Positions 1 to 64,000 of a stretch of 64,000 nucleotides of DNA are shown in pieces (positions within the stretch are counted from its first letter, which is position 1; each line of letters opens with the position of its first letter). The stretch comes from Vicinamibacterales bacterium. Its GTDB lineage: Bacteria; Acidobacteriota; Vicinamibacteria; Vicinamibacterales; SCN-69-37. The notes under the pieces were generated by a model. The model was not told the DNA's origin and searched no databases. It saw only the letters and a program-made list of their open reading frames with translations. Where the stretch lies: the NCBI GenBank assembly GCA_030827135.1, contig JAURFE010000001.1, forward strand, positions 1,000,368 to 1,064,367, in the 5' to 3' direction. Both the position numbers and the translations under genes were made by a program.

Positions 1-995
1 CCGGCGTCGGCAGCGCGCTTCAGATTCCTGAGCGCCACGGGCAACTGCGCCTTGTAGGTTTGCGCTGCCTTTGACTGCTCCATCGCGCGCTGGCGAGCCG
101 GCTCCTTGAGGCGCTCCACCACCGCCGGGTCGGCTTCCCGCAGAAAGAACGGATCGGAGAAAAACGCGGGCGTTGACTCGTAGACAAACGTCGAGACTTC
201 ACGCGTGAGCGTCGGGCAATACGGCACCGACCGCGCCTTCATCAAGGCGATGAACTCCTCGTCGATCTCGCGGTCCCGCACCGAGTGGGCAATCATGTCC
301 ACTCCCGCCCGCAACAGCGCCTTCGCATCGTCGAGGTAAAAGATGTGCGCGGCCACCTTCAGACCACGCGCGTGGGCCTCGGTGATGACCGCCTGAAACA
401 CGTCGGGCGCCATCTTCGCGCTGGTGCCGAGGTTGTCGTCCACGCGGATCTTGATCCAGTCGGGACCGAGTGCGGCGACTCGCGCCACCTCCGTACGCGC
501 CTCTGCCGGCGTCCTGGGATTCAGCACATCACCCGACACGAAGATGCGGGCGCGATTGAGTGGCATGGCTTTCGACTGGGCGTCTCGCGCGGCAAACGCG
601 GGCGGAAGTTCTCCGCCGAGACTCAGGACTGAGGTGATTCCGTATCGCGCGAACACCGCGAGCTGGCGATGCGTATTTTCGTCGGTGTAGGCGCGCGGCC
701 CAAGGCCATTCACGTCCGACACGTGCACATGCGCCGATATCAGTCCCTGCATCAGGAACTTGCCGGTCAGGTCGGTGCGGGTTGCGCCTGCAGGCACGCG
801 GACGACGTCTGTTGAACCGAAGGCCTCGATTCGTCCGTCGCGGATGACGATGGTCGCTGGAGGAAGGACCATGCCGAGTGACGTGTCGATCATCGACGCG
901 CCGACGAGTGCATGAACGTTCGATGGCTGCGCTGCAGCAGATGCCGTCACGGCAATGGCGACGGCAAGAACAAGGGTGGCAAGTCTTCGCGTCAT
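1..995 (-). CDS. Amidohydrolase family protein (imidazolonepropionase-like), C-terminus cut by window edge
   Basis: Reading the minus strand from an ATG at 995 gives at least 331 residues with no stop before the window edge. The protein opens with a signal peptide (MTRRLATLVLAVAIAV, then an Ala-rich cleavage region). A short beta-sandwich strand region follows (TIVIRDGRIEAFG), then LMQGLISAHVHVSD, which carries the HxH metal ligands of the amidohydrolase superfamily. Further on are KIRVDDNLG and KVAAHIFYLDDAKALLRAGVDMIAHSV, matching the metal-site Lys and two later His ligands of imidazolonepropionase-like secreted hydrolases. The catalytic Asp would lie beyond the edge. The substrate cannot be read from sequence; many homologues are exported dipeptidases or prolidase-like enzymes. 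Other ORFs in this stretch are shadows. Confidence 0.85.
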   Translation of the reverse strand, partial: MTRRLATLVLAVAIAVTASAAAQPSNVHALVGASMIDTSLGMVLPPATIVIRDGRIEAFGSTDVVRVPAGATRTDLTGKFLMQGLISAHVHVSDVNGLGPRAYTDENTHRQLAVFARYGITSVLSLGGELPPAFAARDAQSKAMPLNRARIFVSGDVLNPRTPAEARTEVARVAALGPDWIKIRVDDNLGTSAKMAPDVFQAVITEAHARGLKVAAHIFYLDDAKALLRAGVDMIAHSVRDREIDEEFIALMKARSVPYCPTLTREVSTFVYESTPAFFSDPFFLREADPAVVERLKEPARQRAMEQSKAAQTYKAQLPVALRNLKRAADA

Positions 996-1042
996 CGAAT
1001 TCGTGGCCTCCGGAGGCTGCAAGCGTACAATCAAACCCATCC

Positions 1043-1558
1043 CATGAGCATCCGGAACCCGCGTCCTGGCTCCTCGACGGCGAAATCGCCCATGACGACA
1101 GCCTGCAGTCGCAGGCGGTGCTTCGGCCGGGTGGCGTGAATGTCACGAACGCCTCGTGACCACACCGGGAAACTCAACGGCGTACAGTCGTGGGCGGCGC
1201 TGCCGGAACCACGACGGCACGGCGCGCCGGCGTTTCAACACATCGCGGAAGCGCCCATGACCAAATCCCCGGCGGGACTCGTGCATGTGTTTGCCTGGTC
1301 GATTGATGCGCGACGGCGGAGCTCTGAGTGCACCCGGGCCATGACCTGGCGCTGCCGCTCGACCCGGCGTTTGAACACGCGCTGCTCGTGCCTGACGGCG
1401 ACGTGACGCTTGAGGGCCAGCCGCTCGAACAGCGCCTGCTCATCGGCGGTGCGCCGTTCGGCGAATCGATCCTCATGTGGTGGAACTTCGTCGCGCGCAC
1501 ACCCGACGAAATCCGCACGGCTCGTGAAGCTCCGTACGTAGGGCGCGCTGGGTTGTAG
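1043..1558 (+). pseudogene. Decayed pirin-family protein
   Basis: Three plus-strand pieces together read like one pirin (cupin) protein. At 1043-1159: HEHPEP..SWLLDGEIAHDDSL..VLRPGGVNV. In another frame at 1140-1322: GKLNGVQSWAALPEPRRHGAPAFQHI. Back in the first frame at 1328-1558: LPLDPAFEHALLVPDGDV, then FGESILMWWNFVARTPDEI. These are recognisable pirin blocks (cupin core, the 'G.Q.W.ALP' strand, the C-terminal 'ILMWWNFVAR' block). Two frameshifts, missing internal segments and no credible start mean it cannot make a pirin. The last frame runs into the palindromic repeat at 1534-1635, which supplies its terminal codons. Confidence 0.75.
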
Positions 1559-1635
1559 CGTGCCATCTGCATAGGGCGCGCTGGTCTTGAGCGCGCCATT
1601 GCTCGGCCCGCTACAGTTCAGCGGGCCCTACGTTC
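1534..1635. repeat. REP-like palindromic repeat, copy A (two to three units)
   Basis: The stretch holds alternating GTAGGGCGCGCTGG and AGCGCGCC blocks, ending in a related CAGCGGGCCCTACGTT arm, so each unit can fold into a GC-rich hairpin. The same motif recurs at 9413-9483, 24336-24371 and 43717-43832. It lies between the pirin remnant and the SGNH remnant and provides stop codons to both. Confidence 0.75.
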
Positions 1636-1797
1636 AAACGAGTAAAGGGCGAGGTCGGGCTCGCGGCGCCACGCAGCACGCCAGGCTTCGCGCACGTCGT
1701 CGAAGTCACCGGCTCGCGCTTCTGCCGGCCACACCATGTAGAGCGCGGGCCTGGCGCCGACGCGCCGAATCTCGGTCGCGAACCGCTTCGCCACATG
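1618..1797 (-). pseudogene. C-terminal remnant of an SGNH/GDSL-type hydrolase
   Basis: The minus frame reads KRFATEIRRVGARPALYMVW, then PAEARAGDFDDV, then EAWRAAWRREPDLALYSFE and stops. This resembles the 'VGA.P.LYMVWP' strand and the 'GEAWR.AW..DP.L.LY' region of bacterial SGNH hydrolases, but the DxxH block that should follow is absent and a stop codon lies just upstream in frame. About 60 codons survive. The 3' end is formed by the neighbouring palindromic repeat. The family call is from memory of the motif order. Confidence 0.4.
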
Positions 1798-1851
1798 GAC
1801 ACATCACGACGGCGACAAGGGGGTACATGGGGAGTCGCCAGAATACCGCGT

Positions 1852-2397
1852 TCAGTCCCGGCTCTGCTGTTTGAGCAGGCGCGCGAATTCGTCGAAGGCG
1901 TCGGAGAAGCCTTCCGCGGCACTCCATCGGCGCACGGCTGGAAGGGAGATGCGGTTCCGCCCGGCAATCGCCAGTGCCACATGGAGGCTCTGGCGATCCG
2001 ACCAGTGATAAAACGCCGCAAGGCGGTCGCGGCAGGCATCGGTCGCCGACAGCATCGTTACCCGCCCGCCCCCGACGCGCAGCACGACCGGCGTGATCCG
2101 CAGGTCATCACCAATCGCCAGCGGACCTCTCGGAAACTCGACGAAGAACGGTGTGCGCGCATGGACGTAGCGGTCCCCATCACGCACGAGCCCGACGGTG
2201 GCCATGGCAGCGTCAAGCGTGGCCCGCGTGCCTCCCCTGCGGACGATGAAGTCAAGGTCGTGAGATTGATACGCGCCGGCCGAATAGACCGTCGCGCAGG
2301 CGCCGCCGGTGAGCACGGCGTCAATGCCTGCGTCGCGCAGCGCGCCTGCCACGGCCGCCGCGACTTCGGCCAGCGAGGATCTGCGTGTCAGACTCAG
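1852..2397 (-). CDS. MNT-fold nucleotidyltransferase (possible AbiEii/MNT-like toxin)
   Basis: A 181-residue protein if read from a CTG at 2397 whose last two bases overlap the TGA of the upstream HTH gene; an ATG at 2472 in the same frame would overlap that gene by 79 nt and looks less likely. Residues 10-60 show VAGALRDAGIDAVLTGGACA, then SAGAYQSHDLDFIVRR: the Gly-Gly loop and D-x-D of the DNA-polymerase-beta-type nucleotidyltransferase fold. A third acidic position may be in PFFVEFPRG. The C-terminal part (TDACRDRLAAFYHWSDRQSL) is helical. Tight coupling to a small winged-helix protein with its own operator is the layout of AbiE and MNT-type toxin-antitoxin pairs. Biochemical activity is inferred. 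Confidence 0.7.
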   Translation of the reverse strand: MSLTRRSSLAEVAAAVAGALRDAGIDAVLTGGACATVYSAGAYQSHDLDFIVRRGGTRATLDAAMATVGLVRDGDRYVHARTPFFVEFPRGPLAIGDDLRITPVVLRVGGGRVTMLSATDACRDRLAAFYHWSDRQSLHVALAIAGRNRISLPAVRRWSAAEGFSDAFDEFARLLKQQSRD

Positions 2398-2717
2398 AGC
2401 GGTTTCCCATCCCGGCGCGGCCGGCGTCGCAACGCGGTGACGGCTGCGTTCAGATCCGGCGCGCCCTGACACAAACGCACGAGATACTGCCGCAACTCAT
2501 CACGGGCGAAGTACCGGGGATTCAGGTCGTACAGACGGGTCCGGCCGACGAGGCGCCCAGCCACAAGTCCGTCCCGCTCGAGCCCCCGCAACGCTGCCTG
2601 CACGCCGGCAACGGGAACCTCGAGCAGCCGCGCGAGTTCGCGCGGGTAACTCTGGGTCAGCAGTGCGAGGGCCAGCAGCACCCGTGTGCGCGTCTGCCCT
2701 CCGAAGGGGCTGGACAT
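2394..2717 (-). CDS. Small winged-helix transcriptional regulator (ArsR-like), probable autorepressor/antitoxin
   Basis: About 107 residues from the ATG at 2717 (MSSPFGGQTRTR); an ATG at 2726 lies inside a dyad repeat and would add three residues. TRTRVLLALALLTQSYPREL, then ARLLEVPVAGVQAALRGLERDG is a clear winged-helix DNA-binding core, followed by a wing (LVAGRLVGRTRLYDLNPR) and a basic tail. The gene precedes and translationally overlaps the nucleotidyltransferase gene. Two copies of a 21-bp dyad sit directly upstream, which argues for autoregulation. It could be a plain regulator rather than an antitoxin. Confidence 0.75.
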   Translation of the reverse strand: MSSPFGGQTRTRVLLALALLTQSYPRELARLLEVPVAGVQAALRGLERDGLVAGRLVGRTRLYDLNPRYFARDELRQYLVRLCQGAPDLNAAVTALRRRPRRDGKPL

Positions 2718-2718
2718 G

Positions 2719-2760
2719 TTGACCATGATTAATAGTCACTTGACCATATTTCATAGTCAA
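2719..2760 (-). promoter_or_regulatory. Tandem dyad operator upstream of the HTH/NTase pair
   Basis: Two 21-bp copies lie end to end on the plus strand: TTGACCATGATTAATAGTCA(C) at 2719-2739 and TTGACCATATTTCATAGTCA(A) at 2740-2760. Each has TTGAC/GTCAA half-sites, and the spacing is two helical turns. The AT-rich island stands out against GC-rich flanks. On the minus strand TTGACT (2760-2755) can serve as a -35 box, with GACTAT or TATTAA as -10, so a repressor bound here would cover the promoter and the start region. Confidence 0.7.
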
Positions 2761-2836
2761 CGTCAACGCCGGCCAGGACGCCAGCGCCCGGCGCAGCCAG
2801 CCGAATCCGCGAGCGTCGCGAGCGCCTGGTGCGCGA

Positions 2837-2913
2837 TGGCGCGCCCGGCAGGACTCGAACCTGCGACCCCCGGCTTAGAAGGCCGGTGCTCTATCCAGCT
2901 GAGCTACGGGCGC
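2837..2913 (-). tRNA. tRNA-Arg (TCT)
   Basis: The minus strand gives a full cloverleaf: acceptor GCGCCCG/CGGGCGC, D-arm AGCTCAGCTGGATAGAGC, anticodon loop CTTCTAA (anticodon TCT), T-arm GGTTCGAGTCC, discriminator G and an encoded CCA. An open reading frame crossing it on the plus strand is not a gene. Confidence 0.95.
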
Positions 2914-2936
2914 GTGCCGCCATTGTACAGTCACGT

Positions 2937-3809
2937 ATGGCCCTCCTCCTGCGCACGCTTCTTGCCGTCGTCGCCGTGGCGGCGTGTGCCACGCCGCCGC
3001 CGGCGCCAACCCTCACCGTCAGCGTCAACGCGCGCGGCCTGCATCAGGGCGAAGTTGTGGTGGTGACGGTCACCGCTGACGCGCCGGTCACGACCGTGCG
3101 TGGGCGCGCGTTTGACCGTGACGTGCCGGCTGTCCGCATCGGCGACACGTGGCGACTGCTGGTGGGCATCGACCTCGATGTGCCGCTCGGCACCCACCGC
3201 GTGCAGATTGACGCCGACTCGCCGACCGGGCCCGCCACGGCCGTCCACGACCTGGTTGTCACTGCGAAGGCATTCCGAACGCGGCGCCTGAGGGTCGACC
3301 CCGACTTCGTGAACGCCCCGGCCGCGATGGCGGAACGCATCGCCGCCGAGTCGAAAGAGATGGCCGCGTTGTGGAGCGCCGTGCCCACTGAGCCGGCCGT
3401 CGCCGCGCTGACCTTCACCGCGCCGGTGCCCCATCGCGCCAACTCCGCGTTTGGCACGCGCAGCATCTTCAACGGAGAACCACGCGGCGCGCACAGCGGC
3501 GCTGATTTTCTGAGTCCGACCGGCACCCCCGTCCGCGCACCGGCAGCCGGCACGGTCGTGCTGGCGAAAGACCTCTACTTCAGCGGAGGCAGCGTGGTGA
3601 TCGACCACGGACTCGGCATTTTTTCGTTCTTCGCGCATTTCTCGAAGATCACCGCCGGCGCCGGCGACCGGGTGGACGCCGGCGCGATTGTCGGGCGCGT
3701 CGGTGCCACCGGACGCGTCACCGGCCCGCACCTGCACTGGACCGTGCGCCTCAACGGCGCGCGTGTGGATCCCCTCGCCTTGCTGGAGTTGTTGGCCGCC
3801 TCCAGGTAG
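2937..3809 (+). CDS. M23-family metallopeptidase lipoprotein (LytM/peptidoglycan endopeptidase type)
   Basis: 290 residues from the ATG at 2937; longer readings run back through the tRNA gene. The N-terminus MALLLRTLLAVVAVAACATP has a lipobox (VAAC), so export and lipidation at Cys17 are expected. A beta-rich N-terminal half is followed by an M23 domain: FGTRSIFNGEPRGAHSGADF (HxxxD zinc ligands), APAAGTVVLAKDLYFSGGSV, FFAHFSKI, and GPHLHWTVRLNG (HxH). All expected zinc and catalytic histidines are present, so it is probably an active peptidoglycan hydrolase. It is 22 bp upstream of the VWA gene and begins a run of closely spaced envelope genes ending at 7047. Confidence 0.92.
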   Translation: MALLLRTLLAVVAVAACATPPPAPTLTVSVNARGLHQGEVVVVTVTADAPVTTVRGRAFDRDVPAVRIGDTWRLLVGIDLDVPLGTHRVQIDADSPTGPATAVHDLVVTAKAFRTRRLRVDPDFVNAPAAMAERIAAESKEMAALWSAVPTEPAVAALTFTAPVPHRANSAFGTRSIFNGEPRGAHSGADFLSPTGTPVRAPAAGTVVLAKDLYFSGGSVVIDHGLGIFSFFAHFSKITAGAGDRVDAGAIVGRVGATGRVTGPHLHWTVRLNGARVDPLALLELLAASR

Positions 3810-3831
3810 CGCGGACTACAATGCCCTCGAC

Positions 3832-5493
3832 ATGCGGTTCGCCGGCCTCATCGCCCTCCCGCTCCTGGCGCTGGCTTCTTTCCCAGCCGCGCGGCCTCAC
3901 GCCGCAGGCCAGACATCCGTCGCCACCACGCTCGATCTCGTGGTCACCGGCGCCGACGGGCGTCCGGTCGCCAACCTGCAGCCATCCGACCTGATCATTC
4001 GCATCGGTGGCCGGCCGCAGACCGTGACGAATGTGCGAGTCGCTGCGCCCGAACCACCCACCGTTCGAGCAGGCCTCCCGATTCCGTACGGCACCAACGT
4101 TGGCATCGACGGTCGCACGACCGCCGTCCTCGTGGACGTCGCGCGCCTGACGCCAGCCCGCGGTGCGGCCATCACGGCCGGCCTGACGACACTGACTGCG
4201 GGCCTGTCGCCCACCGATCGAGTGGCGCTTATTCCGATGAGCACGGACGTGCGGCCCGTGGATTTCACCACGGCGCACGCACGGATTGTCGACGCGGCCG
4301 CGGCGCTCACGCTGCATACCGGAGCCCCGCGCACTGCCCGTCAGGACGAAACGACTGTTGAGGCGATGCTGGCCGCCCTCACGCGGGCGACCGTGATGCT
4401 CGGCGGGGAACCGGGCGTCAAGACCCTCGTGCTCATCACCGAGCCATTCACCGTCACGGGCGACCTGCGTCAGTTGATTCTCACGCTGGGCGAAGCCGTG
4501 GCGCAGCATCGCGTCGCGCTCTACGTCGTCACGCCCGGCACCACAACGGTCCCACCCGCCAACGGCGTGCACGCGCTGGCGGCCGGCACTGGCGGCCTGG
4601 TGATTACCGGCGAGTGGTCCGAGATTGTCGCGCGGGAACGGGCACGCGTGGAGGTCACGCTGGCACCCGACACGAAGCTCGATTCGGGTGTGGTCTCCCG
4701 TGCATTGATCACCACGTCGCGCTCGGGCATGGTCGTCCGCGGCGCGCCGTTTGCGTTTGTGCCGGCCAACACGACCGAGCGCCTCGTCTCGCTCACCGAC
4801 ATGCTGCGGCGCACACGACCTTTCACTGACCTGCCGATGCGTGTCGCAGCGTATCCGGTGCTCCACACGGACCGGTCGAGCATCCGCCTGTTGATCGTGG
4901 CCGAGACGATCGAGAACGAACGGCCGCTGGCCTGGGCCGAGTTTGCGCTGATCACGCCGGATGGCCGGATGGTGGCGCAGTGGACTGAAGAACGCGACGC
5001 CGTCGCCAGTCGCCCGATCGTCGCCGGCGTGTTGGCGCCGGAAGGGCCGTACCGGCTGCGGTGGGCGGCCTCTGAACTGTCGGGCCGGCGGGGAACGGCC
5101 GACGTCGACGTTGACGTGCGATTGGTGCCGGCGGGCCTGTTCCGCCTGAGCGGACTGATGGTGGGCCGGCTGGGGCCGGAGAACTTCTTGCCCGTCCTTC
5201 AACCACCGGCTGATTCACCCGGGATCGAGTGGTATGCCGAGGTCTACGGAGCGATCGAGGCCGGTCAGACGCTGACCGCGCGGCTCGACGTGCTCACCAC
5301 CCCGGCTGGACCCGCCGTTGCGTCCGCCGACGGGCGGGTGTTGACGTCCCCGGATCCCACCAGACGGGCCATCAGCGGAAAGGTCCCAGTGGCTGATTTG
5401 GGCCCGGGCGACTATCTGCTCCGGGCCACGCTCGTAGTGAATGGGGTGGATGCCGGCAGCGTCACGCAAACGTTACGCCGGGGCCGGGAATAA
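3832..5493 (+). CDS. VWFA-related secreted protein (acidobacterial type)
   Basis: 553 residues starting MRFAGLIALPLLALASFPAA, a signal peptide. The segment VATTLDLVVTGADGRPVANL, then QPSDLIIRIGGRPQ is the usual 'V.V.VTD..G.PV.GL...DF.V..DG..Q' lead-in of the VWFA-related family common in Acidobacteriota. A VWA-like fold follows (TAVLVDVARLTPARGAAITA; TDRVALIPMSTDVRPVDFT; GVKTLVLITEPFTVTG). The metal-site DxSxS is not conserved: the strand reads LVDVAR. The C-terminal half is beta-rich with no recognised domain. Function unknown; a periplasmic or surface protein-interaction role is inferred. It lies between the M23 gene (22 bp) and the ECF sigma gene (23 bp). Confidence 0.8.
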   Translation: MRFAGLIALPLLALASFPAARPHAAGQTSVATTLDLVVTGADGRPVANLQPSDLIIRIGGRPQTVTNVRVAAPEPPTVRAGLPIPYGTNVGIDGRTTAVLVDVARLTPARGAAITAGLTTLTAGLSPTDRVALIPMSTDVRPVDFTTAHARIVDAAAALTLHTGAPRTARQDETTVEAMLAALTRATVMLGGEPGVKTLVLITEPFTVTGDLRQLILTLGEAVAQHRVALYVVTPGTTTVPPANGVHALAAGTGGLVITGEWSEIVARERARVEVTLAPDTKLDSGVVSRALITTSRSGMVVRGAPFAFVPANTTERLVSLTDMLRRTRPFTDLPMRVAAYPVLHTDRSSIRLLIVAETIENERPLAWAEFALITPDGRMVAQWTEERDAVASRPIVAGVLAPEGPYRLRWAASELSGRRGTADVDVDVRLVPAGLFRLSGLMVGRLGPENFLPVLQPPADSPGIEWYAEVYGAIEAGQTLTARLDVLTTPAGPAVASADGRVLTSPDPTRRAISGKVPVADLGPGDYLLRATLVVNGVDAGSVTQTLRRGRE

Positions 5494-5516
5494 CGGCCGC
5501 AGGCCACGAGTCTCAT

Positions 5517-6068
5517 ATGGCGGATGCCGATCTTGAGCTCGTGGCGCGTGCCCGAAGGGGCGATTTGGACGCCTTTGGCGACCTCGTGCAGCGGCATCAG
5601 GCGGCACTGGTGCGTTATCTGATGCACATGGTGTCAAATCCTGCCGACGCCGAAGACGTGGCGCAGGACGCGCTGATTCGGGCCTACAACGCCCTGAAGG
5701 ACTTTCGCGGGCAGAGTTCGTTCAAGACATGGCTGTATCAGATCGCCACCAACGCCGCGCGCACCCATCTGTACAAACGCCGGCAACGTCTCGAGGACCA
5801 GGCCGCCGACGGCGACCGCGAGGACTTGGAAGTGGGCAGCGGCGAGCAGGTGGAACGGCGGATCGTAGCGCACGACCAGCTGCGTCGGGCCCTGGCCCAG
5901 TTGCCTGATGAATGGCGGGAGGCCGTGCTGCTCAGAGACATCGAGGGCTTGGAGTATCGCGAGATCGCCGACGCCCTCCAGATTCCGATGGGCACGGTCG
6001 AATCGCGGATCTTCCGCGGACGTCAGCGCTTGAAGCAGATTGTGACGAGCCAGGAGAACGACAAATGA
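5517..6068 (+). CDS. ECF-type RNA polymerase sigma factor (RpoE/SigW-like)
   Basis: 183 residues. Region 2 is complete (DAFGDLVQRHQAALVRYLMH, NPADAEDVAQDALIRAYNAL, KDFRGQSSFKTWLYQIATNA) and region 4 is LAQLPDEWREAVLLRDIEGL, EYREIADALQIPMGTVESRI, FRGRQRLK. It redirects RNA polymerase to envelope- or stress-type promoters. The stop overlaps the start of the anti-sigma gene (ATGA at 6065), so the pair is translationally coupled. No clear ECF-type self-promoter was identified by eye. Confidence 0.95.
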   Translation: MADADLELVARARRGDLDAFGDLVQRHQAALVRYLMHMVSNPADAEDVAQDALIRAYNALKDFRGQSSFKTWLYQIATNAARTHLYKRRQRLEDQAADGDREDLEVGSGEQVERRIVAHDQLRRALAQLPDEWREAVLLRDIEGLEYREIADALQIPMGTVESRIFRGRQRLKQIVTSQENDK

Positions 6069-6568
6069 CCCCTCACTGCGACGACTTCATTCCGGCGTTG
6101 GTGCGAGCCGCAGACGGTGCGCTGCCGGACGCGGAGCGGGCGGCACTGGATGTCCACCTCGCGACGTGTGCGGCCTGCACTGAGGCGTTGGCCGACCAGC
6201 GGGCAATGCGCGTGTCGCTGACGGCGCTCGCCGCCGAAACCGCGACCCGTCCGGTGGGCGCGCGTGTCATGGCGTCCTTGCGCGCAGAGGCCGGTGCGAC
6301 CGGCACCTCCTGGGTGGATGCGCTCGACTTCCGGCGCTGGACGTGGCGGCTTGTACCCGTCGTGGCGGCCCTCGCCATCGTGGTGGCCGGCGTCGCGAGA
6401 ACCAATGCCGAGGCCGTCGACACGACGGTTGACGTTACTGAATCCGGGCAGCCGGTCTCGTCCGCACTCGTCACCGGGGAGATTGCCGGGACCGACCTGC
6501 TCTCGTTGCTGCTGAACTCAACGGCGGATGACACGTTCACGACGACCACGACGGGAGGCGGGTTGTGA
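6065..6568 (+). CDS. Zinc-finger (zf-HC2) anti-sigma factor
   Basis: 167 residues. The N-terminal anti-sigma domain carries HCDDFIPALV and HLATCAACTEALADQ (the HxxxCxxC zinc motif). A single membrane segment follows (RLVPVVAALAIVVAGVA, about residues 95-112) and a Thr/Ser-rich periplasmic tail. It should hold the preceding ECF factor at the membrane until an envelope signal. Start overlaps the sigma stop; stop overlaps the GTG of the next gene. Confidence 0.9.
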   Translation: MTPHCDDFIPALVRAADGALPDAERAALDVHLATCAACTEALADQRAMRVSLTALAAETATRPVGARVMASLRAEAGATGTSWVDALDFRRWTWRLVPVVAALAIVVAGVARTNAEAVDTTVDVTESGQPVSSALVTGEIAGTDLLSLLLNSTADDTFTTTTTGGGL

Positions 6569-7047
6569 AGATGCCCTCACCCCGCGTATGGCTCGCGACG
6601 TTCATGACGCTCGTCTTCACGATCGGCCTGCTCGGAGGGATCGTGCTCGAGCGGACGGTCCTCAATCAGATTGGTCCAGGGTCCAGGGTCCAGGAATCCA
6701 GGGGTCCGGGAGGCCAGGGGGCCCGGGGTCCAGGGATCCCGGGGGCCAGGGGTCCGGGGGGCCGGGGCCGGGGCGGGCCGATGTTCGGGCCGCCGCCGGC
6801 AGAGTATGTGGACGCCCTCGGACGCGCGGTCGACCTGACCGATGCACAGCGAACGGAGATCCTGACGCTGCTTCAGGCGCAGGAAACGCGCCTTCAGCAG
6901 ATGCAGGAGGACGCGCGTCGCGTGTTTATTCAGGAGCAGTCAGACCTGCACGACCGCATCGCGGCCGTGATGACACCCGACCAGGCCACCGACTTCCGTG
7001 CCTGGGTCACCGAGCGCACCGGCCTCCGAGGCCGCGGCCCCCGCTAG
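6565..7047 (+). CDS. Spy/CpxP-like periplasmic protein with Gly-Pro-rich insert
   Basis: 160 residues from a GTG at 6565 that overlaps the anti-sigma TGA (an ATG two codons later is possible). An N-terminal membrane segment (VWLATFMTLVFTIGLLGGIV) acts as signal anchor. Residues 37-75 are a Gly/Pro/Arg low-complexity stretch encoded by degenerate GGTCCAGG repeats. The C-terminal half is helical: VDLTDAQRTEILTLLQAQET, RLQQMQEDARRVF, VMTPDQATDFRAWV, matching the 'LT..Q...I' and 'LTPEQ...F' blocks of LTXXQ/Spy-type proteins. It probably senses or buffers envelope stress and feeds back on the sigma/anti-sigma pair encoded in the same operon. Confidence 0.75.
   Translation: MKMPSPRVWLATFMTLVFTIGLLGGIVLERTVLNQIGPGSRVQESRGPGGQGARGPGIPGARGPGGRGRGGPMFGPPPAEYVDALGRAVDLTDAQRTEILTLLQAQETRLQQMQEDARRVFIQEQSDLHDRIAAVMTPDQATDFRAWVTERTGLRGRGPR
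6676..6785 (+). repeat. Degenerate GGTCCAGG tandem repeat inside a coding region
   Basis: About 110 bp of GGTCCAGGGTCCAGG-like units drifting into GGGGCCGGGG. It is translated in frame as Gly-Pro-Gly/Gly-Ala-Arg repeats in the Spy-like protein. The same heptamer appears inside the gluQ gene at 14156-14189. Confidence 0.8.
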
Positions 7048-7105
7048 GTCGCCCCATTGCCCCATGCCCCATTGCCCCATTGCCTCATTGCCTCATTTGA
7101 TAGAC
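7048..7105. repeat. CATTGCCCC/CATTGCCTC nonamer repeat
   Basis: Five or so imperfect copies of a 9-bp unit (ATTGCC followed by CCA or TCA) fill the gap between the Spy-like gene and tRNA-His. The same unit, in either orientation, is found at 17177-17208 and 46345-46535. Confidence 0.75.
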
Positions 7106-7123
7106 TGTCTGTCTCCCCCGGGT

Positions 7124-7199
7124 GGTGGGTGTAGCTCAATGGCAGAGCACCGGTCTGTGGCACCGGTTGTTGCGGGTTCGATTCCCGTCATCCACCCCA
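7124..7199 (+). tRNA. tRNA-His (GTG)
   Basis: Complete cloverleaf with anticodon loop TCTGTGGCA (GTG), acceptor GTGGGTG/CATCCAC with the extra 5' G (7124) opposite C73 that is diagnostic for tRNA-His, T-loop GGTTCGATTCC and encoded CCA. Confidence 0.96.
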
Positions 7200-7240
7200 G
7201 TTACACGACAATCTGGTAATCCGCCATCTATAATCGCCCT

Positions 7241-8503
7241 GTGCAACCGCCATTGACGCCCGTAGCGCCGGACGAGCCGCTCTACGAGGCGTTTTATGGC
7301 CTTCGCGAGCAGCCGTTTGCGCTGACGACGGACCCACGATTCCTCTTCCTGGGTAACGCCCATCGGCGGGCCTACGAGGAATTGCTGATGGGCCTGCGGA
7401 GACGCGAGGGAGTGTTGCTGCTCACCGGCGACACCGGCATGGGCAAGACCACGTTGTGCCGGGCGGTGATTGATACGCTCGGTCCGCGGACGTTCTCCGC
7501 GCTGATTCTCAACCCCTACATGACGGATGCGGAAGTGCTGCGGGTCATCCTGCGCGACTTCGGCCTTGTCAGCCGCGAGGAAATCCGGAAAGGCGCCTTC
7601 GCCAGAGCCGATCTGCCGCAGCTGCTCGACATGCTTGAAGGCTTCCTGAAATCACTGGTGGCGCTCAACTCGTACGCGGTCGTCATCATCGATGAAGCGC
7701 AGAGCCTCTCCTCCAAAGTGCTGGACCAGATCCGTGTGCTCGGCGGCTACGAACTCGACGGACAGCGGCTGCTGCAGATCATGCTCGTCGGGCAGCCCGG
7801 GCTGATCACCGCGATCTCGTCCGATGCGTTGCGGGCGCTGGACGAGCGGGTGTCGCGGCGCGCCGTCCTGGGTCCGCTGCCGCCCGCCGATGTGGATGCC
7901 TACATCCAGCACCGCCTGACGATCGCCGGCGGCCGGGACACCGTCGAGTTCCGCGCCGACGCCGTGAATCTGATCGCGGAGCTCACGCGCGGAGTGCCAC
8001 GGCGTATCAACCTGCTATGTGACCGCACGCTTGAGGCCGGCCGCGTCGAGGGCACGACGACCATCACGCCGGCGATTGTGCAACGCGCGTCGCAGCAGGC
8101 GGACGCCGATGTGCCGCCCGTCAAGCCGGTAACGCTCGCCGCGCCGCCGCCCGTCAACGTGGACGAGCTGCCGTTGAACCTCGACGACCACCTGGCCCAC
8201 GCGCCCCGTGACGAGTACCAGCCGACGGTCAGTTTTGGACACGACGACGCCCAGCCGAGAGGACGCCGGTGGGGCGTCATGATCGTGCTGCTGCTGTTGC
8301 TGCTGAGCGGGTTGGGCCTGGGCACCTACGCGGTGTGGGCCTATACCAACGCGGAGTTGATTGTCCCGGTGCTGCCGGCTGCTCCGGCCAGGGACCTCGG
8401 CGCGATCGGCACACCGTTCGCGCCCCCCACCGCCCTCGAAGAGCAGCACGTCATGGACGAACTCCTGCGCACGAACCCGGCCATGCGCCAGGGCGGCGGC
8501 TAG
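7241..8503 (+). CDS. ExeA-like AAA ATPase with C-terminal membrane segment
   Basis: 420 residues from a GTG at 7241. The N-terminal AAA domain opens YEAFYGLREQPFALTTDPRF, the signature of the ExeA/GspA-type family, with Walker A GDTGMGKTT (about residues 63-71), Walker B VVIIDEAQSL (about 147-156), a sensor region and TRGVPRRINLLCDR. A transmembrane helix (VMIVLLLLLLSGLGLGTYAV, about 347-366) follows a Pro/Asp-rich linker, leaving a short periplasmic tail. Homologues assist secretin assembly or act in polysaccharide export; no secretion genes are nearby, so the partner is unknown. Confidence 0.85.
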   Translation: MQPPLTPVAPDEPLYEAFYGLREQPFALTTDPRFLFLGNAHRRAYEELLMGLRRREGVLLLTGDTGMGKTTLCRAVIDTLGPRTFSALILNPYMTDAEVLRVILRDFGLVSREEIRKGAFARADLPQLLDMLEGFLKSLVALNSYAVVIIDEAQSLSSKVLDQIRVLGGYELDGQRLLQIMLVGQPGLITAISSDALRALDERVSRRAVLGPLPPADVDAYIQHRLTIAGGRDTVEFRADAVNLIAELTRGVPRRINLLCDRTLEAGRVEGTTTITPAIVQRASQQADADVPPVKPVTLAAPPPVNVDELPLNLDDHLAHAPRDEYQPTVSFGHDDAQPRGRRWGVMIVLLLLLLSGLGLGTYAVWAYTNAELIVPVLPAAPARDLGAIGTPFAPPTALEEQHVMDELLRTNPAMRQGGG

Positions 8504-10857
8504 GCCCAGACCAGCGCGACCAACGTGACGTGGACGCCACCACGTTTCGGTACGATCGACACCGTCTCCAGCACGTCCACCGTCGTCACGGCGTGCAGAT
8601 CGAGCACCTGGCGCTCGATGTCCTGCTGGAGATCCACGAGCGCTTGCCGCGCGGCGGCCAGATTCTGCTCCGCGCGCTTCACGTCTTCCGCTTCTTTCGA
8701 TCCGCGCGCCCAGCTCTTTGCTGCCGTCGACGCCTTGCCCACCGTCGTGGCGGTCAGTCCGCCTCGCCGGCCGAAGATCGCCCCAAGTACCGCCGCCCCC
8801 ACTGAACTCGCGGTCGACAGGCCCGCCTGCACGCGATGGTGCGACACATCCTGCTGCTCCTTGCCGAGTGCGAGTTCCATGCGACGCACCTTCTCGGTTG
8901 CCGTGTCGAGTTTTGATGCGTATTTCGCCCGCACCTTGTCCACCGCCGCGTCACGAGTGCCGCGCAAGACCTCCGCCAGGCGGATGCGAAACGCGCGTTC
9001 ATCCTCGCCGGGACGCGAGGTCGTGCCGCTTTCGGCGTGGCGAAACAGATCCAGCCGCTGTGATCGCGCCAGCCACCGGTCCAGATCTGCCGTCCACTTT
9101 GTGATCGCCTTTGCCGTGAACAGGGACGCCGGTACAGGCACAAACGCCCCGGCGCCGCCCGCCTCCGCCACAAGCGCACGCGGCGACACATCACTCGGGA
9201 TCGCCTCCGCCCAATCCACCACCGCTGCAGGCGTCGTCAGCGGCAACACCACCTGCACAGACCGTCGTTCATCCACGCCGCGCCTGGCATCCACAAAGTC
9301 GACGTCGGCCGCCCCGTAGAGATGCGGCACCCAGACGCCCGATGCCCCCGCTGGAGCCGGCATGAAGAACTGCGGAATCTCCGGGGGAAGAAGCGGACGC
9401 CGCCCGCCATCCGCACGTAGGGCCGCCTGGGTTTGAGGCGGCCGATCAGCCGTACGCAGGGCCGCCTGGTCTGCAGGCGGCCATCCCCCACCCACCCGCT
9501 TCATATCCTCCCGTGTGAGCGGTCCGCGCAGGTACGACAGACACCAGCGGCTCTCGATCTCGACCGGCGCTTTGGCATGCACGTTGTGGATGTAGAACCG
9601 GCGTTTGCCGAGCGCCGCGATCGCGGCATCGGCGGCCGCCCGATCGAACGCACCACCGGCCGCGCCTTCGAGGCCGTCGAGCAGGCGCGCGCGATCGCGA
9701 TCGGTCTGCAGCCGGCCGATCATCCATGTGCCGGCATTCGACAACGCCTTGTAGTCAAGGTCCACGGGGTTCTGCGTGGCCAGGCACACACCGACACCAA
9801 AGGCCCTCGCCTGCTTCATCATCGTCAGCAGCGGCCCCTTCGAGGGAGGATTCGCCACCGGCGGCAGGTAGCCGAAGACTTCGTCCATGTAGACCAAGGC
9901 GCGCAGGCTCGTGGTGCCGGCCTGCGTGCGCATCCACGTCACGATTTCTCCGAGCAGCAACGACACTACGAACATCCGCTGCGCATCATCGAGGTGCGCA
10001 ATCGAGATGATGCTGATACGCGGTTTCCCCGTGGGCCCATGCAGCAGTTGCCCGACATCGAGCGGGTCGCCTTCGAGCCACGCCGCGAACCCCGGGGACG
10101 CGAGCAGGTTGTTCAGTCGAGCCGCGAGCGCGAATCGATCCTTCTGGGGATAAAATCCCTCCAGGTCCATCACGCCGACGCGGGCAATCCCCGGTGTCTG
10201 AATCAGGTGGATCAAGGCTCCAAGATCCGGAGAGCAACCGGTCATCCAGGCCTCATGGAGGATCGTCGAGAGCAGGATGTGGTCGCGACTCGTCAGCGGA
10301 TCGGCATCAATGCCCAGCAGACTCAGCAGGCTGCTGACGGTGCTCGACACCCGGTCTCCCAACACCTCCGCGTCGTCGCGCACCGACGGGGGCGGCGCGG
10401 CGAGACTGTTCACGATTGAGAGCGGACGTGCGGCCCTGGACCCTGGCGTATACAACACGACGTCAGCGGCCTGACGCAGACGCGCGATCCGGGCGCCGTC
10501 CTGGCCCCAGCCGGCCAGCCCCTCGCGCCACTTCGTGGCTTCCTGATCGGCAAACACGTCGCGCGTCACGCCCGCACGCGCGGCATCGTCTCCATTCACC
10601 CATGGCGCAAACGACGCGGCGTCAAGATCGGGGAACGTCAGCAGCAGATTCCCGACATCGCCCTTGGGATCAATCGCGATCACGGGAATGCCGTCGATCG
10701 CGGCTTCCTCGAGCAAGCCCAGACAGAGCCCGGTCTTGCCGCTGCCCGTCATGCCGACACAAATCGCGTGGGTCGTCAGGTCGCGTGAGTCCAGCAGATA
10801 CGGGCCGGCGGCCGTGCGACCAAGGTAGAACAGGCCGAGTGTTTCGAAGTCGGTCAT
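8500..10857 (-). CDS. HerA-like (DUF87-type) P-loop ATPase
   Basis: 785 residues. Walker A HAICVGMTGSGKTGLCLGLL lies near residue 35-45, then VIAIDPKGDVGNLLLTFPDL, a Walker B-like LRALVYMDEVFGYLPP, and VGVCLATQNPVDLDYKALSN, the usual order in HerA/FtsK-like hexameric motor ATPases. The C-terminal 250 residues include coiled coil (TEKVRRMELALGKEQQDVSH and KEAEDVKRAEQNLAAARQAL). A palindromic repeat (9413-9483) is translated in frame near residues 460-482 as a linker. The start lies 18 bp downstream of the ku stop and both genes share orientation, so co-transcription with ku is likely. A DNA translocation or repair role is inferred; no NurA nuclease partner is present. The 3' end overlaps the convergent ATPase gene by 4 bp. 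Confidence 0.85.
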   Translation of the reverse strand: MTDFETLGLFYLGRTAAGPYLLDSRDLTTHAICVGMTGSGKTGLCLGLLEEAAIDGIPVIAIDPKGDVGNLLLTFPDLDAASFAPWVNGDDAARAGVTRDVFADQEATKWREGLAGWGQDGARIARLRQAADVVLYTPGSRAARPLSIVNSLAAPPPSVRDDAEVLGDRVSSTVSSLLSLLGIDADPLTSRDHILLSTILHEAWMTGCSPDLGALIHLIQTPGIARVGVMDLEGFYPQKDRFALAARLNNLLASPGFAAWLEGDPLDVGQLLHGPTGKPRISIISIAHLDDAQRMFVVSLLLGEIVTWMRTQAGTTSLRALVYMDEVFGYLPPVANPPSKGPLLTMMKQARAFGVGVCLATQNPVDLDYKALSNAGTWMIGRLQTDRDRARLLDGLEGAAGGAFDRAAADAAIAALGKRRFYIHNVHAKAPVEIESRWCLSYLRGPLTREDMKRVGGGWPPADQAALRTADRPPQTQAALRADGGRRPLLPPEIPQFFMPAPAGASGVWVPHLYGAADVDFVDARRGVDERRSVQVVLPLTTPAAVVDWAEAIPSDVSPRALVAEAGGAGAFVPVPASLFTAKAITKWTADLDRWLARSQRLDLFRHAESGTTSRPGEDERAFRIRLAEVLRGTRDAAVDKVRAKYASKLDTATEKVRRMELALGKEQQDVSHHRVQAGLSTASSVGAAVLGAIFGRRGGLTATTVGKASTAAKSWARGSKEAEDVKRAEQNLAAARQALVDLQQDIERQVLDLHAVTTVDVLETVSIVPKRGGVHVTLVALVWA
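9413..9483. repeat. REP-like palindromic repeat, copy B, inside the HerA-like gene
   Basis: Two units of the form CGTAGGGCCGCCTGGGTTTG AGGCGGCC and CGCAGGGCCGCCTGGTCTGC AGGCGGCC sit in tandem. The whole block keeps the reading frame and adds two similar peptides (AALRTADRPP and AALRADGGRR). Confidence 0.75.
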
Positions 10858-10875
10858 CGCAGGCCTGAATGTACC

Positions 10876-11730
10876 TCACCCCCGCGCACGTTTGCGCGGA
10901 GCCGCGACCTTCGCGGGGCGTTCCGAGATCGCCTTGGCGACTTTTTTCTTGTTGGCAGAGACGCGCTCAAGACTCTGACGCAGCGCTTCCATCAGATTGA
11001 CCACCTTCGGCGGCGCCTCATCAATCGGCGCGACGATCTCTTTGCCGGCAATCTTCGCGTCAATGATGCGGCGCAACTCTTCCTGATACGCATCCTTGTA
11101 TTGCGTCAGGTCGCCGCCCACTTCGAAGTTGCCGATCACCTGGCGCGCAAGCTTCAGCTCGTCCGGCTTGATCTTGGCCGGTACCGATTTCAGTTCGTCG
11201 ATCTCCTGCATCGCGCGCACCTCACTGGCGTGACGCAGCGTGTACATCACGAGGCCATTGTCGCGCGGCTGAATGGCGACGAGATATTCACGACCGTACA
11301 GCGCGACCTTCCCGACGGCCGCCTTCCCCTGCATGCTCTCGCGCATCACGGCAAACGCGTCGGCCGCCACCTGACCATCCGGCGCGAGGTAATACGGCCG
11401 TTCGATGTAGACCGGATCGATCACGGCGGCATCGGCAAACTGGACCACGTTGATCACGCGCGTGGATTCCGTCTTCACCTTCGCCATGTCGTCTTCTTCC
11501 ATGACGACGTATTTGCCCTTGTCGAATTCGTAGCCCTTCACCAGATCGGTGGTGGCGACGTCGGTCTGGCAGGTCGGGCACCACTTCTTCTGCTGGATGC
11601 GCGAGCGGCACTCGCGGTGCAGCTGGTTGAAGCTGATCGTCGCCGCGGCGTCCGTCGCGGGGAACACCCGCACCGGAATGTTCACCAGGCTGATCTTGAG
11701 ATACCCCTTCCACGTCGCACGTGCGGCCAT
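10876..11730 (-). CDS. ku: Ku protein, non-homologous end joining
   Basis: 284 residues from the ATG at 11730 (MAARATWKGYLKISLVNIPV). This is the full bacterial Ku core: SFNQLHRECRSRIQQKKWCP, TCQTDVATTDLVKGYEFDKG, VVMEEDDMAKV, EVRAMQEIDELKSVPAKIKP, FEVGGDLTQYKDAYQEELRR. The C-terminus is a short basic tail (KKKVAKAISERPAKVAAPRK) expected to assist DNA binding and LigD recruitment. It forms a ring-shaped homodimer on double-strand ends. Divergent from ligD with about 120 bp between starts, and followed at 18 bp by the HerA-like ATPase gene. Confidence 0.96.
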   Translation of the reverse strand: MAARATWKGYLKISLVNIPVRVFPATDAAATISFNQLHRECRSRIQQKKWCPTCQTDVATTDLVKGYEFDKGKYVVMEEDDMAKVKTESTRVINVVQFADAAVIDPVYIERPYYLAPDGQVAADAFAVMRESMQGKAAVGKVALYGREYLVAIQPRDNGLVMYTLRHASEVRAMQEIDELKSVPAKIKPDELKLARQVIGNFEVGGDLTQYKDAYQEELRRIIDAKIAGKEIVAPIDEAPPKVVNLMEALRQSLERVSANKKKVAKAISERPAKVAAPRKRARG

Positions 11731-11850
11731 CGGCGCCTCCCCGCAATCCTTGATGCTGGACCTGTGATTATGGGGCACGGACGCACCACGGCACCAGTGC
11801 ACAGATCTGCACACCGTCGGTGTGTCCGTGTCTCCCTGTAAGATCGGCTC

Positions 11851-13854
11851 GTGCCGAAGTGGCGTGACGACCCCGCGAAAGTGCGCCCCATGCTCGCCTC
11901 GCTCGACCCGCCACCGGTCGTCCAGCCGGGTATGGTCTACGAGCCCAAATACGACGGCATCCGCGCCCTGGTCGACCTCCGCCCGGCGACGAAGGACGAA
12001 CCGGTCATCGTCGAGATGTACTCGCGCAATGGCCACGCGAAGGCCCACCAGTTCCCCGCCATCGTTGCCGCCCTGAAGAAGATCGCTCCGAAGCTCGACG
12101 GACCGCTGCTGCTTGATGGAGAGATCGTGGCGACGGACGAGGCGGGTCGACCCCTGCCGTTCGGCCGGTTGCAGGGACGCATCCATCTCACGGCCGCCAC
12201 CGATATCGCCCGCGCTGAGAAGTCCCAGCCGGCCGCGCTTGTGGTGTTCGATCTGTTGCGCGACGACGACCGCGATGTGCGCGGACTGTCGATGGCCGCA
12301 CGCCGCCTGCGCCTGCAGGATGCCCTGCCGGTGAAGACGGGCGGGGCGGCGCTTGTGCGCCTGAGCGAAATCGTGGCGGACGATGGGAGAGAGATGCTGG
12401 CGCGCGCGGAGTGCGAAGGCTGGGAGGGACTAATCGGCAAAGACGGGGGGTCGGTGTATCACAGCGGTCGCCGGTCGCCGGCCTGGCGCAAGCTCAAACT
12501 CCTCAAGCGCGAGACTTTCGTCGTCGGCGGCTGGACCGATCCGCAGCACACGCGCCAGCACTTCGGATCACTCGCGCTCGGTCTTCCGGAAGCGGGCCGG
12601 CTGCGGTGGGTGGGCAACGTCGGCACGGGGTTTGACCAGGCGGAACTGACCCGCGTCGCAGCGAGGCTCGACGCCCTCGCGACAAACACCTGTCCGTTCG
12701 TGAATCCGCCGAAGGCCATCGTCAAGGCGCACTGGGTGAAGCCGGCGATGGCCGTCGAGGTGCAGTTCACCGAAATGACGGAAGACGGCATGCTGCGGCA
12801 TCCGGTCTATGTCGGGGAACGCGACGATGTGCGCATCACGGCGGGTCGCGCGACGGGCGCCGCAGAGCCCGTTCCCACAGACCCGCTGGCGGTGCTGATC
12901 GCGCGGCTGCATGCGCTCGAGGAATCCCGCCGTGACGGCGAGGTGGATCTGCCGAATGGCGATCGCCTGCGGGTCACCAATCTTGCGAAGGTGTTCTGGC
13001 CGGCGCTTGGTCTCACCAAAGGCGACCTGCTGCGCTACTACGCAGCGGTCTCGCCTTTTGCGCTGCCCGTCATCGCCGACCGGCCGATGATCATGCGCCG
13101 CTTCCCCAATGGCATCACGCAACATGCGTTTTATCAGCAGCGGCATCCGGAAGCCGTGCCCACAGGTGTCCGGCGCGAAGTGCTTGATGAAGACGTGGAT
13201 CCGATCGATCCCGACGAAGGCGGGCGCGAGCGGCTGATTGGCGGTTCACTGACCACGCTGTTGTACATGGCGCAGCTGGCGTCGATCTCGCTCGACCCGT
13301 GGTTCTCGAGAGTCACGGACCCGCTGCATCAGGATTTTGCCGCCATCGATCTCGACCCCGGCGATGACGTGCCCTTCGCGCGGGTGCTGGACGTCGCACG
13401 GTGGTGCAAGGAGGAACTCGACCGGCTGAAGATTCCGGCGGTGCCAAAGACCTCCGGGTCCAGCGGGATGCACATCTACATCAAGCTGCCGCCGAAGACG
13501 ACCTACGAAACCGGGCAACTGCTCTGCCACCTGATCGCCACACTTGTGTCGTCGAAACATCCGCGGGTGGCCACCATTGAGCGCATGGTGAAGAAGCGGC
13601 CGAAGGGTACCGTCTACGTGGACTACCTGCAGAACATTCTCGGGAAGTCGCTGGCCGCGGCCTACGCCGTGCGCGCGAGCGACTACGCAGGCGTGTCCAC
13701 CCCGCTGACGTGGAACGAGGTCGCTGAAGGTGTTGATCCACGCGACTTCACGCTGCGCACCGCCCCGGCCCGCTTCCGCGAGGCCGGCGACCTCTGGGAG
13801 CCGATTCGCACGGGCAAGGCCGTCAACATCCCGAAGGTGCTCGCGCGGTCGTGA
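11851..13854 (+). CDS. ligD: ATP-dependent DNA ligase/polymerase LigD (LIG-POL architecture)
   Basis: 667 residues from a GTG at 11851. The N-terminal ligase domain has motif I EPKYDGIRA (nucleotidyl-acceptor Lys33), LLLDGEIV and, later, WEGLIGKDGGSVYHSGRRSP and WRKLKLLKRE, then an OB-fold region. The C-terminal half (from about residue 380) is the archaeo-eukaryotic primase-type polymerase domain: VFWPALGLTKGDLLRYYAAV, HQDFAAIDLDPGDDVPFARV (catalytic Asp pair), KTSGSSGMHIYIKLPP, YVDYLQNILGKSLAAAYAVR. No 3'-phosphoesterase domain is present. It works with Ku from the divergent gene to fill and seal double-strand breaks. Its TGA overlaps the GTG of gluQ. Confidence 0.96.
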   Translation: MPKWRDDPAKVRPMLASLDPPPVVQPGMVYEPKYDGIRALVDLRPATKDEPVIVEMYSRNGHAKAHQFPAIVAALKKIAPKLDGPLLLDGEIVATDEAGRPLPFGRLQGRIHLTAATDIARAEKSQPAALVVFDLLRDDDRDVRGLSMAARRLRLQDALPVKTGGAALVRLSEIVADDGREMLARAECEGWEGLIGKDGGSVYHSGRRSPAWRKLKLLKRETFVVGGWTDPQHTRQHFGSLALGLPEAGRLRWVGNVGTGFDQAELTRVAARLDALATNTCPFVNPPKAIVKAHWVKPAMAVEVQFTEMTEDGMLRHPVYVGERDDVRITAGRATGAAEPVPTDPLAVLIARLHALEESRRDGEVDLPNGDRLRVTNLAKVFWPALGLTKGDLLRYYAAVSPFALPVIADRPMIMRRFPNGITQHAFYQQRHPEAVPTGVRREVLDEDVDPIDPDEGGRERLIGGSLTTLLYMAQLASISLDPWFSRVTDPLHQDFAAIDLDPGDDVPFARVLDVARWCKEELDRLKIPAVPKTSGSSGMHIYIKLPPKTTYETGQLLCHLIATLVSSKHPRVATIERMVKKRPKGTVYVDYLQNILGKSLAAAYAVRASDYAGVSTPLTWNEVAEGVDPRDFTLRTAPARFREAGDLWEPIRTGKAVNIPKVLARS

Positions 13855-14657
13855 CCACCCGTTTTGCGCCGGCGCCGACCGGGTACCTGCATCTGGGCCA
13901 CGTTGCAAATGCGCTCTACGTGTGGACCGACGCGCGCGAACGTGGCGGGCGCGTGCTGCTGCGGATCGAGGATCACGACCGTGCGCGATGCCGACCCGAG
14001 TTCGAGGACGCGCTGCTCGAAGACCTGGCCTGGCTCGGCTTCGAAGCGGACGAACCTGCAGTGCGTCAGAGCGCACGGCACACGATCTATCAGCGCGTTG
14101 CGGACGACCTGCACGCGCGGGGACTTCTTTACGCGTGTACTTGCACGCGCCGGCTGGTCCGCGGGTCCAGGGTCCAGGGTCCGGGATCCGAAGAGGTTCG
14201 ATATCCGGGAACATGCCGAAATGCCAGTCATGCGCCCGGAGATGGCGTGGGGTGGCGGGTGCGGTTGCCGCACGATGCGATCACGTTTGATGACCGGTGG
14301 TGCGGGCCGCAGGTGCAGGTGCCGGCCCGGCAGTGTGGGGACCTGTTGATTCGCGACCGGTTGGGCAACTGGACGTATCAGTTTGTCGCCACCGTGGACG
14401 ACCACCTGCAGGCCATCACGGATGTCATCCGGGGCCGGGACCTGCTGGACTCAACAGGCCGGCAGATTCTCCTTGGGCGTCTGATCGGCCGGCCGGCGCC
14501 GGCGATTTTTGCCCATCATCCGCTCATCATGAAGTCCGCCTCGCAGAAGCTGAGCAAATCCGATGGCGATACAGGCATCCGTGACCTGCGGGCGGCGGGA
14601 TGGTCGCGCGAGCGAGTGCTGGAGGAGGCCGCGAAATTGTCCGGATTCTCCCTATAA
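13851..14657 (+). CDS. gluQ: Glutamyl-Q tRNA(Asp) synthetase
   Basis: 268 residues from the GTG overlapping the ligD stop. It resembles the catalytic domain of class I GluRS without an anticodon-binding domain: RFAPAPTGYLHLGHVANALY (HIGH-type motif HLGH), LLRIEDHDRARC, zinc-site region YACTCTRR..RYPGTCR, GDLLIRDRLGNWTYQFVATV, DDHLQAITDVIRGRDLL and KLSKSDGDTG (KMSKS-type). The enzyme glutamylates queuosine in tRNA-Asp. Between the two zinc-site Cys pairs there is a short insert (VRGSRVQGPGSEE) encoded by the GGTCCAG repeat at 14156-14189; zinc ligands flank it and the frame is kept. Confidence 0.92.
   Translation: MTTRFAPAPTGYLHLGHVANALYVWTDARERGGRVLLRIEDHDRARCRPEFEDALLEDLAWLGFEADEPAVRQSARHTIYQRVADDLHARGLLYACTCTRRLVRGSRVQGPGSEEVRYPGTCRNASHAPGDGVGWRVRLPHDAITFDDRWCGPQVQVPARQCGDLLIRDRLGNWTYQFVATVDDHLQAITDVIRGRDLLDSTGRQILLGRLIGRPAPAIFAHHPLIMKSASQKLSKSDGDTGIRDLRAAGWSRERVLEEAAKLSGFSL
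14156..14189 (+). repeat. GGTCCAG heptamer repeat inside gluQ
   Basis: Four or so heptamer units (GGTCCGC, GGTCCAG, GGTCCAG, GGTCCGG) followed by GATCC. It is the same unit as in the Spy-like gene at 6676, here forming a linker in the zinc-site loop of GluQ. Confidence 0.75.
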
Positions 14658-14664
14658 TGCGCCC

Positions 14665-15090
14665 ATGACCCGCGATCAGATCCACGCATTCTTCGCCGTA
14701 CGAAAACAGGCCTGGGTGGCAAGGGACGCGGAGGCACTCGCCGCCGGTCATCACGTCCATGGCACCCTGGACAGTCCGATGTTCGGCCGCCGCGAAGGCC
14801 GCGACGCCATTCGCAGGGCCTACGAGAGCTTGTTCGCCATCTTCCCGGACTGGAACTATCAGGGCGAAGACCTGCTGATCGACGGCGACCGCGTCGCAGA
14901 GCCGTTTGTGGTGGACGCCACACACGTCGGGGCCTTCATGGGGTTTGAAGGGACCGGGCGGAAGTTCAGAATCCAGGGCGTCCGACTGTTTACGATGGAG
15001 GACGGCCTTGTCCTGCACGAGCGCCGGATGTACGACTTCACCGGCCTGTTGATTCAAATCGGCGTGCTCAAAGGCAAGCCGGCGGTGTAG
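14665..15090 (+). CDS. SnoaL-like/ester cyclase-fold protein
   Basis: 141 residues from the ATG at 14665, 7 bp after gluQ. The pattern FFAVRKQAWVARDAEALAAG, HVHGTLDSP, GRDAIRRAYESLFAIFPDWN, GDRVAEPFVVDATHVGAFMG, FEGTGRKFRIQGVRLFTMED GLV is typical of SnoaL-like NTF2-fold proteins (polyketide cyclase or SnoaL-like aldol condensation family). No ligand or substrate can be read from sequence. The spacing suggests co-transcription with ligD-gluQ. Confidence 0.8.
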   Translation: MTRDQIHAFFAVRKQAWVARDAEALAAGHHVHGTLDSPMFGRREGRDAIRRAYESLFAIFPDWNYQGEDLLIDGDRVAEPFVVDATHVGAFMGFEGTGRKFRIQGVRLFTMEDGLVLHERRMYDFTGLLIQIGVLKGKPAV

Positions 15091-15232
15091 CGGCGAGGGT
15101 TGGACCAGACAGGTAATCGTCAAACATCGTGCCGGGGCGGCGGACCGCGCGGCCAAGCGGCAGCACCGACAGATGCGTCGCGCCGGGAATGGCGCTCACC
15201 GGCCCGAGGTCGTGTACGACGGCATCTGCACG
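15068..15232 (-). pseudogene. Remnant of an alpha/beta-hydrolase C-terminus
   Basis: The minus strand reads DLGPVSAIPGATHLSVLPLG, then TMFDDYLSGP and stops. 'IPGA.H..VL' followed by 'M...FL..P' resembles the end of alpha/beta hydrolases, with the catalytic His in ATHLSVL. A stop codon lies a few codons upstream and no start or nucleophile region is present. It overlaps the end of the convergent SnoaL-like gene. 15240-15352 shows nothing else I can support. Confidence 0.35.
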
Positions 15233-15352
15233 AGGAGCGCCGTATCACTCGATCCGACGCACAGAAACACGCAGAGCAAACCCGCCCACCGGGCAGGTCT
15301 GGAATACATCATCGACTGTTCACTTCTGTCCTGACGATACACTGTTCCGCCA

Positions 15353-16150
15353 ATGCCTGCGTTGCTGCCCGCACCCGCCGTCGTGCGTCCGCCTTTGAAA
15401 TGGGCGGGCGGCAAACGGTGGCAACTCCCGCACTTGCATCCCCTCTGGGAGCCGCACCGCCATCGTCGCCTTGTGGAACCGTTTTGTGGAGGGCTCGCGG
15501 TGGCTCTGGGGCTGCGACCGGAGCGCGGGTGGCTCAACGACGCCAATCCCCACGTGATCAATTTCTACCGGTGGATACAACGCGGTTTGGTCATTGCGTC
15601 CGCACAGACGCATTCGGAGGCAGCGTACTATCGCAATCGCACACGCTTCAATCGGGTGATCACCGGAGGTGATGCACACAGTGCCGAGGCCGCGGCGCTG
15701 TTTTATTACCTGAACCGGACCGGCTACAACGGCCTGTGCCGTTTTAATAGATCAGGCGAGTTCAACGTGCCGTTCGGACGGTACAAGAAGGTTGCGTACG
15801 TCCGCGACTTTTCACCGTGGCGCGATGTACTCGCGGGCTGGCGGTTCACGACCGGCGACTTCGAGGCGATGGCGTTGGATCCGGATGACTTCGTGTACGC
15901 GGACCCGCCCTACGATGTGGAATTCACACAATACGCGCGGACGAAGTTCACGTGGGACGATCAGGTGCGCACCGCGATGTGGCTGAGTCGTCATCCGGGG
16001 CCCGTGGTGCTGGTCAATCAGGCCACACGGCGTGTGCGTGAACTGTATGGCGATCTGGGGTTCACGCTGCGCTATCACGCTGCGCCGCGCCGCATCAGTT
16101 GTAATGGCGACCGGCGAGCCGCGAAAGAAATTCTCGCCATCCGGGAATAA
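15353..16150 (+). CDS. DNA adenine N6-methyltransferase, Dam/D12 class
   Basis: 265 residues. PPLKWAGGKRWQLPHLHPLW and RLVEPFCGGLAVALGL are the AdoMet-binding motifs (K.AGGK; EPF.GG) of D12-class enzymes. The catalytic motif is FVYADPPYDVEFTQY (DPPY near residue 184). LFYYLNRTGYNGLCRFNRSG, then EFNVPFGRYKK is the highly conserved D12 block typical of Dam (GATC-type) enzymes. No cognate restriction nuclease is encoded nearby, so it is an orphan methylase, possibly regulatory. Flanked upstream by gene remnants, which may mark an insertion-prone site. Target sequence is inferred only. Confidence 0.92.
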   Translation: MPALLPAPAVVRPPLKWAGGKRWQLPHLHPLWEPHRHRRLVEPFCGGLAVALGLRPERGWLNDANPHVINFYRWIQRGLVIASAQTHSEAAYYRNRTRFNRVITGGDAHSAEAAALFYYLNRTGYNGLCRFNRSGEFNVPFGRYKKVAYVRDFSPWRDVLAGWRFTTGDFEAMALDPDDFVYADPPYDVEFTQYARTKFTWDDQVRTAMWLSRHPGPVVLVNQATRRVRELYGDLGFTLRYHAAPRRISCNGDRRAAKEILAIRE

Positions 16151-16221
16151 CGGCACCCTCCCTCCAGTCACAGCAGCAGAGACAGCGACCACATTCCGTC
16201 AGGTCGCGATTGGAGGCCGTT

Positions 16222-16584
16222 ATGACTCGTCGCATCGCATTCGTTGGCATCACCGCATTGGCGTTGGTAGGCACCGCGGCACTACAGGCACAACCGCCGC
16301 GGCAGGGTAATCCGGATCAGCGTCCCCGCATCGAACAGCGGGGCCAGCAGCGGCAGCAGGGCATGGGCGCAATGCGTGGCCCTGGCGCCGGCGTCCGGAG
16401 GGGTGGCCCTGGCAGGCCCGGCATGGCCCTTCGCGGGCTCGACCTGACTGACGCCCAGAAGGAACAGGTCAAGGCGATTCATGAGAGAACGCGCCTGGAG
16501 GTTGAAGCCGTGCTGACGCCGGAACAGCTCGAAAAGCTCAAGGCCCGTCGCGGTGGACGTGGCGGCCGCGGTGGCGGCCAGTAA
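16222..16584 (+). CDS. Small Spy/LTXXQ-like secreted protein
   Basis: 120 residues from the ATG at 16222, 6 nt after GGAGG; an upstream TTG at 16210 overlaps that ribosome binding site. Signal peptide RRIAFVGITALALVGTAALQ. A Gln/Arg/Gly-rich middle is followed by LRGLDLTDAQKEQVKAIHER, then TRLEVEAVLTPEQLEKLKAR, matching the paired 'LT..Q...I' and 'LTPEQ..KL' helices of Spy/LTXXQ proteins, and a Gly-Arg-rich tail. Probable periplasmic chaperone or metal/envelope-stress protein; second such gene in the window. Confidence 0.75.
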   Translation: MTRRIAFVGITALALVGTAALQAQPPRQGNPDQRPRIEQRGQQRQQGMGAMRGPGAGVRRGGPGRPGMALRGLDLTDAQKEQVKAIHERTRLEVEAVLTPEQLEKLKARRGGRGGRGGGQ

Positions 16585-16627
16585 TTACACTGCGGACTTT
16601 TCCGCAGTCCGCAGCGAGCACTGACAG

Positions 16628-16662
16628 TTCAGGCCGGGAAACGCGCGGTTTCCCGGCCTGAA
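16628..16662 (+). terminator. Perfect 15-bp hairpin, probable terminator
   Basis: TTCAGGCCGGGAAAC pairs perfectly with GTTTCCCGGCCTGAA around a 5-nt GCGCG loop, 44 bp after the Spy-like stop. No T-run follows, so it may act in RNA 3'-end stabilisation or as a GC-rich terminator. Confidence 0.7.
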
Positions 16663-16696
16663 CAAGCGGGCACACTTCATGCACTAGACTGGAACG

Positions 16697-17176
16697 ATGA
16701 TTCGTCGAGCTCTCCTCCTCGTGGGTGCCGCCCTGGCGGCGTTCCACGTCTGGCTTTTTGCCGGACAGGTCTGGAGCGGTGCGCTGACGGATCCGGGCCT
16801 GATCTTCCGCTGGCTCGTTGCTGCCGGACTGATCGGTGGCCTCATTGTTCTGAAACGCCAGGGCGAATCCGTTGTGTGGGGGCGCAAGGCCGTTGCCCTC
16901 TGGGTACTTGCCGCCCTGCTTCATGGCCCCGCGCTCGCCACCCGCATTGAGTCTCCGGGGTCGGTCCCGATTCCCGAAATTGTCGTCACGCTGACGCAGA
17001 CGCTCGCCGGTCTTGTCGCTCTCGTCGGTCTTGGTCTTGTCCTCGCAGGCCTCGGCGCCCGTCGTCGTCCTGCATTCGTCGCGATCGGCCGCCTGGCCGC
17101 GTGCGCGTCGACGCCCGTGCTGCACCTCAGTGCGGGCCATCGCTTCGCCCCCCGACCACCCCCATCAACGAATTAG
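16697..17176 (+). CDS. Hypothetical small membrane protein
   Basis: 159 residues with about four hydrophobic segments: RALLLVGAALAAFHVWLFAG, LIFRWLVAAGLIGGLIVL, AVALWVLAALLHGPALA and VTLTQTLAGLVALVGLGLVL. The C-terminal 40 residues are Arg/Pro-rich and soluble. No family recognised. It ends just before the nonamer repeat region. Coding is supported by frame consistency and the membrane pattern. Confidence 0.6.
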   Translation: MIRRALLLVGAALAAFHVWLFAGQVWSGALTDPGLIFRWLVAAGLIGGLIVLKRQGESVVWGRKAVALWVLAALLHGPALATRIESPGSVPIPEIVVTLTQTLAGLVALVGLGLVLAGLGARRRPAFVAIGRLAACASTPVLHLSAGHRFAPRPPPSTN

Positions 17177-17208
17177 GCAATGAGGCAATACGGCAGTGAG
17201 GCAATGCC
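17177..17208. repeat. GGCAATGA nonamer-type repeat
   Basis: GGCAATGAGGCAATACGGCA followed by GTGAGGCAATGCC: the reverse complement of the ATTGCCTCA unit seen at 7048-7105 and 46345-46535. Confidence 0.7.
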
Positions 17209-17261
17209 GAACACGGCAGTGCCCTCGTTTCCCAGTTCCTCGATTGCACGATTCCGACAAC

Positions 17262-17317
17262 GATTTCCGATTTCCGATTTCCGATTTCCGATTTCCGATT
17301 TCCGTTTTCCGTTTTCA
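17262..17317 (+). repeat. Eight tandem heptamers (GATTTCC x6, GTTTTC-type x2) before the TonB receptor gene
   Basis: Six perfect GATTTCC units at 17262-17303 are followed by GTTTTCC and GTTTTCA. The array ends 17 bp before the start codon at 17335, with an AGGGG ribosome binding site between. Unit-number change would shift spacing between any upstream promoter element and the start, so it could tune expression. Confidence 0.85.
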
Positions 17318-17334
17318 GATGAACAGGGGTAGTT

Positions 17335-20007
17335 ATGCGTACGTTTCTAGGAGGAGTGTTCCTGGCGGTGGCGATGGGGATCGCCGCGCCGAATCTGGCG
17401 GCTGCGGTCGCCGACCAAACACGGGTCGCCACGATTGGTGGCAGTGTGACTGACACGACCGGCGCCGCCCTGCCGGGGGCGACGGTGGTGTTGCGGGACA
17501 TGGCCACAGGGCGCGAGTCCACGGTGCAGACCGATTCCGAAGGCAAGTACACCGTTGAAGCGACGACGATCGGGACGTATCTCGTGATCGTGTCGCGCCG
17601 CGGGTTCAGTGATGCGGCGCGCACGGTGGTGGTCACGCCGACCGAACGGCGCATGGATTTGCCGGTGCAGCTGGAGTTGGGGACGTTGTCCACCGAGGTC
17701 AGCGTCACGTCGAGCCGTGCGGAACGCGAGGTGCGTCAGATTCCCCTGCACATTGAGACGTTGTCCGGTGCGGCGGTCGCGCAGAGCAATCCCCTCTCGA
17801 CGGGTGATGCGCTGGCGTCGGTCGCGAACATCACGCCGGTGGGCGGCGGCCCCTTCGGCTTGCGTCCTCGTCTTCGCGGCCTCGATTCCACGCGACTGCT
17901 GGTGCTGGTCGACGGTGAGCGGTTGAACACGGCGCGGCAGGCGACCGAACGGACCGGTGCGGAAGTCGGCCTGATCTCGCCGGGCAGCATTGCCAGGATG
18001 GAAATCGTCAACGGAGCCGGCACGCTGATGTACGGATCGGACGCCCTCGCCGGCACGATCAACATCATCACGAATGAACCGCAGTTCTCCGACCGCCGGC
18101 AGCTTGTGTACGGCGCCAACAGCTTCTACACCAGCAACGAAGACGGCGGGCGCGCCACCCTCACTCTGGGCTTCACTGCGCCGCGGGTGGCCGTGCGCGT
18201 CCAGGGCGGCGGCGAGAACTACGGCAACTACACCGCCGGCCGGTTCACCCGTGAGGACACCACCCGGTTCTTCACGAGCGGCCAGCTCCGCCGCGCCGAC
18301 ACGATTGACGACGCGTTTGGCTTCACCTTCAAGGCCTTCCCTGATCCGTTCAACGCACCGTATGTGCGCACGAGCGACGAGATCCTGAATTCACAGGCGA
18401 GGGGCTACTTCGTGAATGCTTCGGCGCTGATGAAACTCGCCGAGCGCCGCACGTTGAAGCTGCGGTATCAGCAGCGCCGGATGGACAACATCGGCTTCCC
18501 CGATTTCGCGGCTCCGTATTTCTTCAATGCGACGTCGCTGCCGCACAGCCGTCTGGACCGCGCCTCGATCAAGTACGAAGCGCAGGCCATTACGCCGTGG
18601 CTGGCCAACCTGTCGGTGAGCGCGTATTACCAGCGCACGGAGCGTCTACTTGAGAACCTGCTGCCCGTGCAGTTCCCGGTGCCTACGGCACGGGTCTTTT
18701 TTCCGATCGCGGTCATGCGTCTCGACGTGTTGTCGCAGACCGAGCAGCGCGTGTGGACGCCTGGCGTCGATGTGCAGGCGGTCTGGGTGCCCGCGACGAA
18801 TCACCTCTTGACGACCGGCGCGACGTTTTATCGCGACCGCAGCAGCGACCGCCGTACGACCACCACCACGATGTCGATGGTGGGACAGGTCGCGATGGGT
18901 GCGCGTGGTCCGGCTGCTACCGTCTTCCCAACGCCCATGAAATTGGGCCCGCCGACGGTGGCCAACCCCGTGCGCGTGCCGGATGCCTCCCTGCAGAACA
19001 TCGCGGTGTTTGCACAGGACGAATGGCGTATCCGCCCGAATCTCTCGCTGGTCACCGGGCTGCGCGCGGACTTCTACGACGTCACGACGGAAGCGACGGC
19101 CGGCTACACCGTCGCGCCACTGGTCGCCGGCGCCGTGCCGGCCATCGACCCCGCGACGTTGCCTGATCCCAATGGCGCGACCTACAGCCGCTCGGCCGTG
19201 ACGGGCGACATCGGATTGATGGCCAATACAAATGGCGCGATCAGTCCGTTTGTGCGGTTCGGCCGCACGTATCGTCATCCGAATCTCGAGGAGATGTTGT
19301 ACGCCGGTCCCGCGACCGTCGGCAATCTGGCGCCCAACGTGCTGGTCAAGCCTGAAGTCGGCAACAACTTCGACATCGGCGCGAAGTTCCGGTTCGGGCG
19401 TCTGTCGGGTGGCGCATACGCGTTCCTGAATCAGTACCAGAACTTCATCGCGCAGGATCTGGTGGTCGCGACGACGCCGGCGGGCGCGCTGGCGCAGGCG
19501 ACCAACTATGCGGACGTCCGCATCTCGGGCGTGGAGCTCTCCGCCGATGCGCCGCTGTCGTTCCAGTACGGTGTGCTCACGCTGTCCGGATCGGCCGCCT
19601 TCACCCGCGGCACGATCACCGACGGCACCGATCCCCTCTCGGGCCACTCGCTCGCGAACACGCCGGCCGACAACATCACGCCGTCGAAGCTCGTGGCGAA
19701 CGCGCGCTTCACGCAGGCGAGCGGTCGCTGGTGGATGGAATACGGGATCCGCGCGCAGGGCCGTGTGGATCGCGTCGCGCAGGCGTTGCTCGACTCGCCG
19801 TTCCTCATCGCACAGGACCTGCTGGCGCTCGACGCACTCGCCATCCAGCGCGCCGCCGCCGGTGTTGACCTCTCGCGCGGCCGCGATCGCGTCACGCTAA
19901 CCTTCGCGGTCGAGAACCTGACGAACCGGTTCTATCGTGAGCACTTCCAGTTCGCACCCGCGCGCGGCCGGACGTTCACGGTGAGCCTTGGGATCGGGGC
20001 GTTCTAG
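17335..20007 (+). CDS. TonB-dependent outer-membrane receptor with N-terminal CarboxypepD_reg domain
   Basis: 890 residues. Signal peptide at 1-25, then a carboxypeptidase-regulatory-like beta domain (GGSVTDTTGAALPGATVVLR..GKYTVEAT..YLVIVSRRGFS), a plug domain (LSTGDALASVANITPVGGG; PRLRGLDSTRLLVLVDGERL; ARMEIVNGAGTLMYGSDALA, then GTINIITNEP) and a 22-strand-type barrel ending in FTVSLGIGAF with the terminal Phe used by BAM. The plug 'GSDALAGTINI' block resembles siderophore/heme/vitamin-type receptors, but the ligand cannot be read. No TonB, ExbB or ABC genes are adjacent. A heptamer array lies immediately upstream. Confidence 0.92.
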   Translation: MRTFLGGVFLAVAMGIAAPNLAAAVADQTRVATIGGSVTDTTGAALPGATVVLRDMATGRESTVQTDSEGKYTVEATTIGTYLVIVSRRGFSDAARTVVVTPTERRMDLPVQLELGTLSTEVSVTSSRAEREVRQIPLHIETLSGAAVAQSNPLSTGDALASVANITPVGGGPFGLRPRLRGLDSTRLLVLVDGERLNTARQATERTGAEVGLISPGSIARMEIVNGAGTLMYGSDALAGTINIITNEPQFSDRRQLVYGANSFYTSNEDGGRATLTLGFTAPRVAVRVQGGGENYGNYTAGRFTREDTTRFFTSGQLRRADTIDDAFGFTFKAFPDPFNAPYVRTSDEILNSQARGYFVNASALMKLAERRTLKLRYQQRRMDNIGFPDFAAPYFFNATSLPHSRLDRASIKYEAQAITPWLANLSVSAYYQRTERLLENLLPVQFPVPTARVFFPIAVMRLDVLSQTEQRVWTPGVDVQAVWVPATNHLLTTGATFYRDRSSDRRTTTTTMSMVGQVAMGARGPAATVFPTPMKLGPPTVANPVRVPDASLQNIAVFAQDEWRIRPNLSLVTGLRADFYDVTTEATAGYTVAPLVAGAVPAIDPATLPDPNGATYSRSAVTGDIGLMANTNGAISPFVRFGRTYRHPNLEEMLYAGPATVGNLAPNVLVKPEVGNNFDIGAKFRFGRLSGGAYAFLNQYQNFIAQDLVVATTPAGALAQATNYADVRISGVELSADAPLSFQYGVLTLSGSAAFTRGTITDGTDPLSGHSLANTPADNITPSKLVANARFTQASGRWWMEYGIRAQGRVDRVAQALLDSPFLIAQDLLALDALAIQRAAAGVDLSRGRDRVTLTFAVENLTNRFYREHFQFAPARGRTFTVSLGIGAF

Positions 20008-20021
20008 TCAAGAACCGAGTT

Positions 20022-20212
20022 ATTGAGGATTGAGGATGGAGGATTGAGGATTGGCAATTGGGGGCTGATGCTTCCAATTGGGGATTGTGGGATTGGCTCA
20101 ATCCCTCAATCCCTCAATCCCTCAATCCCTCAATCCCTCAATCCCTCAATCAATCCTCAATCCGGCAATTGAACAATTGCCAATCCTCAATCCTCCATCC
20201 TCCATCCTCAAT
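20022..20212. repeat. Long inverted repeat with 39-bp arms and an internal octamer array
   Basis: Arms at 20022-20060 and 20174-20212 are reverse complements with one mismatch, built from ATTGAGG/GATTGAGGATGG-type oligomers. The loop contains six perfect CAATCCCT units (20099-20146). It occupies almost the whole gap between the TonB receptor and the next gene and would form a large transcript hairpin, so it could act as a terminator or RNA end. Confidence 0.85.
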
Positions 20213-20227
20213 TGACGGGATCTCTCC

Positions 20228-20902
20228 ATGAGCTCTTCACTGATCCACTACATCCCGATCGTCACTACGATTCTCGCGATTCCATTCGCGGTGGCCATCG
20301 GACGCCGGTATGGGCAACACCCTGAACGCCTGCACCTGTTGTGGTGGGCGATCGGGGTGGGCGCCTACGCGGCGGGGACCCTCACCGAGTCACTGACGGC
20401 CTTGTTCGGCTGGCAGGAGCCGGTGTTCCGTCTCTGGTACATCACCGGCGCGCTTCTTGGAGGCGCGCCGCTGGCCCAGGGCACGGTCTACCTGATGCTC
20501 AAGAAGCGGACCGCGCACCTCTTGACCGCGGCCCTGGTCCTCACGGTTGCGGTCGCATCGGTGGCCGTCTGGTCGTCACCCATTCAGTACGAGTGGGTGG
20601 AATCCCATCGGCTCAGCGGCCGGGTGTTTGAGTGGACGTGGGTGCGCCGGTTCAGTCCGTTCATCAACCTCTATGCGGTGATCTTCCTGGTCGGAGGCGC
20701 CATCCTTTCCGCCGTGAAGTTCAGCAGGAGTGATGCGACGCGCCATCGCATGTGGGCAAACGTCTGGATCGCCGCCGGCGCGATCCTGCCAGGCATCGGC
20801 GGTGCGTTCACGCGGTTTGGTTACACCGAAGTCCTCTACGTCATGGAACTGCTCGGCCTGCTCATGATGTGGCGGGGCTACGTGATCAGCGTGAGACCCT
20901 GA
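20228..20902 (+). CDS. Hypothetical multi-pass membrane protein
   Basis: 224 residues with about seven hydrophobic segments spread over the whole length, starting IPIVTTILAIPFAVAIGRRY and ending VLYVMELLGLLMMWRGYVIS. No motif of a known transporter or sensor seen. A conserved-looking HPERLHLLWWAIGVGAYAAG stretch follows the first helix. The gene has its own start after the long inverted repeat. 20903-21014 holds nothing I can support. Confidence 0.65.
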   Translation: MSSSLIHYIPIVTTILAIPFAVAIGRRYGQHPERLHLLWWAIGVGAYAAGTLTESLTALFGWQEPVFRLWYITGALLGGAPLAQGTVYLMLKKRTAHLLTAALVLTVAVASVAVWSSPIQYEWVESHRLSGRVFEWTWVRRFSPFINLYAVIFLVGGAILSAVKFSRSDATRHRMWANVWIAAGAILPGIGGAFTRFGYTEVLYVMELLGLLMMWRGYVISVRP

Positions 20903-21014
20903 GGCACAGACCTGCAGATCGCGCCCAGATGACCGGGCGTGTAGCGGTACAGGCTCCGACGCGCCAGCAGCCGCCGGGCGCCGGCGGATCTTCATCGCCT
21001 GGTCCCCCCGAGCC

Positions 21015-21320
21015 TCAGCGCTGGGCGAGCCGTCGCTTCGCCTGTTGCGGACCACTGTCAGCAAACAGCGACCGGATGATCACGGCCAGCGCGTCCTGCA
21101 CGTCCACACTCCCGTGACGCGCGATGAAGTCGCAGGCGCGCAACACCTCCAATTGGGCCGGCACGTGCTCCGGGTCGTGAACGAATACGGCGCAGTCAAC
21201 CTGTTCGGCAGGGGCCTGCGCGAACGCGCCGCCGCACCCACCTCGATCGCGCACCCGGATCACCGCGCCGAAGTGCGCCGGACCATCACCGAGATCCGGT
21301 ACTTCGATCTTGTGCAAGAC
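21015..21320 (-). CDS. Possible small hypothetical protein
   Basis: The minus frame ending at 21015 shows steady G/C-ending codons over about 100 residues (KIEVPDLGDGPAHFGAVIRV..CAVFVHDPEHVPAQLEVLRA CDF..SVDVQDALAVIIRSLF). The frame is open back to 21479, but that part overlaps the epimerase gene; TTG near 21320 or an internal GTG could start it. No family recognised. It may also be the relic end of a longer gene. Confidence 0.4.
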   Translation of the reverse strand, partial: VLHKIEVPDLGDGPAHFGAVIRVRDRGGCGGAFAQAPAEQVDCAVFVHDPEHVPAQLEVLRACDFIARHGSVDVQDALAVIIRSLFADSGPQQAKRRLAQR

Positions 21321-22266
21321 GTCGGGTGGGGCGAAACTGCAGCACCGCGGCGGCTCGGGCTGGACTAAATACGGCCCGAGACGAGGCCTGAATGAGCGCG
21401 GAGTCCTCGGCGGGAAACACCGGAGGGCTCCCTGTCCACCGGCGCCCCAACTCGCGGCGGAGCCGCGCCAAAACGCCACGGTCTCGCAGTCGCGCAGCCA
21501 TCGTCAGGCACTCCTCCGTTGATCGACGCACAGTGGCGGGACGGCCCACCTCGGCCTCCAGCGCGTCATAAAAAGCCGCCCATGTGATGGGCCGCCCGTC
21601 GGTGATGATGAACCGGCCATCGATACGGCCGACCGTGAGTGCCGCACGAACCGCGTCGGCAAGGTCCTGCACATGAATGAGATTGGCGATGCCCCGACCA
21701 TGGTCGGGCACCAGTAACATCCCCCGGCGCATCAATTCCAGCACCGTCCCTGTCCACCATCCACCACTCGACCCATACACGCAGCCGGGTTGGAGGATGC
21801 CGAGTTCAGGACCATCAGTCTGCGCCAGCAGCGCGCGCTCGATCGCCACCTTGCTCTGCGAATAGGCATCGTCCCGTGTGGTGTACGGTCCGGTTTCGTC
21901 GACCAAGCCGTCGGTCGGAAGCTCGTACACGCTGATCGTGCTGACATGAATGAACCGCTGGACGCCCATCTGACCGGCCGCGGCCCTGAGCGCCAGTGTC
22001 CCCTCGACGTCCAGCGTCGACCACTCGGTCGCGTTGTCGTGGTTCGCCCGTGCGCAGTGAACGACCGCCGCACATCCCTCAAGCGCACGCACAAAACAAT
22101 CAACGTCGGCCAGGTCGCCGGTAACCCATGACAGGTCTTTGCCCGCAGGCGCAGGGTCCCGACGTCTTGTCAGCGCTCGCACGGCCCACCCGCTGCTCGT
22201 CAGCAACGAGACGACGTGCCGCCCCACGTACCCGGACGCGCCAGTGAGAAAGACAACCGGCTTCAT
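21286..22266 (-). CDS. NAD(P)-dependent epimerase/dehydratase-like SDR
   Basis: 326 residues from the ATG at 22266 (MKPVVFLTGASGYVGRHVVS), which overlaps the upstream gene's stop as ATGA. Extended-SDR features: GASGYVG dinucleotide motif, WVTGDLADVD, VVHCARAN, HVSTISVYE, DAYSQSKVAIERAL (active-site YxxxK as Y-S-Q-S-K), LGILQPGCVYG, NLIHVQDLADAV. Substrate unknown; likely a nucleotide-sugar or sterol/isoprenoid-like dehydratase or reductase. The last 30 residues look atypical for the family. Confidence 0.85.
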   Translation of the reverse strand: MKPVVFLTGASGYVGRHVVSLLTSSGWAVRALTRRRDPAPAGKDLSWVTGDLADVDCFVRALEGCAAVVHCARANHDNATEWSTLDVEGTLALRAAAGQMGVQRFIHVSTISVYELPTDGLVDETGPYTTRDDAYSQSKVAIERALLAQTDGPELGILQPGCVYGSSGGWWTGTVLELMRRGMLLVPDHGRGIANLIHVQDLADAVRAALTVGRIDGRFIITDGRPITWAAFYDALEAEVGRPATVRRSTEECLTMAARLRDRGVLARLRRELGRRWTGSPPVFPAEDSALIQASSRAVFSPARAAAVLQFRPTRRLAQDRSTGSR

Positions 22267-22700
22267 GGCCGTGACAGGACTCGACCATGCAGTTGTGAGA
22301 CAGCAGCCGCATGTGCCTCGTATAACAGGTGCGCCACGCTGACCGGAGCGTTGCCACCCGGACACTCGCGCAGGTTCTCAGCGTGTACCTTCGCGCGCAG
22401 GAATTCATCCTGCCCCCCGACGCCAGACACCGCGTTGGGTGCGAACGCCATCCTTGATGTGCCCATGTCGTGGCACGTAACTATGACACCACCGGATTCC
22501 ACTCGGCGAAGCCCCTTTTGGCTGGGGGGGGTGGGTGGCCCGATGACGCACGCGGGATTGTGCAGAGCGCGGTCCCATCCGCCCACCGGTGCTGATTCAG
22601 CACTCCCCCCGGCGGCTTTGGCGAGCACCCGGCTGGCGATGCCCTGGGGCGTGGACGTGACGAGCGACTGCAGCGTGAGGACTTCTGACGGAGGAATCAT
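22263..22700 (-). CDS. Hypothetical protein coupled to the epimerase gene
   Basis: 145 residues from an ATG at 22700 (MIPPSEVLTLQSLVTSTPQG); an in-frame ATG at 22739 would add 13 residues. The C-terminus FLRAKVHAENLREC..APVSVAHLLYEAHAAAVSQL is amphipathic helical. The stop TGA overlaps the epimerase ATG, which supports both being real and co-translated. No Shine-Dalgarno seen before 22700. No family recognised. Confidence 0.5.
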   Translation of the reverse strand: MIPPSEVLTLQSLVTSTPQGIASRVLAKAAGGSAESAPVGGWDRALHNPACVIGPPTPPSQKGLRRVESGGVIVTCHDMGTSRMAFAPNAVSGVGGQDEFLRAKVHAENLRECPGGNAPVSVAHLLYEAHAAAVSQLHGRVLSRP

Positions 22701-22778
22701 CTCAAGGAGCAGTCTACGCCCGAAGGTCTTACACAACACTTACACGCGGCCGTGCGCGGGACCGATACGCTGAAGGGC

Positions 22779-24260
22779 ATGGCGAACGCACCGGTGATCA
22801 TCCAGGGCGGCATGGGCGTCGGTATCTCGAACTGGCAGCTCGCCCGGGCGGTGTCAGCACTCGGCCAACTCGGCGTCGTGAGCGGCACGGCCCTGGACCA
22901 CGTGCTGGCTCGGCGACTCCAGATGGGCGACCCCGGGGGTCACATGCGGCGGGCCCTGGATCACTTCCCCGTGCCCCACCTCGCGGAGGACGTCTGGAAC
23001 ACGTACTACATCGCGGGCGGCAAAGCCCCTACCGCGTCGTTTGCACTCCCGCCCATGCAGACGACCGAACCCAGCCTCGAATGGCTGAGGCTCTGTGTCG
23101 TGGCGAACTTCGTCGAAGTGTTCCTCGCGCGTGAAGGACACAGCCATCCGGTCGGCATCAACTACCTCGAGAAGATCCAGATTCCCCATCTGCCGTCGGT
23201 CTACGGCGCCATGCTCGCGGGTGTGAGTTACGTGTTGATGGGTGCTGGGATTCCACTGAAGATTCCGGGCGTGCTCGACCGCTACGTGCACCACGAACCC
23301 GCCACCTATCCGCTGCACGTCACAGGAGACGACGGCGAGGGTGGCGGCCACCTGCTGACGTTTGATCCGCAGGAGGTCATTGGCGTGGGCCCCGACGCGC
23401 CGCCACTCACGCGACCCGCCTTTCTGGCCATCATCGCGTCCGACGTGCTCGCGCTCACCCTTCATCGCCGGGCCAACGGCCGCGTTGACGGCTTTATCGT
23501 GGAGGGCCCGACGGCCGGTGGCCACAATGCCCCGCCGCGAGGCGCGTTGCAGTTGACCGCGGACGGCGAACCCATTTACGGGCCAAGAGATGAGGTGAAC
23601 CTCGAAAAGCTCCGCGCGATCGGGCTTCCCTTCTGGCTGGCAGGCGGCGCGGCGGCACCGGGCAAACTGCAGGAAGCCCTCGATGCCGGCGCATCAGGTA
23701 TTCAGGTCGGCACCGCCTTCGCGCTGTGTGATGACTCCGGCCTGCGCGATGACGCACGGCAGGAGTTGCTGCAGCGCGCCCGTACCGGCGACGCACACGT
23801 GTTCACCAGTCCCGTCGCCTCCCCCGCGGGATTCCCATTCAAGGTGGCGGAGTTGCCTGGCTCGCTGTCGGACCCGGAGATCCTGAAGGCGCGACCACGC
23901 ATCTGCGACCTCGGCTATCTCCGCGAAGCCTATCGCTCAGACGATGGCGCGGTGGGTTTCCGCTGCCCGGCGGAGCCGGTGAATCTGTATGCCGTGAAGG
24001 GTGGCGATCCCGAAGCCACGACCGGACGCGCCTGTATCTGCAATGCGCTCATGGCCAGCGCGGGCCTGCCCCAGGTGCGCGCGGGTCGATATACGGAACC
24101 GCCGATTGTCACGATGGGCGACGACGTGCAGGGAACCATGCGCTTCCTGCCGTCAGGCGAGACGCGTTACGACGCTGCAGACGTGGTCCGCGTGTTGCTC
24201 GCCGAGTGTGACGCCCGCGCAGCCGCACAGAATCCCGCGATTCCCGTCTCGGCGCTGTAG
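22779..24260 (+). CDS. Nitronate monooxygenase/2-nitropropane dioxygenase-like flavoenzyme
   Basis: 493 residues from the ATG at 22779; a GTG at 22752 is an alternative. PVIIQGGMGVGISNWQLARA is the FMN-binding start of the NMO-type TIM barrel. Further matches: VSYVLMGAGIPLKIPGVLDR, FIVEGPTAGGHNAPPRG (the active-site His region), LPFWLAGGAAAPGKLQEALD, AGASGIQVGTAFALCDDSGL. It is longer than classical NMO (about 320-380) with an extra Cys-rich C-terminal section (ACICNALMASAGL). It may act on nitronates or serve as an enoyl-reductase-like or unknown oxidoreductase. Confidence 0.85.
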   Translation: MANAPVIIQGGMGVGISNWQLARAVSALGQLGVVSGTALDHVLARRLQMGDPGGHMRRALDHFPVPHLAEDVWNTYYIAGGKAPTASFALPPMQTTEPSLEWLRLCVVANFVEVFLAREGHSHPVGINYLEKIQIPHLPSVYGAMLAGVSYVLMGAGIPLKIPGVLDRYVHHEPATYPLHVTGDDGEGGGHLLTFDPQEVIGVGPDAPPLTRPAFLAIIASDVLALTLHRRANGRVDGFIVEGPTAGGHNAPPRGALQLTADGEPIYGPRDEVNLEKLRAIGLPFWLAGGAAAPGKLQEALDAGASGIQVGTAFALCDDSGLRDDARQELLQRARTGDAHVFTSPVASPAGFPFKVAELPGSLSDPEILKARPRICDLGYLREAYRSDDGAVGFRCPAEPVNLYAVKGGDPEATTGRACICNALMASAGLPQVRAGRYTEPPIVTMGDDVQGTMRFLPSGETRYDAADVVRVLLAECDARAAAQNPAIPVSAL

Positions 24261-24335
24261 CCCTGGGCGCACGTCAACACGGTGTGGAACCCGAGCAGGC
24301 GATAGCTCTCAAACCGGGCTTGGCGCGCTGAACAT

Positions 24336-24371
24336 GTAGGGCGCGCTGAACTTGAGCGCGCCGTACACGCT
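24336..24371. repeat. REP-like palindromic repeat, copy C
   Basis: GTAGGGCGCGCTGAACTTGA followed by GCGCGCCGTAC forms one near-perfect unit, with a half unit (TGGCGCGCTGAAC) before it. The edge of the element carries the TAG stop of the permease gene ending at 24370. Confidence 0.75.
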
Positions 24372-25641
24372 ACTCGTACCGCAACGAATCGACGGGGTCC
24401 AGCCGGGACGCCCGCCGCGCCGGGAGGTACCCCGCGATCACGCCGACGCCCACCGCGCTCACGACGCCTGAGACGACGGCCCACAGCGGCGGCAGTGCGG
24501 GAAACGCGGGTGCCACCGCGGCAACGATGCCGCCGAGCGCGAGGGCGACACTCACGCCGATCACCCCCCCGGTACCGGCCAGGACGGCGGATTCGAGCAG
24601 AAACTGCAGCCGCACGTCCTGACGACGTGCGCCAATGGCCAGGCGCAGCCCAATTTCGCGCGTGCGCTCCGTCACGCTGATCACCATGACGTTGGCGATA
24701 CCGATGCCGCCAATCACCAGCGAGACTGCGGCGAGCGCCAGGGTCGCGAGAAAGATCTGCGCCCCGATACGATCGAACTGCGCAATGATCTGGTCGGCCG
24801 TCGACAGGTTGAAGTCACTCTCGGCCCCGGGCGGCACCTGCCGGGTCAGCCGCAGGATCGTCTCGGTCTCGGCCCGCGCGGTTTCGCGGAGGCCGACCTT
24901 GGCGCGCGCATAAATCACCGTCTGTTCGGCTTCCGGAAACCGCTGGCGCGCCGTCGAGAGCGGGATGGACACCACGCTGTCGTTCCGGTTCTCGCCGAAG
25001 AACGTCCCCTGGCGTGGTGCGAGGACGCCGACCACGTAGTAGCGGTCACCGCCGAGCAGAAACGCCTGGCCGATGGGCGACACCTGGCCGAACAACGCCT
25101 TCGCGATATTGGCGCCGAGCACCGCGACCGGGGCCGCGACGCGATCTTCGGTCTCGGTGAAGGGGCGTCCTGCCGCAAACGGCGTATCGGTGACGTCGAA
25201 AAAATTCGGCGTCGCCCCTTCAAGCAGCACCGTGTCGGATTCGTTGCCGCCGGCACGCGCGGTGATGACACGGGTGGTGGTGGCCGCCGGAATGAGCAGC
25301 TGCACGCCCACGTCGCGCACGGAGGGAGCCAGCCGCTCGATCGCCCGTGCATCCGCCAGCGTCAGAACCCGGCGGCTGGCATCGGCGTCCGATGCGGGCG
25401 TGTAGGGATCCCCGTTGCGATGGAACGCAAAGATGTTGTCCGATCCGAGTTCCCGGAACAGTTGCGCGACGGAATTTCGCAACCCGACCAGCGTCGACGC
25501 CACGAGCACGACCGTCACAATGCCGATGACGAGTCCAATGATCGCGAGCACCGACCTGGCGGTGTGCACGCGAATCGACTCGAGCGCGAGCACGCCGGCT
25601 TCGCGCAGCGTCGACAACCATCGATCTCCGACAGGAGCCAT
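24370..25641 (-). CDS. MacB/FtsX-type ABC transporter permease
   Basis: 423 residues. First membrane helix near residue 30-52 (HTARSVLAIIGLVIGIVTVV), a large periplasmic MacB_PCD domain, then three C-terminal helices in the FtsX domain: VSLVIGGIGIANVMVISVTE, RTREIGLRLAIGARRQDV, VLAGTGGVIGVSVALALGGI and AGYLPARRASRLDPVDSLRY. The final motif is the classic MacB/LolC-like end. It lies 3 bp after the second permease and divergently from the adaptor gene. No ATPase is present here. Confidence 0.92.
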   Translation of the reverse strand: MAPVGDRWLSTLREAGVLALESIRVHTARSVLAIIGLVIGIVTVVLVASTLVGLRNSVAQLFRELGSDNIFAFHRNGDPYTPASDADASRRVLTLADARAIERLAPSVRDVGVQLLIPAATTTRVITARAGGNESDTVLLEGATPNFFDVTDTPFAAGRPFTETEDRVAAPVAVLGANIAKALFGQVSPIGQAFLLGGDRYYVVGVLAPRQGTFFGENRNDSVVSIPLSTARQRFPEAEQTVIYARAKVGLRETARAETETILRLTRQVPPGAESDFNLSTADQIIAQFDRIGAQIFLATLALAAVSLVIGGIGIANVMVISVTERTREIGLRLAIGARRQDVRLQFLLESAVLAGTGGVIGVSVALALGGIVAAVAPAFPALPPLWAVVSGVVSAVGVGVIAGYLPARRASRLDPVDSLRYE

Positions 25642-25644
25642 GGC

Positions 25645-26868
25645 CTATTCCGTCCTCAGCGCCTCAACGACCACCAGGCGGGTCGCGCGCCTGGCCGGGT
25701 ACCACCCGGCCACGATCCCGCTGAGCGCCGACGCCAGCAGACTGGTCGCCACGGTCATGGGGGCGACCGCCACGGGCAGGTCGAGCGCCCCGGCCAGCAC
25801 CGCCACCAGGGCCAAGGCGACACCGAGTCCAGCCAGGCCGCCGATGAACGCCGTCAACGCCGACTCCGCCAGCACCTCTCGCAGAATCATTGTCCGCGTG
25901 GCCCCCAGGGCACGGCGCACCCCGATCTCACGCGTGCGTTGCGTCACCGAGACGAGCACGGTATTGGTCACCACAACGATGGCGGCGAGCAGCGCCATCA
26001 ACGAGATGGGCCCGGCGGCCACGCCGATGCGGCGCGACAGATTAGCGACAAACCCCCGCGCGGCATCCGGGGTGAGGACGTCGAAGGCATCCGCCTCTCC
26101 AGGCGCCTGATTGCGCCGCGCACGCAGCGACGCGCGCGCGCGATCCTCGGCGAGCGTCGCACTGACGCCCGGGAGCGCGCGGGCGAAGATCGGCAGCGAC
26201 CGTGGGGCCCCGAACGCCCGCTCCCAGGCCGCCAGGGGGATCCACACAAAGCGATCGAGCGAGGTCCCGCCGGAACTGCCCTGCCGCACCTGGACGCCCA
26301 CCACCTCAAACAGCCGGCCAGCGATGCGCACGCCCTGCCCGAGCGGCTCGGATGTGGGGAACAACGCCTCGGCGACGTCGGCCCCAAGCACCGCGACCGC
26401 CGCGCCGCGGCGGTCATCCTGACTGACCAGGAAGCGGCCGGATGCGATGGCGAGATCCCGCAGGTCGGCCAGCACCGACGTCGTGCCCGACACGGCGGCA
26501 TTGTTGTAGGTGAGAGCCCCGGCGGTCACGTCGGCGACCGTCTGGACGTTGGGCGCATACTGCACCAGCCCATCCGCCACCGACTCGAGAAACCGCCAAT
26601 CCGTGCGGCGAATGGGCTGGTTGCGCAGCAACTGATCCTGCAGTTCCCGTCGCGACACACGTCCGGGCGACGCGATCTGGCCGAGCAGAAACGTCTCCGA
26701 TCCAAATGCCCGCGCGGTCGTCACCTCGGCGGACGCCGCCACACCGTCAAGTGCCGCCACGACAATGACCTGGGTCGCCACGGCCACCGCAATGGCCAGC
26801 GCTCCAAGTGCCGACCGGAGCCGGTTCGCCCGTAACGTCGTGAGGGCCTGTTTGAAGGACTCGATCAT
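25645..26868 (-). CDS. MacB/FtsX-type ABC transporter permease (second copy)
   Basis: 407 residues starting MIESFKQALTTLRANRLRSA LGA, with an N-terminal helix, a periplasmic MacB_PCD-like domain and an FtsX domain (LLAAIVVVTNTVLVSVTQRT, REIGVRRALGATRTMI, AGWYPARRATRLVVVEALRT). It is related in layout to the downstream permease, so the two probably form a heterodimer. Confidence 0.92.
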   Translation of the reverse strand: MIESFKQALTTLRANRLRSALGALAIAVAVATQVIVVAALDGVAASAEVTTARAFGSETFLLGQIASPGRVSRRELQDQLLRNQPIRRTDWRFLESVADGLVQYAPNVQTVADVTAGALTYNNAAVSGTTSVLADLRDLAIASGRFLVSQDDRRGAAVAVLGADVAEALFPTSEPLGQGVRIAGRLFEVVGVQVRQGSSGGTSLDRFVWIPLAAWERAFGAPRSLPIFARALPGVSATLAEDRARASLRARRNQAPGEADAFDVLTPDAARGFVANLSRRIGVAAGPISLMALLAAIVVVTNTVLVSVTQRTREIGVRRALGATRTMILREVLAESALTAFIGGLAGLGVALALVAVLAGALDLPVAVAPMTVATSLLASALSGIVAGWYPARRATRLVVVEALRTE

Positions 26869-26913
26869 GGAGATGTCCGACGATGGACGGTGACAGTTAG
26901 TATAGAAGGTATC

Positions 26914-28152
26914 GTGCGGATTCCCCGAAGTGTGCTTGTGGTGGCGTTGGTGACAGTGGCGGCCAGCGCGTGGTGGTGGATGGGCCGCTCGTCGGACGGC
27001 ATCGAGGTGCAGGTCGTCACGGTCCAGCGCGTCCCCGAGTTGCAGTCCTACGTGACGGCCTCCGGAGAAATCGTCGCGACCAGGTTCGCCGATCTCGGGT
27101 CGTCGGTCATGGGCCGTGTCGTGAGCCTCGGCGTACGCGAGGGCGACCGCGTCACCGCCGGTCAGGTGCTGGCGCGGATCGATCCGGTCCAGGCCGAAAG
27201 TGCCGTGGCGGCGGCGAGTGCGGCGGTGCAGGCGCTTGAGGCCGAGGCGATGGGCGCCGACAACAGCGTGGCGGCCACCCTCGCGGAGATCAATGCCGCG
27301 ACGGCCCGGCAGGTGCAGGCCGACCAGTCGCTGCAGCGGGCCAAAGACCTGTTCGCATCGGGACTGACCTCGAAGGCCGATCTCGATGCGGCCACCGCCG
27401 CGGCAGACACCGCCGCCGCGCAGGTCGCGGCCGCGCGCGCGGCACTCGCCCGCGCGGAACAGTCGCGCGACTCCGCGCGCCGTCGGGTGACACAGGGGCG
27501 CGCCGAAACCGCTCGGGTCCGCGACCAGCTCGCCAAGACATCAATCACCGCGCCCATCAACGGCGTGATCACCCGCCTCTCGGTGGAAGAAGGCGAGATG
27601 GTGGTGATGGGCGTCCAGAATCAGCCCGGCTCGATTCTGATGACGATCTCCGACCTGAGCGCCATCAACGCCGAAGTGAAAGTGGCTGAAGCCGACGTCT
27701 TGCGTCTGGCACTCGACAATCCGGCCACGGTCTCCCTGGATGCCCTGGCCGGCCGCACATTTGCCGGGCGTGTGGTGGACATCGGCGCGAGTGCACTCCC
27801 CCAAACGGGCGCGCAGGCCGCAGCCCGGGAATTCAAGGTGACCGTCCGCCTGGAGGGCGATGTCGCCCAGCTCAGGCCGGGACTGACCTGCGACACGGAA
27901 ATCCTCGTGGCGTCGCGCCAGAACGTCCTCAGCGTGCCGCTGCAGGCGGTCGTGCAGCGCGACGGCAAAAGCGGCGTGTTTGTGGTGCGCGACGGTCGCG
28001 CGACGTTCACGCCGGTCACCACTGGCCTGATCGGAGGCCTGATTATCGAGGTGAATGGCGTGGACGAAGGGACCACGATCGTCGCCGGACCGTTCCAGAC
28101 GTTGCGCGATCTTGCCGACAATTCTTCCGTTCGTGTCATCGAAGGCGCGTGA
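26914..28152 (+). CDS. HlyD/MacA-type periplasmic adaptor subunit
   Basis: 412 residues from a GTG at 26914 preceded by GAAGG; an upstream GTG at 26890 adds eight residues. N-terminal anchor RIPRSVLVVALVTVAASAWW, then a barrel-sandwich/lipoyl segment (YVTASGEIVATRFADLGSSV, GRVVSLGVREGDRVTAGQVL), a long alpha-helical hairpin (VAAASAAVQALEAEAMGADN through LARAEQSRDSARRRVTQGRA), the second lipoyl half (ITAPINGVITRLSVEEGEMV) and the beta-barrel. It links the inner-membrane permeases to an outer-membrane factor. Divergent from the permease genes. Confidence 0.9.
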   Translation: MRIPRSVLVVALVTVAASAWWWMGRSSDGIEVQVVTVQRVPELQSYVTASGEIVATRFADLGSSVMGRVVSLGVREGDRVTAGQVLARIDPVQAESAVAAASAAVQALEAEAMGADNSVAATLAEINAATARQVQADQSLQRAKDLFASGLTSKADLDAATAAADTAAAQVAAARAALARAEQSRDSARRRVTQGRAETARVRDQLAKTSITAPINGVITRLSVEEGEMVVMGVQNQPGSILMTISDLSAINAEVKVAEADVLRLALDNPATVSLDALAGRTFAGRVVDIGASALPQTGAQAAAREFKVTVRLEGDVAQLRPGLTCDTEILVASRQNVLSVPLQAVVQRDGKSGVFVVRDGRATFTPVTTGLIGGLIIEVNGVDEGTTIVAGPFQTLRDLADNSSVRVIEGA

Positions 28153-28167
28153 TAGGCTCACGCCAGC

Positions 28168-29247
28168 GTGCATTCACCTGTTGAATTTGGCGGTCCGCCA
28201 GTCGTAAAAATGGCCCTCGAAAAACGCGTCAAGGCGTATTTCGGCGAACGGCCCACACAAGATCATCCCGTCATGTATTTGAAGGCAGCCCTCTGCATCG
28301 GCGGGGTGGCCCTCGGATACTACTGGCTCGTCTTCAACGTGGAGAGCTGGCCCGAAGGCATCCTGGCCGGACTGTTCCTGGCCTTTTCGATGATTGGCGT
28401 GGGCTTCAACGTGCAGCACGACGCCAACCACGGCGGCTTTTCGCGCCATCGCTGGGTCAATCGCTCGCTGGGATTCACACTCGATCTGCTTGGCGCCAGC
28501 TCGTACTTCTGGGCTGACAAACACAACCACAACCACCACGTCTACACGAACGAATCACTCGAGGACGCCGACATCCAGCTGGGCGGGCTCGCCCGGATGA
28601 GCGCCGACCACGAGTGGAAGCCGGCCCACCGGTACCAACACATTTATCTGTGGGTGCTGTATTGCGGCATCCACCTGCGCTATCTCTACAGCGACCTGCA
28701 GCGCCTGGCGTTCGGTAAAAATGATGGCCTCACGGCGCCCTATCCCAAGGGTGGCCACATGGCGGCGCTCATCGGCGGCAAGATCTTCTTTGTGACCGTC
28801 GCGTTCATCATCCCGATGCAGTACCACTCGGTGGGCACCGTGTTCGGCAGTTACGTCGCCGTCTCCATGGTGATCGGGCTGGTCTTCGGGTTGGTGTTCC
28901 AGTCGGCGCACAGCGTGGACAACGTGGAACACCCGGTGCTGGCCGATGGCACGAAGCGCGCGGAATGGGTCGTGCACCAGATTCGCACCACGTCAAACTT
29001 TGCGACCACGAACCCCGTGCTGACGTTTTTCTTCGGTGGGCTGAACTACCAGCGGGAACATCATCTGTTCCCGAAGATCTCGCACGTGCACTATCCGGCG
29101 CTGTCAAAGATCGTCAAGGACGTGTGCGACGAGCATGGCGTCCGGTATTGTGAGTTCCCCACATTCACCGGCGCCGTGCTCTCACACTACCGCTGGGTGC
29201 GGTCGCTGCGCACACTTCCCGAACCTACTTCTTCTCCTGCAACGTAA
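28168..29247 (+). CDS. Acyl-lipid/acyl-CoA fatty-acid desaturase (front-end type)
   Basis: 359 residues from GTG at 28168; ATG at 28210 (MALEKRVKAYFGERP) is an alternative. Three histidine boxes are complete: HDANH (with FNVQHDANHGGF), HNHNHH (FWADKHNHNHHVYTN) and a QREHHLFP box, the Q variant typical of front-end (delta-5/6-type) desaturases. Hydrophobic helices flank them (LAGLFLAFSMIGVGF, FFVTVAFIIPM, VSMVIGLVFGLVFQ). It introduces a double bond into acyl chains at the membrane. No cytochrome b5 domain is fused; electron donor unknown. Confidence 0.92.
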   Translation: MHSPVEFGGPPVVKMALEKRVKAYFGERPTQDHPVMYLKAALCIGGVALGYYWLVFNVESWPEGILAGLFLAFSMIGVGFNVQHDANHGGFSRHRWVNRSLGFTLDLLGASSYFWADKHNHNHHVYTNESLEDADIQLGGLARMSADHEWKPAHRYQHIYLWVLYCGIHLRYLYSDLQRLAFGKNDGLTAPYPKGGHMAALIGGKIFFVTVAFIIPMQYHSVGTVFGSYVAVSMVIGLVFGLVFQSAHSVDNVEHPVLADGTKRAEWVVHQIRTTSNFATTNPVLTFFFGGLNYQREHHLFPKISHVHYPALSKIVKDVCDEHGVRYCEFPTFTGAVLSHYRWVRSLRTLPEPTSSPAT

Positions 29248-29650
29248 ACGTAAACGTTGAGTTGAACGGTTCTGGCGTGCACGCGCCAGCAATCACGGCC
29301 GTCCCCTGAATCGTCTTGCGGCCGGTGGCCACCTTCGCGGTGCCCGCCAGCATGCCGCTGCACATCTGGTCGGGAATTTCGTACCCGAACTCGAACGTCC
29401 ATGTGTCGTTGGCCACCGTGCCGGCGATGGTGGCATTCACGCCGACCGGATCAACCAATACCATCTTGCCGGTCACCCCGCCCTTGGCATCCACCACAAA
29501 GGTCGCGGTCCCTGTATACGTCGCTTCCTGCCCGGGTGGCCCCGCGATCCAGGACACGTTGTACGTCGGCACCTGCGCGGAAGCGGGCACGATCACGGTC
29601 AACGCCAACAGCGCCACCGCCGCAATTCCGGTCATCAATCTCACTCTCAT
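29225..29650 (-). CDS. Hypothetical secreted protein
   Basis: 141 residues from the ATG at 29650, with GGAGG about 8 nt upstream. Signal peptide MRVRLMTGIAAVALLALTVI to ASAQ. The mature part is beta-rich: YTGTATFVVDAKGGVTGKMV, IAGTVANDTWTFEFGYEI, MLAGTAKVATGRKTIQGTAV. A similar 'tested additive' fold of repeated G-T-hydrophobic strands also occurs in the 35864 protein. Its 3' end overlaps the end of the desaturase gene by 23 bp. Confidence 0.7.
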   Translation of the reverse strand: MRVRLMTGIAAVALLALTVIVPASAQVPTYNVSWIAGPPGQEATYTGTATFVVDAKGGVTGKMVLVDPVGVNATIAGTVANDTWTFEFGYEIPDQMCSGMLAGTAKVATGRKTIQGTAVIAGACTPEPFNSTFTFTLQEKK

Positions 29651-29920
29651 CGGGAACACCTCCGGGGGACTTGGACGACAAAACACCTCCAAAGGGTTCG
29701 GTGCCTCACCCGGGATGACGCGGTGAAGGCGCGGACGCTTCAGCTTCGACAGGCCCGCCCATGCGCTCCAGTGGCCTGGCGCGACGGCTGCGCGGTCTCA
29801 CGAGGGGACTTGAAGGTGCCGCCATTGCGCCCCACCACGGGCCACGTGTACTCGGTAACGATGACTGCCATGCCCCGGTGGGGAGCAAGATCGCAGCCAG
29901 GCCATGAAAAAGACGTCTTT
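29651..29920. other. Intergenic stretch without a supported gene
   Basis: 270 bp between the small secreted protein and the BNR protein. Short open frames exist on both strands but have no start signal, no motif and no consistent codon bias. GAAAAAGACGTCTTTTC at 29907-29923 is a short palindrome next to the 3' end of the BNR gene and may mark its transcript end. Confidence 0.5.
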
Positions 29921-32806
29921 TCACTGCACGCGCAGCGCGTCGGGGTCGGGCCGCACAACGATTACGGCATTGACCACCTGATCGCCGATCGTGAGCTTCA
30001 CGCGATACGTCCCGGGGCCCGCGGCGGCACCGCCGCCTCCGCCGCGACCGCCACCACCGCGGCCCGCCTGCGGCGCCATCGGAGGCGGCGCGTCGGGATC
30101 TGCCGCAGCTGCGGCCGCGCCTGCGCCACGGCCACCACCGGCTGCCGCCGGGTCACCGCCGCGACCTCCACGGCCACCGCCCCCTCGTCCGCCGCCACCG
30201 CCGCCGGTCCCAGCAAACGACATCGGCCAGAAGTAGCGGTTGATGCCCTGCTTCACCGGGATGTCAGCCGTAAACGTCTGCGCGCCGTCGGTGCTGGTGA
30301 TCTCGATCTTCGCGGGGCCCTCAGGCACGCGGCCGACGTAAAAGCTGACCGTCGCCGAATTCCTGATCTCAGTCGGCGAATTGAGCGGCGCACTCTGCGA
30401 CATCGTCAGCGGATTCCGGCCCTGGAACACCAGGTGGCCGCGTGTTGCCCCCCGACTCACGGCCTTCCAGACCGTCGCCACGCGGTTGCTGAAGGCATGG
30501 GCGTTGGAGGCGAGGACCGACGGCGTCAGCTGCTGCAGCGGCGTGATGTCGTCGAGAATCCAGAGGCTGCGGCCGTGTGTGCCCGCGATCAGGTCGTTGT
30601 CGCGGGGGTGAATCACGAGGTCGTGCACGGCGACCGTCGGCATGCCGGTCATCATCTTGTGCCAGGCGCCTCCCCCATCGATCGACGCATACACGCCGAA
30701 CTCGGTGCCGACAAACAGCAGGTTGGGGTTCTTCAGGTCTTCCTTCACCACATACACAGGATCCCGCTGTGGCAGGTTCGACGTGATGTTTGTCCAGGTC
30801 GCGCCAAAGTCCGTCGTCTTGAACACGTACGGCTTGAAGTTGCCGGTGCGATGCGCGTCGAACGAGAGGTACGCCGTGCCCGCATCAAAGTGTGACGGCT
30901 CAACGCGGCTCACCCATGTGCGCGCGGGCACCTGAGACGTCGGAATATTGCCGCGCACGTTGGTCCATGTCGTGCCGCCATCACGCGTCACCTGCACGTT
31001 GCCGTCGTCGGTGCCCGCCCAAATCATCCCCGGGCGAACCGACGACTCGACCACGGTGATGAGCGTCGCGTGTGTCTCTGCGCCGCCACGCTCCCCCATG
31101 AATCCAGGAGGCGCAGGTGTTGTGTAGTCGGGGTCCTTCGTCGACAGGTCAGGACTGATGATCGACCAACTCTCGCCACGATCGGTGCTGCGGAAGAGAT
31201 AGTTGCTGCCGAGGTACACGATCTTCGAGTCATGCGGCGAGAGAATCAGCGGCGAACTCCAGTTGTACCGGAAGCTCGGTGCCGCGCCTTCACGTTTTGT
31301 GACTTCGTCGAAGTTCAGAATGGTGGGCTGGCGGGGCGTCACACTCGTGCCGGTCTGCCGGAACTCCGCATCGAGGCGACGCACACTGCCGTTCTGCGTC
31401 TCGGTAAACACCGTCGTCCAATCCTCGGGATCGACCGTGGTGTGGAAGCCGTCACCCGAGTGGAACTTCCACCAGTGGTCGGTGAGGATGCCGTTGTAGT
31501 CGCGGCTGTTGCTCGGGCCGCCCCAGTTGCCGCTGTCCTGCAGCCCGCCATAGATGTAATACGGGTCGCGGTTGTCCACCGTGATCGCGTAGTACTGCCC
31601 GATGTCCATGTTGTCGAACATGATGAAGTTGAAGCCGCGGTCGTAGGTCACCGACGCGCCCTTGTCGTTCCCGATGTAGAAACGGTCGCTGTTGGCCGGG
31701 TCGATCCACATCGCGTGGAAATCGCCTTCGATGCCCGGCAACTGGCGCGCAAACGTCCGGCCGCCATCCTCTGAGACACGCGCAGGCACTTCCATCACGT
31801 ACAGCCGATTCGGGTCGTTCGGATCGAGCTGGATGTGGCTGTAATAAAACGGCCGACTGTTCGTGGTGTTGACGTACGTCCACGTGGCCCCGGCATCTTC
31901 CGACCGGTAGATGCCCGCGCCGGGCACCTTCAGATCGGTGCTGCGTGTGGCTTCGACGATGGCCGAGATGATGCGGGGATTTTTGCGATGCACCGTCAGG
32001 CCGACCTTGCCGATGTTGCCGGTGGGCAGGCCGTTCGTGAGCTTCGTCCAGCTGTCGCCGCCATTGGTGGACTTGTAGATGCCGCCGTTCGGTCCGCCGC
32101 TCTCGAAGATGTAGGGACGACGGAGACGTTCCCAGAGACCCGCGTAGAGCACGTTCGGGTTGCTGGGGTCCATCATGACGTCGCTGGCGCCGGTGCGATC
32201 GTCTGTCGGCAATCCGTTTGTCAGCTTCCGCCACGACTTGCCGCCATCAGTGGTCTTATAGATGCCGCGTTCCGGGTTGTGATCCCAGAGATGCCCCTGT
32301 GCCGCGACGTACACGATGTCGGGATTGGTCGGATGCGTGATGACCTTGCCGATGTGGTGCGTCTCGGGCAGGCCCATGTTGGTGAACGTCTTGCCACCAT
32401 CGATGGACTTGTAGACGCCGTCGCCCCACGACACGCTGTTGCGCACACAATCTTCGCCCGTGCCCACCCACACGATGTTCGGGTTCGGCTGGAAGATTGC
32501 CACGTCGCCGATCGACGCGACCGGGTAGTCGTTGAAGATCGGCGTGAACGTCGTGCCCGCGTTGGTGGACTTCCACACACCACCCGACGCTGCCGCCACA
32601 TACACGATGGCGGGATTGGCTTCGACCGCCTCAATGTCTGAAATGCGGCCGGACATGTTCGCCGGCCCAATGTTGCGCCACTGCAATTGGCCGAACAGCG
32701 ACTCGGCCGTTGGCGCCGGCGGCGCCTGGGCGAAGGGACTGGAGACCAACACGGTGCCGATTAGCACCACCACACCAACAGCGAGGAATGTCTTCATTCG
32801 GGACAT
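29921..32806 (-). CDS. Large secreted BNR/VPS10-type beta-propeller protein
   Basis: 961 residues with a signal peptide (KTFLAVGVVVLIGTVLVSSP). At least ten Asp-box-like turns (STNAGTTF, SIDGGKTF, TTDGGKSW, STNGGDSW, SEDAGATW, SEDGGRTF, STDRGESW, TRDGGTTW, TTDFGATW, SIDGGGAW) indicate sortilin/VPS10-type or sialidase-type seven- to ten-bladed propellers, common in acidobacterial exoproteins labelled 'glycosyl hydrolase'. No catalytic glycosidase site is evident. The C-terminal 150 residues contain a long Gly/Arg/Ala/Pro linker (GRGGGGRGGRGGDPAAAGGG) and a final beta domain. Likely a surface binding or turnover protein. Start could be the ATG at 32797. Confidence 0.85.
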   Translation of the reverse strand: MSRMKTFLAVGVVVLIGTVLVSSPFAQAPPAPTAESLFGQLQWRNIGPANMSGRISDIEAVEANPAIVYVAAASGGVWKSTNAGTTFTPIFNDYPVASIGDVAIFQPNPNIVWVGTGEDCVRNSVSWGDGVYKSIDGGKTFTNMGLPETHHIGKVITHPTNPDIVYVAAQGHLWDHNPERGIYKTTDGGKSWRKLTNGLPTDDRTGASDVMMDPSNPNVLYAGLWERLRRPYIFESGGPNGGIYKSTNGGDSWTKLTNGLPTGNIGKVGLTVHRKNPRIISAIVEATRSTDLKVPGAGIYRSEDAGATWTYVNTTNSRPFYYSHIQLDPNDPNRLYVMEVPARVSEDGGRTFARQLPGIEGDFHAMWIDPANSDRFYIGNDKGASVTYDRGFNFIMFDNMDIGQYYAITVDNRDPYYIYGGLQDSGNWGGPSNSRDYNGILTDHWWKFHSGDGFHTTVDPEDWTTVFTETQNGSVRRLDAEFRQTGTSVTPRQPTILNFDEVTKREGAAPSFRYNWSSPLILSPHDSKIVYLGSNYLFRSTDRGESWSIISPDLSTKDPDYTTPAPPGFMGERGGAETHATLITVVESSVRPGMIWAGTDDGNVQVTRDGGTTWTNVRGNIPTSQVPARTWVSRVEPSHFDAGTAYLSFDAHRTGNFKPYVFKTTDFGATWTNITSNLPQRDPVYVVKEDLKNPNLLFVGTEFGVYASIDGGGAWHKMMTGMPTVAVHDLVIHPRDNDLIAGTHGRSLWILDDITPLQQLTPSVLASNAHAFSNRVATVWKAVSRGATRGHLVFQGRNPLTMSQSAPLNSPTEIRNSATVSFYVGRVPEGPAKIEITSTDGAQTFTADIPVKQGINRYFWPMSFAGTGGGGGGRGGGGRGGRGGDPAAAGGGRGAGAAAAAADPDAPPPMAPQAGRGGGGRGGGGGAAAGPGTYRVKLTIGDQVVNAVIVVRPDPDALRVQ

Positions 32807-32892
32807 GCGGGGACGATAACACGAGGTTCTGAGGTTCCGAAGAAGGACGTCACCATGTTCAGCGTCACTTCGACCCTGGCCTCCATGGCACC

Positions 32893-33594
32893 TTAGCGCC
32901 GATACCGCCGATCCCAGCCGCCGCCGAAGTCCACGTACTCGTTGAGCGCAGCCATGATGTCGTCGGGACCGAAGTCGTAGGGCACGCGCCGATCGAACCG
33001 GATGTTGAAGCGAGAGCCGCCGGTTTGCCGACGGGCAAACACGCGCGCTTCCTTGTACTGTGACAGTCGCTCCCGCTCGACCAGGATCCGGTGGTTCTCG
33101 CGATCACGCCACCGGCGCAGGTCGTCGAGTTCTCGCTCCAGTTGCCGGCGACGATTGCGGTCCGGCTCATCGCGAATGCGTCGCTCAAGAGACCGCTCAC
33201 GATCGGTCTTCTCGATGAGCGGAATGTACACCGTCGTATCGGTGTCGTCGAAAAACGTGCCGTAGCCGCCACCGTCGAGCTGGAACTCGATCAGGTCGTC
33301 CTTCACCTTCACGAGCGTGACGATCGCAGAGTCACCGGCGCGCAGCGCCACGCCATGCCTGCGCAGGTCGTCGCGATACCGGCCGACGTCGAGGTCCCGA
33401 CGCGACTGCGGATACACGTTCACGCCGTCCTTCGTCCCCGGCATGTCGATACGCACCGTGACACGGCGCCCTTCGAAGAAATCCTTGAGCATCGCCTCGC
33501 GCGACGACCGTTCAGGCGCGGCCGTCGGAGCGGCGACGAGGATGGTTGAGACAAGTGCGAATGCGAACAGTGGAACCACGAATCTACGAGCCAT
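32893..33594 (-). CDS. Hypothetical secreted protein with charged coiled coil
   Basis: 233 residues from an ATG preceded by GGAGG. Signal peptide RRFVVPLFAFALVSTILVAA. The middle has a strand-rich part (FFEGRRVTVRIDMPGTKDGV; FQLDGGGYGTFFDDTDTTVY), then a very charged helical run (RERSLERRIRDEPDRNRRRQ, LERELDDLRRWRDRENH) and a short beta tail. No domain recognised. Between the BNR protein and S9 peptidase on the same strand. Confidence 0.65.
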   Translation of the reverse strand: MARRFVVPLFAFALVSTILVAAPTAAPERSSREAMLKDFFEGRRVTVRIDMPGTKDGVNVYPQSRRDLDVGRYRDDLRRHGVALRAGDSAIVTLVKVKDDLIEFQLDGGGYGTFFDDTDTTVYIPLIEKTDRERSLERRIRDEPDRNRRRQLERELDDLRRWRDRENHRILVERERLSQYKEARVFARRQTGGSRFNIRFDRRVPYDFGPDDIMAALNEYVDFGGGWDRRYRR

Positions 33595-33707
33595 ACCGGC
33601 CTCCGCCCGCCCTCAGTGCAAGCGAAATGCCAAGTGACTCACAGAGGGGAAACCGGCTCACCAGTCAGGACGGTGTCACCAAATCAGTACAGAGGCCCCC
33701 TGGACCG

Positions 33708-35771
33708 TCAGCGGTCGATCGTCGGCACAGCCGTCTTGCTCTCCGGCGTCCGGTACTTCTCGAACCAGGCCATCAGATACAGCTGCTGCAGCAACTGGTG
33801 GGAGGGGCGCCTCCAGCCGTGGAACTCATCCGGCATGCGCACGAGCAGGGTATCGGCTTTCCGCAGTATCTTGAGCGCGCGGTAGTACTCTTCGCTCTGC
33901 GTCATCGGCGTCCGCAAATCCGCCTCGCCGGTCATCACCATCGTCGGCGTCGTGACATTCGCGACGTAGTGCAGTGGCGACCGTACGGCGTACTCCATGG
34001 GATCCTCCCAGGGATATTTCTGGAACTGGTTGTACCAGCTCGTGCCGTCGGTGGTGCCGACAAACGAATGCCAGTTGATGACCGGGCGCATCGACGCGGC
34101 CGCACGAAAGCGGTTGGTGTGCCCGACAATCCACGCCGTCAGCACGCCGCCGCCTGAGCCGCCGGTGACAAACAGATTCGACTGATCAATCCAGCCCTTC
34201 GCGAGGGCCGCATCCACGCTGGCCATCAGGTCGTCATAGTCCTTGCCGGGATAGCTGTGCTGAATCCCGTTGACGAAATCCTGACCGTAGCCGGTGGACC
34301 CGCGCGGGTTGGTCCACAACACCGCGTAGCCGTTGGCGGCAAAATTCTGATACGCCCAGTTCCATCCGACCGAATACATGCTCCACGGTCCGCCGTGAAT
34401 CCACAGCAGCATCGGATACTTCTTCGCCGGGTCGAAGTTGGCGGGCTTCATCAACCAGCCCTGCACCTTCAGGCCGTCCTTCGATGTCGCCCAGATCTCC
34501 TCGGCGTCGGAGATGGCGCGGTCACCAATGACGTCCTTGTTGACGTCAACAAGGACCTTCATGTCGGCGGGCTTTGACATCGGGAACGACACGAGCACGC
34601 CGGGTTCGGTGACATGGCCTCGCACGGCTGCGGCCGTGCCGTTTTTCGCGATGGAGACCGACGTCAGCACATGTTTGCCGACGGTGATCCGCTTCGGAGC
34701 CACGCCGATGTCTGCCGCGACAAAGTACGTGTTCTCTTCGCCAAGTTCCTGCATCGAGTAATACACACCAGACCCATCAGGCGCCCACTGCACGTTCGAC
34801 GGCGAACTCGGCAGGCCGCCGGCCCACAGGCGCTGACGCTTTCCGGTGGTGTCCATGATGTAGAGGCTGGAGAGGTGGCTCGTGAAGTTCTGCTGATCAA
34901 AACCTGTGTAGGCGACCCATGTGCCGTCCGGCGACGCCAGGGGCGATCCGTCCGGGCCACGGCGATCGGTCAATTGCGTGACACCGAGAGTCGCCAGATC
35001 AATCGCGTAGACCTCCGAGTCACCGCGCAGATACTCGGCGTCGGGTTTCCTGATCCCCGAGACAAACATCGTCTTGCCAGTGGCCGCCCAGGACGGTCCG
35101 CTGTGGTTGTAGTTGCCGGACGTGACCTGACGCGGTGTGCCGCCGACAGTCGCATCCACAGTGAAGACGTGTGTGTAGCCTTTGACCGTCGGTCCCGAAC
35201 CGTCCGACGCCCACGATGGGCGATCGACGACGACGGCGCCGCGAGCGAGTTGGGCGCCGCGTGGGACCGGGGGGAGACGCACGGGCAACACCGGGGTCTC
35301 GTCGGGCAGGAACGCGGTGAACGCAATCTGTGAGCTGTCGGGCGACCACTCCACGCCTCCAGGTGCGCGATCAAATCGCGTCAACTGCAGCGTCTCGCGC
35401 GTATCGACCCACATGACGTGCAACTGCGTGGACCCGGAGCGGTTCGAAAGAAACGCGATGCGTTTGCCATCGGGCGACCAGACCGGTGCCGTGTCGTTGA
35501 ACGCGCCGTCGGTCAGTTGGCGAAGGCGCGAGCCGTCCACGCCGACGACCCACAGATTGGACGCACCCTGGTCGCGCATGATGTCGACAAACCCGCGCGA
35601 AAAGAGCACGGTCGTGCCATCCGGAGAAATCCGGGGGTTGGACACCGACTCCATGTCCAAAAACGTGGACTTATCGAGGAGCTTTTTCGCGGGTGTCTGG
35701 GCGGCGTTGGGGACGGTCGCAAAGGACGCGGCAAATACGCTGACGGCAACGACGAGGCGAAGCAGGCGCAT
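33708..35771 (-). CDS. S9-family prolyl oligopeptidase-like serine peptidase, secreted
   Basis: 687 residues with signal peptide (RLLRLVVAVSVFAASFATVP) and GGAGG upstream of the start. The N-terminal half is a WD40-like TolB/DPP propeller (NPRISPDGTTVLFSRG; APVWSPDGKRIAFLSNRSGS; GVEWSPDSSQIAFTAF). The C-terminal alpha/beta hydrolase domain has LWIHGGPWSMYSVGWNWAYQ, nucleophile GGSGGG (Ser near 539), GEADLRTPM (Asp) and EFHGW (His). It fits dipeptidyl aminopeptidase/acylaminoacyl peptidases used to digest short peptides outside the cytoplasm. Confidence 0.93.
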   Translation of the reverse strand: MRLLRLVVAVSVFAASFATVPNAAQTPAKKLLDKSTFLDMESVSNPRISPDGTTVLFSRGFVDIMRDQGASNLWVVGVDGSRLRQLTDGAFNDTAPVWSPDGKRIAFLSNRSGSTQLHVMWVDTRETLQLTRFDRAPGGVEWSPDSSQIAFTAFLPDETPVLPVRLPPVPRGAQLARGAVVVDRPSWASDGSGPTVKGYTHVFTVDATVGGTPRQVTSGNYNHSGPSWAATGKTMFVSGIRKPDAEYLRGDSEVYAIDLATLGVTQLTDRRGPDGSPLASPDGTWVAYTGFDQQNFTSHLSSLYIMDTTGKRQRLWAGGLPSSPSNVQWAPDGSGVYYSMQELGEENTYFVAADIGVAPKRITVGKHVLTSVSIAKNGTAAAVRGHVTEPGVLVSFPMSKPADMKVLVDVNKDVIGDRAISDAEEIWATSKDGLKVQGWLMKPANFDPAKKYPMLLWIHGGPWSMYSVGWNWAYQNFAANGYAVLWTNPRGSTGYGQDFVNGIQHSYPGKDYDDLMASVDAALAKGWIDQSNLFVTGGSGGGVLTAWIVGHTNRFRAAASMRPVINWHSFVGTTDGTSWYNQFQKYPWEDPMEYAVRSPLHYVANVTTPTMVMTGEADLRTPMTQSEEYYRALKILRKADTLLVRMPDEFHGWRRPSHQLLQQLYLMAWFEKYRTPESKTAVPTIDR

Positions 35772-35863
35772 GGGGGACCTCCTGTGGCCCGGACAGTCTA
35801 ATCCAGCGGGCCGTCCATTGACGCCTGAGATGATAATAGGGACGAAAGAGGAGGCACAGACAC

Positions 35864-36244
35864 ATGCGAGTGCGAGTAGTGACAGTGGTGGCGACGATGG
35901 TGGTGATGGTGGCGCTGGCTGCCCAGACCGGCATCAATGGCACGTGGGCGTTTGTGATGGACAGCGAGATGGGCCAGGTGGCGGCCACCGTCACGTTCAA
36001 GGCGGACGGGGAGAAGCTGACGGGCGAGATGAAGCTCCCGGACGGCCGGGTCTGGCCGGTGACTGACGGGACGATCAAGGACAGCGTCGTGAAGTTCGTG
36101 GTGACGCGGCAGCGTCCGGACGGCAGCGCGATGGCGTACGGCATGACCGGGAAGCTCGCGGGGGACGCGATTACCGGCACCGCCTCGGCCGACATGGGCG
36201 GCCAGATCATTGAAATCCCCTGGTCGATGAAGCGATCCAAGTAA
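35864..36244 (+). CDS. Hypothetical small secreted protein
   Basis: 126 residues; GAGGAGG lies 9-10 nt upstream. Signal peptide MRVRVVTVVATMVVMVALAA. Mature part GINGTWAFVMDSEMGQVAAT, VTFKADGEKLTGEMKLPDGR, GMTGKLAGDAITGTASADMG has the repeating small beta-strand pattern of acidobacterial secreted proteins of unknown function. Divergent from the S9 peptidase; 16 bp before the aminotransferase gene. Confidence 0.7.
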   Translation: MRVRVVTVVATMVVMVALAAQTGINGTWAFVMDSEMGQVAATVTFKADGEKLTGEMKLPDGRVWPVTDGTIKDSVVKFVVTRQRPDGSAMAYGMTGKLAGDAITGTASADMGGQIIEIPWSMKRSK

Positions 36245-36260
36245 CCAGCGGGAGGCCGCG

Positions 36261-37547
36261 ATGTCCGATCACAATGCCCACTGGCTGGCGCGCCGTGACG
36301 CGGCGGTGTCGCGCGGCCTGTTTCCGGGAATGCCGATCGTGGCCGCCCGGGCCGAGAACACCGAGCTCTGGGACGTCGATGGGCGCCGGTTTATCGACTT
36401 TGCCGGCGGCATCGCCGTCCTCAATACGGGCCATCGCCACCCGCGGGTGATGGCCCGGGTGCGCGCCCAGTTGGACGCGTTCACGCATACCTGCGCCGTG
36501 GTGGTGCCCTACGCGCCCTACGTTGAAGTGTGCGAACGACTCAACGCCATCGCACCAATCTCCGGTGAGAAGAAGTCGCTGCTGGTGACGACGGGCGCTG
36601 AGGCGGTTGAGAACGCCGTGAAGTATGCACGCGCGTATACCGGACGGTCGGACGTCATCGCGTTTGATGGCGCGTTCCATGGGCGCACCAACCTGGCGAT
36701 GGCCCTGACGGGCAAGGTCGTGCCGTACAAGGCCGGCTTCGGTCCGTTTGCGCCGGGCATCTGGCATGTGCCGTTTCCCGTCGCGCATCGGGGACATACG
36801 GTCGCGGAGACAATGGCGGCCATCGAGTCGTTGTTCAAGTGTCAGGTTGAAGCGTCGCGTGTCGCGGCGATCATCATTGAGCCCGTGCAGGGAGAGGGCG
36901 GCTTCTACATCGCGCCCACTGAACTGCTCGTCGCGCTGCGTCAGCTATGCGACACCCACGGCATTCTGCTCGTCGCCGACGAGATTCAATCCGGTTTTGG
37001 CCGTACCGGCAGGTGGTTTGCCATTGAGCATTCCGGAGTCGAACCCGATCTCATCGCGGTAGCCAAGTCGCTCGCCGGCGGATTTCCGCTCGCGGGCGTG
37101 GTCGGCCGGGCGGCGATCATGGACGCGGTGGACCCCGGTCGCGTCGGCGGTACCTACGCCGGCAATCCGGTCTCGTGCGCGGCGGCACTCGGTGTCTTCG
37201 AGGCATTTGCGGAAGAGCGTCTTCTCGAACACGCGTCAGCCCAGGGTGCCCGTGTCCTCGCGCGCCTTCAGGCCTTGAAAGCGGCCCGTGTCGGTCTGCC
37301 GATCGGCGACGTCCGAGGGCTTGGCGCGATGGTGGCGTTCGAGGTCGTGACGTCGCACGGCGGGAACGAATCGAATGCGGCCGGCGCCAAGGCGCTGGCC
37401 GCCGCCTGCCTCGAGCGCGGACTCATCGTCCTCACGTGCGGTCTGTACGCCGACACCGTACGGCTGCTCTGGCCGCTCACCGCATCCGATGCGATCCTCG
37501 ACGAGGGGCTGACCATGCTTGAGTCGGCCGCGAGGGAGTTGGCCTGA
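36261..37547 (+). CDS. gabT: Class-III PLP aminotransferase, GabT-like (4-aminobutyrate transaminase)
   Basis: 428 residues, start preceded by GGGAGG. GRRFIDFAGGIAVLNTGHRH, LLVTTGAEAVENAVKYARAY, VIAFDGAFHGRTNLAMALTG, VAAIIIEPVQGEGGFYIAPT, LLVADEIQSGFGRTGRWFAI and the Schiff-base Lys in IAVAKSLAGGFPLAGVVG (near residue 269) are the complete class-III set and match GABA aminotransferases closely (GxxEAVExAxK; DEIQSGFxRTG). It should transfer the amino group of GABA or a related omega-amino acid to 2-oxoglutarate. No gabD is adjacent; substrate is by family resemblance. Confidence 0.88.
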   Translation: MSDHNAHWLARRDAAVSRGLFPGMPIVAARAENTELWDVDGRRFIDFAGGIAVLNTGHRHPRVMARVRAQLDAFTHTCAVVVPYAPYVEVCERLNAIAPISGEKKSLLVTTGAEAVENAVKYARAYTGRSDVIAFDGAFHGRTNLAMALTGKVVPYKAGFGPFAPGIWHVPFPVAHRGHTVAETMAAIESLFKCQVEASRVAAIIIEPVQGEGGFYIAPTELLVALRQLCDTHGILLVADEIQSGFGRTGRWFAIEHSGVEPDLIAVAKSLAGGFPLAGVVGRAAIMDAVDPGRVGGTYAGNPVSCAAALGVFEAFAEERLLEHASAQGARVLARLQALKAARVGLPIGDVRGLGAMVAFEVVTSHGGNESNAAGAKALAAACLERGLIVLTCGLYADTVRLLWPLTASDAILDEGLTMLESAARELA

Positions 37548-37552
37548 ACACC

Positions 37553-38722
37553 GTGGGGAGCCCGACGCCGCCTGACCGGCCCACGCTCGACCGCTGGGTC
37601 GCGCGCGTGTTTGATGACGAGGAAGAGACGCGGTTTGGCAGCGGCTGGGCCAGCGGCACCATCGCGGTGTTCCTTGGCGCGCTCGCGCTGGGTGCCGTGG
37701 CGTGTTTTCACCTGCCCTCGGCACTGACCTCCCCCACCGTCCGCGAGTTCTATGCACTGAGTTGGATTCGTCCCCTGGTGGCCGTCGTGATCGGCGGCGC
37801 GTTTTTCCTGGGACTCCTGAGCGCATTGCTCCGTCGCCGAAAGGTGCTGGGTTTCACCGGCATGGCGCTGGCGATGACCGCTTCGCTGCTGGGAGGCGCC
37901 TCGGTACCTGTCGAGGGAGTGTCCCCAGGCGGCATCGGTCTCGGACTCGACTGGTTCCTGCTCAACCTGTTCCTGTTGGCGCTGGTGTTTGTACCGATGG
38001 AACGCGCCTTCCCGCATCGGCCGGGGCAATCCACCTTCCGTGTGGGATGGACGACGGACACGACCCACTTCTTCGTCAGCCATCTGCTGGTCCAGTTGTC
38101 GGCGTGGCTCACGCTCGCCCCGGCGGCGGCGGCCACGCATCTGGCCTCGGGCCCGTCGGCCCTGGCCCACCTGCAGAACGTGGTCGCGGGTCTGCCGTGG
38201 GTCGTCCAGTTCCTCGTGATTGTTCTTGTGGCGGACCTTGGTGAATACACGATGCACCGGGCGTTTCATCGCGTGCCGTGGCTGTGGCGTTTCCATGCGG
38301 TCCACCATTCATCCGAGGCGATCGACTGGCTGGCGGGGTCACGACTGCATCTGGTGGATGTCGTGATCACGCGCGGTGTCACGTTTGTGCCGATTGCGCT
38401 GCTGGGTTTTGCTGACGCGCCCGTCTATGCGTATCTCGTGTTTGTGTCGTTTCACGCGGTCTTCATCCACGCCAACGTCCGGTTCAGTTTTGGCGGACTT
38501 GAGCGGTGGATCGTGACGCCGCGTTTTCACCACTGGCATCACTCCGCCGAGGCCGAGGCGCTCGACAAAAACTTCGCCGTACACCTGCCATGGCTGGACC
38601 GGCTGTTCGGCACCTACCACTTCCCCGCAGGGCGCTGGCCCAATCACTACGGCCTCAGTGGCGAGCGAATCCCCGACAGCTACTGGCGGCACCTGATCTG
38701 GCCGTTCCGGCGAACGAGGTAG
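37553..38722 (+). CDS. Sterol desaturase/fatty-acid hydroxylase-like membrane protein
   Basis: 389 residues, 5 bp after gabT; an upstream in-frame GTG may be the actual start. Several helices precede the catalytic part: [20 protein letters not shown] (HxxxH), [20 protein letters not shown] (HxxHH) and [28 protein letters not shown] (HxxHH), the histidine boxes of the diiron fatty-acid hydroxylase/sterol desaturase family. The 200-residue N-terminal membrane section is longer than usual. Substrate unknown. Confidence 0.88.
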
Positions 38723-38777
38723 GCCGTGCCGCTGCGCGGATCTGAACGAAACGGCGCCGGCATGCGTCGATCACGGC

Positions 38778-39098
38778 ATGATCATCACGACTACCCCGAG
38801 TGTTGAAGGCAGGGCCATCACCCGTTATGCCGGCGTCGTGGCTGGGGAAGCCATTCTCGGCGCGAACATCTTCAAGGATCTGTTTGCCGGGATTCGCGAC
38901 CTGGTCGGCGGCCGGTCGGCCACCTACGAACGCGAACTCCAGCGCGCCCGCGAAATGGCGATGAACGAGATGGCCGACCGCGCAAAGGAACTCGGTGCGA
39001 ACGCCGTCGTCGGCGTGGATCTTGATTACGAAGTGCTCGGCGCCGGGAACGGTATGTTGATGGTGTCAGCGAGCGGCACAGCGGTGGTCGTGGAATAG
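38778..39098 (+). CDS. YbjQ-family (heavy-metal-binding domain) protein
   Basis: 106 residues: [76 protein letters not shown]. These are the conserved blocks of the YbjQ/UPF0145 pentameric family. Function uncertain despite the 'heavy-metal-binding' label. Confidence 0.9.
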
Positions 39099-39103
39099 CG
39101 GCG

Positions 39104-39907
39104 TCAGGCCATGACGGCAAGCACGCCCGCAAACGGCTGCGCCAGTTCCGTGTTGCCGGTGACGGTCATCGCGGCGAGGACCTGTGCACGCGACCGCTGT
39201 TTGAAGAACATCCGCCAGGCTGTGTCCTGATCCACGCGCAGGTGCGCCGCCGCGTGCGGAAGCGCGCCGTTGAACAGCCGCCACCCAAGCGGTTCGCGCA
39301 CCAGCGTCCAGGCACCACCGGCCTCGCCGGTGACCTCGATTGTGACGACGGTGGCGGGCTCAGCCTGGATGCCACGGTACGCAAGCGGCAGTGCCCGCAT
39401 CGACAGGTCCAGTACCGGAAACAGCCATCGTCTCGAGACGAGCGGCCGTCCTCCGACCGCTTCGACGATCTGCTGGTGGTGATGCCAGCGCTCCGTGTAC
39501 TCGCGCCCGATGTCTAACCATGCGGCCTGCAGGTCCTGGCTCTCAAGGAAGTCGATCAGCTGGCGTCCGGCGACGTCAAGAAGTTCGATCGACAGTCGCG
39601 GACTCACGCGACGGCTCGCGGCAATCCATTCGGCGTTGAGATGGTTGATGAAGGCCAGGAGATCGGCCGTCGCGTGCAGGCCTCCGGCTGGCGGCGTGTG
39701 GAGGTGCCCGTCCCGCCCGGTGCTGAGCCGCCGGATCGCTGTATCCGTGAGGTGGGCCACCACGTCACCCACGCTCCAGCCCGGCGCCGCGGTCGGCTTG
39801 TGCCAGTCCTCCGGCAGCAGGGTGCGCAGCCCCATCAGCAGTTCCTGGTGCAGGGGCGCAAACAGCGGCCTCACGTCAACGACGCCGGCGGGTGTGATCT
39901 GTGGCAC
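39104..39907 (-). CDS. DinB/maleylpyruvate-isomerase-N-like protein
   Basis: 267 residues. PLHQELLMGLRTLLPEDWHK, PTAAPGWSVGDVVAHLTDTA with later EYTERWHHHQQIVEA is the four-helix metal-binding pattern of the DinB/MDMPI (mycothiol-dependent maleylpyruvate isomerase N-terminal) group, with His in HLTD and HHHQQ as candidate ligands. A beta-rich C-terminal domain follows (TVVTIEVTGEAGGAWTLVRE). The thiol cofactor cannot be told. Convergent with the YbjQ gene. Confidence 0.75.
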   Translation of the reverse strand: MPQITPAGVVDVRPLFAPLHQELLMGLRTLLPEDWHKPTAAPGWSVGDVVAHLTDTAIRRLSTGRDGHLHTPPAGGLHATADLLAFINHLNAEWIAASRRVSPRLSIELLDVAGRQLIDFLESQDLQAAWLDIGREYTERWHHHQQIVEAVGGRPLVSRRWLFPVLDLSMRALPLAYRGIQAEPATVVTIEVTGEAGGAWTLVREPLGWRLFNGALPHAAAHLRVDQDTAWRMFFKQRSRAQVLAAMTVTGNTELAQPFAGVLAVMA

Positions 39908-39957
39908 GCCGACAGCTTACGACGGGGACCCGGCACTGTGATACGCTTCATGGCTGT

Positions 39958-40034
39958 GCGCCCGTAGCTCAATTGGATAGAGCACCGGGCTTCGAACCCG
40001 TAGGTTGGGGGTTCAAGTCCCTCCGGGCGCACCA
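39958..40034 (+). tRNA. tRNA-Arg (TCG)
   Basis: Acceptor GCGCCCG/CGGGCGC, anticodon loop CTTCGAA (anticodon TCG), T-arm GGTTCAAGTCC, discriminator A and encoded CCA. First of a three-tRNA cluster. Confidence 0.95.
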
Positions 40035-40066
40035 GATGGTGAAGCGGTAGTACGGCCAGGTTTTTT

Positions 40067-40140
<74 letters not shown>

Positions 40141-40143
<3 letters not shown>

Positions 40144-40190
40144 TCCTTCGCTAGACGCTCGCTACGCGAGCAGCTTCGGAAGGCTGCGCC
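40141..40190 (+). repeat. Post-tRNA hairpin repeat, copy 1
   Basis: CCATCCTTCGCT..GCTCGCTACGCGAGC..AGCTTCGGAAGG follows tRNA-Arg(CCG), with an inner GCTCGC/GCGAGC stem. A second version follows tRNA-Lys at 40300. Probably a tRNA transcript end or processing structure. Confidence 0.6.
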
Positions 40191-40226
40191 ATCTGAGGAC
40201 GCCAAGTAAGACCCCACTCGACTCGT

Positions 40227-40302
40227 GGGCCCGTAGCTCAATTGGCAGAGCAGCAGACTCTTAATCTGTTGGTTGAAGGTTCGATTCCTTCCGGGCTCAC
40301 CA
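40227..40302 (+). tRNA. tRNA-Lys (CTT)
   Basis: Acceptor GGGCCCG/CGGGCTC (one G-U), anticodon loop CTCTTAA (anticodon CTT), T-arm GGTTCGATTCC, discriminator A, encoded CCA. Confidence 0.95.
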
Positions 40303-40345
40303 TCCTTCGCTAATCACTCGCTTCGCTCGCAGCTTCGGATGGCGA
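40300..40345 (+). repeat. Post-tRNA hairpin repeat, copy 2
   Basis: CCATCCTTCGCT..CGCTTCGCTCGC..AGCTTCGGATGG, with CCATCC/GGATGG outer stem, directly after tRNA-Lys. Same framework as at 40141. 40346-40456 contains nothing else I can support. Confidence 0.6.
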
Positions 40346-40456
40346 GCCATGTGTCACGCTCGCTCCCGATTGCGGCCAGGAAGGGCGAGTGCGCGCGAAG
40401 GATGCCCACCGAAGCCGCGACCGCAGGGAGCGTCTGGCGCAGGAGGGCACATCGTC

Positions 40457-42181
40457 TTAGGCAAGAGGAGCGGCTCGCTTCCGTGACGCAATCCGGGGTG
40501 CGAACGCCAGCGCCGCACCGTACAGGGCCAGAGCGATGAACATCGTGGATGGCTCGGAGTGACGAAAGTCGTCGAGCACCAGGCGCAGCCCGCCCGCGAC
40601 AAGCACCGGATAGACCAGCGACGCGAGCACGGCCGTGCGCGGCCACCGGGCGGCCAGCCCAAGGGCCAGCGCGAGCACGGCCACGACACCCGTTCGCACC
40701 GACGCCAACACACCCGCATCCGGCGGATTGCCCGCAAACACGGGCGCGACAAACGTCACCCCAACGGCGCCAATGACGGCCACTACAAGCACGGCACAAA
40801 CGAGCAGACTCGCACGCGCCACCTCGGAAACCACTCCCCCGTCGGGCGTCAACTGCGGCCGCAGCACCATCAACAGTCCGACACCGGTCGTCAGGGCGGC
40901 CAGCACCGGGATCGACGGCCACACCGCCGGGGTCCCGACCCACGCCGTCCACGCCAGTGACACCGCGCCGGACGCGGACAACGCCACGATGACCAGCCAG
41001 GCGGCGTGCGGCACCAGCGCGAGTCGCACATGCGCAGGCGCCACGAACGCCGCAAAGGCCAGCGCCAGTGCGACCATCACGAGCACTGCTCCCTCAAGCA
41101 GGATGAACAACGCCGCCACCAGCGAGACAACGCCGAACGTCAGCGCGGTGTAGTAACTCGTCAACAATCTGGGCCGATCAACAAGACGGAGGTACGCCGC
41201 GAGGTACGCACCCGCCGCAAACAACGCCGCCACCGCGCCTACCAGCGTGACTCCGGCGCCGGCCTGCCGTGTCACCAGCACGGCCCCCCCGATACCAATG
41301 ACCAGGCCACTGGCCGCCTGCAGCATGTCAAACACGCGCGCAGGACGCTGCAACAGGACAAACCGCACCGCCAGCGAGCCCTGCATCGTCGCCAGCACCC
41401 ACATCTGGGCAACAAGTGTGATCAACATCGGCTCCCGCGGCGGAGTCGCGAGCGCGCGTGAAGTCAGCGCCATCACGGACAACCCGGCCGCGATCGCCAT
41501 CGGCCACCGCAACCAGCCACGCGCGGGCGCATCCGACACCCAGTAGGTGACCGATCCCAGCGTCACCAGCAGCAGCGATACCGCGCCGTACTGATCCGCC
41601 GACATCGCCACAGCAAGAGCCGCGATCACCGTACCGAAACCCGCGACACCGGCGATCACGGGAAGACGATGGCGATGCGCCACGACATACGCGCCGGTCG
41701 TCAGCACCATCAGCGCCAGAGCCGCAGCCGCCGGCCCCAAAAGCGCGAAACGCGCCGACGCCTCCCACACGAGCGGCCACCCCACCAGCACCGCCGTCAC
41801 GCCGTGCACGTTCGCACTGAGACGACGGGTGGCACCGTGACGATGGGCCGCCCAGAGCCATCCGCCGGCGTACAACAAACCGAGACCGGCCCCGGCCATC
41901 ATTGGGAGGTACTCCCCTTCCGTCAACGCTCGGAGGAGATAGGCGCCGCCAAACACGACGAACGACCGGCCGAGCAGCGTCGCCCACTCGGCCAGGTCCA
42001 CCTCGGAAGCGACGGCTTCAGGAACGACAACCGGTTCGGGACGCGGTTCGGGACGCGGGTCAGCCGCCACAGCACCGTGTGGCGGGCCTGCGGCCTGCAT
42101 CGCATCAAGGCGCCGCACCACGACCGACAGCTCGTGTTCGAGCCTCGTCAGACGCGCGGCGAGGTCCTGGGGGTCAGTCAT
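40457..42181 (-). CDS. DUF2339-like large polytopic membrane protein
   Basis: 574 residues from the ATG at 42181 (MTDPQDLAARLTRLEHELSV); a longer reading to 42274 overlaps the divergent gene's leader. The first 30 residues are coiled coil (LEHELSVVVRRLDAMQAA), then a Pro/Glu linker, and after residue 65 nearly continuous membrane helices (about 16-18), ending in KRAAPLA. The N-terminal coil plus many helices is the layout of DUF2339 proteins. No catalytic motif. Confidence 0.7.
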   Translation of the reverse strand: MTDPQDLAARLTRLEHELSVVVRRLDAMQAAGPPHGAVAADPRPEPRPEPVVVPEAVASEVDLAEWATLLGRSFVVFGGAYLLRALTEGEYLPMMAGAGLGLLYAGGWLWAAHRHGATRRLSANVHGVTAVLVGWPLVWEASARFALLGPAAAALALMVLTTGAYVVAHRHRLPVIAGVAGFGTVIAALAVAMSADQYGAVSLLLVTLGSVTYWVSDAPARGWLRWPMAIAAGLSVMALTSRALATPPREPMLITLVAQMWVLATMQGSLAVRFVLLQRPARVFDMLQAASGLVIGIGGAVLVTRQAGAGVTLVGAVAALFAAGAYLAAYLRLVDRPRLLTSYYTALTFGVVSLVAALFILLEGAVLVMVALALAFAAFVAPAHVRLALVPHAAWLVIVALSASGAVSLAWTAWVGTPAVWPSIPVLAALTTGVGLLMVLRPQLTPDGGVVSEVARASLLVCAVLVVAVIGAVGVTFVAPVFAGNPPDAGVLASVRTGVVAVLALALGLAARWPRTAVLASLVYPVLVAGGLRLVLDDFRHSEPSTMFIALALYGAALAFAPRIASRKRAAPLA

Positions 42182-42315
42182 TCCCGGTGTTGAAGGTCCG
42201 TAAGCAAGACAAAGGCCACGTCTCGCCTGGCACGTTTCCTCAGTGAATGAGCAGACACCGGCCGCCGCGCGCACAACGCACTGCGGGAAATTCCGCGATG
42301 GGTCAGAATAGGCCC

Positions 42316-43710
42316 ATGCTGCGAATTGCCTCCGTCCTCGCCCTGCTCGCCCTCACCGCCCAGCAACCACAAACGCCCGACTGGACCGCCGTTGAGGCGG
42401 AAACGCTGCGGCACTTTCAGGCACTGATGCGCTTCGATACGTCCGACCCCCCGGGACGGGAACGTGAGGCGGTGGACTATCTGAAGAAGGTGCTTGAGGC
42501 CGAGGGGATTCCCACACAGGAGTTCTCGAACGAGGCGCACCGGCCCAATTTGGTGGCGCGACTCAAGGGGAGCGGCGCCAAGCGGCCCCTCCTTCTCATG
42601 GCGCACACTGACACCGTGAACGTGTACCCCGAGCGGTGGACGTTCCCGCCATTCAGCGCAACGATCGACGGCGGCTACGTGTATGGACGCGGCGCCGTGG
42701 ACGACAAGGACAACGTGGCCACGTCGCTCATGGTCATGCTGCTGCTCAAGCGAATGAACGTGCCGCTCGATCGCGACGTGATCTTTCTTGCGGAAGCCGG
42801 CGAGGAAGGTTCCACACGCGTCGGCATTCAGCTGATGGTGGACCAGCACTTCAGCAGCATCGACGCGGAATACTGCCTCGCCGAAGGCGGCAATGTCACG
42901 CGCACGGGCGGCGTCGCCACGTTCGCGCAGGTGCAGACGCTTGAGAAGCGGCCCTACGCGATTGAACTCGTCGCCCGCGGACCGGCCGGCCATGGCTCGA
43001 TTCCCCTCGAGACAAGTGCCGTCACCCATCTCGCACAGGCTGTTGCAGCGGTCACCAAGTGGCAGCCAGAGATTCGGCTCAACGAAACCACCAGCGCATT
43101 CTTCAAACGCCTGGCCGAGCTCTCAGAGCCCGCCGCCGCCGAGCGCTATCGCGCAGTCGCCGATCCGGCGAAAGTCGCGGCCGCCGACGAATACTTCCGC
43201 CGCTTCGAACCACGGATGGCGGCTATGCTCCGCACCACCGTCGCCCCCAACATCGTCGCCGGCGGCAACCGCATCAACGTGATTCCGTCGGAAGCGATCG
43301 CCACACTTGACACGCGGCTGCTGCCCGACGAGGACATCACGAAGTTTGTCGAGCAGGTCCGCGCGGTGGTGAACGACCCGGCCGTCGAGGTGCGACTCGG
43401 CAAACGCGACACCCGCCCGGGTGGTGTTGAGGCACGCATCGATTCGGAAGTCTTCAAGGCGATCGAGGCCGCGACACGCGCGCACTACAACGCGCCGACA
43501 TTGCCCAGCATGAGCACCGGCGCCACCGACATGGCGTATCTGCGCGCGAAGGGCGTCCAGTGTTACGGCATCGGACCGGCACTCGATATCGAAGACGGCC
43601 CGAAAGGCTTCGGCGCCCACTCCGACCAGGAACGCATTCTCATCAGCGAACTGCACCGCTTCATGCGGATGTACTGGGATGTGGTGACGGCAGTGGCGGG
43701 CGGACGCTAG
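42316..43710 (+). CDS. M20-family metallopeptidase, secreted
   Basis: 464 residues from the ATG at 42316; an earlier ATG would bury the signal peptide (LRIASVLALLALTAQQ). LLLMAHTDTVNVYPERW (metal His and Asp), YGRGAVDDKDNVA (bridging Asp), FLAEAGEEGSTRVG (catalytic Glu and metal Glu), a dimerisation/lid domain with GPAGHGSIP, and LPSMSTGATDMAYLRAKGVQ, then FGAHSDQERI provide a full M20 dizinc site. Best fit is a carboxypeptidase/aminoacylase-type exopeptidase. Confidence 0.92.
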   Translation: MLRIASVLALLALTAQQPQTPDWTAVEAETLRHFQALMRFDTSDPPGREREAVDYLKKVLEAEGIPTQEFSNEAHRPNLVARLKGSGAKRPLLLMAHTDTVNVYPERWTFPPFSATIDGGYVYGRGAVDDKDNVATSLMVMLLLKRMNVPLDRDVIFLAEAGEEGSTRVGIQLMVDQHFSSIDAEYCLAEGGNVTRTGGVATFAQVQTLEKRPYAIELVARGPAGHGSIPLETSAVTHLAQAVAAVTKWQPEIRLNETTSAFFKRLAELSEPAAAERYRAVADPAKVAAADEYFRRFEPRMAAMLRTTVAPNIVAGGNRINVIPSEAIATLDTRLLPDEDITKFVEQVRAVVNDPAVEVRLGKRDTRPGGVEARIDSEVFKAIEAATRAHYNAPTLPSMSTGATDMAYLRAKGVQCYGIGPALDIEDGPKGFGAHSDQERILISELHRFMRMYWDVVTAVAGGR

Positions 43711-43716
43711 TACGTC

Positions 43717-43832
43717 GTACGTAGGGCGCACTGGGTTATAGTGTGCCGTGTTGGCGCGCTCAAGCCCAGCGCGCCCTACACCCAGCGCGCCCTACACCCA
43801 GCGCGCCCTGCGAGGTTCAGCGCGCCCTACGT
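43717..43832. repeat. REP-like palindromic repeat, copy D (largest, four half-units)
   Basis: GTAGGGCGCACTGGGTTATA begins the block, then CCCAGCGCGCCCTACA repeats three times and GTTCAGCGCGCCCTACGT ends it. The TAG stop of the ferredoxin gene (43827-43829) lies in its last GTAGGG. Confidence 0.8.
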
Positions 43833-44216
43833 CAGCGGATTGCGCGCAAAGCAGAGGTCATCCACCGGTCGGCCGCCGATGATGTGCTCCTGAATAATGC
43901 GTTCGGCATTTTGGGGAGTCACGTTCTTGTACCAGGTGCCGTCCGGATACACGACGGCGATGGGGCCGTCGATGCAGATGCGCAGGCATCCACACTTGGT
44001 GCGATACGCCGGGCCGGTCGGCCCCGACAGATTCAGCTCTTTCATCCGGAGCTTGACGTAGTCCCACGTCGCGTTCCCGTCCTTGTCGTCGACACAGTCG
44101 GGACCGATACAGACGAACAAGTGCCGAGAGAGATGGCCGACCCCAAATGAGGCGGCGGCGGACTCCGGAGTCGTCCTAGTCTTCAACCGGCAACCCCGCC
44201 TTGCGCCACTCGCCAA
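43827..44216 (-). CDS. Thioredoxin-like [2Fe-2S] ferredoxin
   Basis: 129 residues as read from ATG at 44216, but this overlaps the MBL/rhodanese gene's end; an internal TTG may be the true start. The core [13 protein letters not shown], then [20 protein letters not shown], has four Cys in the CxxxxC..CxxxC pattern of shethna-type/thioredoxin-like [2Fe-2S] ferredoxins. It lies downstream of the sulfur-handling gene on the same strand, so an electron-transfer role in that pathway is possible. Confidence 0.82.
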
Positions 44217-45594
44217 TGCCGCCGACGAGGTTGATCACATTCTCCACCCCGCGCGCCTTGAGCACACTCGCGGCAATCGACGACCGCGCGCCGGCGGCGC
44301 ATTGGACGACGATGGGCCTGGTGGTCGGGATGTCGGCGATGCGGTCGCCCACCGTGCCGAGCGAGATATGTGTCGCACCTGCGATGTGCCCGCCGGCCCA
44401 TTCGCCGTCGTTGCGCACGTCAAGGAGCGTCACTGCCTGGTGCGTCAGTGAGGACTGCAGGTCGTGCACCGTGACCTGCGGGATGGTGCCAAGCGCACGC
44501 TCGCCTTCCGCCCACGCGTCGATCACTTCGGCATCGAAATAGCCCGCAATGCGATCGAGGCCGATCATTGCCAGGTCACGCACGGCGGTGTCAATCAACG
44601 TGCCTGCAGCGTCATCGACGATCAGGTAAAACGCGCTGGTATAGGGCACCAGCCACCCGGCCCAGGTCGTGAAGCTCGCGTTGAGCGGAATGTTGATCGT
44701 GCCCGGCACATGGCCGGCGGCGTACGCGGCGGCCGAGCGGGTGTCCACGACGAGAGCCCCCGACTTCAGCGCCGCGACGAGACCGTTGACCGGCATCAGG
44801 TCGGGGCGCTTGAAGCCGTGCAGCAGACGCGGGCCCTCCTTGTTGACCCGCTTCATCTCGGCGAAGTACTTCGGCGGCTCGGGCTGGCCCGCAAGCACCG
44901 CCTGCACAAACTCCCCTTCGGATTTCACCTGGAACGCCCAATTGAAGCGGCGCTCGTACCCGAGTGTGCTGTGCGGAATGGCACTGATCCCCTTGCCGCA
45001 CGACGACCCGGCACCGTGTCCGGGCCAGATCTGCAGCCAGTCGGGCCACGCATCTGTCCGCCGCAGGCTCGTGTACAGCGTCCTGGCCCCGATCTCCATC
45101 GTGCCCTTGATGTTCGCGGCCTTCTCGAGGAGGTCAGGCCGCCCCACATCGCCGACAAAGATGAAGTCACCCGACACCACCGCGATCGGATCGTTCGCGG
45201 CGGCGGAGTCGGTGATCAGGAACGACAGATGTTCTGGCGTGTGACCGGGCGTGTGCACAACATCGATCACGACGGCTCCGACGGTGATGCGGTCGCCGTC
45301 CTTGAGCAACGTCGCACCCGCATCCTCGGCAAAGGCGTATTTCCAGTTCGCATCCCCCTCGTCCGACAGCAGCAACTGCGCGCCGGTGCGTGCCGCCAGT
45401 TCGCGGCTGCCCGAGACGTAATCCGCATGGATGTGCGTCTCGGTCACATGCGTAATCGACACGCCCTCACTTTCGGCGGCCCGGATGTATTGTTCAATGT
45501 CACGATTCGCGTCGATCACGATGGCGGATTTGGCGCCTGAACAGCCGATCACATAGCTTGTCTGGGCCAGTTTGGGTTCAAAAAAACGCTTCAT
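44176..45594 (-). CDS. MBL-fold hydrolase fused to tandem rhodanese domains (persulfide dioxygenase-like)
   Basis: 472 residues from ATG at 45594 ([18 protein letters not shown]); ATG at 45600 adds two. N-terminal metallo-beta-lactamase domain: [14 protein letters not shown] (HxHxD), [45 protein letters not shown], the ETHE1/PDO-like pattern. Two rhodanese modules follow: the first ([20 protein letters not shown]) lacks an obvious active-site Cys, the second has [20 protein letters not shown] with Cys in the CxxGxR loop. It probably oxidises glutathione- or protein-persulfide and handles sulfane sulfur. Confidence 0.9.
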
Positions 45595-45617
45595 GAACAT
45601 GGGGGTATTGTACTCAC

Positions 45618-46352
45618 GTGCCGCGCTACAAACTCGTGTTGGAATACGCCGGAACGCGCTACTCCGGTTGGCAGATTCAAAAGAACGCCCGCACCGTGCA
45701 GGGGGAACTGCACCGCGCACTCACCGAGGTGCTCCGTGACCCGCGGTTTGAAACCTACGGGTCGGGCCGGACCGACGCCGGCGTCCACGCGCTGGCGCAG
45801 GTGGCCCACCTCGACATCCCCGGCGCACTGCCGACCAACACGCTCGTGACCCGGATCAACGACGCACTGCCCCACGACATCAACGTGTTGTCGGCGGAGC
45901 GCATGCCGCCCCGATTCCACGCGCGCCACAGCGCCACGGCCCGGCACTACCTCTACCAGATTTCCCGACGCCGCTCGGCCTTCCACAAGCCGTTCATCTG
46001 GTGGGTCAAGGAACCGCTCGACCTGGCGCGCATGCGGGACGCGGCGGCCAGGCTCACCGGCTTCGCCGACTTCCGTGCGTTTACAGACGATGACCCGGAG
46101 GAGAAGTCCACGCAGGTGCTCCTCACGAAACTGGACATCACGGAGGACGGCCCGCTGATTCTCGTGCGGGTGTCAGGGTCGCATTTTTTGTGGAAGATGG
46201 TCAGGCGCCTGGTGGGCATCCTGGTCGCCTGCGGGAAGGGCGACCTGTCACCAGAAGCTGTTGAGCGACTGCTGACGAACGATTCCCCGCTGCCGGCGCA
46301 ACTGACGGCGCCGGCTGCTGGGCTGTTTCTGGAGAGAGTCGATTATGAATGA
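45618..46352 (+). CDS. truA: tRNA pseudouridine(38-40) synthase TruA
   Basis: 244 residues from a GTG at 45618. YKLVLEYAGTRYSGWQIQKN, ETYGSGRTDAGVHALAQVAH (catalytic Asp near residue 53), PRFHARHSATARHYLYQISR, FRAFTDDDP and SHFLWKMVRRLVGILVACGK are the standard TruA motifs. It isomerises U38-U40 in the tRNA anticodon arm. Only 17-23 bp separate its start from that of the divergent MBL/rhodanese gene. Confidence 0.96.
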   Translation: MPRYKLVLEYAGTRYSGWQIQKNARTVQGELHRALTEVLRDPRFETYGSGRTDAGVHALAQVAHLDIPGALPTNTLVTRINDALPHDINVLSAERMPPRFHARHSATARHYLYQISRRRSAFHKPFIWWVKEPLDLARMRDAAARLTGFADFRAFTDDDPEEKSTQVLLTKLDITEDGPLILVRVSGSHFLWKMVRRLVGILVACGKGDLSPEAVERLLTNDSPLPAQLTAPAAGLFLERVDYE

Positions 46353-46535
46353 GGCAATGGGGCAATGGGGCAATGGGGCAATGAGGCAATGGAATTCCCT
46401 GAATGAGGCAGTGCCTAAATGCAATGACCGCAATGAGACCAATGTGGGTGTCGACCACATCGGCCCCATTGCGGCCATTCCATTCAGTCATTCAGGCATT
46501 GCGGCACATCCCATTGCCGCATTGCCTCATTCGAC
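46345..46535. repeat. Large inverted repeat of GGCAATG units between convergent genes
   Basis: Left part GAATGAGGCAATGGGGCAAT in three to four copies, right part ending CCGCATTGCCTCATTC. Inside, CCGCAATGAGACCAATGTGG pairs with CCACATCGGCCCCATTGCGG around a GTGTCGA loop. The whole region can fold as one branched hairpin and separates truA from the convergent barrel gene, fitting a bidirectional terminator. Confidence 0.8.
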
Positions 46536-48703
46536 TACCACTTCACAATGATGCGTCCCCACGTCGTGTGCGCGGTGTACGGCGCATACGTGTAGTAGAG
46601 CAGCATGTTGTTGCCGGCGGTCAGGGTCTGCTGGGCCTGTGAGTCCAGCGTGAAGTCCTGCACGTCGTATTTGTCATACCAGTAGCTGACGCCGATGGCG
46701 AAGCGCTTGTTGATGTTGTAGACGGCGTCGACCGTGCCGCGCGACAGGTCACTCTTGACGGGCGGCAGGGCGACGGGCGTCGGCAACGTCGACGGCACAA
46801 TCGCCTCGGTCGGCAGCGTGCGGTCGGTGACCGGGCCGGTGATGTACTCGTAGGTGGCCCGCGTGCGGTTGTAGTCGTAGCTCATCCGCAGGTCGAGCTT
46901 GTCTCCGATTTCGGTGAGGTCCAGACTGGCAATCACCGAGTGCACCTTGTCCGCAGTGTCCGTCGCCCAGTTGCGGGACGGGTCCGTGAACTGCACGCCG
47001 GGGCTCGCCTGACGCGACCGCTGCAGGGACCGGTAGTCCTCATAGCTGTAGGAGAGGCCCAGCCCCACCTTGTCGCTCGGCGTGCCGTCGATGCCAATCG
47101 AATAGACGTCGTGGTTGTTGTCGCGCAGGCCGAACTCACTGTTCAGATAGTCGTCGCGGCCAATCGCCGACGAGACATTCAGGGCCCAGTTCACCACCGG
47201 CATGAACGATGCGACCAGGGTGAACCGATCGCGGTCGCGGTTTGCCAGATCAAAGTGCCGCATGCCGGGCTGTTCGTTGGCATGGATCAACACATTGACG
47301 TCGAACCCCTCGCCCCGGCGCTGCGCCCGTTCGTAAACGGCTCGCACGCTGAGGACCCCCGTGCTGAGCGTATCCAGCTTCACGCGCATCACGTTGTCGA
47401 CCGTGTCCTCGAAGATCCGGTGTGTGCGTTCGTCACTGTAGCGGCCGTAGCCAACCGTCAACGCGGCAGGTCCCTTCGGAGTAATCCGCACGTCCGCATC
47501 AAAATTCAGACGCGTGACGCTGAAGCCCTCGGACTGCACGGGCGGATTCCGGACGGACAGGCTGCCGTCGTACGACACGCGATTCACGACAGAGAATGTC
47601 GGAATCTTGTTTTCGTAGTCGTAATACTTCAGGCGCGCGCTCACGCTGAACAACGTGGATGGGCGCGACGTGAAGTTCAGGTTGAACCCGGAAATCTGGG
47701 CTTCGCCGTTCAGCGAGCCTCGCTCCAGTGGCCCGACCGCCGCGGCCACCGCCGTATTGCTGGTCATCGGCAGAATCATGCCGTTGTCATCCTTGAGCGT
47801 GCTCATCGTGGCGTAGGCCGTCAACCGCGACTTGCGCGGCAGCTTGATCGACACCATGCCGTTGACGCCCAGCTGCGTGCTGCTCACCGGCAGCCCCACG
47901 CGGCCTGACGAGGCTGTGCCCGAGATGTCGGTGGCACGCAGCGGGTTGTCGAACACCACGGACGTCACGTCGTTCTTGAACCACGATCCGGTATACCCGG
48001 CGCGGAACAACATCGACCCGCGCTCGACTTCCGCGGAGGCCTCGAAGTCCGTGAGTGTGTGATCAATCGGCGCCGCAAACTCGGCAACCTGACCGTGGCC
48101 GAACGACCCGCCATACGGCTGGCTGCCATCCCGGTACGTCTGTTTGAACGCGACCTTCAACGAACTCTGCTGCGTCGGGAGGTACTCGAGCGCGCCGCCG
48201 GCTGAGTGACGTTTGGACTTCAGGTCGAACATCCCCGCACCGTTGACCAGCTCCTGCACCGCCGCCGGACGTGCCGTCGTCGGCAGCCCCTGCAACCGGG
48301 CCTGGTCGGCGTCGCTGAGCCGGAACTCGCCGGCCAGATTGCTGCTGTAGGGTGACCGCGTTGTCCGGCTGAGCAACATCGGGATCTGGTCCCACTGTGC
48401 CCATCCCTTCAGCATGCCCGGCTTGGCGAAGTCGAAGCGGTACCGCTGGTCGCGGCGGGCGACATGGTCGGCCGCGGCGCGGAAATACCAACCGTCCGAC
48501 TGGGCGCGCCAGCGGAAGGTCTCGAGGAAGAGTCCATCCCCGAGGTCGCGATACCGCTCGTAGCGGGCGGCATCGCCGGTGAGGCTGGAACCGCGGACAC
48601 CCAGATCCAGGGATCCGGTGTTCGCTGACGACGTTTCCTGCGCCGACACGGTGGCGGGAACAAGAGCGCAAAGCAGAAGTGCGAGTGCTGTGTAGTGGCG
48701 CAT
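46535..48703 (-). CDS. MtrB/PioB-family decaheme-associated outer-membrane barrel
   Basis: 722 residues from the ATG at 48703, with GGAGG upstream. Signal peptide MRHYTALALLLCALVPATVS to AQE. The mature protein is long antiparallel beta-barrel with aromatic-girdle strands, for example RWRAQSDGWYFRAAADHVAR, RFDFAKPGMLKGWAQWDQIP and LYYTYAPYTAHTTWGRIIVK W, ending in Trp as outer-membrane proteins do. The N-terminal 'G....SS.....YRDL..G......' entry and repeated 'LKV.F.QTYRDG' resemble MtrB/PioB. In known systems the barrel sheaths a decaheme cytochrome to move electrons across the outer membrane. The cytochrome gene lies 11 bp upstream. Confidence 0.85.
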   Translation of the reverse strand: MRHYTALALLLCALVPATVSAQETSSANTGSLDLGVRGSSLTGDAARYERYRDLGDGLFLETFRWRAQSDGWYFRAAADHVARRDQRYRFDFAKPGMLKGWAQWDQIPMLLSRTTRSPYSSNLAGEFRLSDADQARLQGLPTTARPAAVQELVNGAGMFDLKSKRHSAGGALEYLPTQQSSLKVAFKQTYRDGSQPYGGSFGHGQVAEFAAPIDHTLTDFEASAEVERGSMLFRAGYTGSWFKNDVTSVVFDNPLRATDISGTASSGRVGLPVSSTQLGVNGMVSIKLPRKSRLTAYATMSTLKDDNGMILPMTSNTAVAAAVGPLERGSLNGEAQISGFNLNFTSRPSTLFSVSARLKYYDYENKIPTFSVVNRVSYDGSLSVRNPPVQSEGFSVTRLNFDADVRITPKGPAALTVGYGRYSDERTHRIFEDTVDNVMRVKLDTLSTGVLSVRAVYERAQRRGEGFDVNVLIHANEQPGMRHFDLANRDRDRFTLVASFMPVVNWALNVSSAIGRDDYLNSEFGLRDNNHDVYSIGIDGTPSDKVGLGLSYSYEDYRSLQRSRQASPGVQFTDPSRNWATDTADKVHSVIASLDLTEIGDKLDLRMSYDYNRTRATYEYITGPVTDRTLPTEAIVPSTLPTPVALPPVKSDLSRGTVDAVYNINKRFAIGVSYWYDKYDVQDFTLDSQAQQTLTAGNNMLLYYTYAPYTAHTTWGRIIVKW

Positions 48704-48714
48704 GATGTCCTCCG

Positions 48715-49701
48715 TTACCGCACAAACATGTTGCCCGCGGGATGGTTCGACCCGTGGATGGCAGAGTGACACGTCACACAGGAACGCGCGAACACACGGA
48801 CACTGGTTGCTACGAGGCCGGCATCATAGATGGTCGAGGGATGCCGGGTGGCGATGTGACACCGCTGGCACAACGCCGGCGTCTTGGAGACCAGCATGCG
48901 ATCGTTGGCCGACCCGTGGGGGTCGTGGCAGGTCGTGCAGCCATCGCGGCTGGGTGCATGCTCCCAGAGGAAGGGGCCACGTTTGTCCGCATGACACGAG
49001 ACGCACGAATCCGCGATCGAGTCACCCTTCCGGAGCAGTCTGACGTTGGTCGAGCCGTGGATGTTGTGACAGGTCGAACATTCCATCTTGCCTTCGCGCA
49101 CGGGCATGTGACCCGAGCGATCGACCTTTGACGCCTTGTCGCGATGGCAGGAGGCACAGACTTCGGTCTGCGTCGTCTTCTTGAGCTGGCCCTTCTCGGA
49201 CATCGGCGTGTGCACGGAGTGACACGTGATGCACGCGACCCCGCGTGACTCGTGCTGGCTGCCGTCCCACAACGCGTGTTCACCCTTGGAGTGGCACGTC
49301 GTGCAGGTCGCATCCACCTGCGCAGCGCTCATGGTCTTGAACGACAGCGGCTTGACGCTGACAGGGTCCTCGACGTGTTTGCTGCCTGGTCCGTGACAGG
49401 ATTCGCAACCCTGCGTTGCCGCCGGGGTCCTGGGGTCCGCCGCGCGATGGTGCGGCGAGTCCTTGTAAGCGGCCATCGCCTCGTCATGGCAGGTCAGGCA
49501 CGTGTCCTGGCCCACATACGTCGCCCCGGACGCGGCCGCCGCGGCCGCGGGCGCCTGAGCAGGATTCTGCTCAACCGCTGAATATTCCCCAGCCGACAAA
49601 TCAGGCACATTCGCGCGCATGCTGCCAAACGCAGCAATCCAGACCATAAAAGCGCACGCAACCCACAATTTCGGGCCTAATTTGCGGATATGTTGACTCA
49701 T
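48715..49701 (-). CDS. Periplasmic decaheme c-type cytochrome (DmsE/MtrA-type)
   Basis: 328 residues from the ATG at 49701 after GGAGGAAA. An N-terminal signal/anchor (LWVACAFMVWIAAFGSM) precedes ten CxxCH sites: CLTCH, CESCH, CTTCH, CITCH, CASCH, CSTCH, CVSCH, CTTCH, CQRCH, CVTCH. Ten hemes within about 320 residues is the MtrA/DmsE/PioA format. With the adjacent MtrB-type barrel it can form a porin-cytochrome conduit for extracellular electron transfer or for use of an extracellular acceptor/donor. No MtrC-like outer cytochrome or DMSO-reductase gene is in the window. A sigma-54-type promoter lies upstream. Confidence 0.93.
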   Translation of the reverse strand: MSQHIRKLGPKLWVACAFMVWIAAFGSMRANVPDLSAGEYSAVEQNPAQAPAAAAAASGATYVGQDTCLTCHDEAMAAYKDSPHHRAADPRTPAATQGCESCHGPGSKHVEDPVSVKPLSFKTMSAAQVDATCTTCHSKGEHALWDGSQHESRGVACITCHSVHTPMSEKGQLKKTTQTEVCASCHRDKASKVDRSGHMPVREGKMECSTCHNIHGSTNVRLLRKGDSIADSCVSCHADKRGPFLWEHAPSRDGCTTCHDPHGSANDRMLVSKTPALCQRCHIATRHPSTIYDAGLVATSVRVFARSCVTCHSAIHGSNHPAGNMFVR

Positions 49702-49740
49702 ATATTTCCTCCGAACGAACAAGACGCGACAAAAAAGGCG

Positions 49741-49759
49741 GAGTGCAAACCACGCACTC
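49741..49759. promoter_or_regulatory. Inverted repeat in the decaheme operon leader
   Basis: GAGTGC-N7-GCACTC is a perfect 6-bp dyad just downstream of the predicted -12 element; ACTTGAGCAAGT at 49766-49777 is a second short dyad overlapping the -12 region. Either may be a regulator site or leader hairpin. Confidence 0.35.
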
Positions 49760-49770
49760 GGCCTCACTTG

Positions 49771-49787
49771 AGCAAGTTCTATGCCGC
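49771..49787 (-). promoter_or_regulatory. Predicted sigma-54 (-24/-12) promoter for the decaheme cytochrome operon
   Basis: The minus strand reads CGGCATAGAACTTGCT: GGCA, ten bases between GG and GC, and TTGC(T), against the consensus TGGCAC-N5-TTGC(A/T). The -12 GC is at 49773-49772, about 70 bp before the cytochrome start, and the element begins right after the NtrC-type gene's stop (49787). A NtrC-family activator gene next door makes it biologically coherent. Confidence 0.65.
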
Positions 49788-51160
49788 TACTTCCTTGTTA
49801 GTCCGAACTTTTCAATCCGATATCGAATCTGGTCGCGATGCAGCCCAAGCAACGAGGCGGCCCGCGTCTGATTCCCACCGGATCGCTCCAGCGCCTGCTC
49901 GACCAGGCTCCGCTCCACGTCTTCGAGGCTGACCCCCTGAGGCGGCAGGGCAAACGGGACATCCCCTTCCACGGCAGGCACGGTCATCGCAGCGCCGATG
50001 GTCCCAAAATCCGCCGACTGCAACGTCCCGTCTTCCGCGAGCAGCACCGCCCGCTCGACCAGATTCCGCAGCTCGCGCACATTCCCCGGCCACCCGTAGG
50101 TCTCCAGACGCCGAACCGCATCGGCGGACAATCCCGGCACCCGGCGCTTGAACTCCTTCGCAAACGACTCCACGAAATGCTGGGCGAGCAGCGCAATGTC
50201 TTCGCCCCGTTCGCGCAACGGCGGCACCTCGATCCGGAGCACGTTCAACCGGTAGTACAGGTCGTCGCGAAACTTGCCCGACCGGACAGCTTCTTCAAGC
50301 TGCCGGTTCGTCGCCGCCACCACACGCACGTCGACATGAACATCGGCCATGCCGCCGACTCGACGGAACGTCTTTTCCTCGAGGAACCGCAGCAACTTCG
50401 CCTGCAGCGCCGGCGTCATCTCGCCGATCTCATCGAGGAACACCGTGCCGTCGTCGGCCTGCTCGAGCAGCCCGCGTTTCTGCTGCCGCGCATCCGTGAA
50501 GGCCCCTCGTTCATGGCCGAACAACTCGGACTCGAGCAGTGTCTCCGGCAGCGCCGAGCACGTGATGTTCAGGAAGGGGCGGGCCGCGCGGTTGCTGGAA
50601 TAGTGGATGACTTTCGCAATCAGGTCCTTGCCGGTTCCACTTTCGCCCGTGATCAGGACGGTCGAGCCTGGGCTCGTCGCCACCTTCCGCACCAGCGTCT
50701 TGATGCGCTGCATCGGCTCGGACTCGCCGATGACCGACGCCGGACTGAACGGCCGCGCCAACCCGGTCCGCAGCGTGCGCAACTCGCGGCGCAGCCGGGT
50801 GGTTTCGAGCGCGCGCTCGACCCGCAGCGCCACATCATCAAGATCAAACGGTTTCGTGGCGTAGTCGAAGGCGCCCCCCTTCACGCTTTCCACGACGGTT
50901 TCGATGCCTTTGTGCGCCGTGAGCATCATCACCAGTGTGTCGGGGTCCATCTCGCGCAGGCGGCGCAGCGCGTCAAGCCCGTCGCCGTCCGGCAGCTGGA
51001 AGTCCAGAAGGACCAGGTCCACGCCATGGTCGGCCTGTTCCACCGCCTCGGCCACGCTGCCGGCCTCAAGCACTTCATGGCCGTCAGCGCGGAGTCGCTC
51101 CACCAGCGACCACCGGATCAGGGCTTCGTCGTCAACAACTAGGACTCGTCTTCCGGCCAT
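49787..51160 (-). CDS. NtrC-family sigma-54-dependent response regulator
   Basis: 457 residues. Receiver domain RRVLVVDDEALIRWSLVERL with phospho-Asp in LVLLDFQLPDGDG (about 54) and Lys in YATKPFDLDD. AAA+ domain: VLITGESGTGKDLIAKVIHY (Walker A), SELFGHERGAFTDARQQKRG (sigma-54 contact loop GAFTDA instead of the usual GAFTGA), GTVFLDEIGEM (Walker B), YYRLNVLRIEVPPLRERGED, YGWPGNVRELRNLVERAVLL. C-terminal Fis-type HTH: NQTRAASLLGLHRDQIRYRI. It should activate sigma-54 promoters such as the one just downstream. Start overlaps the 3' end of the upstream receiver gene by 22 bp. Confidence 0.93.
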   Translation of the reverse strand: MAGRRVLVVDDEALIRWSLVERLRADGHEVLEAGSVAEAVEQADHGVDLVLLDFQLPDGDGLDALRRLREMDPDTLVMMLTAHKGIETVVESVKGGAFDYATKPFDLDDVALRVERALETTRLRRELRTLRTGLARPFSPASVIGESEPMQRIKTLVRKVATSPGSTVLITGESGTGKDLIAKVIHYSSNRAARPFLNITCSALPETLLESELFGHERGAFTDARQQKRGLLEQADDGTVFLDEIGEMTPALQAKLLRFLEEKTFRRVGGMADVHVDVRVVAATNRQLEEAVRSGKFRDDLYYRLNVLRIEVPPLRERGEDIALLAQHFVESFAKEFKRRVPGLSADAVRRLETYGWPGNVRELRNLVERAVLLAEDGTLQSADFGTIGAAMTVPAVEGDVPFALPPQGVSLEDVERSLVEQALERSGGNQTRAASLLGLHRDQIRYRIEKFGLTRK

Positions 51161-51546
51161 CGCGCTGAAGTATAAGCCTCATCAATGATGGCCACGACTT
51201 TGCCGATGTCGAACGGCTTGTCGACCACGGTCACCACGCCGGCTCTGCGGGCCAGCGCTGTCTGGTCGTGCGTGCCGTATGCCGTCATGAGGATGAGGGG
51301 TACGTGGGGGTGCCTGCTCCGGAGGTCGTGGACAAGCGACAGGTCATTCACGTCAGGGAGTCTCAAATCGAGCAGAATCACGAATGGGTGTCCCGCAAGC
51401 TCATCGGCCACGGCGCGCGCCTCGGCCCCGTTGGCGGCCTGCCGGACCAGCCAGCCGGCCTCGGCCAGCCCCTCGGATACCGACCAGCGAATCAACGCTT
51501 CATCGTCGACCACCAACACGCTTCGCGGTAGTTTTCCCTGCATCAT
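51139..51546 (-). CDS. Stand-alone response-regulator receiver protein
   Basis: 135 residues from ATG at 51546 (or 51543): RSVLVVDDEALIRWSVSEGL, LLDLRLPDVNDL with phospho-Asp, LILMTAYGTHDQTALARRAG, VVTVVDKPFDIGKVVAII (Lys). No output domain. It sits between the divergent kinase and the NtrC-type gene, so a phospho-sink or relay role is plausible. Confidence 0.88.
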   Translation of the reverse strand: MMQGKLPRSVLVVDDEALIRWSVSEGLAEAGWLVRQAANGAEARAVADELAGHPFVILLDLRLPDVNDLSLVHDLRSRHPHVPLILMTAYGTHDQTALARRAGVVTVVDKPFDIGKVVAIIDEAYTSARWPEDES

Positions 51547-51629
51547 GGGTAGAATTCCCCAGACGGTGCTCTGTTCACCGCCAGAACTGCTCATGTTCGC
51601 CCCTGTTATTCAAGGATTGGGCCATCGCC

Positions 51630-52706
51630 ATGCCGCCAGATCTCGAATCTGCTCTCCGCCGGTCCCGCAAGAATCTGGAAGACCTCAGATACGCGCTTGA
51701 CCAGTCCGCGATCGTGGCCATCACCGACGTCCGCGGCGACATCACCTACGTCAACGACACGTTTTGCGCGATTTCGAAGTATCCACGGGAAGCCCTGATC
51801 GGACGTAACCACCGGATTCTCAACTCCGGACTCCACGGAGTGGAGTTCTTCAAGGAGATGTACCGCACGGTCGCCCAGGGGCGGGTCTGGCGGGGGGAAA
51901 TCCGGAACCGGGCGCGGGACGGATCTCTGTACTGGGTCGACACCACCGTGGTGCCGTTCCTGAACGACGAAGGCAAGCCCTACCAGTACGTCTCGATTCG
52001 TTACGACATCACCGAGCGCAAGCATTCGGAAGCGGCGCTCCGCGATCAGGCGTCACTCGCGCAACTGGGCAAACTGGCCGCAGTGGTCGCGCATGAAGTG
52101 CGCAACCCGCTGGCCGCGATCCGCGGCGCGCTGCAGGTCATCGGGCGACGGCTCGACGGGCGGACCGAGGAAGTCGCCGTGATCCAGGAAGTGATCGCGC
52201 GCGTCGACGGCCTGAGCGACATCGTGCAGGATTTGACGCAGTTCGCCCGCCCGCGGCAGCCCGTGCCGATCGCCGTCCCGCTGCAGACTTTCGTGAACAG
52301 CGTGGTCTCGCTGGTGTCGCGAGATCCGACGATGGCGCATGTGACCGTGGACGTCGAGGTCCAGGACGCCACCATTTTTGTGGACGTGGACCAGATTCAG
52401 CAGGCGTTTCTCAATCTGCTCATCAATGGCGCCCAGGCGATGCAGGGCAGGGGCCGGATCACGATCACCGGCGTGACGGGGGACGACACGTGCGAAATTT
52501 CGATTCGCGACGAGGGCCCTGGCATTTCGGCCGAGGTGCGCGATCACCTGTTCGAGCCCTTCTTCACTACGAAACATCGGGGCACCGGCCTGGGCCTGGC
52601 CACAGCCCGGCGCATTGTCGACAGCCACGGGGGCAGCCTGACGCTGGAAAGTCCGGAGGGGGGCGGCACGATTGCCCGCATTCGCGTCCCGTTATCGAGG
52701 GCCTGA
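51630..52706 (+). CDS. PAS-domain sensor histidine kinase
   Basis: 358 residues from ATG at 51630. A short N-terminal coil, then a PAS domain (ALDQSAIVAITDVRGDITYV, FCAISKYPREALIGRNHRIL, WRGEIRNRARDGSLYWVDTT with PAC end YVSIRYDITERK). HisKA: QLGKLAAVVAHEVRNPLAAI (His near 155). HATPase: FLNLLINGAQAMQGRGRITI (N box), IRDEGPGISAEV (G1), FFTTKHRGTGLGLATARRIV (G2). No membrane segment, so a cytoplasmic sensor; PAS could bind heme or another ligand. Divergent from the receiver/NtrC genes; likely their kinase. Confidence 0.92.
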   Translation: MPPDLESALRRSRKNLEDLRYALDQSAIVAITDVRGDITYVNDTFCAISKYPREALIGRNHRILNSGLHGVEFFKEMYRTVAQGRVWRGEIRNRARDGSLYWVDTTVVPFLNDEGKPYQYVSIRYDITERKHSEAALRDQASLAQLGKLAAVVAHEVRNPLAAIRGALQVIGRRLDGRTEEVAVIQEVIARVDGLSDIVQDLTQFARPRQPVPIAVPLQTFVNSVVSLVSRDPTMAHVTVDVEVQDATIFVDVDQIQQAFLNLLINGAQAMQGRGRITITGVTGDDTCEISIRDEGPGISAEVRDHLFEPFFTTKHRGTGLGLATARRIVDSHGGSLTLESPEGGGTIARIRVPLSRA

Positions 52707-52747
52707 CCGGGGTACGCGGTTTGCAACCACCAGCGGCGGAGGCCGAG

Positions 52748-53191
52748 ATGGTTGCCATCAAGAAAATTCTTGTTCCGACCGACTTCAGTGACCCAGCCGC
52801 AGCCGCGCTGAAGTACGGCCTGGCCCTGGCCGAGGAATTCGGCAGCACGTTGCACCTGATCCATGTGGTGCCCGAGCCCTACGTCTACCCGTGGGGCACG
52901 GAGATTTCGACGATGCCTCTGGTGGATCTGCTGACGCAGTCGGAAGCCCAGGCCGGGGAGCGGCTGAAGACCCTTGTTGACGAGCGCGGCGCGATGAAGG
53001 GCCGCGTGAAGACATCGACCGCCATCGGCACCCCGGTGGACCGCATCCTGCAGTACATCACGGACGAGGGCATCGACCTGATCGTGATGGGCACCCACGG
53101 CCGCGGCGCGGTCGGGCACCTGCTGCTGGGGTCGGTGGCCGAGCGGCTGGTCCGGCGTTCGCCCGTGCCGGTGCTGACGGTCAAACGCTGA
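52748..53191 (+). CDS. Universal stress protein UspA family (single domain)
   Basis: 147 residues: MVAIKKILVPTDFSDPAAAA LKYG..LHLIHVVPEPY..DLIVMGTHGRGAVGHLLLGS VAERLVRRSPVPVLTVKR. The GxHGRG..LLGS nucleotide-binding motif is intact, so ATP binding is expected. 41 bp after the histidine kinase gene and likely in the same transcript. Confidence 0.95.
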   Translation: MVAIKKILVPTDFSDPAAAALKYGLALAEEFGSTLHLIHVVPEPYVYPWGTEISTMPLVDLLTQSEAQAGERLKTLVDERGAMKGRVKTSTAIGTPVDRILQYITDEGIDLIVMGTHGRGAVGHLLLGSVAERLVRRSPVPVLTVKR

Positions 53192-53241
53192 AATGCGGGC
53201 GCCCTGCAACGGGAACCCGCCGGCCGTCGTAAATTGGTCGA

Positions 53242-54525
53242 ATGGTGACCCGGTTTACGGCAGTGCTGGTGGTGGTGGCGGCGATGATTGGCGCGGTGGC
53301 GGCTCCTGCCGGAGCGCAGGATGTGCTGCGGGTTTTCCTCGATTGCGCCCAATGTGACTTCAACAACCTGCGGCAGGACATCACGTTCGTCAATTACGTC
53401 CGCGACAAGACTGACGCGGATGTCCACGTCCTGGTGTCCACCCAGAACACGGCGTCGGGTGGCAGCGAGTACACGCTCGACTTCATCGGCCAGGGCTCCT
53501 TCGCAGCACAGGGGCAGCGGTTGACCTACGTCAGCAGCGGGTCAGACACCGAGGACGAACGGCGCCGCGGGGTGTCCCGGACGTTTGCCCTCGGCTTGAC
53601 GCCATTCCTTCTGAGGACCTCGCAGAGCGACCGGTTCTCGCTCCAGTATCGGCCCCCGGCGGGGACTGCGGCGCCGAAACCCACTGCCCCCGCCAACGAC
53701 CCGTGGGACGCCTGGATCTTCCGGCTCGGCGCCAGCACCGAACTGAACGGCGAGACCCGCCAGCACAGCAACCGGTTCCGCACCAACGTGTCGGCCAACC
53801 GCACCACCGAGCGATGGAAGTTCTCGTTCAGCGGCAACGGCGACTTCAACCGCAGCGATTTCACCTTGAGCGACGGCCGAAAGGTGAAGAGTTCCTCTGA
53901 TTCGTGGAACTTCGGCGGGTCCGTGATCAAGAGCCTGGGCAAAGATCACTGGGCGGGATTGATTCGGACCGAGGTCCGCTCCAGCACCCAGTCAAACGAA
54001 CAGCTCGAGGTCAGACAGGCGATCGGCCTGGAGTGGGACTACTTTCCGTACGCCGACTCCACGCGGCGGTCGATGGTGGTGCAGTACTCGACCGGCGTGT
54101 CGCGGATGCACTACTTCGAGCGCACGCTTTTCGGCCAGACGAAGGAAACCTTGTTCGACCATCGACTGGCTGCGATCCTCGCGCTGCGGCAGCCGTGGGG
54201 CACGTGGCGCGCCTCGGCGGCCTATTCGGCGTTCCTGCACGATGCGTCAAAGTACAACCTGGACTTCTTCGGCGACGCCGACGTCCGGCTGTTCCGGGGA
54301 TTCAGTCTGAATCTGGAAGGGAGCTACTCGAGGGTGCGCGACCAGCTTTACCTCCCGGCGGGGCAGGCGACCGATGAAGAAGTCCTGCTGCGCCTCCGTC
54401 GGCTCGAAACCGGCTACCGCTACAGGGTCCAGGTCGGCTTCAGCTTCCAGTTCGGCTCCATCTACAACAACGTCGTCAACCCGCGCTGGAGCGCGACGAC
54501 CGGCCGCGGGTGGGGCGGTCAGTAG
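53242..54525 (+). CDS. Hypothetical outer-membrane beta-barrel protein (DUF481-like)
   Basis: 427 residues with signal peptide (TRFTAVLVVVAAMIGAVAAP). The N-terminal soluble part contains CAQCDFNNLRQDITFVNYVR, a small Cys-x-x-Cys region, then beta strands with alternating hydrophobic residues over residues 150-410 (LGASTELNGETRQHSNRFRT, WKFSFSGNGDFNRSDFTLSD, LNLEGSYSRVRDQLYLPAGQ, YRVQVGFSFQFGSIYNNVV), consistent with an outer-membrane barrel. Family name tentative. It ends with a 7-bp overlap against the convergent acyl-CoA synthetase gene. Confidence 0.7.
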   Translation: MVTRFTAVLVVVAAMIGAVAAPAGAQDVLRVFLDCAQCDFNNLRQDITFVNYVRDKTDADVHVLVSTQNTASGGSEYTLDFIGQGSFAAQGQRLTYVSSGSDTEDERRRGVSRTFALGLTPFLLRTSQSDRFSLQYRPPAGTAAPKPTAPANDPWDAWIFRLGASTELNGETRQHSNRFRTNVSANRTTERWKFSFSGNGDFNRSDFTLSDGRKVKSSSDSWNFGGSVIKSLGKDHWAGLIRTEVRSSTQSNEQLEVRQAIGLEWDYFPYADSTRRSMVVQYSTGVSRMHYFERTLFGQTKETLFDHRLAAILALRQPWGTWRASAAYSAFLHDASKYNLDFFGDADVRLFRGFSLNLEGSYSRVRDQLYLPAGQATDEEVLLRLRRLETGYRYRVQVGFSFQFGSIYNNVVNPRWSATTGRGWGGQ

Positions 54526-57140
54526 GTAATGCGCCGGGTGCGCGCCGGCACACGAGGCGTGCCGATGCGCACACGGATGTCCAGCGCGCGCGCGCCACGC
54601 GGCATCACGCGCAGCGGATTAATGTCCAGTTCCTGAATTTCCGGACACGCCGTCACCAGCGCGGACACGCGCAGCAGCACATCCTTGAGCGCCGCAACGT
54701 CCGCCGGCGCCGCGCCACGATGCCCCTTTAGCAGCGCAGCACCACGCAGCGACGCGATCATCTCCTCGGCGTCCCGCTCGGTCAGCGGGTGCAGCCGGAA
54801 ATCCGCATCGTGCAGCAACTCCGCCAGAATGCCGCCGCTCGCGCACGCCATCACGGGGCCGAAGATGGGATCATCGGTCACGCCCACCAGCATCTCGACG
54901 CCGCCGCCCACCATGGTCTGCACCAGCCCGCCGGTCATCGCGTCACCAAGCCGTGACCGCATGTCGCGCCAGGCCTCGCGCACCGCCATCTCCCCCATCA
55001 GGCCCACGCGCACGCCCCCGACCTCCGTCTTGTGAAGGATCGTCGGCCCGACGGCCTTGAGCACCACGGTGCCGCCGATGGTCGCCGCGGCGTCCACGGC
55101 GTCCTGTTCGGTGGTGGCATGAAGACTGGCCGGCACCGGGATACCGGCGGCTGTCACCAGGGCCTGGGCTTCCTCGGCCGTGACCCACCCGCCGCCCCGC
55201 GCGACGACTCCATCCACCAGTTCCCGCGCAGCCGCTGCATCAAGGCTGATCTCCGGCGGCGCCTCCTCCGCCGTGGCCCGCCACTCGCCGTACGTCGCCG
55301 CGCGCGCGAGCGCCACGGCGGCTGATTCCGGAAACGCGAAACAGGGAATCGGCGCGAGCATCGGCGCCGCCCCCTGCGCCGACATGAAGATACCGAGCAC
55401 GGGCTTCCCCGGGACGGCCGCCGACGCCGCCCGCACCGCGCGGGCCACATCATCCGGATGCGTGACCAGCGGCGGGATGAAGATGACCAGCACGCTGTCC
55501 ACGCGCTCGTCGCGCAACAGTGCCGTCAGCGCACGACCGTAGCCCTCGGCCGAGGCCGACGCAATCATGTCCACCGGATTGCCCACCGACGCCGCCGCCG
55601 GAAGGAACGACCGCAACTCGGCAATGGTATCGTCGCTCAACGACGGCAGTTCCAGGCCCTGCGCCTCACACGCATCGGCCGCGAGAATGCCGGGACCACC
55701 GGCGTTGGTCAGAATCGCCACGCGGCGTCCTTTGGGCAGCGGTTGGTGTGCCAGCAACGTCGCCACATCAAACAGTTCCTCGAGCGTGTTGGTGCGAATG
55801 ACGCCCGCCTGGGTGAACAGCGCGTCCACCACGGCATCACTGCTGGCCAGCGCGCCGGTATGCGACGAGGCCGCGCGCGCGCCGGAAGCCGACCGCCCTG
55901 ACTTCACCGCCACGATCGGTTTTTCGCGCGCCACCCGCCGCGCAATCTGACTGAACTTCCGCGGATTCCCGAAACTCTCGAGGTACAGCAGAATCACGCT
56001 CGTGCGCGGATCCTCCGCCCAGTACTGAATCAGGTCGTTGCTTGACACATCCGCCTTGTTGCCGACCGACACAAACGTCGAGATACCCAGGTCCAGCCGA
56101 CGGGCATAGTCGAGAATCGCCAGGCCCAGCGCCCCACTTTGCGTCGACATGGCCACGCGGCCGGGCGGCGGGTAGACCGGTGAAAACGTCGCGTTGAGAT
56201 TGACAGCCGGGTCGGTGTTGAGCAGTCCCATGCAGTTGGGACCAACCATCCGCACGCCGGCGGCCCGCACCTTGTCGAGCAATGCCGCCTCAAGCGCCCG
56301 GCCCTCGGCACCGACCTCCCCAAAGCCGGCCGAAATGACCACAAGCGCCTTGACCCCCTTGGCAATGCACTCATCCACCGCCGCCAGCACACGCGCCGCA
56401 GGCACCACAATCACCGCCAGATCCACGGTCCCGGGAATGTCCGTCACACGCGCAAACACCGGGTGACCGTTGATCTCACCCGCCTGCGGATGCACCGGAT
56501 ACACCGGCACGGAGCATCCGGCCTCAATCAGGTTGTGGAAGACTTCGCTGCCGATCCGCCCGCGCTCCCGATTCACGCCGATGACCGCGACGCCGCGTGG
56601 TTCAAAAAACGGACGCATCGACGCGGCCGCCGCCTGCCGCGCCCTCGCCGCACTGCGATCGAGATACACCTCTGTCGGCCCCAGTTCCAGCGACACATGC
56701 AACGTGCCAGGCTCGCGATCCGGATGCTGCGAGACTGCAAACCCCGACGAGGCAAAAAGCTCGACGATGGTGCGATCGCCACGGGGGACCCACGCATCAA
56801 ACACCGCCACCCCCTCTCGCCGCGCATCGTCGGCCAGCAGTTCCAGAACGCGTGTGCCGATCCCGCGGCCTTCAAATCCCGGGGCAACCGCCATTGCGAC
56901 CTCGGCCCGTCCCGGCATGTCCGGCAGCCGACGATACCCGGCCACGACTTGTGACTGGCCGCCAACGCCGCCAACCACGACAACGCCGGGGGCGCCGGCC
57001 GAGAGACCAAGGCCACGCAGCCACTGACCATGACGCTGAATCTGGGCAAAAAACGACTCCGGCAGAGCCAGGGCATCGGCCGCCGTCGCAGGCCGAAGGT
57101 GAAGGGTTGTGCCGTCGCGCAGGACGATGTCGGCTGTCAT
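54519..57140 (-). CDS. GNAT acetyltransferase fused to ADP-forming acyl-CoA synthetase (Pat-like)
   Basis: 873 residues from ATG at 57140. N-terminal GNAT domain (residues 1-160): RAEVAMAVAPGFEGRGIGTR, VLELLADDARREGVAVFDAW. Then a CoA-binding domain (FEPRGVAVIGVNRERGRIGS), ligase-CoA domain with VAVKSGRSASGARAASSHTG (the phospho-His site SSHTGAL), VAILTNAGGPGILAADACEA and an ATP-grasp domain (VTAAGIPVP; VVLKAVGPTILHKTEVGGVR; INPLRVMP). Fused Pat-type proteins acetylate lysines on acyl-CoA synthetases; E. coli PatZ carries its GNAT at the C-terminus, whereas this is the N-terminal GNAT arrangement. It could instead act as an acetate-CoA ligase. A divergent gene starts 6 bp away. Confidence 0.88.
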   Translation of the reverse strand: MTADIVLRDGTTLHLRPATAADALALPESFFAQIQRHGQWLRGLGLSAGAPGVVVVGGVGGQSQVVAGYRRLPDMPGRAEVAMAVAPGFEGRGIGTRVLELLADDARREGVAVFDAWVPRGDRTIVELFASSGFAVSQHPDREPGTLHVSLELGPTEVYLDRSAARARQAAAASMRPFFEPRGVAVIGVNRERGRIGSEVFHNLIEAGCSVPVYPVHPQAGEINGHPVFARVTDIPGTVDLAVIVVPAARVLAAVDECIAKGVKALVVISAGFGEVGAEGRALEAALLDKVRAAGVRMVGPNCMGLLNTDPAVNLNATFSPVYPPPGRVAMSTQSGALGLAILDYARRLDLGISTFVSVGNKADVSSNDLIQYWAEDPRTSVILLYLESFGNPRKFSQIARRVAREKPIVAVKSGRSASGARAASSHTGALASSDAVVDALFTQAGVIRTNTLEELFDVATLLAHQPLPKGRRVAILTNAGGPGILAADACEAQGLELPSLSDDTIAELRSFLPAAASVGNPVDMIASASAEGYGRALTALLRDERVDSVLVIFIPPLVTHPDDVARAVRAASAAVPGKPVLGIFMSAQGAAPMLAPIPCFAFPESAAVALARAATYGEWRATAEEAPPEISLDAAAARELVDGVVARGGGWVTAEEAQALVTAAGIPVPASLHATTEQDAVDAAATIGGTVVLKAVGPTILHKTEVGGVRVGLMGEMAVREAWRDMRSRLGDAMTGGLVQTMVGGGVEMLVGVTDDPIFGPVMACASGGILAELLHDADFRLHPLTERDAEEMIASLRGAALLKGHRGAAPADVAALKDVLLRVSALVTACPEIQELDINPLRVMPRGARALDIRVRIGTPRVPARTRRITY

Positions 57141-57152
57141 ACACTGATGTCC

Positions 57153-57581
57153 ATGGGTACCCACCTGACGACTGCTGATGTCGTGCGAATGGCGGAGGCC
57201 ACCCAGATGCGGGCGGCGCGGTTATCCCGCACATCAAGTGTGCTCGGATGGTGGCACGAGCGCAAGTTCGTGACCGCCGTGGACGAATTCACGCGCGCAC
57301 TGCGCAGCCTGTCGCAGCGTACTGTCGAGCACGCAACCGCCGATGAGATTCGGGGGATTGGCGTCAAGGTGGACGCCATCATTGCGGACGCCGAAGTGTT
57401 CATCAGCCGGCACCGGAACTCCAGTCTCAAGCGGGTGGAACAGGATCGTCACCTGGTCACGCGCATCTACGAGCTGCGGGCGTCGCACGAGAAGGTCGCA
57501 CGCGGAGTCACCGCAGAGCCCGGCATGACCGACCTCCGATGGGAGGTCAAACTCGACGCGGCGCACCGGGATAAATCATGA
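57153..57581 (+). CDS. Hypothetical protein coupled to UspA gene
   Basis: 142 residues from ATG at 57153 (or 57147, MSMGTHLTTADVV). Largely helical and charged: VVRMAEATQMRAARLSRTSS, KFVTAVDEFTRALRSLSQRT, IGVKVDAIIADAEVFISRHR, YELRASHEKVARGV. No family recognised. Its stop overlaps the downstream Usp start (ATGA at 57578), and it starts 6-12 bp from the divergent Pat-like gene. Confidence 0.65.
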   Translation: MGTHLTTADVVRMAEATQMRAARLSRTSSVLGWWHERKFVTAVDEFTRALRSLSQRTVEHATADEIRGIGVKVDAIIADAEVFISRHRNSSLKRVEQDRHLVTRIYELRASHEKVARGVTAEPGMTDLRWEVKLDAAHRDKS

Positions 57582-58423
57582 CCGGCCCGGTCGTCTGTGG
57601 GATCGATTTCTCGGACCATTCGCGCCGGGCGCTCGCGTGGGCCCGCCTGCTGGCGGATCGCCTGGGGCAACCGCTGGTCGTGGTGCACGCCGTCGAACCC
57701 GTGCTCGCCGAAGCGGCACGACTGACGTACGGTCCGGACGCGCTGAAGGCGTCCATCGAACCGGAACTTCGGACATTCGCCGGGCCGCTCGGCGGATCAG
57801 CGACGGCGTTCCACATCGGAGTGGGTGAACCGGCGAGTGTGATTCGCGGCACCGCGCTGGTGCGCAACGCGTCGGTCCTGGTGGTCGGCACACAGGGCCA
57901 CGGTCGCGCGGCTCGCATGTGGTTCGGCTCCACGACCATGCGGCTGCTGCGGGAGACGACGATTCCGGTGTTGTGTGTACCGTCGGCAGCGTCCGACGTA
58001 CCGGAGATCGCCGCCCTCGTGGTGGGCACGGACTTCAGTGACGCATCCGCCGCGGCGCTGCAGACCGCCGCCCAGCTCGGGGCCCGATGCGGCGTGCCGG
58101 TCACGTGCCTGCACGTGGTGCCCACCGTGTCGACCTCTGCGCGGTGGAACGAATTGGTGAAGGACGCGGAACATGCCGCAGTCCGGTCGGCGCGCAGCCG
58201 CATGGCGGATGCCACAGCCGGCTTCGCGGAGGGGACCCTCACCCCGGACGTGCGCACGGGTGACGCGGCAGAGGTCTTGCTCCAGGCCGCCGCCGCACGC
58301 GGCACCCTGATCGTCGTCGGCCTCGGCGGCGCGAACCCCGGTCAACGACCCGGCTCGACAGCCTACCGCCTGGCATCCGGCGCCGAGACGCCGGTGCTGG
58401 GCGTGCCGCCGCGACGCACCTGA
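57578..58423 (+). CDS. Tandem-domain universal stress protein
   Basis: 281 residues with two Usp domains. Domain 1 (1-140): VVCGIDFSDHSRRALAWARL, VLVVGTQGHGRAARMWFGST, TIPVLCVP, with an ATP-type GHGRxxxxxFGS motif. Domain 2 (145-280): ALVVGTDFSDASAAALQTAA, QLGARCGVPVTCLHVVPTVS, and a [20 protein letters not shown] end where the nucleotide motif is altered. A functional hybrid of active and degenerate sites is common in tandem Usps. The 3' end overlaps the convergent LOG gene by 61 bp. Confidence 0.9.
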   Translation: MTGPVVCGIDFSDHSRRALAWARLLADRLGQPLVVVHAVEPVLAEAARLTYGPDALKASIEPELRTFAGPLGGSATAFHIGVGEPASVIRGTALVRNASVLVVGTQGHGRAARMWFGSTTMRLLRETTIPVLCVPSAASDVPEIAALVVGTDFSDASAAALQTAAQLGARCGVPVTCLHVVPTVSTSARWNELVKDAEHAAVRSARSRMADATAGFAEGTLTPDVRTGDAAEVLLQAAAARGTLIVVGLGGANPGQRPGSTAYRLASGAETPVLGVPPRRT

Positions 58424-59163
58424 GGCGGCCGTTCGCCCAGCCACCAGGCCGGCCGCCGCACGCGACGCAATCCGAACCGGTCCACGGTGTGCGCTTCGAT
58501 GTGTGCCATCGCGACATCCAGGTCGTCGGTGACCTTCAGCAGGTCGAGGTCGCGCGGCGACATCGCACCGGCCTGCACCATCTCGCGCAACAACACCATG
58601 TAGGGTTCCCAGTAGGTTGTCCCGACGAGCACCACCGGGAAGTTGGCGACCTTGTTGGTCTGAATCAGCGTGAGCGCTTCGTTCAATTCGTCAAGCGTCC
58701 CGAGCCCACCGGGCAGCACCACGAAGCCATACGAGTACTTGAAGAGCAGCACCTTTCGCACGAAGAAGTAGTGACAGGTGACCCATCGGTCGAGGTACTT
58801 GTTGTGCGCCTGTTCAAACGGCAGCTTGATGTTGCAGCCGACTGACAGACCGCCATGGTCGTGGGCACCGCGGTTGGCAGCCTCCATGATGCCCGGCCCT
58901 CCGCCCGTCATGACGGCAAACCCCATCTCGCTCAGACGACGCCCCACGTCACGGCCGACGTCGTAGTACGGGTGGCCTTCGCCGAAGCGGGCCGATCCGA
59001 ACACGGAGATACAGGGCCCGACAAAATGCAGCTTGCGGAAGCCGACGACAAAATCGCGGACCGCACGCCAGAGCAACTGCAGCTCACGCAGGCGGGAGTG
59101 GGGACCTTCGAGCAGCAGGCGGTCGGACTGGCTGCCGTTGGGACTGGTCACGGGTACAGCCAC
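58363..59163 (-). CDS. LOG-family (Rossmann-fold TIGR00730-type) protein
   Basis: 266 residues. [60 protein letters not shown] (PGGxGTxxE) define the LOG/'lysine decarboxylase-like' nucleotide 5'-monophosphate phosphoribohydrolase family. HFFV-type helical segment [19 protein letters not shown] lies in the middle. The C-terminus is basic and unlike the family's usual end. Start overlaps the pdxH 3' end by 16 bp. Confidence 0.9.
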
Positions 59164-59720
59164 TCTGACGTCCAGCCGCCGTCGGCGCGATCGAAGGCCT
59201 GCCGCGTATGGAGGCGACCGATACCGGCCTTCCAGAATTCAATGTGGTGCGGAACCAGCCGGAAGCCGGACCAGAATGGCGGGCGGGGGACCGCGCGGCC
59301 GACATACCGTGCCCCGATGGCCGCGGCCCGCGCCAGCAGCGTCGCCTGCCCCGAGAGCGTCTCACTCTGGCGGGACGCCCAGGCACCGATCTGGCTCTCA
59401 CGCGGGCGCGTCGCAAAGTACGCGTCGGCCTCCTCGTCGGGTACGGACACGACATCACCTTCGATCCGAACCTGGCGTTCAAGCGCCGGCCAGTAGACAC
59501 ACAGCGACGCGTGCGGCGTGTGCGCGAGTTCGCGCCCCTTGCGCGATCGGAGGTTGGTGAAAAAGGTGAATCCGCGCAGGTCCACGTACTGGATCAGGAC
59601 CATGCGGCCGACCGGCCGGCCGGATTCACCGACAGTGGAGAGACAGGCGGCCTTCGGGTCGAATCCTCCCCGAGCGACCGCCTCGTCGAGCCATTCACGA
59701 TAGTGTGCGATCGGATCCAT
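59148..59720 (-). CDS. pdxH: Pyridoxine/pyridoxamine 5'-phosphate oxidase
   Basis: 190 residues from ATG at 59720 (GTG at 59723 alternative). [80 protein letters not shown] and [20 protein letters not shown], then WLYP cover the conserved FMN and PLP sites of PdxH (W..L.RQVR.EG; RLH.R). It makes PLP using FMN and O2. Its 5' end follows the selenoprotein-like peroxiredoxin gene. Confidence 0.94.
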
Positions 59721-59736
59721 CACACACTGACCTATA

Positions 59737-60279
59737 TCACTTCCGCTTCACGCCGAGCTCGCCCAATTTCCGCGCCAGGTCGTCGCCGGCCGTACCGGTG
59801 CTGACCTGTTTGTCGATGTGGAGGATCTTCCCGTCCGGCCCGATGTAGAAGGTCCAGCGGCGGGCCATCCCCATGGGGGACAACACACCGTATGCAGTCG
59901 CCACATCTTTTTCAGGATTGGAAAGGATGGGAAAGTCAGCTTCGTGTTCTTTCGCGAACCTCGTGTTGGTCTCCGCGTCGTCGACGCTGACCATGAAGTA
60001 CGCGACATCAAACTGCCGAATCGTCTCGCCGCTCGCCCGGAGCGACTTGCATTCGGCCGTTCAACCACCGGTGAATGCCTTCGGGAACCACGCCAGGACG
60101 ACGGCGCGTCCCTTGTAGTCCGAAAGCCGATGGGTCTTGCCATCCGAGCCGGCGAGGGCAAATGCGGGCGCTTGATCGCCCACCTTCAACTCGACGGCCG
60201 GCGTCTGGGTCAGGGTGGCGGCGGCGATACTCGCGACAAGCACCGTAGCCGTCAGCCCCACGAGGGACAGGGTTTTCAT
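59737..60279 (-). CDS. Putative selenocysteine-containing peroxiredoxin (in-frame TGA at the catalytic position)
   Basis: Reading from ATG at 60279 through an in-frame TGA (60063-60061) gives 180 residues. Signal peptide [20 protein letters not shown]; then [100 protein letters not shown]. These are the complete AhpC/TSA-peroxiredoxin blocks. Homologues have the peroxidatic Cys at 'AFTGGCTAEC'; here codon 73 is TGA, with the resolving-type Cys four residues on. The two halves keep the same frame with no other change, and a bSECIS-like hairpin follows the TGA. A stop in this place would remove the active site. It would reduce peroxides in the periplasm. Recoding is inferred; a nonsense mutation or sequence error is the alternative. 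Confidence 0.82.
60028..60046 (-). promoter_or_regulatory. Candidate bacterial SECIS hairpin
   Basis: Fourteen nt after the TGA, the minus strand reads GTCGCTCCGGGCGAGCGGC: a 7-bp stem (one G-U) closed by a CGGGC loop. A short stem with loop guanines about 20-25 nt downstream of UGA is what the bacterial SelB-binding element requires. Confidence 0.65.
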
Positions 60280-60320
60280 AATATGGGCCGGACTCCTTTC
60301 GGCGTTATCTTACCCCCTGC

Positions 60321-62999
60321 ATGGCGAACTTCTACGATCGCGTCGCGGCGGCTGCCGACCGCTTCCCTACCCTGCATGCGGTGGAACTGCAGACCCCGGA
60401 CGCCCTGATTCCGACCACCTACCGCCAGTTGACCGACGAGGCGGCCGCGTTTGCCGCATGGCTCAGGGACCGCGGGGTCACGGCAGACGACCGTGTGGCG
60501 ATCCTCGGCGACAACGATGCCCGGTGGATTGCGGTCTATTTCGGCATCCTGCGGCTGGGCGCCATCGCGGTTCCCCTGGATACGGCCTACAAGTCCGCGC
60601 AGGTGCGGACCGTGCTGGAGAACTCCGGCGCCCGGCTCATTTTCACGACCACGCGGTATGAGGAGGGCGTCCGGGCGGCGTGTGAGGGGGTGTCTCCTGC
60701 GCCTGCAATGCGGCTGATGCACGATCTGCCGCAGGCCGCGCCGGCTCCGCCCGTGGTCGCCCGTGATGACCACGAGGCTGCCGTCATCCTGTATACGTCC
60801 GGCACGACCTCGGATCCGAAGGGAGTCGTCCTCACCCACGGCAACCTGGAAGCCGAGCGGCAGGCGGCGTTCTCGGTCGTCACCGTCACCGAGACCGACG
60901 CCGTCCTGGGCGTGCTTCCCCTCTTTCACTCACTCGCGCAGATGGCCAATCTGTTGTTGCCGCTCGCGGTTGGCGGACGCGTGGTGTTCCTCCAGAGCGT
61001 GAACTCGACGGCGCTGCTCGAGGCCCTGCAGCAGCGGCAGATCACGATCTTTGCGTGTGTGCCGCAGTTCTTCTACCTGATCCATCAGCGCGTCATGGGA
61101 GAAGTGGCGAAAGCCAACCCGGTACGCCGGGCGCTGTTCCGGATCCTGCTGAGGACAAACGGCTGGCTGCGCGAACACACGGGATGGAACCCGGGACGCC
61201 GGTGGTTCGCCAAAGTGCATACGGTGCTCGGTTCGCATATGCGCTTTCTCGTCACCGGCGGCTCGCGCTTTGACCCGACGATCGGGCGCGATCTGTACGA
61301 CATGGGATTTGCGCTCCTCAATGCGTACGGCCTGACGGAGACATCCGGAGGCGCCACGATCGTGCGCCCGAATGACCGCTACACCACCTCGGTCGGCCAG
61401 CCACTCAAGGACGTCGAGGTGCGGATCGCTCCCCGTGAGGGTGGTGCGGACCGCGAGCAGGAAGACGGTGAAATCCTGATACGCGGGCCGATTGTCATGC
61501 GCGAGTACTTCAGACGTCCGGACGCCACGTCGGACACGTTGAAAGACGGCTGGCTGCACACGGGCGACCTGGGCCGGCTCGACGCGGACGGCCGGCTCTA
61601 CATCACGGGTCGCAAGAAGGAGATGATCGTCCTGGCCTCGGGCAAGAACCTCTATCCCGAGGAAATCGAAGCGCATTATCGCGAGGCCGCAGTGATCAAG
61701 GAACTGTGTGTGCTGGGCCTGAGCCGGCCGGGGGAGCCCATCGGCGAGCGGCTGCACGCAGTGATTGTGGCTGATGAAAATGTCTTGCGGGAGCGCGGCG
61801 TCGTCAACGTCCAGCAGTTGGTGCGCTTCGAAGTGGAAAGCCGTTCGGTACACCTGCCTGCCCACAAACGCATCCTGACGTACGACATCTGGGTTGAACC
61901 GCTGCCGAGAACCACCACAGGCAAGGTCAAGCGGCATGCGATCGAAAAACGGCTGCGGGAACAGGCAGTCGTCGAGACACGGACCGAAGCGGCCGTGCTG
62001 AGCGACGACGAGACCACATGGCTGCAGGAGCCGGCCCACGCCGCGGCCATGCAGACCATCGCGACACAACTCAAGCGGCCGACGGTCAGGCCCGACGCCA
62101 ACCTGGACCTCGACCTCGCGCTTGACTCCATGGAGCGTGTGGAACTGCTGACCGCGCTCGAACGGCAACACGGCTGCCGTGTGCTGCCTGAAACGCGCAG
62201 CACGATCTTCACGGCGCGACAGTTGGTGGACGCTGTGCTCGCGGCGGAACGGAACCCAGGGGCGTCAGCCCCGGGGCCCGACTCCATGTGGGAGTCCATC
62301 CTCCATGAACCCATCGATCCCGAACTCGAACAGCAGTTGCGGCACACGCCGTTCCTGCGCACAGCCTTCTTCTTTGTCGTCGTCAGAACCATCGCCGGCG
62401 TCGTGTACCTGCTGACGCGCGGACGCGCGACGGGACGGAGCCATCTGCCGGAGAAGGGGCCGTGCATCATCAGCCCGAACCACCAGTCGTATCTGGACGG
62501 CTTTGTGATGCTTGGGGCCCTGCCGTTCGGCGTGTTGCGACAGGTCTTCGCTGTCGGCGCTGCGGAGTACTACCAGACCCCGTTCATGAAATGGGTCGCG
62601 CGCGTGACCAACGTGATTCCCGTGGATGCGGATGCCAATCTCGAGCGCGCGATGAAGGCCGGGGCGGCCGGCCTGCGGCTCGGCAAGGTGTTGATGCTCT
62701 TCCCTGAGGGAGAGAGGTCAATCGACGGGGAACTGAAGACCTTCAAAAAAGGCGCGGCCATCCTGTCCGCACACTGCAAGGCGCCCATCGTGCCCGTCGC
62801 GCTGGACGGCCTGTTCGAGTTGTGGCCCCGCAGCCGTCCGTTCAACTGGCGCGGACTCCTGCCGTGGCGCGCCACGCCGGTGCGACTGGACGTCGGCGTC
62901 TCACTCACCGTTGTGCCGGGGAAGTATGCTGAGGGGACGCAGGCGTTGCGTGACGCGGTCGCGCGCATGTTTGACGCTCTGCGACGGAGGTCCCGATGA
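60321..62999 (+). CDS. AMP-dependent acyl ligase / acyl carrier / PlsC acyltransferase fusion
   Basis: 892 residues. Domain 1, AMP-binding ligase (1-560): [87 protein letters not shown]. Domain 2, carrier (about 580-650): [20 protein letters not shown] with the phosphopantetheine Ser in LDSM. Domain 3, acyltransferase (about 690-890): [17 protein letters not shown] (NHX4D) and [20 protein letters not shown]. Activation, carriage and transfer of an acyl chain to a lysophospholipid in one chain resembles Aas-like enzymes but with an added carrier. Stop overlaps the gdh start (ATGA). Confidence 0.92.
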
Positions 63000-64000
63000 G
63001 CAGCAGCCAGAGCGGCGCCAGCATGTTTGATTTCGTCAACCAGTACTTCGACCATGCCGCCCGCTGGAGTGACCACCCGCAAGGCCTGCTGGAGCAGATC
63101 AAAGCCTGCAACAGCGTCTACCGGTTCAGCTTTCCGTTCCGCCACGAAGACGGCACGATTGACGTGATTCGCGCCTGGCGCGTCGAACACAGCCATCACA
63201 AGCTGCCTACCAAGGGCGGCATTCGCTACGCGTCGCACGTGGACGAGGAGGAGGTGAAGGCGCTGGCGGCGCTGATGACGTACAAGTGCGCCATCGTGGA
63301 CGTGCCGTACGGCGGGGCCAAAGGCGCCGTCCAGATCGATCCGAAGAAGTACTCGGTGCCGCAGCTTGAGCGCATCACGCGGCGTTACACCCATGAACTC
63401 GTGAAGAAGAACTTCATCGGCCCCGGCATCGACGTGCCCGCCCCCGACTACGGCACGGGCGAACGCGAGATGGCGTGGATCGTGGACACCTACATGGCGC
63501 TGCACCCCGGATCGCTCGACGGCATGGGCTGCGTCACCGGCAAGCCCGTGACCCAGGGCGGCGTGCGCGGCCGGCGTGAAGCCACCGGACGCGGGCTGTA
63601 TTTTGCCGTGCGCGAAGCCGCGAGCTTCGCCGATGACATGGCGGCGCTCGGCCTCACGCCCGGTCTTGAAGGCAAACGTGTCGTCGTGCAGGGACTGGGC
63701 AACGTCGGCTACCACGTCGCCAGGTTCTGCCGCGAAGGCGGCGCGCGCGTCATCGCACTGGCGGAGTACGAGGGCGCGATCATGAACGCGGCCGGACTCG
63801 ATCCCGACGCCGTGGTCGCGCATCGCAAAGCCACCGGCTCCATCCTCGGATTCCCTGGCGCCACCGACATCAAGCACACGGCCGACGCGCTCGAACTCGA
63901 CTGCGACATCCTGATCCCCGCCGCGCTCGAAAACGTGCTGACCGGCGACAACGCCCAGCGCGTGAAGGCCAGGATCATCGTGGAAGGCGCCAACGGCCCG
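62996..64000 (+). CDS. gdhA: Glutamate dehydrogenase (Glu/Leu/Phe/Val family), C-terminus cut by window edge
   Basis: At least 335 residues from ATG at 62996, six bases after [56 protein letters not shown] (catalytic Lys), [60 protein letters not shown] (NAD(P)-binding GLGNVG) and [20 protein letters not shown] are the full set for hexameric GluDH. It interconverts glutamate with 2-oxoglutarate and ammonia. Overlap with the upstream ligase/acyltransferase suggests co-translation. The symbol is by family; a Leu/Phe/Val dehydrogenase is less likely given the KGGIR and PAPD blocks. Confidence 0.9.

Follow-up and report, generated by a model that had tools for sequence, protein, structure and literature searches.

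A probable selenocysteine peroxiredoxin in Vicinamibacterales, encoded through an in-frame TGA

We conclude that a gene in a 64,000-nucleotide stretch of DNA from a Vicinamibacterales bacterium (the window) almost certainly encodes a peroxiredoxin, probably exported, that uses selenocysteine (Sec) as its peroxidatic residue. The Sec reading draws together the gene and its in-frame TGA, a hairpin and the covariation of its stem, the Sec-decoding genes of the genome, and conservation among relatives. The parts of the gene are as follows.

59737–60279, minus strand: Sec-peroxiredoxin gene, 180 amino acids if UGA73 is Sec; AhpC-TSA family, PrxQ/AhpE-like
60196–60279, minus strand: N-terminal coding segment of 28 residues, a likely export signal, its hydrophobic N-terminus judged by eye
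60061–60063, minus strand: in-frame TGA, putative Sec codon 73, at the position of the peroxidatic cysteine, placed by frame and by alignment with solved peroxiredoxins
60049–60051, minus strand: TGC codon of Cys77, the second redox residue (U-x3-C), invariant in 55 sequences
60028–60046, minus strand: bSECIS hairpin with a 7-bp stem and the loop CGGGC (60039–60035), 21 nt from UGA to loop

The initial annotation described one continuous AhpC/TSA peroxiredoxin interrupted only by TGA at codon 73, where homologues carry the catalytic cysteine, and both points are borne out. From the ATG at 60279 the frame reaches codon 73 and then continues for 107 sense codons to the terminal TGA at 59739–59737; no other stop lies in the peroxiredoxin frame between 60279 and 59737. 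The Pfam AhpC-TSA match covers residues 33–154 (E 4.7e-32) and spans the TGA, making both halves one domain. Codon 73 aligns with the peroxidatic cysteine of solved BCP/AhpE peroxiredoxins, within a PxxxTxxU motif (P66-K-A-F-T70-G-G-U73). AlphaFold2 predicts a confident peroxiredoxin fold (pLDDT 95.4), whose nearest neighbours in the PDB are BCP, Bcp1 and AhpE. The second half contains an 85-codon open reading frame that starts at an ATG of its own, as expected if the halves were two separate functional small proteins, and termination at the UGA is expected in Sec decoding when selenium is short, as would suit a regulatory stop. Since the halves jointly form a single Pfam domain and a single, confidently predicted fold, and splitting them destroys the active site, we consider two proteins or a regulatory stop extremely unlikely. 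Elsewhere in the genome, a second peroxiredoxin (G000:C1:4252-4665) was flagged for TGA but is an ordinary Cys protein, with the TGA located before its start.

The TGA is widely conserved. In the genome itself and 59 relatives, 40 of 60 carry a TGA orthologue and others have TGC; an alignment of the fetched loci places TGA at the identical codon, and across distinct homologous stretches the codon 73 site is TGA in 76 and TGC or TGT in 37. Another metagenome-assembled genome (MAG; L024/L095) carries a TGA orthologue at 96% identity. Downstream of the TGA, dN/dS within the genus is 0.05–0.09, like that upstream. TGC orthologues do occur in the same family, as they would if a nonsense mutation or a sequencing error had turned TGC into TGA in a normal Cys peroxiredoxin, but the same TGA recurs in dozens of species and in separate assemblies, and purifying selection continues beyond it; we therefore give a pseudogene or sequencing error virtually no weight. 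The initial annotation had named a TGC on resequencing, and additional stops in close relatives, as findings that would tell against Sec. Instead, a separate assembly and many species share the TGA, and extra stops are isolated cases: one TAG in G043, and one TAA in a second copy in G049.

The hairpin lies where a bacterial Sec insertion element would be expected. It reads GUCGCUC-CGGGC-GAGCGGC, that is, 7 bp, a 5-nt loop and 7 bp, 19 nt in all, and begins 14 nt past the TGA, exactly as first annotated, with the G at the second loop position. Published bSECIS limits are a loop of 3–9 nt, a stem of 4–16 bp, G in the first two loop positions, a distance of 16–37 nt from the UGA, and a minimum free energy of at most -7.5 (PMC13188914); the window hairpin falls within all of them (5 nt, 7 bp, G second, 21 nt, -11.1 kcal/mol). 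Synonymous re-coding of the window gene alone gave the same seven pairs with a CGT or CGG loop codon in 1.5% of cases, and the cross-species case against a chance hairpin is far stronger than this window-alone case. Hairpins resembling a bSECIS, with 7 bp or more, occur in 70 of the 76 distinct Sec stretches versus 4 of the 37 Cys stretches, and five of the seven stem pairs show compensatory changes. Across 47 distinct rows, 89.7% of stem cells were paired, and 27 cells were double-changed versus 4.4 in shuffles, which ignore relatedness. The slid-register control does not ignore it, and there pairing was best only at the true register and dropped in every slid one. Of the 72 Arg codons at the opening of the loop, 67 are CGT, versus 32 of 221 Arg codons in neighbouring genes, which favour CGC and CGG. 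In some Sec members, their sequences judged by eye, the stem is shifted and the loop is 8 nt long (GUCGCUG...CAGCGAC). A search of Rfam at the hairpin returned no matching family, with one hit at chance level (E 3.5). In a genome without selA (G013), the TGC orthologue L030 retains six of the seven hairpin pairs, likely a fossil bSECIS left after loss of Sec.

The genome encodes the means to decode Sec. The initial annotation called for a search for selA, selB, selC and selD, and all four are present, selA as two pieces: tRNA-Sec has anticodon TCA and scores 62.4 bits, above cut-off; selB scores 302 bits, above cut-off, and shares its contig with the window; and selD scores 354 bits. Positions 1–66 of selA extend up to where contig C5 ends, and positions 266–366 lie at the end of C4, the pattern of a gene across an assembly gap; the middle of the gene is absent from the assembly (80 contigs totalling 3.24 Mb, with a listed completeness of 100%), and selA is complete or nearly so in five other members of the genus. 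Among the 60 genomes, selA occurs in 39 of the 40 with TGA versus 9 of the 20 others, with a P of 5e-6 that serves as a guide only, because the genomes are related. The one TGA genome in which selA was not found, G054, is 90% complete and in 780 contigs. An altered genetic code, or plain read-through that inserts another amino acid at UGA, would leave the same open frame across the TGA in a single gene. We regard this as very unlikely, as UGA is the normal stop of the very same gene, TGA alternates with Cys codons at the codon 73 site only, and the conserved bSECIS hairpin is accompanied by tRNA-Sec, SelA, SelB and SelD.

Sec and Cys forms of the gene occupy one locus, as shown by two shared neighbours, whose names are presumptive.

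59148–59723, minus strand: downstream neighbour, presumably a pyridoxamine 5'-phosphate oxidase-like gene (pdxH); same neighbour in the genus
60321–62999, plus strand: divergent upstream neighbour, presumably an acyl ligase/acyltransferase; same neighbour in the genus

Cys forms L033 and L042, from sister genera, adjoin the same pdxH, and Cys form L030 adjoins the same ligase gene. Relatives without selA have Cys instead of Sec at this locus, and within the family TGC homologues are found in genera devoid of selA (G007, G008, G010, G012 and G013). A quick tree requires at least 10 changes between Sec and Cys, with patchy support and no readable direction. Close homologues occur in 21 of 149 genomes sampled from the phylum, and most of these homologues have TGA. 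Among the named genomes scanned, members of the Acidobacteriota carry the TGA form, as do MAGs labelled Gammaproteobacteria, Planctomycetota and Verrucomicrobiota, and Microbulbifer and Halopseudomonas carry the Cys form; a plasmid search returned only remote BCP/ResA relatives. The MAG titles of L144, L150, L157, L171 and L095 (Klebsiella pneumoniae, Akkermansia, Acidimicrobiia) mismatch their sequences, and these bins are probably mislabelled. At L031 and L105 a Cys paralogue (FTQGCTLEC) directly precedes the Sec gene as a tandem pair.

Sec peroxiredoxins of the TxxU type (PF00578/COG1225) are already known, since PrxU, and the Vicinamibacterales gene adds a wide branch to them. Like them it combines an AhpC-TSA fold, Sec at the peroxidatic position of PxxxTxxU (a motif given in PMC13188914) and a bSECIS directly downstream. 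PrxU of Eubacterium acidaminophilum exemplifies the bacterial group (PMC13188914, PMC9312934), and TxxU peroxiredoxins are abundant in ocean surveys (PMC2398784, PMC5029168). The window protein differs from known Sec-Prx/PrxU in its signal-like N-terminus, its U-x3-C arrangement and its lineage, and scored 52.2 bits against the PrxU model NF040737, below the cut-off of 270. PrxQ/BCP thiol peroxidases provide the best sequence models and are among the nearest folds, and here too scores fell below cut-off (77.5 bits for NF006960, cut-off 140; 78.5 bits for NF053650, cut-off 260). In PrxQ/BCP the peroxidatic residue is Cys and the resolving Cys follows at +5 in the same helix, as in the genome's own PrxQ (TPGCTTESC), whereas the window protein has Sec, and its second Cys is at +4, as in 55 of 55 aligned rows. 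Mycobacterium tuberculosis AhpE (1xvw, 4x1u) has a TM-score of about 0.84 and about 31% identity to the window protein, but is a 1-Cys, Cys-based enzyme, in contrast to the Sec, second conserved Cys and signal-like N-terminus found here. AhpE is not known to be exported.

UxxC Prx-like thiol:disulfide oxidoreductase selenoproteins (PMC13188914) share PF00578 and an active-site Sec, whereas the window protein has TxxU followed by x3-C. Two members of the same genus (L091 in G002, L093 in G003) carry a ResA-like gene with a signal-like N-terminus and a TGA in SADW-U-PYC, a UxxC motif; this probably represents another selenoprotein in the genus, and a search of the window's genome did not find it. 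Six loci from relatives in the order (L084, L085, L086, L087, L089 and L090) belong to a peroxiredoxin family with TGA in AFSPG-U-TxE, probably another Sec peroxiredoxin, and L081 and L082 are diverged TGA paralogues with altered motifs (KANTKT-U-TREC and KVFAKL-U-VIDC).

From these data we infer that Sec is inserted, that the protein is exported, what its substrate and reductant are, and that Cys77 is the resolving residue. SelB carrying Sec-tRNA(UCA) would bind the hairpin just 3' of UGA73, and Sec would be inserted in place of termination. The protein would be exported after translation, a probable fate that we read from one feature, its signal-like hydrophobic N-terminus, and Sec73 would then reduce hydroperoxides. 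All 55 proteins compared share residue 73 (Sec or Cys), Cys77 and the presumed catalytic Arg, and the TxxU Thr is nearly invariant. In the AlphaFold2 model Sec73 and Cys77 lie in the helix after the active-site loop, and Cys77, one helical turn away, probably resolves the selenenic acid; a Sec73–Cys77 bond, from i to i+4 within a helix, would need local unwinding, which counts against this link. A periplasmic thioredoxin-like partner probably recycles the enzyme.

In 2006 Acidobacteria were credited with few selenoproteins, namely four proteins in three families (PMC1794560). Open papers on Vicinamibacter, Luteitalea or Acidobacteriota selenoproteins held no description of the window protein, a weak negative, as supplements, subscription papers and preprints lay outside the scope of that search; the Vicinamibacterales branch of Sec peroxiredoxins thus appears undescribed in open papers. 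We suggest, tentatively and with somewhat more doubt than confidence, that a mainly-Sec subfamily of exported peroxiredoxins, with a U-x3-C one-turn selenenylsulfide couple, may be a standard envelope peroxide defence of Vicinamibacterales, missed by present annotation, with repeated switches between Sec and Cys, some of them within a single locus and accompanied by loss of selA. Gene callers would truncate the protein, and no NCBIfam model recognises it above cut-off. The finding points to widespread Sec use in an order of Acidobacteriota that is abundant but little studied, and the exchange of Sec and Cys at one locus, tracking selA, offers a natural series on what selenium gains an enzyme that is probably extracytoplasmic.
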